From Dehalococcoidia bacterium (GTDB lineage: Bacteria; Chloroflexota; Dehalococcoidia; UBA2979), in assembly GCA_009692765.1 (NCBI GenBank), contig SHYQ01000005.1, positions 1 through 44,219 on the forward strand: 44,219 bases of DNA, read 5' to 3'. The translations under genes were made by a program, and so were the position numbers. Of this stretch, positions 1 to 44,219 are shown piece after piece. Each line of letters opens with the position of its first letter. The first letter of the stretch is position 1. The notes under the pieces are model-generated. The model searched no databases. It was given only the letters and a program-made list of their open reading frames with translations, and was not told the origin of the DNA.

Positions 1-135
1 TACCGCCTCGTGGTGGTGAAGGACGGCTGCGACGACGCCGACGAGGAGGTGCACCGCGTCCTGACCGAGAAGCTCTTCCCGCGCCAGACGACGGTTGTCA
101 CCGCAGCGGAGTTCGTCGCAGCAGCGCGCGGCTGA
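1..135 (+). CDS. C-terminal fragment of probable isochorismatase-like cysteine hydrolase (truncated by window edge)
   Basis: Open frame from base 1: YRLVVVKDGCDDADEEVHRVLTEKLFPRQTTVVTAAEFVAAARG*; resembles the family C-terminus (VVxDxxxD...H...L...A.V.TA.EF). Confidence 0.5.
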   Translation, partial: YRLVVVKDGCDDADEEVHRVLTEKLFPRQTTVVTAAEFVAAARG

Positions 136-159
136 TCGAGGGGAAGGCGCTGTCAGACC

Positions 160-828
160 ATGGCACAGGTGCGGCAGGTATATGCGGCCGACCGAGTGAC
201 GGTCGAGATCGTGCCGAGCCTCGGGCGGCTGTCGAACAACGCCTACCTGATCGCGCCGCGGGGCGGCGGTGGGGTGACGATCATCGACGCCCCGGAGGGG
301 GCCGAGGCCATCGTCGAGGCGCTTGCCGGACGGCCGGTGGAGCGCATCTTCGTCACGCATTCGCATCGCGACCATTGGGACGGTTTCGACGTGCTCCGCG
401 CGCATACCGGCGCCCCTATCTTCGCCGGCGCCGGGGAGACGAACCTCGACGCCTCGCGCCACATCCTGCCGCTGGGGGACGGGGCGACCCTCGATATCGG
501 TGGCGGCGCACTGCATGCCATTCACACCCCTGGCCACACGCCGGGCTCGACCTGTCTCTACTTCGCCTCTTCGGAGGGGAGCGGCGCACTCTTCACGGGC
601 GACACGCTCTTCCCTGGTGGCCCGGGAGCGACGCACGACCACGCCGCGTTCGAGCGCATCGTTGAGTCGATCACCTCCAAGCTGCATACACTGCCCGGCG
701 AGACGCTGGTCTTCCCGGGCCACGGCGACGCTACGACCATCGCGCGCGCGATCGATGAGTACCGCGTCTTCGCCGGCAAGCCGCACCCCGCAGACCTCGC
801 CGGAGACGTGCTGTGGCTGGAGTCGTGA
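160..828 (+). CDS. MBL-fold metallo-hydrolase
   Basis: HSHRDHWDG (HxHxDH) motif, downstream HTPGHTPGS and FTGDTLF, PGHGD. Confidence 0.9.
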   Translation: MAQVRQVYAADRVTVEIVPSLGRLSNNAYLIAPRGGGGVTIIDAPEGAEAIVEALAGRPVERIFVTHSHRDHWDGFDVLRAHTGAPIFAGAGETNLDASRHILPLGDGATLDIGGGALHAIHTPGHTPGSTCLYFASSEGSGALFTGDTLFPGGPGATHDHAAFERIVESITSKLHTLPGETLVFPGHGDATTIARAIDEYRVFAGKPHPADLAGDVLWLES

Positions 829-948
829 TGCATAGACGCGGCGTCGGACACCGTTCTCGCCGCGCGCGGACGTCGTCAACAACTTCGACCAGGCGTGCCT
901 TGAACGAATGCGGTACGCACGTCGATCAGCAGGTAGAACGGAGCACAC

Positions 949-1098
949 GTGCCGATCTATGAGTACCGCTGCCGCAAGTGTGGCGCAGAGTTCGAGTTGA
1001 AGCGGCCCGTCGCCGAGTTCGATGCGCCCGCCCGTTGTCCGACCTGCCGTTCGCGGGCGACGACGCGTAAACTGTCGGCGTTCACGGTCGGGCGATGA
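949..1098 (+). CDS. FmdB-family zinc ribbon protein (49 aa)
   Basis: GTG start; VPIYEYRCRKCGAEFELKRPVAEFDAPARCPTCRSRATTRKLSAFTVGR*; two CxxC knuckles; below the ORF-track length cut-off. Confidence 0.85.
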   Translation: MPIYEYRCRKCGAEFELKRPVAEFDAPARCPTCRSRATTRKLSAFTVGR

Positions 1099-1199
1099 AT
1101 TGCCGCTCCCAATGCTGCCGGGGAGGTATCAAGCGGGGGCGCGGGACTCGGGGCTGACGACTGGGGCGATGACTTCTAACTGACTGGGCCTATGCGGCT

Positions 1200-1233
1200 G
1201 GTGACCCCTCGGGGTGTGCGCACCGGGGTCACC
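1200..1233. terminator. Hairpin, possible terminator downstream of the FmdB gene
   Basis: Perfect 9-bp inverted repeat ggtgacccc/ggggtcacc with inner ggtg/cacc stem; no T-run. Confidence 0.4.
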
Positions 1234-1501
1234 TGTCTCGCCACGACGACCGAATAGTGTCTGATGCCGGGGACAGCGATTACGACAGCTTCCGTTTCAC
1301 CTTTCCGACGATGCCCTGCGCCTTCCCTAGCCTGACGACATCGCGCGCATGCTACGCGCGCGCTCCGCCGATTGTACCGCTGCGTGGTGTACTGCTACAT
1401 AACGCTGAGGCTATACTAAACGTTCGCGGAGTTCACGATTCGGCTGCCTGCCGCCGATTCGAGGCATCCGCGCCACCGGTACCCCAGACCCGGAGCCTGA
1501 T

Positions 1502-2416
1502 GTGTTGGGCCGCGACTTCACCTCCGTCCTCGATCTTTCCCCTGCCGAACTGTCGGGGCTGCTCGACCTCGCGCTCGGGATGAAGCGCGACGGCGCCAGC
1601 CCGGTGCTCGCCGGGCAGACGCTCGCGCTCGTCTTCGAGAAGCCGTCGCTGCGCACGCGCACCTCGTTCGAGATGGCGATGCACCGCCTCGGCGGCCGCG
1701 CGCTGTACCTGTCGGATCACGAGGCGCTGATCAGGGAGCGTGAGCCGGTGAAGGACGTCGCGCGCGTGCTCTCGCGCATGGTGCAGGGGATCGCTGCGCG
1801 CACCTACGACCAGGCCACGATCGAGGAGCTGGCGCGCTACGCCTCGGTGCCGGTGGTCAACGCGCTCTCGGACGATGAGCACCCGTGCCAGGCGCTGGCC
1901 GACCTGCTGACGCTGCGCGAGCGCTTCGGTGCGCTGCGCGGGCTGCGAGTCGCCTACATCGGCGACGGCAACAACGTGGCGCGGTCGCTGGCGTACGCGT
2001 GCGTGCTGGCCGGGATCGACCTGGTGATCGCCGCGCCCGCCGGGTACGAGTTGCCGCCCGACACCATCGCCCGTGCCGGCGCGCTGGAGGGGCACGGGAC
2101 GGTGACGCAGGTGCGCGATCCCTTCGCGGCGGTGGCGGACGTGGCGGCGGTGTACACCGACGTGTGGGCTTCGATGGGCTTCGAGCACGAGGCGGCCCAG
2201 CGCGCCGAGGACTTCACGGGCTACCAGGTGAACATGGAACTGCTGGCGGCCGCTCCGGCGGACGCGCTGGTGATGCACGACCTCCCCGCGCACCGCGGCG
2301 AGGAGATCAGCGACGCGGCGATCGAGTCGCCGCGCTCGGTGGTCTTCGAGCAGGCCGAGAACCGCATGCACGCCCAGCAGGCGGTGCTCGCCAGTATCCT
2401 CGGAGGCGCCCGCTGA
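1502..2416 (+). CDS. argF: Ornithine carbamoyltransferase
   Basis: GTG start; FEKPSLRTRTSFE carbamoyl-phosphate motif, DDEHPCQALADLLT, DVWASMG; HDLP at the HCLP position. Confidence 0.9.
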   Translation: MLGRDFTSVLDLSPAELSGLLDLALGMKRDGASPVLAGQTLALVFEKPSLRTRTSFEMAMHRLGGRALYLSDHEALIREREPVKDVARVLSRMVQGIAARTYDQATIEELARYASVPVVNALSDDEHPCQALADLLTLRERFGALRGLRVAYIGDGNNVARSLAYACVLAGIDLVIAAPAGYELPPDTIARAGALEGHGTVTQVRDPFAAVADVAAVYTDVWASMGFEHEAAQRAEDFTGYQVNMELLAAAPADALVMHDLPAHRGEEISDAAIESPRSVVFEQAENRMHAQQAVLASILGGAR

Positions 2417-2468
2417 CCGGAGCGCGAACCGGATCGGGGCGCTGACGCGGCGTTCGAGGTAATGCAAG

Positions 2469-3290
2469 ATGCCCGAGATTCCGGCGGTCCTGCGCGATGT
2501 GGTGGTGCGCTTCGGCATCTCGGCGGCCGTCGATATCCTGATCGTCTCCGGCTCCATCTACTGGCTGCTGCTGCTGGTGCGCGGCACGGCGGCGATGACG
2601 GTGCTGCGCGGCGTGGGGCTCGTGCTGTTCGGGGCGCTGGTGCTGAGTCAGGTCTTCGACCTGCGCATGATCAACTGGATCGTCCGCAACTCCGTGACCG
2701 GCCTGCTCGTCGGCATGGTGATCATCTTCCAGCCCGAACTGCGGCGCGCGCTCGAGCGGCTTGGGCGCACCGGCCTGCGCTCCGTGCTGCGCCGGCGCGA
2801 GCACGAGGGCTCGATCAGCATCGTCGTGCGCGCGGCGATGCTGATGGCGCGCGAGCGCACGGGCGCGCTGATCGTGCTGGAGCGCGAAACCGGGCTGCAG
2901 GACGTGATCGAGACGGGGATCCGGCTGGACGCCGGCCTGTCCGTCGAACTGCTGCAGAGCCTGTTCATCGAACGCTCGCCAATGCACGACGGCGCGGCCA
3001 TCGTGCGCGTCGATCGGGTGGTGGCGGCCGGGTGCACGCTGCCGCTGTCCGAGGCGCCGCTGCCCGCGGAGTACGGGATGCGCCATCGCTCTGCGGTCGG
3101 GCTGACGGAGCGCACGGACGCGGTGGTGATCGTCTGCTCCGAGGAACGCGGCGACGTCTCGCTGTGCTCGAACGGCCGGATGGTGCCCGACCTCGATGAG
3201 GCGCGCCTGCTGCGGCAGCTGCACCGGCTGTTCGACATCGAGTTCGTCGCGCGGGACACGGCCGCGGCGGGCCAGCGGCGCGCTTCGTGA
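2469..3290 (+). CDS. cdaA: Diadenylate cyclase CdaA (DisA_N / DAC domain)
   Basis: N-terminal hydrophobic segments, MHDGAAIV (DGA) and RHRSAVGLTERTDA (RHR) motifs. Confidence 0.92.
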   Translation: MPEIPAVLRDVVVRFGISAAVDILIVSGSIYWLLLLVRGTAAMTVLRGVGLVLFGALVLSQVFDLRMINWIVRNSVTGLLVGMVIIFQPELRRALERLGRTGLRSVLRRREHEGSISIVVRAAMLMARERTGALIVLERETGLQDVIETGIRLDAGLSVELLQSLFIERSPMHDGAAIVRVDRVVAAGCTLPLSEAPLPAEYGMRHRSAVGLTERTDAVVIVCSEERGDVSLCSNGRMVPDLDEARLLRQLHRLFDIEFVARDTAAAGQRRAS

Positions 3291-3300
3291 CGATCTCCCG

Positions 3301-4578
3301 ATGACGATGTCAGGGCCGCGTCGCGGCGGCGGGCGCAGCGAGGCGCTTGAACTCGCCGTCGAGGTCTATCGGCGCGTGCGGGGGGTGGTGCGGCGGACGC
3401 CGGGTCTGCTCGCGCTGTCGCTGGTCCTCGGCGTCTCGCTGTGGGTGTTTGTCGCGGACACGGAGAACCCCACGCTGGTCGACGCGTTCCCCGCGCCGAT
3501 TCCCGTGGAGGCGGTCAACGTCGGCGAGTCGCTGGCCGTCGCGAGCCAGTTGCCGACGATCACCGTGCGCGTCGCCGCCGCCTCGGATCGCTGGCAGCGA
3601 TTGAGCGCCGCCAACTTCCGCGCGTTCGTCGATCTGAACGGCTTCGGCGCGCGCTCGCAGGATGTCCCGCTGCAGGTGGAGGTGGTGGACGCGAGCGGCG
3701 TGCGCGTGGTCGATACCAGCCCCCGCGTGATCACGGTGAACCTGGAGAACCAGCTCACGAACAGGGTGCCGGTCACTACGCGCGCCGCCGGGCAACTGCC
3801 GATCGGTTACGAGCTCGCTTCGATGGCGGCGCTGACCAGCACCGTCACCGTGCGCGGCCCCGAGTCGCTGGTGGCGCTGGTCTCCGAGGCGGTCGCGGAG
3901 ATCAACGTGACCGGGCTGACGGCGGGTGTGGAGCCCGGCGTGAAGCTGAAGCCGGTCGGCGCAGGGGGCGGCGAGATCCGCGGCGTGCGCATCGAACCCG
4001 CCAACGTGAAGGTGGGCGTGCAGGTGATCCAGAGCACGATCATTCGGACGGTGCCGCTGACGGTGGACGTGACCGGGGTACCCGATACCGGGTATCGCGT
4101 CTCCTCGGTGGCGACGTCGCCCTCGACGATCCAGATCCAGGGAGCGGTGCAGGCGCTGCAGGCGATCGATCGCATCGCGCTGCCCGCGATCGAGGTAGCG
4201 GGTGCACGTGCGGACATCGCGCGGTCGCTGGCGATCCCGATGCCGCCGGGCGTCACCACGCTGGGAGCCTCGCGCGCCACGGTCACGATCACGGTCGCGC
4301 AGGTCGGCGGCGCCCAGCGCACGAGCTTCGGCGTGCACGCGATCAACGTGCCGCCCGGGCTGACCGCGCGGCTCGTAACCCCGACCATCGAGGTCGTGTT
4401 GAACGGCCCGATCCCGGCCCTCAACGCGCTGCTGCCGGACGACGTGCGCGTCGTCGTGGACGTGGGCGGGCGCGGGCGCGGGACGTACACCCTGCCCATC
4501 CGCGTGCAGCCGCCGGAGGGGATCACGGTCGGTTTCGTGCAGGCGACGGCCGTCGAGGTTACGATCACCTCACCATGA
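3301..4578 (+). CDS. cdaR: YbbR-like domain protein (CdaR-like)
   Basis: Single N-terminal TM then repeated YbbR-like beta domains; directly downstream of cdaA; ATG at 3301 in the 3196..4578 frame. Confidence 0.85.
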   Translation: MTMSGPRRGGGRSEALELAVEVYRRVRGVVRRTPGLLALSLVLGVSLWVFVADTENPTLVDAFPAPIPVEAVNVGESLAVASQLPTITVRVAAASDRWQRLSAANFRAFVDLNGFGARSQDVPLQVEVVDASGVRVVDTSPRVITVNLENQLTNRVPVTTRAAGQLPIGYELASMAALTSTVTVRGPESLVALVSEAVAEINVTGLTAGVEPGVKLKPVGAGGGEIRGVRIEPANVKVGVQVIQSTIIRTVPLTVDVTGVPDTGYRVSSVATSPSTIQIQGAVQALQAIDRIALPAIEVAGARADIARSLAIPMPPGVTTLGASRATVTITVAQVGGAQRTSFGVHAINVPPGLTARLVTPTIEVVLNGPIPALNALLPDDVRVVVDVGGRGRGTYTLPIRVQPPEGITVGFVQATAVEVTITSP

Positions 4579-5930
4579 CATCATCAGACTTCCCCTCCTC
4601 CGCTCCGCTCCTGGCCATCGTGGGGCGGCCCAACGTCGGGAAGTCCGCGCTCTTCAACCGGCTGACCTCGGCGAACCGCGCGCTGGTGGAGGACCTCCCG
4701 GGCACCACGCGCGACCGCATCTACGGCGCGTTCGACTGGAATGGCAAGCAGGTCCGCGTGGTGGACACGGGCGGCCTGGGCGACGGTCAGGGCGATCCGT
4801 TCGGCCCGGCGATCCGGCGCGGCGTGGAGCACGCCCTGAGCGAGGCGCAGGCGGTGCTGTTCGTCGTGGACGCCGCGGCGGGGCCGACTGCGGCCGACTA
4901 CGAGATCGCGGAGATGCTGCGGCGCGCGAACCAGCCGGTGCTGCTGGTGGCGAACAAGACGGACACGCGCGCCGGGCAGCAGAACCTGCTGGAACTCTAC
5001 GCGCTGGGCCTCGGCGAGCCGTTCGCGGTCTCTGCGATCCACGGCAAGGGGATCGGCGATCTCATGGACGCGATCCTCGGCCTCGTCGAGGGGGCGGAGA
5101 TCCCCGAACCGGGCGCGGAACGCATCCGCGTCGCGATCATCGGCCGGCCGAACGTCGGCAAGTCGTCGCTGACGAACGCGATCCTCGGCCAGGACCGCGT
5201 CGTCGTGTCGGACGTGCCGGGGACGACGCGCGACCCGATCGATACGCCGTTCGAGTTCGAGGGGCATTCGATGGTGCTCATCGACACCGCGGGCATCCGG
5301 CGCAAGGGCAAGATCGAGCGAGGCGTGGAGCGCCACTCGGTGCAGCGCGCGGAGCAGGCGGCGGATCGCGCGGACGTGGTGCTGCTGATCATCGACCAGA
5401 CGGAGCCGCTGACGGCGCAGGACACGCACATCGCGGGGTACGCGCTGGAGCACGGCAAGGGGATCATCCTGGTCGTGAACAAGTGGGACCTGGCAGAGGA
5501 TCGGAGCCAGCGTCAGCAGTTCGCCGAGCAGATCGACGCGCAGTACCAGTTCATGGCGTGGGCGCCGATCCAGTTCACCTCCGCGGTCACGGGCGAGGGC
5601 ATCCGCGACCTCCTCGAACTGGTGGTGCACGTCGCGGAGGTGCGCCAGCAGCGCGTGCCCACGTCCGAGCTGAACCGCGCCGTGCATCGCGCGATGGCGG
5701 AGCACGGGCCGCCCACGGTGCGCAACCAGAAGTTGAAGGTGCTCTACGTGACCCAGGCGGCAGTGTCGCCGCCGACGTTCGTGTTCTTCGTGAACAACCC
5801 CGCGACCGTCCACTTCTCCTACGAGCGCTTCCTGGAGAATAGAATCCGCGCAGCATTCGGCTTCGAGGGTACGACGGTGCGGCTGGTCTTCCGGGGCCGC
5901 GCGGAGCACCAGATCGGGGTGCCGGCATGA
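4575..5930 (+). CDS. der: Ribosome biogenesis GTPase Der (EngA), two tandem G domains
   Basis: Two GRPNVGKS P-loops, two PGTTRD, NKTD/NKWD motifs; ATGA overlap with the upstream gene. Confidence 0.96.
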   Translation: MTSSDFPSSAPLLAIVGRPNVGKSALFNRLTSANRALVEDLPGTTRDRIYGAFDWNGKQVRVVDTGGLGDGQGDPFGPAIRRGVEHALSEAQAVLFVVDAAAGPTAADYEIAEMLRRANQPVLLVANKTDTRAGQQNLLELYALGLGEPFAVSAIHGKGIGDLMDAILGLVEGAEIPEPGAERIRVAIIGRPNVGKSSLTNAILGQDRVVVSDVPGTTRDPIDTPFEFEGHSMVLIDTAGIRRKGKIERGVERHSVQRAEQAADRADVVLLIIDQTEPLTAQDTHIAGYALEHGKGIILVVNKWDLAEDRSQRQQFAEQIDAQYQFMAWAPIQFTSAVTGEGIRDLLELVVHVAEVRQQRVPTSELNRAVHRAMAEHGPPTVRNQKLKVLYVTQAAVSPPTFVFFVNNPATVHFSYERFLENRIRAAFGFEGTTVRLVFRGRAEHQIGVPA

Positions 5931-6565
5931 GCGGATGGCTGGTGGTCGGCATCGGGGTAGCCGCCGGATACCTCTTCGGAGGGGTTCCCTTCGGGCTGAT
6001 CGTCGGTCGGCTGGCGGGCGTCGGCGATGTGCGCCGGCTCGGCTCCGGCAAGATCGGGTTCACGAACTCGCTGCGCAACATGGGCTGGAAGTGGGCGCTG
6101 CTGGTGGTGGTGGGCGACGTGACGAAGGGCACCGCCGCCGTGCTCATCGGCCGGCTGATTCTGCATGACCCGTGGGCGGCCGCGCTGGCCGGGGTCGCCG
6201 CGGTGCTGGGTCACATCTTCCCGGTGTACGCGGGCTTCCGCGGCGGCCGAGGGGTCGCGACAGCGTTCGGCGCGTTCCTCGGCGTGTCGTGGTCGGCGGC
6301 GCTGATCGTCGTCGCGTTCTCGATCGCCATCCTCGCGATCTTCCGTTACGCCTCGTTGATGTCGGTACTCGGCGTCTTCGTGGGATTCCTGTCGATTGTC
6401 GTGCTGGTCAGGATGGGGTGGTTGGAGGCGGAGTACCTGGCCTTCGCGCTGCTGACGCTGATCGCTGTGGAGATCAGTCACGTCGGCAACATTCGCCGCC
6501 TGCTTGCCGGCACCGAGCCGAAGCTCGGGCAGGGCGGCGGCCACCGTCCCAGCGGCGCGCACTAG
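5927..6565 (+). CDS. plsY: Acyl-phosphate glycerol-3-phosphate acyltransferase PlsY
   Basis: Multi-TM protein, RLGSGKIGFTNSLRNMG (variant GSGNIGATN motif), GFRGGRGVATAFG. Confidence 0.9.
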   Translation: MSGWLVVGIGVAAGYLFGGVPFGLIVGRLAGVGDVRRLGSGKIGFTNSLRNMGWKWALLVVVGDVTKGTAAVLIGRLILHDPWAAALAGVAAVLGHIFPVYAGFRGGRGVATAFGAFLGVSWSAALIVVAFSIAILAIFRYASLMSVLGVFVGFLSIVVLVRMGWLEAEYLAFALLTLIAVEISHVGNIRRLLAGTEPKLGQGGGHRPSGAH

Positions 6566-6579
6566 GGCTCGTCGTACCG

Positions 6580-7575
6580 GTGCCCGATACGTTCCAACAG
6601 GCCGCCGTGGTCGGCGTGACCGCGTGGGGCACCACGCTGGCGGTGCACATCGCCCGCCGCGGACTGCCGGTGGTGCTCGTCGCCCGCTCCGAGGCCGAAG
6701 CGGAGGCGTTGCGAGCGGCTCGCCGCAGTCCGCGCCTGCCGGGCGTCGTCTTCCCGGACGGCCTGGTGGTGGACACCGCGCGGGGGGCGCTCGCGCACGC
6801 GGACCTCGTCTGTTTCGCCGTGCCCTCGCAGACGCTCGCGACGAACGCCGCGGCCGTGTCAGGCGTGCTGCGGCCCGACGCCACCGTGCTGAGCGCGACC
6901 AAGGGCATCGAGGGCGGGACCGGCCGGCGGATGTCCGAGATCCTCGCGGAGCTGCTGCCCGGCCACCCGCTCGCCGTCATCTCCGGCCCCAACCTGTCGC
7001 GCGAGGTGGTGGAGGGGCTCCCGGGCTCGACCGTGATCGCCACGCGCGACGCCTCGGTGGATGCGTTGCGCGGCGCGTTCCACTCGCGGGCGCTGCGCGT
7101 CTACACCAGCGATGACGTCGCGGGCGTCGAATTCGGCGGCGCGCTGAAGAACGTGATCGCGATTGCCGGGGGGATCGTGGACGGCTTCCACTTCGGGGAC
7201 AACGCGAAGGCCGCGCTGATCACGCGCGGGCTGGCGGAGATCACCCGCCTCGGCGTGGCGGGCGGGGCGGAGACGGTGACCTTCCTGGGGCTGGCGGGCA
7301 TCGGTGACCTCGTGGCCAGCGCGTACAGCCCGCTGGCCCGCAACCGGCGGCTGGGCGAGATGATCGCCGGCGGCGCCACTCTGGAGGAATCCCTGGCGCG
7401 GCTGGGCGAGACCGCCGAGGGGGCCACGACGATCCCCGCTGCGCTGCGCCTCGCCGCCCGTCTCGGCGTGGAGATGCCGATCACCGCCGCGCTCGACCGC
7501 GTGCTGTACCACGGCGCGCAGCCGCTGGAGGAAGTGCGCGCGCTGATGGAGCGCGAGCCCCGGTCCGAGCGCTAG
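6580..7575 (+). CDS. gpsA: NAD(P)-dependent glycerol-3-phosphate dehydrogenase
   Basis: GVTAWGTTLA N-terminus, SGPNLSREV, GALKNVIAIAGGIVDG, GLAGIGDLVAS; GTG start at 6580. Confidence 0.92.
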   Translation: MPDTFQQAAVVGVTAWGTTLAVHIARRGLPVVLVARSEAEAEALRAARRSPRLPGVVFPDGLVVDTARGALAHADLVCFAVPSQTLATNAAAVSGVLRPDATVLSATKGIEGGTGRRMSEILAELLPGHPLAVISGPNLSREVVEGLPGSTVIATRDASVDALRGAFHSRALRVYTSDDVAGVEFGGALKNVIAIAGGIVDGFHFGDNAKAALITRGLAEITRLGVAGGAETVTFLGLAGIGDLVASAYSPLARNRRLGEMIAGGATLEESLARLGETAEGATTIPAALRLAARLGVEMPITAALDRVLYHGAQPLEEVRALMEREPRSER

Positions 7576-7656
7576 ACACGCGCTGGGCGAGCACGGGGCC
7601 GCCCCCCGTTCGGACCAGCGGGGTTGCGCTGATAGGATTGTGCACGGAGAACGCCG

Positions 7657-8721
7657 ATGACTGACGAACCACGCCCCGAGGACGATGCGCTCGATGACCT
7701 GCTCGACGACGCAGCGGACGACGACGTCCTCGATGCCGGGGACGTCCCAGCAGCGGTGAACATCGATCCCGCGGCGGTGCTCGCGGAGATCGCGAGCGGC
7801 CAGCCGCTCGATCGCGCTCGCCTGCGGGCGCTGTCCGAACCCGATCGCGACACGCTGGCCGGGTGCCTGCGGCTGTGGCCGTCCGTTGACCCGGCGCGGC
7901 GTCGCGAGGTGCTGGCGGCGATGCAGCAGCTGGAGCAGGACCAGTCGGCCCTCGACTTCCACAGGGTGGCGCTGACGGCGCTCCGCGACCCTGATGCGGC
8001 GACGCGCATGCTCGCCGTGCGCGGGTTGCGTGAGCAGGATCGCGCCGAGTACATGCGCCTGCTCGCGTCGCAGCTGCGTGAGGACCCCGTGCCGATGGTG
8101 CGCGTGGAGATCGCAAAGGCGCTCGCGAACTACGTGATCGGCCTGGAGTTCGGTCTGCTCGCGGACGACGACGCCGAGACGCTGACGGCCGCGCTGCGCG
8201 ACGCGGTCGAGGATGTGGAGGAAACAGACGAGGTCCGCGGCAGCGCGCTCGAAGCCATCGGCGCGTGGTCGGACGAATCGACGGCCGAGTTGATCAGCGA
8301 CCTGTACGAGGTGGGCAATCCACCGCTCCGCCTCGCCGCGATCCGCGCGATGGGGCGCAACGCCTCCGAGGGCTGGCTGGACCTGCTCATCTACCACTTC
8401 GACGACGAGGATGCGGACATGCGCGCCGCCGCCGCCGAGGCCGCCGGACAGCTGCTGATGGACGAGGCGGTGGATCCGCTGGTGATGCTGGCCAGCGAGG
8501 ACAAGGACGACGACGTGCAGGTGGCCGCAATCCGCGCGCTGGGCGAGATCGGCAACGAGGAGGTGGAGCGCATCCTGAACCGCTGGCTGACGGAGCGGCG
8601 CGCGCCGTACATCCAGGACGCGATCCGCGAGGCGCTGGCGGAGGTGCAGGTGATCACGGCGGAGATGTTGGACGGCCGTCCGCAGCGCCCGACCTTCGAG
8701 GATGAGGATGACCTGCTGTGA
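7657..8721 (+). CDS. HEAT-repeat protein with acidic N-terminus
   Basis: Repeated helical A(V/I)RALGEIGxE-type units; Asp/Glu-rich N-terminus; ggag upstream of ATG. Confidence 0.8.
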   Translation: MTDEPRPEDDALDDLLDDAADDDVLDAGDVPAAVNIDPAAVLAEIASGQPLDRARLRALSEPDRDTLAGCLRLWPSVDPARRREVLAAMQQLEQDQSALDFHRVALTALRDPDAATRMLAVRGLREQDRAEYMRLLASQLREDPVPMVRVEIAKALANYVIGLEFGLLADDDAETLTAALRDAVEDVEETDEVRGSALEAIGAWSDESTAELISDLYEVGNPPLRLAAIRAMGRNASEGWLDLLIYHFDDEDADMRAAAAEAAGQLLMDEAVDPLVMLASEDKDDDVQVAAIRALGEIGNEEVERILNRWLTERRAPYIQDAIREALAEVQVITAEMLDGRPQRPTFEDEDDLL

Positions 8722-9174
8722 GTGGGCCCCTGTGAGCGAGCCACAGTGACCCGCGCCGCGGTCTCCGCAGGCGGCATCGTCTTCCGCCGCGCTGAGGAAG
8801 GCATCGAGATCGTCCTCGTGGGGCGCACGGCGGAACGGCTGTGGGCGCTCCCGAAGGGCACGCCGGACGTGGGCGAGACGCTGGAGGAGACGGCCCTGCG
8901 CGAGGTGCGCGAGGAGACCGGCCTGGAGGTGCGGATTGTGGACACCGTGGGCCAGGTGGAGTACTGGTACACGGCGCGGGACGGCGGACGGGTTCAGAAG
9001 ACGGTGCACTACTACCTGATGGAGCCCGTGGGCGGCGACATCGCCGACCACGATCACGAGTTCGATCAGGTCGAGTGGCGGCACCTGTCGGAAGCCGAGC
9101 GCCTGCTGACGCACCGCAACCAGTTGCCGATGCTCCACCGCGCATGGGAGCAGATCGGTAGGATCCCGGCATGA
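8722..9174 (+). CDS. NUDIX hydrolase (alternative GTG start at 8746)
   Basis: Nudix box GTPDVGETLEETALREVREETGLEV. Confidence 0.9.
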   Translation: MGPCERATVTRAAVSAGGIVFRRAEEGIEIVLVGRTAERLWALPKGTPDVGETLEETALREVREETGLEVRIVDTVGQVEYWYTARDGGRVQKTVHYYLMEPVGGDIADHDHEFDQVEWRHLSEAERLLTHRNQLPMLHRAWEQIGRIPA

Positions 9175-9737
9175 CCGCGACGCAGCCGAAGGTGATCAGC
9201 GAGGGCACGCTCATCCGGCTTCGCGAGAAGACCGTCGACGACGCCGAGCACGACTACGCCTGGCGCGTCGATCCCGAGCTTGCCGCCTACGACGCCGTCC
9301 GCCCGATGACCATGCGCTTCGCCTCGTTCCTGGCCTCCATGTCGGAGGAGTTGCAGTACCCGACGCAGCATCGGCGCACGTTCGGCATCGAAGATCGCGC
9401 CACGGGCAAGCACATCGGCAACGTGATGTACTACGGGTACGACACGTTTCTCCACGAGGCGGAGTTGGGCATCACCATCGGCGATCGCGACTACTGGTCG
9501 CACGGCTTCGGACGCGACGCGGTGCGCACGATGCTCCGCTACCTGTTCCAGGAACTGCGGCTGCGGCGCGTCTACCTGCACACGCTCACGTGGAACGGGC
9601 GGGCGCAGACCTCGTTCACGAAGGCCGGCTTCCGCCGTGTCCGCGAGGTGCGCCGCGCCGGCTACGATTTCGTGTACATGGAGGCAGTCCCCGAGGACCT
9701 CGAACGCGACGAGTCGCCAGCGTCCTCGGAACAGTAG
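9171..9737 (+). CDS. GNAT-family N-acetyltransferase (RimJ/RimL-like)
   Basis: LIRLREKTVDDAEHDYAWR..., IGDRDYWSHGFGRDAVRTMLRYLFQELRLRRVYLHTLTWNGRAQTSFTKAGF. Confidence 0.88.
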   Translation: MTATQPKVISEGTLIRLREKTVDDAEHDYAWRVDPELAAYDAVRPMTMRFASFLASMSEELQYPTQHRRTFGIEDRATGKHIGNVMYYGYDTFLHEAELGITIGDRDYWSHGFGRDAVRTMLRYLFQELRLRRVYLHTLTWNGRAQTSFTKAGFRRVREVRRAGYDFVYMEAVPEDLERDESPASSEQ

Positions 9738-9757
9738 ACCCGACGGACTGACGAACG

Positions 9758-9812
9758 GCACGCAGACGCAGCACGGGCCGCCCACTGGGCGGCCCGTGCT
9801 GCGTCTGCGTGC
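9758..9812. terminator. Perfect 26-bp inverted repeat with 3-nt loop between convergent genes; likely bidirectional terminator
   Basis: Arms 9758-9783 and 9787-9812 are exact reverse complements; loop act; lies between stops at 9737(+) and 9824(-). Confidence 0.8.
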
Positions 9813-9823
9813 TGCGCGCGGTG

Positions 9824-10792
9824 CTACGAGGCGATCGCGGGGCGGCCCGGCAGGTCCAGGTTCGCCGGGGGCGGCGCCGGGTTGATGACCCCCGCCATCA
9901 GCCGCTGCGGAACCACGGCACGCAGTTCGTCAACGGTCCACATGCCCGCCTTCGCGATCGTGCGGTCGGCGACCTCCTCGTAGGCCAGCGACACCTGGCC
10001 GCCGGCCACATAGAAGATCTTGCCGTTGATGTTCCATGCCTGGTCGGTGAGCAGGTAGCAGGCCATGGGCGCGACGAAGCGCGGCTCCGGGTACTGCGGC
10101 TCCACGTCCTCGGCGCGCTGGACCGCGGCCGGGGCGGCGGCGCGCAACTGCTGCGCCGACTCCGGGATGCTCTGCGTCATGCGCGTGCCGGCCGTCGGCG
10201 CGATGCCGTTCGAGGTGACGCCGTAGCGGCCGAGGTCCCGGGCGAGGCAGCGGACACCGCCCGCAATCCCCGCCTTTGCCGCGCCGTAATTCGCCTGCCC
10301 GGCGTTGCCCGTCAGGCCGGAGGAGGAGGAGAACGCCACGACGCGGCCGAAGCGCTGCTGGCGCATGACGATCGAGGCGGGCTTCGCCACGTTGAAATAG
10401 CCCGTGAGGTGCACCGCGATCACTTCGTCCCACTCCTGCTCGGACATGTTGAAGATCATGCGGTCGCGCAGGATGCCGGCGACGTGGACCACGCCGTCCA
10501 CGCGGCCCCAGGAGTCCAGGCACTGGCGAATGAGGTTCTCGCCGCCTTCCTCGGTGGCGATGCTGTCCAGGTTCGCGGCGGCGCTGCCGCCGGCGGCGAT
10601 GATCTCGTTCGCGATCGTCTGCGCCGGGCCGCTGTCGCCGCCGGATCCGTCCAGGTTCACGCCGGGGTCGTTGACGAGCACGTGCGCGCCCAGCGATCCG
10701 GCGAGTTTCGCGATCTCCGAGCCGATGCCGCGCCCGGAACCGGTGATGATGATCGAACGACCGGCGAGTGGTCTGGCGAGTGGTGTGGTCAT
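9824..10792 (-). CDS. SDR oxidoreductase, (3R)-hydroxyacyl-CoA dehydrogenase-like (MFE-2 type)
   Basis: TGSGRGIG, GILRDRMIFNMSEQEWDEVIAVHLTG, GNAGQANYGAAKAG, RMTQS; start MTTPLARP at 10792. Confidence 0.88.
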   Translation of the reverse strand: MTTPLARPLAGRSIIITGSGRGIGSEIAKLAGSLGAHVLVNDPGVNLDGSGGDSGPAQTIANEIIAAGGSAAANLDSIATEEGGENLIRQCLDSWGRVDGVVHVAGILRDRMIFNMSEQEWDEVIAVHLTGYFNVAKPASIVMRQQRFGRVVAFSSSSGLTGNAGQANYGAAKAGIAGGVRCLARDLGRYGVTSNGIAPTAGTRMTQSIPESAQQLRAAAPAAVQRAEDVEPQYPEPRFVAPMACYLLTDQAWNINGKIFYVAGGQVSLAYEEVADRTIAKAGMWTVDELRAVVPQRLMAGVINPAPPPANLDLPGRPAIAS

Positions 10793-10826
10793 GGGTACTT
10801 CTCTTCCTGCGCGGCTTCGACGTGGC

Positions 10827-11804
10827 CTACGCGAGCGGCTGGGTGGGCGTGTCGCGACCGGGAACCTCGACATCGTCGCGGGGTGGGGCGGGGTTCGGGA
10901 TGTCCTTCAGCAGCACGTTCTGGACGGCGTCGTCGAGTTCGTCCAGCGCCCACAGCCCGCGCTTGTAGACCGTGAGCATCGGCGAGGGGTGGTGCGCTCG
11001 GGAGACCTCGCCGCCGTTCACGTAGAAGATGTTGCCGTTGATGTTCCACGCGGCGTCCGAGGCGAGGAACGCCACCATCGGCGCCACGTACTCCGCCTCG
11101 ACGAGGCGCCCGAAGGCGCTCTCCTGCTTCTCGCGTTCGATCGATCCGGTCTGCACGCCGGCGGCGGAGCGCAGCTGCCGCGCGGAGTCCGGCACGGACT
11201 GCGTCATGCGCGTGGCGGCGCCGGGCGCGATGGCATTGCAGGTCACCCCGTAGCGACCGAGGTCGCGGGCAAGCACGCGCGTCATCCCGGCGATGCCGGA
11301 CTTCGCCGCGCCGTAGTTGAACTGCCCGGTGTTGCCCACGATGCCGGAGACGGAGGAGAAGTTGATGATCCGCCCGTACCGCTGCTGGCGCATGAGCACG
11401 GAGGCGGGCCGGATGGTGTTGTAGTGGCCCTTCAGGTGGACCGCGATCACGGCGTCCCACTCCTCGTGCGACATGTTGAAGATCATGCGGTCGCGCAGGA
11501 TGCCGGCGACGTTCACGAGGACGTCGAGGCGGCCCCAGTGGTCCAGGGCCATGCCGATGAGGTGCTCCGCGGCCTGCGAGTCGGCGACCGAGTCCAGGCT
11601 GGCGATCGCCTCGCCGCCGGCCGCCACGATCTCACGGACCACCTGCTGCGCGGGCCCCTCGTCCCCGCCGGAGCCGTCCACGTTGACGCCCGGGTCGTTG
11701 ACGATGACGCGCGCGCCCTCCTTCGCGAAGAGCATGGCGATCCCGCGACCGATGCCGCGCCCGGAGCCCGTGACGACTGCGACTTTTCCGTCCAGTGCGC
11801 CCAT
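10827..11804 (-). CDS. SDR oxidoreductase, paralogue of the neighbouring SDR
   Basis: TGSGRGIGRGIA, GILRDRMIFNMSHEEWDAVIAVHLKG, GNTGQFNYGAAKSG, RMTQS; start MGALDGKV at 11804. Confidence 0.88.
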   Translation of the reverse strand: MGALDGKVAVVTGSGRGIGRGIAMLFAKEGARVIVNDPGVNVDGSGGDEGPAQQVVREIVAAGGEAIASLDSVADSQAAEHLIGMALDHWGRLDVLVNVAGILRDRMIFNMSHEEWDAVIAVHLKGHYNTIRPASVLMRQQRYGRIINFSSVSGIVGNTGQFNYGAAKSGIAGMTRVLARDLGRYGVTCNAIAPGAATRMTQSVPDSARQLRSAAGVQTGSIEREKQESAFGRLVEAEYVAPMVAFLASDAAWNINGNIFYVNGGEVSRAHHPSPMLTVYKRGLWALDELDDAVQNVLLKDIPNPAPPRDDVEVPGRDTPTQPLA

Positions 11805-11860
11805 ATGTTCCCTACTTCCGCCCCTCGCGGGGCCGCGTTGGTGGAGCTGCGCCCGTCTTC

Positions 11861-12295
11861 CTAGCGGCGCGGCAGCATCACGGTAGCCGTTCCCGGCGTG
11901 GTTTTCTTGCCCGCGGCGTTCTCGGTCCAGACGTCCAGGTCCACCAACGCCTGCCCGCCTTCCTCGTACGTCCGGGTCACGACCCCGCGGCTGACCAGTT
12001 CCTGGTTCGGGTAGTCTATGCCGCGGTACTGGCAACCGAACCGGCGGAGGAATCCGCCGGGGGCGATCCAGTCGTGCAACAACTGCCCGAGGAAGGCGTT
12101 CTTCAGGCCGCCGTGGACGATGATGCCGTCCAGCCCGGTGCCTCGCGCGAAGTCCGGGTCGTAGTGAATCTGGTAGAAGTCGCCAGACGCCCCCGCCCAC
12201 ATCACCAGCTGCTGCATGGTGCACGCCTTGCGGAGCGCCGGGATCTCGTCGCCCACGCGGACATCGTCGAAGTAGACTTGGGTGTTGAGGGCCAT
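11861..12295 (-). CDS. MaoC-like hotdog dehydratase/hydratase
   Basis: FDDVRVGDEIP...GASGDFYQIHYDPDFARGTGLDGIIVHGGLKNAFLGQLL. Confidence 0.85.
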   Translation of the reverse strand: MALNTQVYFDDVRVGDEIPALRKACTMQQLVMWAGASGDFYQIHYDPDFARGTGLDGIIVHGGLKNAFLGQLLHDWIAPGGFLRRFGCQYRGIDYPNQELVSRGVVTRTYEEGGQALVDLDVWTENAAGKKTTPGTATVMLPRR

Positions 12296-12304
12296 GGTGC
12301 GAGC

Positions 12305-12784
12305 CTAGTAGTGAATGACGTTGCCGTACATCTTGGCGACCAGCGCGCCGTCCTGGCGGGTGTAGGCGGTCTCGTGGTAGGTGATCAGCATGGGGCCGAT
12401 CGAACCGAGGCGCTCCTCGTACCGGGTGATCTTACTGCGCGAGGTGATGGTGTCCCCTGCGACCACCGGCTCGAAGTATTCGTAGGCGGTGCCGCCGTCC
12501 AGGATGCGCTTGTACGGGATGCGCAGTTCCGCAATCGGCACCGGCACGGTGATCATCGAACGCGGCCCGGGGTGAACGACGGGCGTGCCGAGGTAGCCGG
12601 GGGGGGCCACGATCCCCCGGTAGCCGCGGGCGCGGGCAGCGGCCTCGTCGTAGAAGATCGGGTCGGTGTGGCCCACGGCGCGCGCGAAGAGGCGGCAACT
12701 CGTCGTCGTCACCTCGGCGACGCCCTCGTCGACCTCGCGGCCGATCATCTGCTGCATGTCAGCAGTCACGATCGAATCGGGCAT
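12305..12784 (-). CDS. MaoC N-terminal-like (FAS1-type) hotdog dehydratase
   Basis: MPDSIVTADMQQMIGREVDEGVAEVT...FARAVGHTDPIFYDEAAARARGYRGIVAPPGYL; start at 12784. Confidence 0.85.
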   Translation of the reverse strand: MPDSIVTADMQQMIGREVDEGVAEVTTTSCRLFARAVGHTDPIFYDEAAARARGYRGIVAPPGYLGTPVVHPGPRSMITVPVPIAELRIPYKRILDGGTAYEYFEPVVAGDTITSRSKITRYEERLGSIGPMLITYHETAYTRQDGALVAKMYGNVIHY

Positions 12785-12925
12785 CCAGCGTCCTTGTCTT
12801 CGAGAGCGGTCGCACCGTGGAAGGCGGGTGTGCGCCGCTGGGTGACGATATCGACGCTCGATCGAGGGTGTCAATCGACGGCGAGGCGCGGCGAGGTGCG
12901 GCGAGGCGTGCGGCGGAGCCCGCCA

Positions 12926-13696
12926 CTAGCCTGGCCGTTCGCCCGCCCGCTCGCCCGGGCGCGCAGCTAGGTACGCGGCGCGTCGCCCGGCCGTCGCGCG
13001 CCGCTCGGCCTCCAGATCGGCGGGGGCGCGGTGGTACCGCGGATCCTCGATCAGCGTGCCGCCGGTGAGGTCCACCGGCCAGCAGCGCCCACCCCGGATC
13101 TCGTCCACGAGGTCCGCGGCGCTCTGGATGTCGCGATCGAAGTAGGTCGCGGTCTTGCCGATGTCCTCGGTGCGGTGCGAGTCGGTGCCGGCCGTGCCGG
13201 GCAGGCCGAGACGGTCCGCGATGCGCTGGGAGACGAGGTTCTCGCGACGGCTGCCGCGCCCGTTCACCACCTCCAGCGCCGAGACCACGCCGTAGGCCTC
13301 GTTCCGAGCGCCGCGGTCCAGCGCGTCCGCCCACTCGCGGTCGCTCTCCCAGTCCCAGGGGTGGTGGCGGCGGTAGGGGTGGGCGGCCCACATCACGCCG
13401 TTCGCCTCCCGCACCAGGCGCGCGAGTTCGTGGGTGTGGTGCATGCCGTAGACGTAGCGCCGGGGCCCGACGACCAGCATGTGCCCGTCGTCGGTGTTCA
13501 CCTCGATGCCGTGCAGGACGAGGAAGTTGTGACGCCGTGCCAGCGCGGCGACCTCCTCCGGGTTCCACGCCCAGTCGTGCTCGGACAGCACGATGCCGTC
13601 TAGCCCGGCCGCCTTCGACCGGTCGATCAGTTCGTCCGCGCTCAACTGCGAGTCCCAGGAGAGCGGATACGTGTGGGTGTGGAGGTCGATGAGCAT
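12926..13696 (-). CDS. PHP-domain metal-dependent phosphoesterase
   Basis: LIDLHTHTYPLSWDS...GLDGIVLSEHDWAWN...HGIEVNTDDGHMLVVG. Confidence 0.85.
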   Translation of the reverse strand: MLIDLHTHTYPLSWDSQLSADELIDRSKAAGLDGIVLSEHDWAWNPEEVAALARRHNFLVLHGIEVNTDDGHMLVVGPRRYVYGMHHTHELARLVREANGVMWAAHPYRRHHPWDWESDREWADALDRGARNEAYGVVSALEVVNGRGSRRENLVSQRIADRLGLPGTAGTDSHRTEDIGKTATYFDRDIQSAADLVDEIRGGRCWPVDLTGGTLIEDPRYHRAPADLEAERRATAGRRAAYLAARPGERAGERPG

Positions 13697-13770
13697 CGTG
13701 GGCCTTCGTGCGCCTCATACATCGCCATACATCGCAGCGCGAGGAGCGCCAGCCGCCACGGAGGATCAGT

Positions 13771-13802
13771 GAGGGCGGCTCCCCGTGGGGAGAGCCGCCC
13801 TC
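13771..13802. terminator. Hairpin downstream of thiolase (minus strand)
   Basis: gagggcggctc/gagccgccctc 11-bp stem with additional inner ccc/ggg pairing. Confidence 0.6.
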
Positions 13803-13829
13803 GATGTTGCCGCGAACCGGTTGTTGGGG

Positions 13830-15041
13830 CTAGTCGTCCGCGACGAGCACCAGCGTGCCCGTGTTGGAGAGCGAGCCGCCGGTGCCGTTGACGATCGCCG
13901 TCTTCGCGGAGGTTTGCTTGCCGGCGATGCCGTGCACGCCATCCTCGGCGGTGCCGGACAGCTGCCGGTACGCCTCCACCAGCAGCATCATGCCGTACAT
14001 GCCGGAGTGGCTGAACGACAGGCCGCCGCCGTTGGTGTTGATCGGGATGCCGGAGCCGCCGGGGCCGGCCTTGCCGTCCTGCCAGAGCGTGTGGCCCTCC
14101 CCGCGCGGCGCAAGGCCGAGCATCTCCGCCGTGATCGCGGCGGTGATCGTGAACGAGTCGTAGATCATCGCGAGTTCCATCTCGCCCGGGCCCATCCCCG
14201 CCATCTTGTAGGCGGTGTTGGCCGAGGCGGCGGCGGACGTCGCGGTGAAGTCGCCCATCTCCAGCATGGAGGAGTGGCTGGTGTTCTCGCCGGCGCCGGC
14301 CACCCACACCGGCCGTGTCCGGAGCGATCGCGCCTTCTCCGCGGAGGCGACGAGCACCGCGCCGCCGTGGTCGGTCACCAGGCAGATGTCCAGCAGGTTC
14401 AGCGGCCACGCGATGAGCCGGCTGTCCAGCACGTCCTGCACCGTGATCTTGCCGCCCGCCGGGTGCGTCTCCTTGGAGTGCATGACCGCGCGCGGGTTCA
14501 GCGTCGCCCAGTCGCGCGTGACGACGGCGATCTGCGCAAAGTCGGCCTTGGTGGTGCCGTACTGGTGCATGTGGCGCGTCATCGCGTGGGCGTAGTTCGA
14601 GGGGGCGCCGGCGATGCCGTACGGCACCTCGAACTGGTTCGCCACCGACCAGCGGTCGTCGCCGGTGGCGCGGTTCGTGCCGTTGCCGCGGTTCTTGCGC
14701 GCGGAGAAGCCCGACTCGCCGTGCGAGACGACGGCGACGTCGATGATGCCCGCGTTGATCGCGGCCAGCGCGTGGTGCACGTGCATCACGAACGAGCAGC
14801 CACCGATGGCCGTGGTGTCGATGTACCTCGGGTGGATGCCCAGGTGCTCGGCGATCTGGGCCGAGAAGCCGGCCGAGAAGACGCCTTCGATCTCAGACGG
14901 GCTGATGCCGGTCTGCTTGCAGACGTTGATGATCGCTTCGATGTGGAGCTTGGTGGCGGTCGTCCCCTCCTCGATGTAGCCGATCTTGTTGGATTCCGCG
15001 GCGCCGACAATCGCGGCGGCCATGGACGGGTTGTTGGGCAT
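13830..15041 (-). CDS. Thiolase (SCP-2/acetyl-CoA acetyltransferase-type)
   Basis: AAIVGAAESNKIGYI..., GGCSFVMHVHHALAAINAG, NTNGGGLSFSHSGMYGMMLLVEAYRQLSG. Confidence 0.88.
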   Translation of the reverse strand: MPNNPSMAAAIVGAAESNKIGYIEEGTTATKLHIEAIINVCKQTGISPSEIEGVFSAGFSAQIAEHLGIHPRYIDTTAIGGCSFVMHVHHALAAINAGIIDVAVVSHGESGFSARKNRGNGTNRATGDDRWSVANQFEVPYGIAGAPSNYAHAMTRHMHQYGTTKADFAQIAVVTRDWATLNPRAVMHSKETHPAGGKITVQDVLDSRLIAWPLNLLDICLVTDHGGAVLVASAEKARSLRTRPVWVAGAGENTSHSSMLEMGDFTATSAAASANTAYKMAGMGPGEMELAMIYDSFTITAAITAEMLGLAPRGEGHTLWQDGKAGPGGSGIPINTNGGGLSFSHSGMYGMMLLVEAYRQLSGTAEDGVHGIAGKQTSAKTAIVNGTGGSLSNTGTLVLVADD

Positions 15042-15069
15042 GGAGTCCTCCGTCGTTCCCGGGTCGCTG

Positions 15070-15483
15070 TTAGACGACGCGCCAGAAGGGGATGCTGACC
15101 TCGTCCGAGGCAGCCTCGAACTCGATCTTCACCTTCGCGCCGATCTTGATGGTCTCCGGCTTCGTCGCATCGACGCCGCGGAGGACGGTCAGCATGCGAT
15201 CGCCCTCTTTGAGGTCGATGAAGGCCGTGACGAACGGCACTTCCTCCGCCCAGCCGCCGAAGGCGCGGTGCTGGACGGCAAAGGTGTGGAGGTAGCCCTC
15301 GCCGCTGCACTCCACCCACTCCAGTTGATCGGAGTGGCAATGGGGGCAGATCACGCGGGGGTAGAAGTGCACCCGGTTGCAGGTGAGGCAGCGCGGAAGC
15401 ATGAGCTTCCCATCCTTGCAGCCGTCCCAGAACGGCTTGTTGATGTACTGCTCGGGGTCCGGGATCGGCTTGGTGTACGCCAA
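15070..15483 (-). CDS. DUF35-type OB-fold/zinc-ribbon protein, thiolase partner
   Basis: FWDGCKDGKLMLPRCLTCNRVHFYPRVICPHCHSDQLEWVECSGEGYLHTF; CxxC-x(n)-CxxC then OB region. Confidence 0.88.
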   Translation of the reverse strand: MAYTKPIPDPEQYINKPFWDGCKDGKLMLPRCLTCNRVHFYPRVICPHCHSDQLEWVECSGEGYLHTFAVQHRAFGGWAEEVPFVTAFIDLKEGDRMLTVLRGVDATKPETIKIGAKVKIEFEAASDEVSIPFWRVV

Positions 15484-15806
15484 CGTCCGCTCCTTGCTTC
15501 GTGGTCCGCGCCGGACGCCACGGCTGTGGTGGCGGCGCGAGACCGTGTGGGTGGCTGGTGACGCTGGCGTGTCGTGCGAGGTGCTCGCGGAGACCCCGGC
15601 AACGGGGCCGGCGAACCGGCTCGGCGCGCGCCCGTCGCGACCGCGAGCGACTCTAGTGCGGGCACGTCCACCGGGTCAACCAAGGCGGTAATAGCGGGGG
15701 CGCCGACCCGGCCCGTTTCATTGCGCCCCGCACAGGCGGGTGCTAGTTTCCGAACACCGCTCGCACTAAACTCGGGCCGCCGAGAGCCCTCGGAAGGGAC
15801 GCGCTG

Positions 15807-16181
15807 GTGATTCCGGAGCAATTCGGACGCGTCGCGATCCTACTCGTCTTTGCGCTGGCGTTCCCGGTGCTGCCGCTGGCCGCGTCGTATCTCTTCGGCT
15901 GCCTGCGCTACCGCCCGGACAACCCGTCGCCGATCAAGCAGGCGACGTACGAGTGCGGCGTGGAGTCCGAGGGCACCTCGTGGGGGCAATTCCACGCCCG
16001 CTACTACCTCTTCGCGCTGGGCTTCGTGATCTTCGATGTCGACATCATCTTCCTGTACCCGTGGGCGGTGAACCACGCCGCCATGCCGGTGATCGTGCTG
16101 TTCAAGGCCGCGCTGTTCATCAGCATCCTCGCCTTCGGCCTCGCCTACGCGTGGCGGAAGCGCGCGCTGGAGTGGCGCTAG
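15807..16181 (+). CDS. nuoA: NADH-quinone oxidoreductase subunit A
   Basis: Three TM segments, YECGVESEGTSWGQFHARYYLFALGFVIFDVDIIFLYPWA. Confidence 0.95.
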   Translation: MIPEQFGRVAILLVFALAFPVLPLAASYLFGCLRYRPDNPSPIKQATYECGVESEGTSWGQFHARYYLFALGFVIFDVDIIFLYPWAVNHAAMPVIVLFKAALFISILAFGLAYAWRKRALEWR

Positions 16182-16789
16182 CCTTGCCCGCCGGACCGCG
16201 CCAGCTGGACGGGCACCGTGTGGCGGCGCGCCTGGGCGCGGCCCTGCCGGGCGCCGTCACGCGCGCCACGGACGAGTGGGTGGAGGTCGTCCCGGAGCGC
16301 GTGCAGGAGGCGCTCCGCTGGCTGCGCGACTCCGAGGAGTTCGATGCGGCGCAGCTGTCGGACCTCACCGCGGTCGACCGCCACACGCATTTCGAGGTCG
16401 TCTACCACCTCCAGTCGCTGGACCTGAACCACCAGGTGGTGGTGAAGGCAATCGTGGGCGACCACGAGGCCCCCGCGCTGCCGAGCGCGTACCCTGTCTA
16501 CAAGGGGGCGCTCTTGCAGGAACGCGAGGTGTACGACCTGATGGGGATCCGCTTCGCGGATCACCCCGACCTGCGGCGGCTGTTCCTGTGGGAGGGCTTC
16601 CCCGGTCACCCGCTGCGCAAGGACTTCCTCGGCATCGGTGGCGGGCAGACGAGCGGCCTGCGCCGCTTCCCGAACGAGGATCGCGCAGACCCCGACCGGC
16701 AGATGAACCGCGACAACCTCACCTCGCAGGAGATGCCGCGCGAAGCGGGCGGCCACGGTTCCGAGCATGTGGCGTCGGGAGGTCACTAG
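16172..16789 (+). CDS. nuoC: NADH-quinone oxidoreductase subunit C
   Basis: GALLQEREVYDLMGIRFADHPDLRRLFLWEGFPGHPLRKDF; GTG start overlapping the nuoA stop (start approximate). Confidence 0.92.
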   Translation: MALALPAGPRQLDGHRVAARLGAALPGAVTRATDEWVEVVPERVQEALRWLRDSEEFDAAQLSDLTAVDRHTHFEVVYHLQSLDLNHQVVVKAIVGDHEAPALPSAYPVYKGALLQEREVYDLMGIRFADHPDLRRLFLWEGFPGHPLRKDFLGIGGGQTSGLRRFPNEDRADPDRQMNRDNLTSQEMPREAGGHGSEHVASGGH

Positions 16790-17917
16790 GTGGCCACGAC
16801 GAGCGACGCCGCGAACGACACGGCGAACGAGCCCTACGTCCTGAACATCGGCCCGCAGCACCCGTCCACGCACGGCGTGTTCCGCCTCCGCGTGGTGATG
16901 GACGGCGAGGTCATCCGCGATCTGGACATGATTGTCGGCTACCTCCACCGCTCGATGGAGAAGCTGGCCGAGGAGCGCACCTACACCCAGAACATCCCGT
17001 TCACCGACCGCGCCGACTACCTCGCGGCGATGTCGAACAACCTCGGCCTGTGCCTGGCCGTGGAGCGGCTGGCGGGCGTGGAGGTGCCGGAACGGGCGTC
17101 CTACCTGCGCGTGATCTTCGCGGAGCTGCAGCGCATCGCCAGCCACGCGATGGCCAACGGCACGCTGGTCTCCGACGCGGGCGCGTGGCAGACGCCGCTG
17201 CTCTACATGTTCCGCGAGCGCGAGAAGATCCTCGACCTGTTCGAGATGACCTGCGGCGCGCGACTGACCACGAACTACATGCGCATCGGCGGCGTGGCGT
17301 TCGATCCGCCCCCCGAGTTCTGGCCGGCGCTGCAAGAACTCGTCGACGAGCTGCCGGCGCGCATCGATGAGTACGCCTCGCTGGTGCAGGACAGCGAGAT
17401 CTTCCTCGCGCGCACGCGGAACGTCGGCGTGATCACGGCGGCGGACGCGATCAACGGCTCGCTCGTGGGCCCGGCGCTCCGCGGCTCGGGCGTGCCGTGG
17501 GACCTGCGCAAGGCGGAGCCGTACTGCGTGTACGACCGCATGGAGTTCGAGGTCCCGGTGGGGCGTCACGGCGACGTGTACGACCGCTTCATGGTGCGCA
17601 TGGAGGAGACGCGCCAGTCGACCGCGATCATCAAGCAGGCGATGGCGCAGATCCCCGGCGGGCCGCACAAGACCGACATCCCGCTGGCGCTGCGCCCCCC
17701 CGCAGGCGAGGTCTACGGGCGGGTGGAGGGGCCACGAGGTGAGTTGGGCTTCTACCTGGTCTCCGACGGCACCCCGGCGCCGTATCGCTTCCACATCCGC
17801 GCACCATCGCTGATCAACCTCTCGCTGCTGCGGGAGATGGCGGTGGGCGTCTCCTTGCCGGATGCTGTCGTCGCGCTCGGATCGCTCGACATCATCGTGG
17901 GAGACATCGATCGATGA
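16790..17917 (+). CDS. nuoD: NADH-quinone oxidoreductase subunit D
   Basis: LNIGPQHPSTHGVFRLRVVMDGEVI, GYLHRSMEKLAEERTY, C-terminal DIIVGDIDR. Confidence 0.96.
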   Translation: MATTSDAANDTANEPYVLNIGPQHPSTHGVFRLRVVMDGEVIRDLDMIVGYLHRSMEKLAEERTYTQNIPFTDRADYLAAMSNNLGLCLAVERLAGVEVPERASYLRVIFAELQRIASHAMANGTLVSDAGAWQTPLLYMFREREKILDLFEMTCGARLTTNYMRIGGVAFDPPPEFWPALQELVDELPARIDEYASLVQDSEIFLARTRNVGVITAADAINGSLVGPALRGSGVPWDLRKAEPYCVYDRMEFEVPVGRHGDVYDRFMVRMEETRQSTAIIKQAMAQIPGGPHKTDIPLALRPPAGEVYGRVEGPRGELGFYLVSDGTPAPYRFHIRAPSLINLSLLREMAVGVSLPDAVVALGSLDIIVGDIDR

Positions 17918-17934
17918 GTGATGAGTAGGGACCG

Positions 17935-19359
17935 ATGAGCCGCGCCGCCCTCCCTCCCGCGACGCCGATGGCGCGTCAGATCCTCGATCATCGCTCGCTA
18001 CTGCAGCGCGCGCGCACGCTCCCCGGCGAGGCGAGGGTGGCGCTGGCGCTGCTGGGGATCATGACGGTCGCGGCGCTGGCGGCGGTCGGCTACCTGGTGA
18101 TCGCGGGGACGCTGGACGGGCGCTGGTACGACATCCGCGACCTCGGCAACGGGACGTCGCACCTGGTGTACTGGATGGAGCGGCAGGGGTGGCATCCGGC
18201 GATCCCGTACCTGACGACGGGGCTGCTCGGCGGGCTGGGCATCCTGAGCCTCGTCGGGGGCTGGCTGGTGATCGGATCGTGGGTGGAGCGCCGCCTGCTC
18301 GCGAAGTTCCAGATCCGCCAGGGCCCGAACCGCAACGGCCCGTTCGGCCTCCTTCAGCCGATCGCCGACGCGCTGAAGCTCATCCAGAAGGAAGCGCTGA
18401 TCCCCATCGGCGCGGACCGACTGCTGTATTACCTGCCGCCCGTGCTGATCTTCATCCCCGCGATGCTCGGCTGGGCGCCGGTGCCGTGGGCCGCGAGGAT
18501 GTCGTACGTCGATATGAATGTAGGCGTGGTGTACGCGATTGCGATCTCATCGCTCGGCGTGCTCGCGGTGTTCCTCGCGGGCTGGTCGTCCAACAACCAC
18601 TACGCGCTGCTGGGCGCGATGCGCACCGTGGCGATGATGGTGTCGTACGAGATCCCGATCAGCATGACGCTGCTCAGCGTCGTGGTGCTCACCGGGTCGC
18701 TGCAGCTCTCGCAGATTGTAGCGTGGCAGCAGCAGTACCACGTCTGGCTGATCATCGTGCTGCCGCTGGCGGCGTTCACGTTCCTGTTCGCGAGCACCGC
18801 CGAGATCAACCGCACGCCGAACGACATCGGCGAGGCGGAGTCCGAGATCGTCGCTGGCTTCCACACGGAGTACTCCGGCATGAAAGCCGGGCTGTTCCTC
18901 GCCGTCGAACTCGGCAACGCGATCCTCGTGGGCGCGATGATGGCGACGTTCTTCCTCGGCGGGTACACGCTGTTCGGGTTGGAGACGTGGATCCCCGGCT
19001 ACCTGATCCTCGCGACGAAGATCGGCGCGGTGTACTTCGTGTTCGTGTGGCTGCGCGGCACACTGCCCCGGTTCCGCCTCGACCAGTTGATGGGCTTCGC
19101 GTGGAAGTTCCTGATCCCGCTCGCGATCGTGCAGCTGCTGGTGGTCGCGGTCGAGGCGCTCGTGATCGAGCAGTCTGGTCTGCCCGGCGTCGCCACCGTG
19201 AGCGGCGCGATCCTCGTGAACGCGCTGCTCACCTTCTTTGGCGTGCGCGCGTGGGCCAACGCCATCGGCTACCGGCCCGAGGCCGGCGCGTCGACGCCGA
19301 TCCTGACGACCGCCGTGGGCGGGCTCCGTGCCGCGGCGCGCCTCCAGGCGGTGCCGTAG
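17935..19359 (+). CDS. nuoH: NADH-quinone oxidoreductase subunit H
   Basis: ERRLLAKFQIRQGPNRNGPFGLLQPIADALKLIQKE, EINRTPNDIGEAESEIVAGFHTEYSGMK. Confidence 0.96.
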   Translation: MSRAALPPATPMARQILDHRSLLQRARTLPGEARVALALLGIMTVAALAAVGYLVIAGTLDGRWYDIRDLGNGTSHLVYWMERQGWHPAIPYLTTGLLGGLGILSLVGGWLVIGSWVERRLLAKFQIRQGPNRNGPFGLLQPIADALKLIQKEALIPIGADRLLYYLPPVLIFIPAMLGWAPVPWAARMSYVDMNVGVVYAIAISSLGVLAVFLAGWSSNNHYALLGAMRTVAMMVSYEIPISMTLLSVVVLTGSLQLSQIVAWQQQYHVWLIIVLPLAAFTFLFASTAEINRTPNDIGEAESEIVAGFHTEYSGMKAGLFLAVELGNAILVGAMMATFFLGGYTLFGLETWIPGYLILATKIGAVYFVFVWLRGTLPRFRLDQLMGFAWKFLIPLAIVQLLVVAVEALVIEQSGLPGVATVSGAILVNALLTFFGVRAWANAIGYRPEAGASTPILTTAVGGLRAAARLQAVP

Positions 19360-19886
19360 TGGAGTCGCCGGGCATCATCCTCGCGTTCTGGGTGCTGTCC
19401 GCGATCACGGTCGCGGGGTGCCTGCTGGTGATGGTCGCGCGCAACCTGCTGCACGCGCTGGTATTCCTGGTGCTGGCGTTCCTCGGCATGGCGGGGCTGT
19501 TCGTGACGCTGAGCGCGGACTTCATCGCGGTCGCGCAGATCCTGATCTACGCGGGTTCGATCGCGGTGCTGATGGTGTTCGCGATCATGCTGACGCCGCT
19601 CGCGGTGCGCGACAACGCGAACTCGCTGTACGTCCTGCCGGCGCTCGCGGCCGGCCTCGGCATGGCGGCGATCATCGGGTTCGTCGCGGTCAGCACGCCG
19701 TGGGCGGAACTGCAGGGCGACGCGCTGAAGCACAACGACCCGGTGACCACGGTGGCGGCGATCGGCGATCTGCTGCTCGGCCGCTACGTGTTGCCGTTCG
19801 AGGTGGCCTCGATCCTGCTGTTCTTCGCGCTGCTCGGCGCGATCGTGCTGGTTCGCGAGCGACGCAACGACGGGGATCCGTCGTGA
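19359..19886 (+). CDS. nuoJ: NADH-quinone oxidoreductase subunit J
   Basis: GTG start overlapping the nuoH stop; FIAVAQILIYAGSIAVLMVFAIMLT. Confidence 0.93.
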   Translation: MESPGIILAFWVLSAITVAGCLLVMVARNLLHALVFLVLAFLGMAGLFVTLSADFIAVAQILIYAGSIAVLMVFAIMLTPLAVRDNANSLYVLPALAAGLGMAAIIGFVAVSTPWAELQGDALKHNDPVTTVAAIGDLLLGRYVLPFEVASILLFFALLGAIVLVRERRNDGDPS

Positions 19887-20236
19887 TCCTCGAAGGACTG
19901 AGCGTCACGCTGGCGCACTACCTCGCCGTCTCGGGCGTGATCTTCGGCATCGGCGCGGTGATCGCGCTGTCCAAGCGCAACGCCGTCGCCGTGCTCATGG
20001 GCATCGAGTTGATGCTGAACGCCGTGAACCTGACGCTGCTCGCGTTCTCGCGCTTCTCTTCTGCGTTCACGCAGGGTGGCGCGCAGGGCGGGGAGCCGTT
20101 ATCGGGGCACGTGTTCGTCGTCTTCGTGCTGACCGTGGCGGCCGCGGAGGCAGCGGTCGCGCTCGCGATGGCGGTGCTCGTGTACCGCCATCGCGAGACT
20201 GTGGACCTCGATCGCATCAACCTGCTGCGTGGCTAG
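19883..20236 (+). CDS. nuoK: NADH-quinone oxidoreductase subunit K
   Basis: RNAVAVLMGIELMLNAVNLTLLAFSRF, VVFVLTVAAAEAAVALAMAVLVYRHRETVDLDRINLLRG. Confidence 0.95.
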   Translation: MILEGLSVTLAHYLAVSGVIFGIGAVIALSKRNAVAVLMGIELMLNAVNLTLLAFSRFSSAFTQGGAQGGEPLSGHVFVVFVLTVAAAEAAVALAMAVLVYRHRETVDLDRINLLRG

Positions 20237-20256
20237 GGGCGGGTAGGGGGCGCGGC

Positions 20257-20445
20257 ATGTGGGTGAAGTTCATGGACGTCGCGGACGGCTACGCCGCGGA
20301 GACGTGGCGCGAGGTGTTCAACCAGGAGGCGCTCTCCGTGCGCATCGTCCCGCCGATCGAGGTCGGTTCGATGGCGGACGCGCGTTCGATCTGGGTGCCG
20401 GACGGCAAGACGCACGTCGCGCGTGAAGTGTTGAACAAGATCTAA
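20257..20445 (+). CDS. Small DUF2007-like (putative signal-transducing) protein inside the nuo operon, 62 aa
   Basis: MWVKFMDVADGYAAETWREVFNQEALSVRIVPPIEVGSMADARSIWVPDGKTHVAREVLNKI; stop overlaps nuoL ATG; family call by pattern only. Confidence 0.7.
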   Translation: MWVKFMDVADGYAAETWREVFNQEALSVRIVPPIEVGSMADARSIWVPDGKTHVAREVLNKI

Positions 20446-22379
20446 TGCTGCTCCCCGCGATCCCCGAAGCCGCCGTCTGGGCGATCTACTTCGCGCCGCT
20501 GGTCGCGTTCCTGGTGATCGTGGCGGCGCTGCGCAGTCGCCCGCTGCTCGCCGGGCGGTTCGCGATCGGCGCGATCGGCGTGGCGTGGCTGCTTGCGATG
20601 TGGGCGCTGGACACCTCGATCGGGCTGGGCGGCGAGCCGGCGGACTTTGGCGTGCACCACTGGGTGTCGCTGTTCACGCTCGACGTGGAGTTCGGCGTCC
20701 GCCTGGACGGGCTGAGCGCGGTGATGATCGGCGTCGTCACCAGCATCTCGCTGCTCGTGCAGGTCTATTCGACCGGGTACATGGCGGGCGACGGCGGCTA
20801 CGCGCGCTTCTTCGCGTTCATGTCGCTGTTCACCATGTCGATGCTCGGACTGGTGATGGCGTCCAGCCTGCTCCAGTTGTTCGTCCACTGGGAGCTGGTC
20901 GGCCTCACCTCGTACCTGCTGATCGGCTTCTGGTTCCACCGGCCCAGCGCCGCCGCCGCCGCCAAGAAGGCGTTCATCGTCACGCGGTTCGGCGACTTCG
21001 GGTTCATGATCGCGGTGGTGCTGATCTGGGTGAACACCGGCACGTTCGACATCGCGGAGATCAACCACCTCGCGCACGCTGGGGAGATCGCGGTGCCCGT
21101 GCTCACCGGCTTCGTGCTGGGACTGTTTGCGGGCGCGGCGGGCAAGTCCGCGCAGTTCCCACTGCATTTCTGGCTGCCGGACGCGATGGAGGGGCCGACG
21201 CCCGTCTCCTCGATCGTGCACTCCGCGACGATGGTGGCGGCGGGCGTCTACCTGCTGCTGCGCTTCTTCGGCAGCGTCGAGGCGGCGCCGCAGGGGGTGC
21301 GCGACACGATCGCCTTCGTCGGCGCGTTCACGGCGATCTTCGCGGCGTCGATGGGCATCGTGGCGACGGACATCAAGCGGGTGTTGGCGTACTCGACGAT
21401 CTCGCAACTCGGCTACATGGTGATGGCGATCGGCCTCGGCGGGTACGTCGCCGCGATCTTCCACCTGTTCACGCACGCGTTCTTCAAGTCGCTGTTGTTT
21501 CAGGGCGCGGGCTCGTTGAGCCACGCGACGAACACTTTCGAGATGCCGCTGATGGGCGGCCTCCGCAAGTCGATGCCCATCACCTACTGGACGTTCCTGA
21601 TCGGATCGTTGTCGCTCGCCGGCATCTTCCCGCTCGCCGGCTTCTGGTCGAAGGACGAGATCCTGCTCGACGCGTGGACCCACAACCGGCTGTTGTGGGT
21701 CATCGGCACGGCGGTCGCGTTCATGACCGCGCTCTACATGCTCCGCGCGATCTTCATGATCTTCTTCGGCGAGTATCGCGGTGGCGCGGCGCCGGAGCAC
21801 GGGGGCCACGCGAGCCACCCGCACGAGTCACCGCGATCGATGGTCGCGCCGCTGATCCTGCTGTCGGTGGGCGCGACCTTCTTCGGGTTGTTCAACGTCG
21901 GCGGCGCGTTCGGCCACTTCGTCGAGGGAGCGCTCGACCCGGCGATCCGCCACTTCGAGTTCGAGGTGAACGAGATCGTGCTCGTGACGTCCACCGTCGC
22001 GGCGCTCGCCGGGATCGCGGTCGCCGCGGCGATCTACTACGCGCGGCGTCCCGAGTCTTCGATGGTGCGCGGTGCGCTGGGGCCGGTCCCAGCGGTGGTT
22101 GAGCGGCTGTACTACGTGAACGAGATCGCCGAGGACGGCGTGGTGCGCGGCGTCCTGCACGGCGGCGTGGGTCGGGCGGCTGCGGCGTTCGACCGGTACG
22201 TGGTGGACGGCATCGTGAACGGAGCGGGCGTCGTGACGCGGCTCGCGGGCGGCGTGCTGCGCCGCTCGATCACCGGGCAGTTGCAGGCATACACCTCGCT
22301 GTACGTGCTGGGCGTGGTGGTGGCGATCGGCGCGCTCTTCGTGCTCAGCGGCGGGGTGCTGGAACGGCTGGCGCCTTGA
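20445..22379 (+). CDS. nuoL: NADH-quinone oxidoreductase subunit L
   Basis: Long multi-TM antiporter-like protein; WELVGLTSYLLIGFW, LPDAMEGPTPVSSIVHSATMVAAGVYLL. Confidence 0.96.
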   Translation: MLLPAIPEAAVWAIYFAPLVAFLVIVAALRSRPLLAGRFAIGAIGVAWLLAMWALDTSIGLGGEPADFGVHHWVSLFTLDVEFGVRLDGLSAVMIGVVTSISLLVQVYSTGYMAGDGGYARFFAFMSLFTMSMLGLVMASSLLQLFVHWELVGLTSYLLIGFWFHRPSAAAAAKKAFIVTRFGDFGFMIAVVLIWVNTGTFDIAEINHLAHAGEIAVPVLTGFVLGLFAGAAGKSAQFPLHFWLPDAMEGPTPVSSIVHSATMVAAGVYLLLRFFGSVEAAPQGVRDTIAFVGAFTAIFAASMGIVATDIKRVLAYSTISQLGYMVMAIGLGGYVAAIFHLFTHAFFKSLLFQGAGSLSHATNTFEMPLMGGLRKSMPITYWTFLIGSLSLAGIFPLAGFWSKDEILLDAWTHNRLLWVIGTAVAFMTALYMLRAIFMIFFGEYRGGAAPEHGGHASHPHESPRSMVAPLILLSVGATFFGLFNVGGAFGHFVEGALDPAIRHFEFEVNEIVLVTSTVAALAGIAVAAAIYYARRPESSMVRGALGPVPAVVERLYYVNEIAEDGVVRGVLHGGVGRAAAAFDRYVVDGIVNGAGVVTRLAGGVLRRSITGQLQAYTSLYVLGVVVAIGALFVLSGGVLERLAP

Positions 22380-23851
22380 TGCTGACGCTCTTCCTGCTGC
22401 TCCCCGCCGCCGGTGCGCTGCTCGCGCTGTTCCTGCCGAAGCACCGCGATCAGGACGCGAAGTGGATCGCGCTGCTCTTCGCGGGCGCCGCCTTCGCCGT
22501 CTCGATCGCCGTCTTCGCGCTCTTCGACGCGGCCCACGAGGGCTACCAGTTCGTGGATCGCTTCCAGTGGATCGCGGCGGAGACGGCGGGGTTCAGCATC
22601 ATGTACGCCGTCGGGGTCGACGGCCTGTCGGCGCCGCTGGTATTGCTGCTCGGCCTGCTCTCGGTCGTGTCGGTGCTCGTGTCGTGGCGCATCGAGGCGC
22701 ACGCGAAGCAGTACTTCGCGTGGCTGCTGCTGATGGAGAGCGCGGTCGCCGGGGTCTTCCTGTCGCTCGACCTGATCCAGTTCTTCCTGTTCTGGGAGCT
22801 GGAACTGCTGCCGATGTTCATGCTGATCAGCCAGTGGGGTAGCGGCCGCCGGCTCTACAGCGCGACAAAGTTCCTGCTCTACACGCTCGCCGGCTCGGCG
22901 TTCATGCTCGTCGGCTTCCTCGTGCTGGGTGCAGCGGCGGGCACCTTCGACATGGCGGAACTGGTTGAGACGCCGGTGACCGAGGCGGCCGTGCCGCTGA
23001 CGCTGGTGTTCTGGGCGATCATGCTCGCGTTCCTGGTGAAGCTGCCCGTCTTCCCGCTCCACACCTGGCTCCCCGATGCGCACACGGACGCGCCGACCGC
23101 CGTCTCCGTGATGCTCGCGGGGGTGCTGCTGAAGATGGGCGGCTACGGCATCATCCGCATCGCGCTGCCGATCCTGCCGCAGCAGGCGAGGGATGCGAGC
23201 CTGATGCTTGCCACGCTCGCCGGGTTCTCGATCCTGTGGGGCGCGGTGATCACGCTGCGCCAGACCGACCTGAAGCGGCTTGTGGCGTACTCGTCCGTGT
23301 CGCACATGGGGTACGTGCTGCTCGGCGTGTCGGCGATGGGCCCGCTCGCGCTCTCCGGCGCGGCGATGCAGATGTTCACGCACGGCACGATCACCGGCCT
23401 GCTGTTCGTGGTCGTCGGCCTGATCTACGACCGCACGCACACGCGCGAGATCGCAGAGATGTCTGGGCTGATGCACCGGATGCCGCTGGTCGGCACCGTG
23501 TTTGTGGTCGCCGGGCTCGCCTCGCTCGGGATGCCGGGCACCTCCGGCTTCGTCGCCGAGCTCACGACGTTCCTCGGATCGTTCGCGGCGCATCCCGTGG
23601 CGACCGCGGCGGGCATCTTCGGCGTGGTGCTGTCCGCCGGGTACATCCTGTGGACGGTGCAGCGCGTGCTGCACGGCCCGCCGTCCGAGCGCTGGCGTGA
23701 CCTCACGGACGCAACCGCGTGGTGGGAGGTCACCGCGATGGCGTCGCTGGTGATCGTGATCTTCGCCGTGGGCATCTACCCGGCGCTGCTGACGCACGCC
23801 GTGGAGGCGGGAATCGCGCCGATCGCCCACATCCTGGAGGGCGTCTCGTGA
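22379..23851 (+). CDS. nuoM: NADH-quinone oxidoreductase subunit M
   Basis: FFLFWELELLPMFMLI, PLHTWLPDAHTDAPTAVSVMLAGVLLKMGGYGIIR, YSSVSHMGYVLLG. Confidence 0.96.
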   Translation: MLTLFLLLPAAGALLALFLPKHRDQDAKWIALLFAGAAFAVSIAVFALFDAAHEGYQFVDRFQWIAAETAGFSIMYAVGVDGLSAPLVLLLGLLSVVSVLVSWRIEAHAKQYFAWLLLMESAVAGVFLSLDLIQFFLFWELELLPMFMLISQWGSGRRLYSATKFLLYTLAGSAFMLVGFLVLGAAAGTFDMAELVETPVTEAAVPLTLVFWAIMLAFLVKLPVFPLHTWLPDAHTDAPTAVSVMLAGVLLKMGGYGIIRIALPILPQQARDASLMLATLAGFSILWGAVITLRQTDLKRLVAYSSVSHMGYVLLGVSAMGPLALSGAAMQMFTHGTITGLLFVVVGLIYDRTHTREIAEMSGLMHRMPLVGTVFVVAGLASLGMPGTSGFVAELTTFLGSFAAHPVATAAGIFGVVLSAGYILWTVQRVLHGPPSERWRDLTDATAWWEVTAMASLVIVIFAVGIYPALLTHAVEAGIAPIAHILEGVS

Positions 23852-25314
23852 GCACGCTGGCCACGGCGCTCTACATCGGTCCCGCACTGCTGCTGTACGC
23901 CGGTGCGGGCCTCGTGCTGCTCGCCGACCTCGTGCAGGGGCGGCGCGCGCCGGTGGGGCTGCTCTCGCTGCTGGCGCTGTTGCTCGCGGCATGCGCGGCG
24001 GTGCTGCAGATCGGCGCTGGCGCAGACGGGCCGATCCTGCACGGCGCGATCGTCGTCGATCGCTTCTCCGTGTTCTTCACGTTGCTGCTGACCGCCGTCA
24101 CCGCCGCGGTGATCGTCGCGACGAGCGAGTGGGCGGCGCGCGTCGAGGATCGCGGCGAGTTCTACGGCCTGCTGCTCGTCGCGGTCGGGTCGATGGTGCT
24201 GCTCGTCCAGGCGAACGACCTGATCACGCTGTTCGTGGCGCTGGAGACCACCTCGCTGGCGCAGTTCATCCTTGCCGGGATCGCGCGCAGCGACCGCTCC
24301 TCCGAGGCGGGCCTGAAGTACCTGCTCTCCGGTGCGGTCGCGGCGGCGGTACTGCTGTACGGCTTCGCGTTCCTCTTCGGCATGGCGGGTACGACCTCGC
24401 TGCCGGGGATCGCCGAGTTCGTGCGCAGCGGGCCGGAGGGGCTGCGGCTGCCGCTGATCATGGCGTTCGTCTTCGTTGCGGCAGGCATCGGCTTCAAGAT
24501 GGCGATCTTCCCGTTCCACGCGTGGGTGCCGGACGTCTACCAGGGCGCGCCCACGCCCGTCGCCGCGTTCCTGTCCGTCGCCTCGAAGGCCGCGGGCTTC
24601 GCGATCGTGCTGCGGCTGTTCTACGCGGGCCTCGGCGGCGCCAGCACGCTGATCACGGAGGACTGGGCGAAGCTGTTCGCGGTGTTCGCCGCGCTGTCGA
24701 TGCTGTTCGGCAACCTCGGCGCGCTCGTGCAGACGGACGTGAAGCGCATCCTCGGGTATTCGTCGATCGCGCAGGCGGGCAACATCGCGGTCGGCGTCGC
24801 GGCGGTGGCGGCGGAGAGCACGATCGGGCCGTCCGGCGTGCTGTTTTTCCTCGGCACCTACGCGGCGACGAACCTCGGCGCGTTCCTCGCGGTCAACGCC
24901 GTCTCCGCGCGGCTCGGTTCGGACGACATCGCCGCCTACGCCGGTCTCCTCCGGCGCGCGCCGATGACGGCGGTGGTGCTGTCGCTGTGCCTCGCCTCGC
25001 TCACCGGGCTGCCGCCGACGGCGGGCTTCATCGCGAAGGTGTACGTCTTCAACAGCGCGATCCAGACCGCGCAGCCGTGGCTCGTCGCGCTCGTCGCGAT
25101 CGCCGTGCTGAACACCGCGATCTCGGCGTTCTACTACCTGCGGTGGGTGCGCACGATGATCCTCGATGAGCCGCAGGACGCGACGCCGATCGAGACGCCG
25201 GGGGGCGCGCAGGCGGTGCTGCTGATCGCCTCGGCGGGCGTGCTGTTCTTCGGCCTGTGGCCCGCGCCGCTGATCGCCGCCGCGCAGCGCGCCGCCGCCG
25301 CGCTGCTCGTCTAG
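23848..25314 (+). CDS. nuoN: NADH-quinone oxidoreductase subunit N
   Basis: FHAWVPDVYQGAPTPVAAFLSVASKAAGFAI, GYSSIAQAGNIAVG; GTG start overlapping the nuoM stop. Confidence 0.95.
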   Translation: MSTLATALYIGPALLLYAGAGLVLLADLVQGRRAPVGLLSLLALLLAACAAVLQIGAGADGPILHGAIVVDRFSVFFTLLLTAVTAAVIVATSEWAARVEDRGEFYGLLLVAVGSMVLLVQANDLITLFVALETTSLAQFILAGIARSDRSSEAGLKYLLSGAVAAAVLLYGFAFLFGMAGTTSLPGIAEFVRSGPEGLRLPLIMAFVFVAAGIGFKMAIFPFHAWVPDVYQGAPTPVAAFLSVASKAAGFAIVLRLFYAGLGGASTLITEDWAKLFAVFAALSMLFGNLGALVQTDVKRILGYSSIAQAGNIAVGVAAVAAESTIGPSGVLFFLGTYAATNLGAFLAVNAVSARLGSDDIAAYAGLLRRAPMTAVVLSLCLASLTGLPPTAGFIAKVYVFNSAIQTAQPWLVALVAIAVLNTAISAFYYLRWVRTMILDEPQDATPIETPGGAQAVLLIASAGVLFFGLWPAPLIAAAQRAAAALLV

Positions 25315-25320
25315 CCGGCC

Positions 25321-25830
25321 GTGACCACGCACGACGCGCACGACCCGGCACGGTGGGACGTCGTCGTTGGCGTGTCCGACGCGTTCGCCGCTGAGGTGGA
25401 TGCGGAGCACGTCGCGGCGCTCCTCGCCCGCGTGCTCGGCGACGAGGGCGTGGAGGACGACTCCGGCCTGTCCGTCGAGGTCGCGGGTGACGAGCTGCTG
25501 CGCGAACTCAACCGCGAGCACCGCGGCGTGGACGCGCCCACGGACGTGCTCTCCTTCGCCGCCGAAGAGGGCGAGGCGTTCCCGGTCGCGCCCGGGGAGC
25601 CGCGCTACCTTGGTGACATCGCCGTGTCGGTGGAGAGCGTGCGCCGGAACGCCGCCGAGGTCGGTCTGTCCACGTCGGACGAGATCGACCACGTGCTCGT
25701 CCACGGCCTGCTGCACCTCCTCGGCTACGACCACGAGACCGATGAAGACGAGGCGGCGATGCGCGCGCGCGAGGAGGGATTTCTCGGGGCGCAGATTCAC
25801 GCGAGCGGGGCGGGGCATCATGACGAGTGA
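25321..25830 (+). CDS. ybeY: Endoribonuclease YbeY / rRNA maturation factor
   Basis: HGLLHLLGYDH zinc motif, NREHRGVDAPTDVLSF; GTG start. Confidence 0.93.
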   Translation: MTTHDAHDPARWDVVVGVSDAFAAEVDAEHVAALLARVLGDEGVEDDSGLSVEVAGDELLRELNREHRGVDAPTDVLSFAAEEGEAFPVAPGEPRYLGDIAVSVESVRRNAAEVGLSTSDEIDHVLVHGLLHLLGYDHETDEDEAAMRAREEGFLGAQIHASGAGHHDE

Positions 25831-25858
25831 GGGTGCCATCGCCGCGCTTGGTAGTGGG

Positions 25859-26044
25859 TCAGTTTGACCGGCGCTCGCGCCAAAAGAGAATGGCACTGAG
25901 TAAGGCGAGCACGAGGACGCCCGGAGAGAAGAGCGTATCGATGAAGCTCTTCGGCGTCAGGCCACCATCGCCGATCGCGTGATAGATCAAGACCCCAAGG
26001 AACACGAGCGCCGTAGCGGCCGACCACTGTTGGAACTGGGTCAT
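25859..26044 (-). CDS. Small two-TM hypothetical protein
   Basis: MTQFQQWSAATALVFLGVLIYHAIGDGGLTPKSFIDTLFSPGVLVLALLSAILFWRERRSN; codon structure plausible, no family recognised. Confidence 0.45.
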   Translation of the reverse strand: MTQFQQWSAATALVFLGVLIYHAIGDGGLTPKSFIDTLFSPGVLVLALLSAILFWRERRSN

Positions 26045-26061
26045 CGTGCCATCCTCTGTGC

Positions 26062-26235
26062 ATGCCTCACCGCTCAAAGAAGAAGCCGACCGATGTGAAC
26101 GCGCTTGCCGCCCAGATTCTATGCGAGGCGACGAGCGGCGAGTCGAAACCTAAGGTGCCCGGGGAAGAATCCGGTTGCCATGGCTATCAGGCGTACGGCG
26201 CCGCGCCAGTCGCAAGACTGACAAACGCCCGCTGA
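26062..26235 (+). pseudogene. Possible decayed small gene resembling the widespread 'PTDVNALAAQIVGEAT...GGxKGGxARA' hypothetical family
   Basis: ORF MPHRSKKKPTDVNALAAQILCEATSGESKPKVPGEESGCHGYQAYGAAPVARLTNAR*; +1 frame after about 26160 reads GKNPVAMAIRRTAPRQSQD*, consistent with a frameshift. Confidence 0.45.
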
Positions 26236-26260
26236 CCCCACCACGCCCGGTTGATACACT
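26232..26260 (+). promoter_or_regulatory. Candidate dnaX promoter (-35 CTGACC, 17 bp, extended -10 TGA-TACACT)
   Basis: 26232-26237 and 26255-26260 with 17-bp spacing. Confidence 0.45.
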
Positions 26261-26318
26261 GACCTCGCGGGGTGCGGGCCTCGCGAGGCGCGCGGATTCC
26301 CCTCTGCCGCCCGGGGGT

Positions 26319-28064
26319 GTGTTGGCTCAAGAAGTCCTGTACCGGAAGTGGCGTCCGCGGCGCTTCAGCGACGTGGTCGGCCAGGAGCCTGTCTCCACCA
26401 CGCTGCGCCACGCGGTGGCGGCCGGCACGCCCGCGCACGCCTACCTCTTCACCGGACCGCGAGGCACGGGCAAGACCAGCACCGGGCGCATCCTCGCGAA
26501 GGCGGTGAACTGCGCGCAGCCGATCGAGGGCGAGCCGGACAACACCTGCGCCTCCTGCCTGACCTACGACGAGGGGCGCTCGCTCGACCTCATCGAGCTC
26601 GACGCGGCGTCCAACCGCGGCATCGACGAGATCCGCGACCTGCGCGAGAGCGCCGGGTACTCGCCGACGGTGGGGCGCTACAAGGTCTACCTCATCGACG
26701 AGGTGCACATGCTGACGGACGCGGCGTTCAACGCGCTGCTCAAGACGCTGGAGGAGCCGCCGCCGCACGTCATCTTTGTGCTCGCCACCACCGATCCGTA
26801 CCACATCCCGCCGACCATCCTCTCGCGCTGCCAGCGCTTCGACCTCCGGCTGATCCCGGTCGCCACGATCGTGCGCCTGCTCGAGGTGATCGGGGCGGGC
26901 GAGGGCTTCACCGTGGAGGCGGGCGGCTACGAACTGGTCGCGCGGCAGGCGACCGGCTCCGCGCGCGACGCGGTGAACCTGCTGGACCAGCTGGTGGCGT
27001 ACCACGGCGTGAACCTCAGCCTGGAGGACGTGCGCGCGGGCCTCGGCCTCGTCATCGATGACCGCGCCGCGGACCTCGCGCGCGCAGCGATCGGGCGCGA
27101 CCTGAAGGCGGGCCTGTCGCTGCTCGCCGCCGCGCGCGACGACGGTGTGGAGGTGCGCTCCTTCATCAAGAGCGTTGTCGACGTGCTGCGTTCGGTGCTG
27201 CTGCTGAAGGCGGGCGCGGGCGACCAGTTGCCGCTCTCCGACGCCCAGCGCGAGGAACTCGATGGCCTCGCCGCCTCCGCCACCGTCGCCGATATTGCCG
27301 CCGCGCTGGAGGCGCTCGGGGCGATCGATTTCGCGGGCGACGCGTACGATTCGCTCCCCGCCGAGATCGCCTTCGCGACGCTCGCGACCGGGCTGCGCGA
27401 TCGGGCCGCCGTAGGTGCGGTGGCGGCGGCACCGCCGCCTGCCGTCGCGCCAGTACCTCGGCCGCCGGTGCCGCGCTCCGGGGCGGGTGCGCCGCCGCGC
27501 GCCGCCGCGAGCACGCCGGGGGATGCGCCGCGCGGCGCTCCCCGCGAGGCCCGTGCCGCCGCACAGCCCGCCTCGGCGGCCGCGTCACGGCGCGAGGATG
27601 CGGCGCCCGCGCAGCCGTTCACGCCGCCCGACGCAGGCGACGTCTCGGACGCACTCGCGCAGGTGCGCGCGCGGTGGGAGGAGATCACGGTCGCCGCTCG
27701 GCGTATGGACAAGCGGGCGAGCGCGATGGTGGGCGCGTTGTTGAGCGAGCCATCGCGTGCCTTCCCGAAGGAGGTCACGGGCGGCGTGTTGCACCTCGGC
27801 TTCCTGTACGCGGGACAGGTAGACCTGGCCGTGAAGATCGCCGACGTGCTCACCCGCGCGATCTCCGAGGTGCTCGGGACGCCGATGCAGGTCATGGGCG
27901 TGCATTGGCCCGAACTGGCCTCCGCGGGCACCGCCCCCGCGGCGAAGCCTGCAGGGAGCGCGCCGAAGGGCAGCCACCTCGTCGAGGAAGCGCTGAAGCT
28001 TGGCGCGCAGCCCATCGACGCGATTGAGGCCATCGAGGCCATCGACGGCGGCGCACAACCGTGA
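26319..28064 (+). CDS. dnaX: DNA polymerase III subunit gamma/tau
   Basis: VLYRKWRPRRFSDVVGQEPV, FTGPRGTGKTSTGRILAKAVNC, CxxC zinc module, IDEVHMLTDAAFNALLKTLEEPP. Confidence 0.95.
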   Translation: MLAQEVLYRKWRPRRFSDVVGQEPVSTTLRHAVAAGTPAHAYLFTGPRGTGKTSTGRILAKAVNCAQPIEGEPDNTCASCLTYDEGRSLDLIELDAASNRGIDEIRDLRESAGYSPTVGRYKVYLIDEVHMLTDAAFNALLKTLEEPPPHVIFVLATTDPYHIPPTILSRCQRFDLRLIPVATIVRLLEVIGAGEGFTVEAGGYELVARQATGSARDAVNLLDQLVAYHGVNLSLEDVRAGLGLVIDDRAADLARAAIGRDLKAGLSLLAAARDDGVEVRSFIKSVVDVLRSVLLLKAGAGDQLPLSDAQREELDGLAASATVADIAAALEALGAIDFAGDAYDSLPAEIAFATLATGLRDRAAVGAVAAAPPPAVAPVPRPPVPRSGAGAPPRAAASTPGDAPRGAPREARAAAQPASAAASRREDAAPAQPFTPPDAGDVSDALAQVRARWEEITVAARRMDKRASAMVGALLSEPSRAFPKEVTGGVLHLGFLYAGQVDLAVKIADVLTRAISEVLGTPMQVMGVHWPELASAGTAPAAKPAGSAPKGSHLVEEALKLGAQPIDAIEAIEAIDGGAQP

Positions 28065-28086
28065 GCGCACGCCCGACCGTCACCGG

Positions 28087-28728
28087 ATGCACCGCGTGAA
28101 CGACGGCCACGCCCCGTTCCTTCCCGGCGCGTCGTCGCCGATCGCGCGCCTCGTGGAGGCGTTCCACCGGCTGCCCGGCATCGGTCCGAAGTCGGCGCAG
28201 CGCCTCGCCTACCACATCCTGCGCGCGCCGGAGGCGGAGGCACAGGAACTCGCCGACGCGCTCGTGGAGGTGAAGCGCAGCATCGTCTTCTGCGCGCAGT
28301 GCCAGAACCTTACCTCGCGCACGCCGTGCGACATCTGCTCGGACGGTTCGCGAGACCACCACTCGATCTGCGTGGTCGAGGAGCCGCTGGACGTCCTCGC
28401 CATCGAACGCACGGGCGGCTTCGGCGGCGTGTACCACGTGCTGCACGGCGTGATCTCGCCCGCGGACGGTGTGGGTCCCGAAGACCTCAAGATCGGCGAG
28501 TTGCTCGCGCGCCTGCGCGACGTGGAGACCGAGGTCAGCGAGATCATCGTCGCCACCAACCCGAACCTCGAGGGCGAGGCGACGGCGATGTACCTCGCGC
28601 GGCTGCTGCGGCCGCTGGGCATCCGCGTGACGCGCCTCGCGCGCGGCCTCCCGGCGGGCGCCGACCTGGAGTACGCCGACGACGTCACGCTGAGCCGCGC
28701 GCTGGAGTTTCGCCAAGAGGTACAGTGA
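28087..28728 (+). CDS. recR: Recombination mediator protein RecR
   Basis: LPGIGPKSAQRLAYHIL, CAQCQNLTSRTPCDIC, Toprim-like VVEEPLDVLAIE. Confidence 0.95.
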   Translation: MHRVNDGHAPFLPGASSPIARLVEAFHRLPGIGPKSAQRLAYHILRAPEAEAQELADALVEVKRSIVFCAQCQNLTSRTPCDICSDGSRDHHSICVVEEPLDVLAIERTGGFGGVYHVLHGVISPADGVGPEDLKIGELLARLRDVETEVSEIIVATNPNLEGEATAMYLARLLRPLGIRVTRLARGLPAGADLEYADDVTLSRALEFRQEVQ

Positions 28729-29561
28729 TGCCGGGGCGCGTCCCGCGCGTCGTGCGCACGCCGGCGATCGTGCTGCGCCACCGGCGGCTGGGCGAGGCGG
28801 ATCGCATCGTCACGCTGCTCACCCCGGGGCGCGGCAAGATCGACGTGATCGCGAAGGGTGTGCTGCGCGCCCGGAGCCGCATGGCGGGGCACCTGGAGCC
28901 GCTGACCCTCGTCGAGGTGGTGCTGGCGCACGGCCGCAGCATGGACGTGGTGACGCAGGCGCAGACGATCGACGCCTTTCCTGCGGCGCATGACGATCTC
29001 GATCGCCTCAGCGCCGCGATGTACCTCCTCGAACTCGCCGATCGCATCACCGTCGAGCACGCCGACGCCGAGGGACTCCACGATCTGCTGCACGTCGCGC
29101 TCGTGCGGCTCGCGCGGGGGGACGGGCAGCAGGTGGTGACGCGCACCTTCGAGCTCGCGCTGCTGGACGCGACGGGGTTCCGCCCCGAGCTGACCGCGTG
29201 CCTGCGCTGCTCGATGCCGGTGGCGGCGGAGGCGGCCTGGTGGGCGCCCGCGGAGGGCGGTGTGATGTGCGCGTCCTGCGCGCGCGCGCACCAGGACGCG
29301 CAGCCCATCGACGCGACGGCGCTCCGCGTGCTGCGGGCGTTCCAGACGCAGACCTACGAGGAGGCTGGGCGCATCCGCCTCACGGACGAACTCGCCGCGC
29401 GCATGGAGCAGGCGATGCACGCGCTGATGCGCGCGGTGGTGGAGCGCGACCTGAAGAGCGCGCAGTTCGTCAGCGCCGCACGCCGCGCCCGTGTCGCCGG
29501 CGAGGGCATCGAGGCTGCGATTGATGCGGCTCGCGACACGGCTGGCGACGACGAGGAGTAG
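28728..29561 (+). CDS. recO: DNA repair protein RecO
   Basis: TPAIVLRHRRLGEADRIVTLLTPGRGKIDVIAKGV, C-terminal C..C/C..C cluster; ATGA overlap with recR. Confidence 0.93.
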   Translation: MPGRVPRVVRTPAIVLRHRRLGEADRIVTLLTPGRGKIDVIAKGVLRARSRMAGHLEPLTLVEVVLAHGRSMDVVTQAQTIDAFPAAHDDLDRLSAAMYLLELADRITVEHADAEGLHDLLHVALVRLARGDGQQVVTRTFELALLDATGFRPELTACLRCSMPVAAEAAWWAPAEGGVMCASCARAHQDAQPIDATALRVLRAFQTQTYEEAGRIRLTDELAARMEQAMHALMRAVVERDLKSAQFVSAARRARVAGEGIEAAIDAARDTAGDDEE

Positions 29562-29589
29562 CCTGCGCAGGCAGGCGAGGAGGCGAGCG

Positions 29590-30054
29590 ATGGCGGAGAC
29601 GCGAGCGCAACCGGTGCGCGTACCGGACGGGGAGCGGTTCGCCGGGGCCGTGGCCTACGTGCTGGGCGCGATCCCGGTACTGCTCAACCTCGATCCCTAC
29701 ATCAACCTCATCGGCACGCTCTTCCCGAGGCAGGTCGCCGATACGGTGACCGTGGTCGTGCTGGTGGCGATCGTGGTGCTGTGGTTCGCCGCACAGCGGC
29801 GCGAACGCGGATTCGTCCGCGCGCACGTGGTGCAGATGTGCATCATCGTCTTCGCGACCGGCATCGTCGGACGGGTCGCCCCGCGCGAGGATGTGCTGGG
29901 GACGGGGCTGATCCCGACGCTGGTGGGCGTCGTCGCGTTGCTCGGGATGCTGTGGCTCGCGGGCATGGCGTGGGCGGGCCTGCCGCCGTCGCTGCCGTGG
30001 ATCGGCAACCGCTCGTGCCGCTGGGGACGCTACGAGCGGCGCGAGAACACGTAG
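29590..30054 (+). CDS. Hypothetical multi-TM protein
   Basis: MAETRAQPVRVPDGERFAGAVAYVLGAIPVLLNLDPYINLIG... about four hydrophobic segments. Confidence 0.65.
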   Translation: MAETRAQPVRVPDGERFAGAVAYVLGAIPVLLNLDPYINLIGTLFPRQVADTVTVVVLVAIVVLWFAAQRRERGFVRAHVVQMCIIVFATGIVGRVAPREDVLGTGLIPTLVGVVALLGMLWLAGMAWAGLPPSLPWIGNRSCRWGRYERRENT

Positions 30055-31031
30055 TCGAGGATGCCGTCCAGCGTCTCGCGCACCTCGCCTGCGGGCAGCG
30101 TGCGCAGCGCGGAGCGCGCTTCCTCGCCGAAGCGCAGCGCGGTCTGCATCGATTCGTCGAGGAGATCGGACTCCACGATCTCGCGGATCGCGCGATCGAT
30201 GTTCGCCTTGCGGCGCACACCCTCGAAGGCGCGCTTCACGGGGTTGTCGTCCGGCTTCCGCTGCATGTAGAGGATCGCGGGCAGCGTCAGCGTGCCGCCC
30301 GCGAGGTCGGAGCCGACGGGCTTGCCCATCACCGCCGGGTCGCCGGTGAAGTCCAGGATGTCGTCTACGATCTGGAACGCGATGCCGAGGTGCAGGCCGT
30401 ACGCCCGCATCGCCTCCACCTGATCCGCGGGCGCGCCCGCGACCATCGCGCCACCCTCGGCGGCGGTGCTGAAGAGCGAGGCGGTCTTGCCGGTGATCCG
30501 GTCCAGGTAGCGCTGCACGTCCTCGGAGTACTCGAAGACGGTCATGTCCTGCCTGAGTTCGCCCTTCGCCATCATCATCAGCGTGCGGGCGAACGCGCGG
30601 ACCACCTGCGTGTTGTCGGTCTGTGCGATGAAATCCGCGGCGTGCGCGAACATGTAGTCGCCGAGCATCACGGACGCCGCGTTCCCGAACAGCGCGTTCG
30701 GCGTCGGCTCGCCGCGACGCTCCTGCGCCGCGTCGATCACGTCGTCGTGCACCAGCGTCGCGGTGTGCAGCAGCTCGACGCTCGCCGCGAGCGGGACGAG
30801 CCGGTCGAGGTCGTAGGCGCCGAGCCGCCCGCCGAGGAGCGCGATCGCCGGGCGCATCATCTTGCCGGTCCCGGCGAGCGCGTTCTCCAGCATCCGCTGG
30901 AGGAACGGGAACTCGACGTTCGAGGCGATCGATTGGAGCGCCTCGGAAATACGCGGCAGGTCGCCGGCGACGGGGCCGTACAGGGATCCGGCGGCGGTGC
31001 TGCTGGTGCCAGTGCGGGGCGTCGTCGTCAT
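30030..31031 (-). CDS. Trans-isoprenyl diphosphate synthase (polyprenyl synthetase)
   Basis: GKMMRPAIALLGG, LLHTATLVHDDVID, GIAFQIVDDILDFTGD. Confidence 0.95.
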   Translation of the reverse strand: MTTTPRTGTSSTAAGSLYGPVAGDLPRISEALQSIASNVEFPFLQRMLENALAGTGKMMRPAIALLGGRLGAYDLDRLVPLAASVELLHTATLVHDDVIDAAQERRGEPTPNALFGNAASVMLGDYMFAHAADFIAQTDNTQVVRAFARTLMMMAKGELRQDMTVFEYSEDVQRYLDRITGKTASLFSTAAEGGAMVAGAPADQVEAMRAYGLHLGIAFQIVDDILDFTGDPAVMGKPVGSDLAGGTLTLPAILYMQRKPDDNPVKRAFEGVRRKANIDRAIREIVESDLLDESMQTALRFGEEARSALRTLPAGEVRETLDGILDYVFSRRS

Positions 31032-31054
31032 GGGCGCTCTCGTGGTCAGCCGGT

Positions 31055-31882
31055 TCAACCGAGGTCGAAGAGGCGCGCCGCATTCTCTGCCGTCGTGCGC
31101 ACGACCTCCTCCGGCGAGCAGCCTCGGAGGCCAGCGACGAAACGCGCCGTTTCCACCACGTATGCCGGCTCGTTCCGCCGGCCGCGATGGGGGGCGGGAG
31201 TCAGGTACGGGGAGTCGGTTTCGATCAGCATACGCGCGAGGGGCACAGCGCGCGCGACCTCCTGCCCGCGTAGATTGTTCGGGAACGTGACCGTCCCCGG
31301 CACCGAGATCAAGAAGCCGATTGCTACGTAATGCGCCGCCAGCGTGGCGTCCCCGGCGTAGCAGTGCATCATCCCCACCTCGCGCCCGACGCCGAGGTAC
31401 GGACCGACGTGGCGTGACCATTCGTCGAGGATCGCGAAGCAGGCGTCGTCTGCGTCGCGCGCGTGGACGACGACCGGCAGGCGGTGCTGCCGCGCGAGGT
31501 CGAGCTGCCAGCGGAAGGCCGCCGCCTGCTGCTCCGCGGACGGGCCCGGTCGCGAGAAGTCGAGGCCGATCTCACCGATGGCGATGGCCCCGGCTTGGGC
31601 CGCGCGCGCGATGCCGTCGCGTTCCTCGGCGAGCCGGCCGGCGTGTTCCGGGTGCAGCCCGACGGCGGCGTGGACGCGCGCGTCCCGCGCGGCGAGCGCG
31701 CGGCACTGCTCGCTGGAGGCGGTGTCCACGCCCACCTCGACGACGCCGCCGAGCCCAGCTGCCCAGGCGCGCGCCATCACGGCGTCGTAGTCCGCGTCGA
31801 ACTCGGGCGTCGACCACGTGTGCGTGTGCGCATCGAAGGCGCCGGGCAGCGGCGCCGGATCGCGGTCGATGCGCTGTCTCAT
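31055..31882 (-). CDS. tatD: TatD-family DNase/metal-dependent hydrolase
   Basis: FDAHTHTWS, GLHPEHA, IGEIGLDFSR, HARDADD, IETDSPYLTPAPHRGRRNEP. Confidence 0.93.
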   Translation of the reverse strand: MRQRIDRDPAPLPGAFDAHTHTWSTPEFDADYDAVMARAWAAGLGGVVEVGVDTASSEQCRALAARDARVHAAVGLHPEHAGRLAEERDGIARAAQAGAIAIGEIGLDFSRPGPSAEQQAAAFRWQLDLARQHRLPVVVHARDADDACFAILDEWSRHVGPYLGVGREVGMMHCYAGDATLAAHYVAIGFLISVPGTVTFPNNLRGQEVARAVPLARMLIETDSPYLTPAPHRGRRNEPAYVVETARFVAGLRGCSPEEVVRTTAENAARLFDLG

Positions 31883-31940
31883 CGGCGGCTCCACAATATG
31901 GGGTTGCCTCGGCGCGGATGTGCCCTCACCCTCCGCCCTC

Positions 31941-32050
31941 GCCCACGAAGTGGGAGCGGGCGGCCACGCCGCCAACGCGGGGGCCGTTGGGGGTGCAACC
32001 CCCAACCATTCATCCCCCCTTCCCGTCGCGGGAAGGGGGCAGGGGGGATG
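31941..32050. repeat. Multi-hairpin intergenic element between metG and tatD
   Basis: Consecutive inverted repeats: cccac/gtggg 31942-31954, ggcggc/gccgcc 31959-31973, gttggggg/cccccaac 31986-32006, cccccttcccg/cgggaaggggg 32015-32039, outer catcccccc/ggggggatg 32011-32050. Confidence 0.6.
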
Positions 32051-32103
32051 GGTCCGCCTGACGTTCACGCCGCGCTGGCTGGTCGAGATGTGCACGGCCA
32101 CGC

Positions 32104-33810
32104 TCACTGCGCGAGCCGTGCCTCTTCCTCGGCGACCACGGAGTCGTCGAGCTTCTTGAAGAGCGGCGCGGGGGTGGGGAGGGCCGCGCCGGCCAGCACC
32201 GGCGTGCGCCGCCATCCCCCGGCTGCCACGTCGCCCTCGTGGCCGAGCAGCGCCCACGCCCGCTGGCAGGAGAACGGCAGCACCGGGTGGAGCAGCGTCA
32301 CGAGGCCGCTGATCGTGTTGAGCGCCACGTACAGCGTCTCCGCGGCGTGATCGCGGTCGGTCTTCACCGCGCTCCACGGTGCGCGGGCATCGAGGTACTG
32401 GTTGGCCGCCTGCGCCACCTCCATCGCCGCCGTCAGGCCGCGGCGCAACTGCACCCGCTCGAAGTCCGCGCCGACCGCCTCGAACGCCTCGTCGCAGCGT
32501 TCGAGCAGCGCGAGCGACTCGGGCGCGAGCGCGGCGGGCGGCGTGGGGACGCTGGCCTCGAAGTTGCGGTAAGTGATCGTCAGTACGCGGTTCACCAGGT
32601 TGCCCCAGCGCGCCACCAGCTCGTCGTTGTTGCGGCGCACGAACTCTGTCCACGTGAAGTCGGAGTCGCTGGTCTCGGGGGCGTTGGCCGTCAGCATGTA
32701 GCGCAGCGCGTCCGGGTCGTAGCGCTCCAGGTACTCGGGCAGCCAGATCACGCCGCCGCGGCTCTTCGACGCCTTCGTCCCGCCCATTGTCAGGTACTGG
32801 TTCGCGGGCACGTCGTACGGCAGGTTCAGGTCGCCGTGGCCGAGGATCATCGCGGGCCAGATCACCGTGTGGAACGGGATGTTGTCCTTGCCGATGAAGT
32901 GGAACGTGCGTGAAGTGTCGGCGGTCCACCAGTCGCGCCACGCCTCCGGGTCGCCGGTGGGGTTGGCCGGGCTCGCCGCCCATTCGATGGTGGCAGACAG
33001 GTAGCCGATCACCGCTTCGAACCAGACGTAGATGCGCTTGTCCTCGTACCCCTCGAGCGGGATCGGGACGCCCCACGTCAGGTCGCGAGTGATCGCGCGA
33101 TCCTTCAGCCCCTCGCGCAGCATGCCGAGCGTGAAGTTGCGGACGTTGGTGCGCCAGTGCTCCTTGCCGGCGACCCACTCTTGCAGGCGCTCCGTGAATG
33201 CGGACAGCCGCAGGAAGAAGTGCGACGAGGCGCGCCGCTCCGGCGTCGCGTCAGAGAGCTTCGAGCGCGGGTTGATGAGGTCCAGCGCGTCGAGGGTGGA
33301 GCCGCAGGTCTCGCACTGGTCGCCACGCGCGCCGTCCGCGCCGCACACGGGGCAGGTACCCTCGACATAACGGTCGGGGAGAAAGCGGCCCGCGACAGGG
33401 TCGAACAGCAGTTCCTGTTCCGCCTCGTACAGGTAGCCCGCTTCCAGCAGTCGGGTGAAGAAGTGCTGCGCGACTTCGATGTGGTTCGGCGTGTCCGTCG
33501 AGGTGAACAGGTCGAAGGAGATGCCGAACCCCGCCCATGTCTCGAGGAAGGACTGGTGGTAGCGCTGGAAGACCGCCTCGGGCGTGGTGCCTTCCTGCTC
33601 CGCGCGGACGGTCACCGGAGTGCCGTGCGAGTCGGAGCCGGAGACCATCAGCACGCGGCTCCCGCGCATCCGCTGGTAACGGGCGAAGATGTCCGCGGGG
33701 AGGTACGCCCCCGCCAGGTGGCCCGCGTGGAGGTGATTGTTGGCGTACGGCCACGCCACCGCGACGAGGATGGTCCCGGGCGCTCGAACGGAGGTTGTCG
33801 CGTTGGTCAT
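32104..33810 (-). CDS. metG: Methionyl-tRNA synthetase
   Basis: VAWPYANNHLHAGHLAGAYLPADIFARY, CPVCGADGARGDQCETCG, KASKSRG; start MTNATTSV at 33810. Confidence 0.96.
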   Translation of the reverse strand: MTNATTSVRAPGTILVAVAWPYANNHLHAGHLAGAYLPADIFARYQRMRGSRVLMVSGSDSHGTPVTVRAEQEGTTPEAVFQRYHQSFLETWAGFGISFDLFTSTDTPNHIEVAQHFFTRLLEAGYLYEAEQELLFDPVAGRFLPDRYVEGTCPVCGADGARGDQCETCGSTLDALDLINPRSKLSDATPERRASSHFFLRLSAFTERLQEWVAGKEHWRTNVRNFTLGMLREGLKDRAITRDLTWGVPIPLEGYEDKRIYVWFEAVIGYLSATIEWAASPANPTGDPEAWRDWWTADTSRTFHFIGKDNIPFHTVIWPAMILGHGDLNLPYDVPANQYLTMGGTKASKSRGGVIWLPEYLERYDPDALRYMLTANAPETSDSDFTWTEFVRRNNDELVARWGNLVNRVLTITYRNFEASVPTPPAALAPESLALLERCDEAFEAVGADFERVQLRRGLTAAMEVAQAANQYLDARAPWSAVKTDRDHAAETLYVALNTISGLVTLLHPVLPFSCQRAWALLGHEGDVAAGGWRRTPVLAGAALPTPAPLFKKLDDSVVAEEEARLAQ

Positions 33811-33921
33811 GGAACCGAAATCGTAGCATGGGCGCTCATATCGTCGACCTGCTCGCGGGTGGCTCACGGGCGCGTGTCGTGCAGCGGCGGATGCTGCTGA
33901 CCGGCGCTGCACGATTCGTCG

Positions 33922-35031
33922 ATGGCTATGTCGTTGGATAGATGGAGTATCCGCCGCCGCGTCGTCGCGATGGCCCTGGTCGTCGTGGCGCTCGGCACGC
34001 TGGCCTCCGCGCCGCATATCTCCGCGACTCTCCGCGCGGCGGCGCTGCTGGGCGATGTGGTATTCCGCGCGCCGGTACGCCCGCTGGCGTACCTGACCCC
34101 CGCGCCTACCACGGGGACGCTTCAGTGGGGGGAGGGCGGTGCCGGCGCGCTCACGCTTCCCGGCGGCACAGGCCCGCACGCCGGCCTCGTGCTCATGCTG
34201 GGCGCCGAGCCCGCCGAGCCGAGCGACCCGCGCGTCCAGCGGCTGACGGACGGACTCGCGCGCTCGGGGCTGGCCACGCTGCTCGTGCGCTCGCCGCGGC
34301 TCATCGATGGCGCGCTGACGCCCGACGAGGCGACGCTGCTGGTGGACGCCTTCCGGGCGCTGCGCGGCCATCCGCGCATCCGCGCCGACCGCGTGGCCTT
34401 CGTCGGCCTCTCGGTCGGCGGGTCGATCGCGATGATCGCCGCGGCCGATCCGGCGATCGCGGAACACGTCTGGTTCGTGCTGGCGATCGGCCCTCACTAC
34501 GATGGGCGCACACTCGTCGCCAGCATCGCCGGGCGCGCGTACCGCGATGCCGGCGCGACCGTCCCGTGGAGCCCCGATGCCACCGCCACCGGGATCATGA
34601 CGCGGACACTGCTGGCCGCGCTGCCGGGGGCGGATCGTGACGCGATCGCCGCCGGCACGCCGCCCACGAGCACCGACGGCGCGGTCGTGCGCGATCTGCT
34701 GCGCGCCCGGGATCTCGACGAGGCCGAGCGGCTGGTCGCGCGGCTCGGTCCGCCGATGCAGGCGGCGCTCGATGCGGTCAGCCCGCGCTCCCACCTCGCC
34801 GCGCTGCGGGCCCCGCTGTACCTGCTGCACGATCGGAGCGATGCATTCATCCCGTGGCCCGAGTCCGAGGCGATCGCGGCGGTGGCGCTCCCCGCCGTCT
34901 ACGAACGACTCGACCTGTTCGAGCACGTCGACCCCCGCCCGGGCAGCGCGACCATCCTGTTGCGAGACGGCTGGCGGCTGCTGCGGCTCTTCGCGCGCAT
35001 ACTCGCGAGCGCTGCGGAACCGCCTCAATGA
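33922..35031 (+). CDS. Membrane-anchored alpha/beta-hydrolase-like protein
   Basis: N-terminal hydrophobic segment; nucleophile-elbow GLSVGGS; late LYLLHDRSDAFIPWPES. Confidence 0.75.
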   Translation: MAMSLDRWSIRRRVVAMALVVVALGTLASAPHISATLRAAALLGDVVFRAPVRPLAYLTPAPTTGTLQWGEGGAGALTLPGGTGPHAGLVLMLGAEPAEPSDPRVQRLTDGLARSGLATLLVRSPRLIDGALTPDEATLLVDAFRALRGHPRIRADRVAFVGLSVGGSIAMIAAADPAIAEHVWFVLAIGPHYDGRTLVASIAGRAYRDAGATVPWSPDATATGIMTRTLLAALPGADRDAIAAGTPPTSTDGAVVRDLLRARDLDEAERLVARLGPPMQAALDAVSPRSHLAALRAPLYLLHDRSDAFIPWPESEAIAAVALPAVYERLDLFEHVDPRPGSATILLRDGWRLLRLFARILASAAEPPQ

Positions 35032-35177
35032 CCGCCGGGCGAAGGTGGGGCACGGGCGGGATGCCCTGGGCCGGCGGCGGCAGTAGCGAGACGCCTCTCT
35101 TGCCGGTGGGCGCCGCGGCCGAGGGCGTTGCGGGTCACTCCCGACGGCGAAGTGCTCATCCGACTGAGCGGTACGGA

Positions 35178-35206
35178 TTGACCCACCTCTGGTCGAGCGA
35201 TAACCT
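35178..35206 (+). promoter_or_regulatory. Sigma70-like promoter: TTGACC - 17 bp - TAACCT
   Basis: Exact 17-bp spacer between 35178-35183 and 35201-35206, upstream of the GuaB3-like gene. Confidence 0.65.
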
Positions 35207-35315
35207 GAACCGCACTCTCCTGACAGCACATGACGGTGAGACGCCAATGCAGGGCCGTGTTCCATTCAGGCACCACTCGACGGGATTCCGCGGGTAGGTG
35301 TGCGCCCAATCCAAC

Positions 35316-35338
35316 AACCCCCTCCGCGCGAGGGGGTT
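35316..35338 (+). terminator. Terminator-like hairpin in the leader of the GuaB3-like gene
   Basis: aaccccct-ccgcgcg-agggggtt perfect 8-bp stem, short T tract, about 28 nt before the GTG start. Confidence 0.55.
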
Positions 35339-35366
35339 TGCGTAATGCGCGTAGTGGGGGTGTGAC

Positions 35367-36563
35367 GTGGTAACCAGCGAACGACCGCAATCTTCGGCAT
35401 CCGCGTCGTCCTCCGTGACGCGCAAGACACTCGAGCACGCGTACGGCTTCGATGACGTCGCGATTGTTCCCGGGGCGGTGACGACCAACCCCGAGTTGGT
35501 CTCCACCGACTTCCAGCTCGGCGAACATACCTTCCGTGTTCCGATCATGGCGTCGTCGATGGACGGCGTGGTGGATCCGAAGTTCGCGATCAACTTCAGC
35601 AAGCTCGGCGGCCTCGCTGTGCTGAACCTCGACGGCGTGTGGACGCGCTACGAGGACGCGGCGGCGGTGCTCGAGGAGATCGCGGCGGCCGACCTGGAAA
35701 CCTCCACGAAGATCATCCAGCGCGTGTACCAGGAGCCGATCAAAGAGCACCTAGTCGGCCAGCGCGTCGAGGAGATCAAGGCGGCGGGCGGCTTCGCCAT
35801 CGTCGGCAGCACTCCGCAGAACACCAAGAAGTTCGGCCCGATCACGAAGGATGCCGGCGCTGACTTCTTCGTCGTGGCCTCCACGGTCACCACCGCGCGC
35901 CACATGTCGCGGTCGCTTAAGGGGCTGCAACTCGACGAGCTGGTGAAGCAGATGGCGGGCGTCCCCATCCTCGTCGGCAACACCGTCGACTTCACAGCGA
36001 CGATCGAGCTCATGGAGACGGGCATCCACGGCGTATTGATCGGCGTCGGCCCCGGCGCCGCCTGCACCTCGCGCGAGGTGCTCGGCATCGGCATGCCGCA
36101 GGTCACCGCGACGATCGAGACGGCGCATGCGCGCGACGTCTACTTCGAGCGCACCGGTCGCTACGTCCCGATCATCACCGACGGGGGTCTGCGCACGGGC
36201 GGCGACGTGTCGAAGGCGATCTGCGCGGGCGCGGACGCGGTCATGATCGGATCGCCGTTCGCCGGCACCATCGGCGCACCGGGACGCGGCTTCCACTGGG
36301 GCATGGCGACGCCGAACCAGGAGTTGCCGCGCGGGGTGCGCGTGAAGATCGGCCAGACGCACAGCGTGGAGACGCTGCTGTTCGGCCCGACCTCGAAGAC
36401 GGACGGCACGGAGAACCTGGTCGGTGCGCTGCGCACCTCGATGGCGACGTGCGGCGCGCAGACGATCCGCGAGTTCCACGATGCGCGGATGATCATCGCT
36501 CCGTCCATCAAGACCGAGGGCAAGATCTACCAGATGGCGCAGACGCGTCCGGCAGGCATCTAA
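35367..36563 (+). CDS. GuaB3-family IMP dehydrogenase-related protein
   Basis: No CBS domains; PIMASSMDGVVDPKFAINFSKLGGLAVLNLDG, GVGPGAACTSREVLGIGMPQVTA, ITDGGLRTGGDVSKAICAGADAVMIGSPFAG. Confidence 0.93.
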   Translation: MVTSERPQSSASASSSVTRKTLEHAYGFDDVAIVPGAVTTNPELVSTDFQLGEHTFRVPIMASSMDGVVDPKFAINFSKLGGLAVLNLDGVWTRYEDAAAVLEEIAAADLETSTKIIQRVYQEPIKEHLVGQRVEEIKAAGGFAIVGSTPQNTKKFGPITKDAGADFFVVASTVTTARHMSRSLKGLQLDELVKQMAGVPILVGNTVDFTATIELMETGIHGVLIGVGPGAACTSREVLGIGMPQVTATIETAHARDVYFERTGRYVPIITDGGLRTGGDVSKAICAGADAVMIGSPFAGTIGAPGRGFHWGMATPNQELPRGVRVKIGQTHSVETLLFGPTSKTDGTENLVGALRTSMATCGAQTIREFHDARMIIAPSIKTEGKIYQMAQTRPAGI

Positions 36564-36895
36564 TGGCCACGCGCGCAACATCGAAGGCTGCCGCCCCGGC
36601 GACTGGTGGGGCGAACGGCGGGGGCGTCGCGTCTGCGATGCCGGTGCTCGGGCCCAGCCGCATCGTGTGGGTGTTCCGCGTGGGCGGACCGCAGCCGATG
36701 GCAATCGGCCGGCTGTACGTGTTGGGCGCGGTCGGTTCGCCGCAGCACCTGCTACAGCCGCGCCTTCGCCTCGCTCCGGGGCGGTACAACCTGATGTTCG
36801 CCCGCTACGGCGTGCGTTGGCCGGTGACGCTCACCCGCATCGAGGGCGGCGCGCACGCGGACGACATGCTCGTCTGGGGGCGCGTCCCGCTGTAG
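36563..36895 (+). CDS. Uncharacterised 110-aa protein coupled to the GuaB3-like gene
   Basis: ATG overlaps the upstream TAA (TAATG); ...SRIVWVFRVGGPQPMAIGRLYVLGAVGSPQHLLQPRLRLAPGRYNLMFARYGVRWPVTLTRIEGG... Confidence 0.6.
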   Translation: MATRATSKAAAPATGGANGGGVASAMPVLGPSRIVWVFRVGGPQPMAIGRLYVLGAVGSPQHLLQPRLRLAPGRYNLMFARYGVRWPVTLTRIEGGAHADDMLVWGRVPL

Positions 36896-36930
36896 GGCTT
36901 GGCCGACGCGCCCGGAGGAGCACTGCGCGG

Positions 36931-37866
36931 CTATCCGGCCGGCGGCGCCGTCGGATAGCCGGTGCGCACCTCGACCACTCGCCGGATGCCCCGCAGGTCG
37001 CGATGCACGCGCACGTCCAGCGGCCCGCGCCCGGCGGCGCTCAGCGCCCGCGTGACGAGATCCTCCACGAACCCCGCTTGGCCCGCGCCCAGCTCGAAGA
37101 TCACCGCGGTGGCATCCGCCGCGAGGTGCGCGGGCAGTTGATCGGCGAGGCGCGCGATGATTTCGATGCCGGTGGGGCCGCCCTCGACGGCGATCTGCGG
37201 CTCGGCGGCGCGGATCTCCTCGGGGAGGTCCTCGTAGTCGTCGGTGGGGACGTACGGCAGGTTCGCGCAGAGCACGTCGATCGGCTCGGTGAGCGGATCG
37301 GCGAGGTCGCCCGTCAGCAGCACCACGCGCTCCGCCAGCCCGAAGCGACGCATGTTGCGCGCCGCCCAGCGCAGCGCCTCGCCCGAGACGTCCACGCCGT
37401 ACACCTGCGTCGATGGGGCGTGCTGCGCGATGGCCAGCGCGATCGCGCCGGAGCCGGTGCCGATGTCCGCGACGCGCACGAGACGCCGCGCGCGCGGGTG
37501 CTCCGCGATCGCGGCGAGCGCTGCCTCCACCAGCGTCTCCGTCTCGGGACGCGGGATCAGGCAGCCGGGGCCGACCTCGAAGGTCATGCCGTAGAACTCG
37601 CGCGTGCCGAGGATGTAGGCGAGCGGCTCGTGCGCAAGCCGCCGCGCGAGCAGCGCCTCGAACGTCGCGAGCGCTTCCGCGTAGGCGGGCAGCGCGCCGG
37701 CCGCGATCACCCGCGCGCGATCGAAGCCGCTCGCCGCGCCGTACAGCAGGTCCGCCTCCAGGCACCCCTCGTCGAGGTCTTCCGCGGCGTGTGCCGCGAC
37801 GAGGCGTTCTGCCGCGTGGCGCAGGATGACGCGCAGCGGCTCGGCCGCTGGCGCGTCACGCGTCAC
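36931..37866 (-). CDS. prmC: Release factor glutamine methyltransferase PrmC
   Basis: EPLAYILGTREFYGMTFEVGPGCLIPRPETETLVE, VADIGTGSGAIALAIA, ANLPYVPT (variant NPPY). Confidence 0.93.
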   Translation of the reverse strand: MTRDAPAAEPLRVILRHAAERLVAAHAAEDLDEGCLEADLLYGAASGFDRARVIAAGALPAYAEALATFEALLARRLAHEPLAYILGTREFYGMTFEVGPGCLIPRPETETLVEAALAAIAEHPRARRLVRVADIGTGSGAIALAIAQHAPSTQVYGVDVSGEALRWAARNMRRFGLAERVVLLTGDLADPLTEPIDVLCANLPYVPTDDYEDLPEEIRAAEPQIAVEGGPTGIEIIARLADQLPAHLAADATAVIFELGAGQAGFVEDLVTRALSAAGRGPLDVRVHRDLRGIRRVVEVRTGYPTAPPAG

Positions 37867-38690
37867 GACCCGGCCTCGGACGTCTCGCGCCGTTCGAGCA
37901 CCTCGTACAGCAACAGCGCGGTGGCGACCGCGAGGTTCAGCGAGTCGGCGCGGCCATGCATCGGGATGCTCACCATGCGGCCGCAGAGCGTCTGCTGCTC
38001 GGTGGTCAGTCCCTCGCGCTCGCTGCCCATCAGCAGCACCGTGCGCGCGCCGTAGTCCGCCTCGCGGTACGACTCGGGCGCGCGGTCGGAGGCGCCCACC
38101 ACGGTCGCCTGCTCTCCGCGCGCCCAGTCCACGAACGCCTCGAACGAGGCGCGCACGAGGCGGCGCGAGAACACCGCGCCCATGCTGGCGCGCATCGCCG
38201 CCGGGTCGTAGGGGTCGGTGCTCGCGTCCAGCAGGATCACGCCCTCGGCGTCCGCGCCGTCGCAGGTGCGCAGGATCGTGCCCAGGTTGCCGGGGTCGGC
38301 GACCGAGGCCAGCGCGACCCAGCGGTCGCCGTCCGCGAGGCGCACTTCGGGGAGCGAGAGCCACTGCTGGCGGACGATCGCGCCGAGTCCCTGCGGGCCG
38401 TCGCGGTCGGAGAGCGAGCGGAAGACCGCACTGGACACCTCCATGATCTCGACGCCGTCGATCCGTGCGGCCTCGACGGCGTCGCGAGCGAAGTCGCTGG
38501 TGAGGAGGTCCGGAGCGACGACCAGCGTGTCGATGGGGGCGTTCAACTGGAGCGCCTCGATGGTGGGGCGGATGCCCTCCACCCACGCGAGGCCGGTGCG
38601 CTCGCGCTCGCGCCGCTGCCGGAGCGCGCGGATCAGCTTGACGCGGGCGTTCGCGGTGCTCGTGATCGCGGCGGCATCCCTCGAAGGCAT
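37863..38690 (-). CDS. TrmH/SpoU-family RNA methyltransferase
   Basis: NARVKLIRALRQRRERERTGLAWVEGIRPTIEAL, VADPGNLGTILRTCDGADAEGVIL, LLMGSEREGLTTEQ, SIPMHGRADSLNLAVATALLLYE. Confidence 0.93.
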   Translation of the reverse strand: MPSRDAAAITSTANARVKLIRALRQRRERERTGLAWVEGIRPTIEALQLNAPIDTLVVAPDLLTSDFARDAVEAARIDGVEIMEVSSAVFRSLSDRDGPQGLGAIVRQQWLSLPEVRLADGDRWVALASVADPGNLGTILRTCDGADAEGVILLDASTDPYDPAAMRASMGAVFSRRLVRASFEAFVDWARGEQATVVGASDRAPESYREADYGARTVLLMGSEREGLTTEQQTLCGRMVSIPMHGRADSLNLAVATALLLYEVLERRETSEAGS

Positions 38691-38700
38691 GGGAGGATGC

Positions 38701-39768
<1,068 letters not shown>

Positions 39769-39842
39769 GGGTACAGGTTAACAGCGGGTGGAGCTATGGA
39801 AGTAGACTCGGCCGAGCCGGACACTCTGTGGGGAGGGGCCTC

Positions 39843-40337
39843 ATGCTGAAGGCGATCCGCGATCTCTATGAACGGGCGGAAAGGTGGGCAAGTCGTCGAC
39901 CGCTTGCGGCTGGGCTCGTGATGGCCCTGCTGGCACCTCTCGTCTCGGGAACGCTCAAGTACTTCCTGATTGTCGTCGTCGTCCTGATCATCTTTGTCGA
40001 GTCGCTCGCCGCGTACCTGCTCGCGGTTGGCCTCGTTGTTGTGTTCGCCGTGGCCCATGCGGTCGAGGCAAGAAGAGAAGCGAGTAAGGCGGGGCTCGGG
40101 CGAAGGTGGGTGTTCGGGTACGCCGTCGTCGTCGCTTTCTTTCGAATGGTTACTCCCGTGGGATGGCTGGTCGGGCTGCGGATCGCTAGAGGTGCAGGCG
40201 TCGGTGGTGGCTGGGGAGAGTTCGGGGTCCCACTCCTATTCGCCTTTGTCGGAACGCTGATTGGAATTCTCTTGGCTTGGGGGCTTCAAGCCGTCCGGCC
40301 GTCGCCGTTCGGGAAGTCATGGTGGCTCATCCACTAG
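39843..40337 (+). CDS. Hypothetical membrane protein
   Basis: MLKAIRDLYERAERWASRRPLAAGLVMALLAPLVSGTLKYFLIVVVVLIIFVESLAAYLLAVGLVVVFAVAHAVEARREA... Confidence 0.6.
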   Translation: MLKAIRDLYERAERWASRRPLAAGLVMALLAPLVSGTLKYFLIVVVVLIIFVESLAAYLLAVGLVVVFAVAHAVEARREASKAGLGRRWVFGYAVVVAFFRMVTPVGWLVGLRIARGAGVGGGWGEFGVPLLFAFVGTLIGILLAWGLQAVRPSPFGKSWWLIH

Positions 40338-40344
40338 GTAGGGC

Positions 40345-41634
40345 CTACACGCGTAGCCCCGTCGCGAGCGCGCCGAGGTCCCCCGCCGGCACCGTCCGCT
40401 GCTCCGTGTCATCGGGGTCGTCGCCGCGCAGCGGCTTGAGCACCACCGTGCCCGCGTCCGCCTCGGCGTCGCCGACGATCAGCGCGTAGCGCGCGCCGGA
40501 GGCATCGGCGGCGCGCATCGCGGCGCGCATCGAGCGGCCGGGGAGGCCGCTGCGCACCGCAACGCCCGCGTCGCGAAGCAGGCGGGCGGCGCGCGCGGCG
40601 GCGGCGGGGCCGCGCTCGCCGAGGGGGATCGTCACGACGTCCGGCGCGCGCTCCTCGGCCGGCCCCCCCGGCGCCAGGCCGCGCTCGCGCATGTTCAGCG
40701 CGATGCGCTCGATGCCGGTGGCGAAGCCGACCGCCGGCGTGGCGGGGCCGCCGAGCGCCTCCATCAGGCCGTCGTAGCGGCCGCCCGCGCCGATCGTGGA
40801 CTGGCCGACCGCATCGGGCGGCTCCACCTCCCACACTGTGCGTGCGTAGTAGTCGAGGCCGCGCACGATACGCGGGTCGATCGCGTAGGCGATGCCGAGG
40901 TCGCCGAGGTGGCGCTGCACCGCCTCGAAGTGCGCGCGGTCCTCGGCGGACAGGTGGTCGAGGATGCTCGGCGCGGAGAGCACCGCCTCGTGCTGCGCGT
41001 CCTCCTTCGAGTCGAGGATGCGCAGGATGTTCGTCTCGAAGCGGCGGCGGGAGTCGGTGGAGAGTGTTCCCAAATGCGGCAGGAAGTGCCGCTCCAGCAC
41101 CTTGCCGAAGGCGCGGCGCGTCTCCGCCGTGCCGATCGAGTTGATGCGCAGCGAGAGATCGGTCAGCCCGAGTTCGCCGTAGAGCGTCAGTTGCAGGTCG
41201 ATCAGCTCCGCGTCGGCGGCGGGCGAGTCGGTGCCGATCGCCTCGACGCCGAACTGCCACAACTGGCGGTAGCGCCCAGCCTGTGGGCGGTCGTAGCGGA
41301 AGAAGGGGCCGAAGTAGAAGAGCCGCACCGGCTGCGGCCGGCTGGCCATGCCGTGCTCGAGGTAGGCGCGGCAGACCGCCGCCGTCCCCTCCGGGCGCAG
41401 CGCGAGGGCGTCCCCGCCGCGGTCCTCGAAGAGGTAGACCTCCTTGCGCACGATGTCCGACTCGTCGCCCGCGGTGTGCAGGAAGACCGCGGCATCCTCC
41501 ACGATCGGGGTGGTGATCTGGCGGTAGTCGTACAGCCGCGCCACGCGCTCCGCGGTGTCGCGGATGAAGCGCCAGAGGTCTGCGTCCTCCGGCAGGGTGT
41601 CGTGCATGCCGCGCGGGGCGCGAGGTGAAGCCAT
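40345..41634 (-). CDS. hisS: Histidyl-tRNA synthetase
   Basis: PRGMHDTLPEDADLW, ALRPEGTAAVCRAYLEHGM, IVRGLDYYARTVWEV, GGRYDGLMEALGG, GFATGIERIAL. Confidence 0.96.
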   Translation of the reverse strand: MASPRAPRGMHDTLPEDADLWRFIRDTAERVARLYDYRQITTPIVEDAAVFLHTAGDESDIVRKEVYLFEDRGGDALALRPEGTAAVCRAYLEHGMASRPQPVRLFYFGPFFRYDRPQAGRYRQLWQFGVEAIGTDSPAADAELIDLQLTLYGELGLTDLSLRINSIGTAETRRAFGKVLERHFLPHLGTLSTDSRRRFETNILRILDSKEDAQHEAVLSAPSILDHLSAEDRAHFEAVQRHLGDLGIAYAIDPRIVRGLDYYARTVWEVEPPDAVGQSTIGAGGRYDGLMEALGGPATPAVGFATGIERIALNMRERGLAPGGPAEERAPDVVTIPLGERGPAAAARAARLLRDAGVAVRSGLPGRSMRAAMRAADASGARYALIVGDAEADAGTVVLKPLRGDDPDDTEQRTVPAGDLGALATGLRV

Positions 41635-41641
41635 GGGCCGG

Positions 41642-41670
41642 AGTCTACGGGCGGCTCCGGGCCCGGGCAA
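41642..41670 (-). promoter_or_regulatory. Candidate hisS promoter TTGCCC - 17 bp - TAGACT, -10 only 7 nt from the ATG
   Basis: Reverse complements of 41665-41670 (gggcaa) and 41642-41647 (agtcta). Confidence 0.55.
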
Positions 41671-41727
41671 CGCGAGGGCCTTCCCGGGCGGCTCCGCGGG
41701 AGGCGCTTGGTATACACTCGCGTCAGT

Positions 41728-43902
41728 ATGGTCGTCTCGAAACCGCACCCCGCCGGCGCAAGCGAGTTGCTCGAGGCGGCGGCGGGCTACCTCCCGCCCG
41801 ACCGCGTCGAGCAGGTGCAGCGCGCCCTCGACTTCGCGATCGAGCAGCACGACGGCCAACTGCGCCACTCCGGCGAGCCCTACGTCACCCACCCCATCGC
41901 CGTCGCGCGGCTGTGCGCCGAGTTGCGCATGGACGCCTCGACCCTCGCCGCGGCGCTGCTCCACGACACCATCGAGGACTGCGGCGTCACTGCCGAGCAA
42001 CTGCGCGCGAAGTTCGGCCCGGACGTCACCCTGCTCGTGGAGGGGGCGACGAAGATCGAGCAACTGCCCGACCGCGCGCTGGACACCGAGCAGGCGGACG
42101 CCGAGACGCTCCGCAAGATGTTCCTCGCGATGGCGGAGGACGTGCGCGTCGTGATCGTGAAGATGGCCGACCGCCTCCACAACATGCGCACGCTGGAGTA
42201 CCTCGCCAGCGGCCGCCAGCAGGCGCTGGCCCGCGAGACGATGGACATCTACGCCCCGCTCGCCTCCCGCCTCGGCGTCTGGCAGTTCAAGTGGGAACTG
42301 GAGGATCTCGCGTTCCGCTACCTGGAGCCGGAGCAGTACCACCGCGTCGCCAGCATGGTCGCGTCGCGCCGCAGCGAGCGCGAGCGCTACGTGCGCCTGC
42401 TGGAAGACGAGCTGCGCGAGGTGCTGGCGGCCGTGGGCGTTACCGCGGAGGTGACCGGCCGCGTGAAGCACCTGTACTCGATCTCGGAGAAGATGCAGCG
42501 CTACGCGGAGCAGGGGCGGTCCTTCGACCAGATGCGTGATCTCCTTGCGGTGCGCGTGCTCGTCGACACGATCGCTGACTGCTACAACGCCCTCGGCGTC
42601 GTCCACCAGCACTGGCGTCCGATCCCCGGCACCTTCGACGACTACATCGCGAGCCCGCGGGAGTCGCTGTACCAGTCGCTGCACACCTCCGTGCTGGGCC
42701 CCGACATGCGGCCGTTTGAGGTGCAGATCCGCACCTACGAGATGCACCAGGTCGCGGAGTACGGCGTGGCGGCGCATTGGCAGTACAAGGGCGACAACCC
42801 CGGCAAGCGCGACGCGCAGTACGAGGAGCGCATGGCGTGGCTGCGTCACCTCCTCGAGTGGCAGCAGGAGGTCTCCGGCACGGAGGACTTCCTGGAGTCC
42901 GTGCGCATGGACGTGTTCCGCGACCAGGTCTTCGTGCACACGCCGAAGGGCGCTGTGCGCGTGCTGCCCGCCGGGTCGACGCCGATCGACTTTGCCTACC
43001 GCATCCACACCGACCTGGGCCACAACTGCGTCGGCGCGAAGGTCAACGGCAAGATGGTGCCGCTGCACACGGTGCTGAAGAACGGCGACGTGATCGAGGT
43101 GATCCGATCGCGCGTGCCGAAGGGGCCGTCGCGGGACTGGCTGATGCCGTCGCTCGGCTACCTCGGGTCCAGTCACTCGCGGCAGAAGGTACGCCAGTGG
43201 TTCCGCCGCGAGCACCGCGAAGACAACGTGGACAAAGGGAAAGAGATGCTGGAGCGCGAAACGCGCCGCCTCGGCATCGAACGCGCGCCCTCCGATCTGC
43301 CGAAGCAGCTGGGCTACGAAGGCACGCGCGACCTGCACGCGGCGCTGGGATCCGGCGATCTGAGCCTGCAGAAGCTCGCCAACCGCCTCGCGGAGTACGT
43401 GCCGCAGCCGGAGACGCCCCGGCTCTCGGCATCCACGGTGGAGGTGCAACGCGGCGCGCCGGGCGTGCGCGTGCTGGGCACCGGCGGCCTGCACGTGCAA
43501 CTGGCCAAGTGCTGTCGGCCGCTGCCCGGCGATCCGATTATGGGCTATGTGACCCGCGCGCGCGGCGTCACCGTGCATCGTTCCGACTGCCGCACTGCCC
43601 ACTGGGGGGGCGACGCGGAGCGGGTGGTTGAGTGTGACTGGGGCCCCACCGCGTCCATGTACAGCGCCTCCGTGGAGGTGCTGGCGTGGGACCGCGTGGG
43701 CTTGCTCCGTGACCTCAGTACCATCATCGCGGGCGCGGGGGTGAACATGGTTGGTGTGCGCACGGTGGAACACGACGACCGCACCACCACCGTTGAGCTC
43801 ACGCTGGAGACGGAGGGCGGAGCGCAGTTCTCCCGCCTGCTCTCGCACCTCGATGGCGTGCGCGGGGTGATCTCGGTGCGACGATCGGGGAGTGCCGCGT
43901 GA
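41728..43902 (+). CDS. RelA/SpoT bifunctional (p)ppGpp synthetase/hydrolase
   Basis: HD domain LLHDTIEDCGVT and KMADRLHNMRTL, synthetase YQSLHTSVLGP, TGS VRVLPAGSTPIDFAYRIHTDLGHNCVGAKVNGKMV, C-terminal ACT. Confidence 0.95.
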   Translation: MVVSKPHPAGASELLEAAAGYLPPDRVEQVQRALDFAIEQHDGQLRHSGEPYVTHPIAVARLCAELRMDASTLAAALLHDTIEDCGVTAEQLRAKFGPDVTLLVEGATKIEQLPDRALDTEQADAETLRKMFLAMAEDVRVVIVKMADRLHNMRTLEYLASGRQQALARETMDIYAPLASRLGVWQFKWELEDLAFRYLEPEQYHRVASMVASRRSERERYVRLLEDELREVLAAVGVTAEVTGRVKHLYSISEKMQRYAEQGRSFDQMRDLLAVRVLVDTIADCYNALGVVHQHWRPIPGTFDDYIASPRESLYQSLHTSVLGPDMRPFEVQIRTYEMHQVAEYGVAAHWQYKGDNPGKRDAQYEERMAWLRHLLEWQQEVSGTEDFLESVRMDVFRDQVFVHTPKGAVRVLPAGSTPIDFAYRIHTDLGHNCVGAKVNGKMVPLHTVLKNGDVIEVIRSRVPKGPSRDWLMPSLGYLGSSHSRQKVRQWFRREHREDNVDKGKEMLERETRRLGIERAPSDLPKQLGYEGTRDLHAALGSGDLSLQKLANRLAEYVPQPETPRLSASTVEVQRGAPGVRVLGTGGLHVQLAKCCRPLPGDPIMGYVTRARGVTVHRSDCRTAHWGGDAERVVECDWGPTASMYSASVEVLAWDRVGLLRDLSTIIAGAGVNMVGVRTVEHDDRTTTVELTLETEGGAQFSRLLSHLDGVRGVISVRRSGSAA

Positions 43903-44063
43903 ATGTGATCGAGACTTCTCGCCTCACCCTGCGGCTCATCTCGCTCGCCGATATCGAGCAGATCCGGCCGCACTCGTCCCTCGCGTACCGCTCACCGGCG
44001 CCCGAAGTTCTTGCCGGTGAACCCGTGCTCAACGTGGAAACTCTAACTCTGCAAGTGGTATGA
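43899..44063 (+). pseudogene. Truncated GNAT N-terminus fused in frame to the C-terminus of an IS3/rve-type transposase
   Basis: VNVIETSRLTLRLISLADIEQ|IRPHSSLAYRSPAPEVLAGEPVLNVETLTLQVV*; GTGA overlap with the RelA/SpoT stop. Confidence 0.65.
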
Positions 44064-44080
44064 ATACCGGGGGCAGGTCA
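43962..44080 (+). mobile_element. 3' remnant of an IS3-family-like insertion sequence
   Basis: Encodes IRPHSSLAYRSPAPE (integrase-core C-terminal signature), then non-coding tail ending gggggcaggtca; left part of element absent. Confidence 0.6.
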
Positions 44081-44129
44081 CGCGCGCGGCGGGGAGCGGC
44101 GGGATCGCGTAGGCGGTATCGAGGGTCAT
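44043..44129 (-). pseudogene. Candidate 5' fragment of a minus-strand gene truncated at the IS remnant
   Basis: MTLDTAYAIPPLPAARV then IS-derived TCPRYSYHLQS*; ggaagg purine stretch upstream of the ATG. Confidence 0.35.
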
Positions 44130-44219
44130 CGGGCGCCTTCCGTTCAGACGTGGATCTGTGGTGATCGTCGTCATGACGCGCGGATGGGCACTGCCAGCGC
44201 GTTGACGGCGGGTTGACGG

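Follow-up and report, generated by a model that had tools for sequence, protein, structure and literature searches.

Results

How did a reading frame that begins like an acetyltransferase and ends like a transposase come to lie directly behind a stringent-response gene? The locus is found near the end of the window, by which we mean the complete contig C28 (44,219 bp) of the Dehalococcoidia MAG G000, an assembly of 67 contigs that is 75.6% complete, with 4% contamination. An intact bifunctional Rel (RelA/SpoT) of 731 aa is encoded there at 41707–43902 on the forward strand; it matches Pfam HD_4, RelA_SpoT, TGS and ACT_4, each above cut-off, and is 80–88% identical to its orthologues in the same genus. 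The reading frame in question comprises 54 codons (43899–44063) and has a GTG start, the letters GTGA being common to this start and to the relA stop. The first-pass annotation, made from the sequence of the window, had described an ORF with a GNAT-like start overlapping the relA stop, and this is what we find.

Residues 1–20 of the ORF (VNVIETSRLTLRLISLADIE) are all that is left of a GNAT acetyltransferase gene, namely its first 20 codons (43899–43958, forward strand). In four genomes of the same genus (G001, G002, G003 and G004), a GNAT gene whose start matches that of the ORF directly follows relA, with a GTGA or ATGA overlap, so that relatives bearing the relA–GNAT pair, which the first-pass annotation had suggested for comparison, do exist. 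In G001, the closest relative, this gene is intact, starts with VKVIETSRLSLRLISLSDLENIHRLL and encodes a protein of 196 aa that is assigned to Pfam Acetyltransf_3 (E 6e-17) and that matches the window with 73% identity over 22 residues in a tblastn search (E 1e-4); the relatives' proteins measure about 193–196 aa where the contig is complete. A search for the missing remainder of the gene elsewhere in G000 yielded only a 30% paralogue.

Beyond codon 20, the ORF is of different origin. The 122 bp from 43959 to 44080 constitute the 3' end of an IS3-family insertion sequence (IS), consisting of the last 34 codons and the stop of the OrfB transposase (43959–44063, forward strand) and of the right terminal repeat GGGGGCAGGTCA (44069–44080, forward strand), an end that recurs in the copies on contigs C13 and C37 of the same genome and in a full-length copy in G005. 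Over these 122 bp the stump is 91% identical to G000:C13:27-148 (E 6.5e-44), where the frame upstream of the shared end reads ETWRTQYNQIRPHSSLGYRSPAPEVLAGEPVLNVETLTLQVV, as is usual at the end of OrfB transposases, and it is 79–81% identical to IS copies in G008, G011, G005 and G031 (79% to the full-length copy on G005:C88). The match to these copies is far beyond chance, with Pfam alone leaving the stump under the cut-off (rve_3, E 0.25). The in-frame fusion of an IS3-type 3' end to a GNAT start, previously proposed on the basis of the signature IRPHSSLAYRSPAPE, is thereby borne out, as the C-terminal residues do match transposases. The IS-derived part is, however, not confined to this motif but spans everything after codon 20, and it comprises 34 residues (Q21 to V54) instead of the 33 originally assigned to it.

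What remains of the element corresponds to positions ~1112–1233 of 1233, in agreement with the earlier view that its 5' part is missing: orfA, the catalytic core and the left terminal repeat are all gone, and the window thus lacks the complete transposase and the two ends that characterize a functional IS3 element. A search for the left end further upstream in the window gave nothing above chance, for which reason we also rejected the idea that the stump belongs to the two-ended short forms of 334 bp described below. The 11 base differences between the stump and the C13 copy amount to nine synonymous codons and one non-synonymous one, and the last ~60 bases are identical. As the differences are almost only synonymous, the two copies appear to have diverged as working elements, and together with the identity of the last ~60 bases this makes the truncation look recent.

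The parent element can be described from the full-length copy on G005:C88, in the same genus, which measures 1233 bp and is bounded by imperfect terminal inverted repeats, TGACCTGACCCCC on the left and GGGGGCAGGTCA on the right, of which the window has the right one alone. Its OrfA matches HTH_Tnp_1 (E 1.5e-18), and its OrfB, which goes on in another frame after the OrfA stop, is an IS3 transposase according to NCBIfam NF033516 (transpos_IS3; 251.9 bits against a cut-off of 160) and also matches Pfam rve, rve_3 and HTH_21, as is the case for IS3-type DDE transposases. The stump shares the orfB 3' end, the RPHSSLGYRSPAPE motif and the terminal repeat with IS3-family insertion sequences (orfA/orfB, DDE transposase) and differs from them in that only the last 122 of ~1233 bp are present. 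IS3-family elements generate a short target-site duplication, usually of 3–5 bp. No clear duplication is seen in the flanks of the full-length copy or of the 334-bp ones, and the window has lost the left flank.

The genome search suggested by the first-pass annotation thus turned up both a second copy of the IS end in G000, on C13, and a full-length copy in another genome of the genus. A search of G000 with Pfam rve gave no match; the transposase cores are absent from this MAG, probably lost at contig breaks. Contig C13 starts within the IS 3' end (L004:1-148) and contig C34 within the IS 5' end (L130:1-149), and the IS breaks the assembly of this genome. On C13, the IS end is directly followed by tandem DxDxDG calcium-binding-type repeats of a thrombospondin type 3-like kind (L004:150-1143), and the IS may have cut off the 5' part of the gene that encodes them. 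A third end in G000, at G000:C37:2223-2258 (L005), is a 36-bp piece of the IS right end with 100% identity, flanked on one side by a truncated hydrolase and on the other by a gene for a sugar-nucleotide epimerase. The gap between the epimerase gene and pyrE measures 4.4 kb in G001, compared to ~0.5 kb at the C37 scar, where another hydrolase fragment is present; we therefore rejected a simple deletion at this site, as its gene order is unlike that of G001 and points to a more complex change.

What lies on the far side of the stump bears on its origin. Immediately beyond the terminal repeat, at 44081–44129 on the reverse strand, the window contains the start of an HDOD-domain gene in convergent orientation, truncated by the IS end after its first 16–17 codons (MTLDTAYAIPPLPAAR). 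The nucleotide match is short, with 44083–44141 being 83% identical to G001:C6:17438-17496 over 59 bp (BLAST); at the protein level, the window's MTLDTAYAIPPLPAAR corresponds to MTLDTTFAIPPLPAAR in G001, with 87.5% identity over 16 aa, and the G001 protein is assigned to Pfam HDOD with an E-value of 4.6e-38. In the region upstream of the HDOD gene (44130–44219), which extends to the contig end, the first ~12 bp still align with G001 and the remainder is unmatched. We considered an HDOD fragment on C36 as the missing remainder of the gene and rejected it, as it is a 54% paralogue. Elsewhere in the same genome, at G000:C62:70734-71479, an HDOD gene is matched as two separate stretches in different frames.

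In G001, relA is followed by the intact GNAT gene, by yifB/comM and then by the HDOD gene on the opposite strand, in convergent orientation. In that genome, 3004 bp separate the sequences that border the scar, and this intervening DNA is absent from the window; contiguous ancestral DNA has thus been lost directly abutting an IS end, as in IS-associated deletions. The longer arrangement is probably the ancestral one, given that relA–GNAT–yifB is kept in G003 and relA–yifB in G016; the convergent HDOD gene beside yifB was seen in G001 only. YifB was not detected in the G000 MAG and is present in 17 of the 26 genomes searched, its absence being weak evidence in a MAG that lacks about a quarter of its genome. 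In G003, yifB is matched in two overlapping frames (G003:C29:11577-13099), a possible frameshift.

The two edges of the stump are of a different nature. On the HDOD side, the flank meets the IS exactly at the terminal repeat, as expected of a real insertion end. On the GNAT side (43956–43965, forward strand), an alignment of the window with the C13 IS end and the GNAT genes of the four relatives shows that the bases ATCC are common to the IS and the relatives' GNAT genes, a stretch that would extend to CAGATCC at most should the lost GNAT gene have read CAG there; the left breakpoint is therefore uncertain by a few bases.

Discussion

The comparison with relatives makes it very probable, in our judgement, that the site is the scar of a ~3-kb deletion that holds a truncated IS3-family element. 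As the right flank of the stump belongs to the HDOD gene, which G001 carries 3 kb downstream, this gene was most likely the one into which the IS had inserted, and the alternative left undecided by the first-pass annotation, loss of the IS 5' part after insertion or recombination of an IS end with the GNAT start, is largely settled in favour of a deletion that took the 5' part. From the two edges, we infer the following order of events and enzymology: an IS3-family element would have inserted at about codon 17 of the HDOD gene facing relA, with its 3' end towards the HDOD start, and a later deletion of ~3 kb would have extended from position ~1112 of 1233 inside the IS leftward, via the HDOD remainder and yifB/comM, to GNAT codon 20, so that 20 codons of the GNAT gene came to read in frame into 34 of the transposase. 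Judged by the content of the G001 locus, the deletion took yifB in its entirety, the greater part of both the GNAT and the HDOD gene, and nine-tenths of the IS from its 5' end. The few bases shared at the left junction would be compatible with end-joining, with replication slippage or with a transposase-provoked break accompanied by loss of the IS 5' end. The IS may or may not have been full-length before the deletion, given that a related genome contains 334-bp versions with an internal deletion.

IS insertion followed by a deletion accounts for every feature of the site: the genes that are missing, an IS that ends exactly where it meets the HDOD sequence, and an IS broken internally where it meets the GNAT sequence. 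An origin by direct insertion of the IS into the GNAT gene, with the HDOD start brought to the IS 3' end by a separate later rearrangement such as IS–IS recombination, might be entertained, considering that other IS copies in the genome make such recombination possible. However, the GNAT sequence joins the IS at an internal position (~1112 of 1233) and not at the left terminal repeat, for which a simple insertion would require an extra deletion, and the HDOD side joins precisely at the terminal repeat; we consider this course of events highly improbable. An artefact of assembly deserves more attention, as insertion sequences break assemblies, as seen in the two G000 contigs that start inside IS copies, and as the scar is located close to the contig end (260 bp from the left junction and 139 bp from the IS end to position 44219) in a MAG with some contamination. 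In that case, the contig would be wrongly joined at the IS end, the real genome would retain the full GNAT–yifB–HDOD arrangement, and its HDOD gene might harbour a complete IS. Yet a random mis-join would not be expected to place beside the IS the homologue of a gene that in G001 lies just 3 kb further downstream. The IS and the left junction have at most ~7 bases in common, which would be too few for k-mer assembly to cross in the absence of a physical chimeric read, and neither YifB nor the GNAT remainder was found on any other contig of G000, all of which renders a chimera unlikely.

It is also conceivable that the 54-aa chimera has been selected, as a small protein or as a regulatory element of the rel operon, given that it is in frame and has inherited the start–stop overlap with relA. 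An in-frame join is, however, expected in about one of three cases, none of the relatives examined carries a full-length homologue of the fusion, G001–G004 having the GNAT gene in its place, and no family in Pfam or NCBIfam matches the ORF above cut-off; we regard selection as extremely improbable. Pfam gave no GNAT match either, and the 20 N-terminal codons that remain do not provide an acetyl-CoA-binding GNAT domain. As the GNAT fold and the catalytic core of the transposase are both lost, the product is most likely a non-functional by-product of the deletion. The overlap with relA appears to be simply inherited, as the same GTGA or ATGA overlap occurs in relatives with intact GNAT genes, and the translational coupling assumed in the first-pass annotation is putative.

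IS3-family elements have been associated with adjacent deletions before, an example being IS150, which in the E. coli long-term evolution experiment was involved in all 14 of 14 IS-plus-deletion events in three lines (PMC11708052). The scar resembles these events in that DNA flanking an IS3-family element was lost and no target-site duplication remains to be seen, but whereas the IS was retained there, the window has lost the 5' nine-tenths of it, with a breakpoint inside the element (PMC11708052). This difference suggests ordinary illegitimate recombination or a second step, and the breakpoint within the IS would be more readily explained by illegitimate recombination. The site also resembles the truncated IS remnants of decaying or rearranging bacterial genomes, where short IS ends are found beside lost or rearranged genes, and differs from them only in which genes were hit. 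It is an ordinary site, an IS remnant at a deletion junction being an ordinary kind of bacterial genome decay. New relative to the first-pass annotation is the recognition of a deletion of 3 kb and three genes at this scar, which offers a base-pair-level view of how an uncultivated Chloroflexota lineage probably lost its yifB/comM, HDOD and GNAT genes beside an IS. For annotation, this means that the 54-aa ORF should not count as a gene; the known picture of IS elements and of the stringent response is unchanged.

This IS family leaves short single ends at junctions, with 122 bp in the window, 36 bp on C37 and 52 bp on G005:C203, and one may ask whether an unusual IS3 reaction, in which one IS end is lost together with its flank, drives gene loss in the lineage. 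We give this little credence, as remnants of both kinds are found, 5'-only as well as 3'-only, and this argues against a process acting on one side; a preferential retention of IS 3' ends is likewise not supported. Other derivatives of the element are found in related genomes. In G008, three two-ended forms of 333–334 bp share the same internal deletion (IS positions 165–1072 missing; L044:2956-3289, L048:1824-2157 and L049:2092-2424) and probably represent a non-autonomous, MITE-like derivative moved by the full element. On G005:C203 (L043:1878-2158), the 52-bp right end abuts the 226-bp left part of an oppositely oriented copy, beside a recombinase-like gene, apparently an IS that inserted into an IS and was then truncated. 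In another genus, the left end of the same IS is located at a contig end, 1.6 kb downstream of relA and after a sigma-factor-like gene (G017:C71:44998-45131, L139:1501-1634), probably as the result of an independent insertion.
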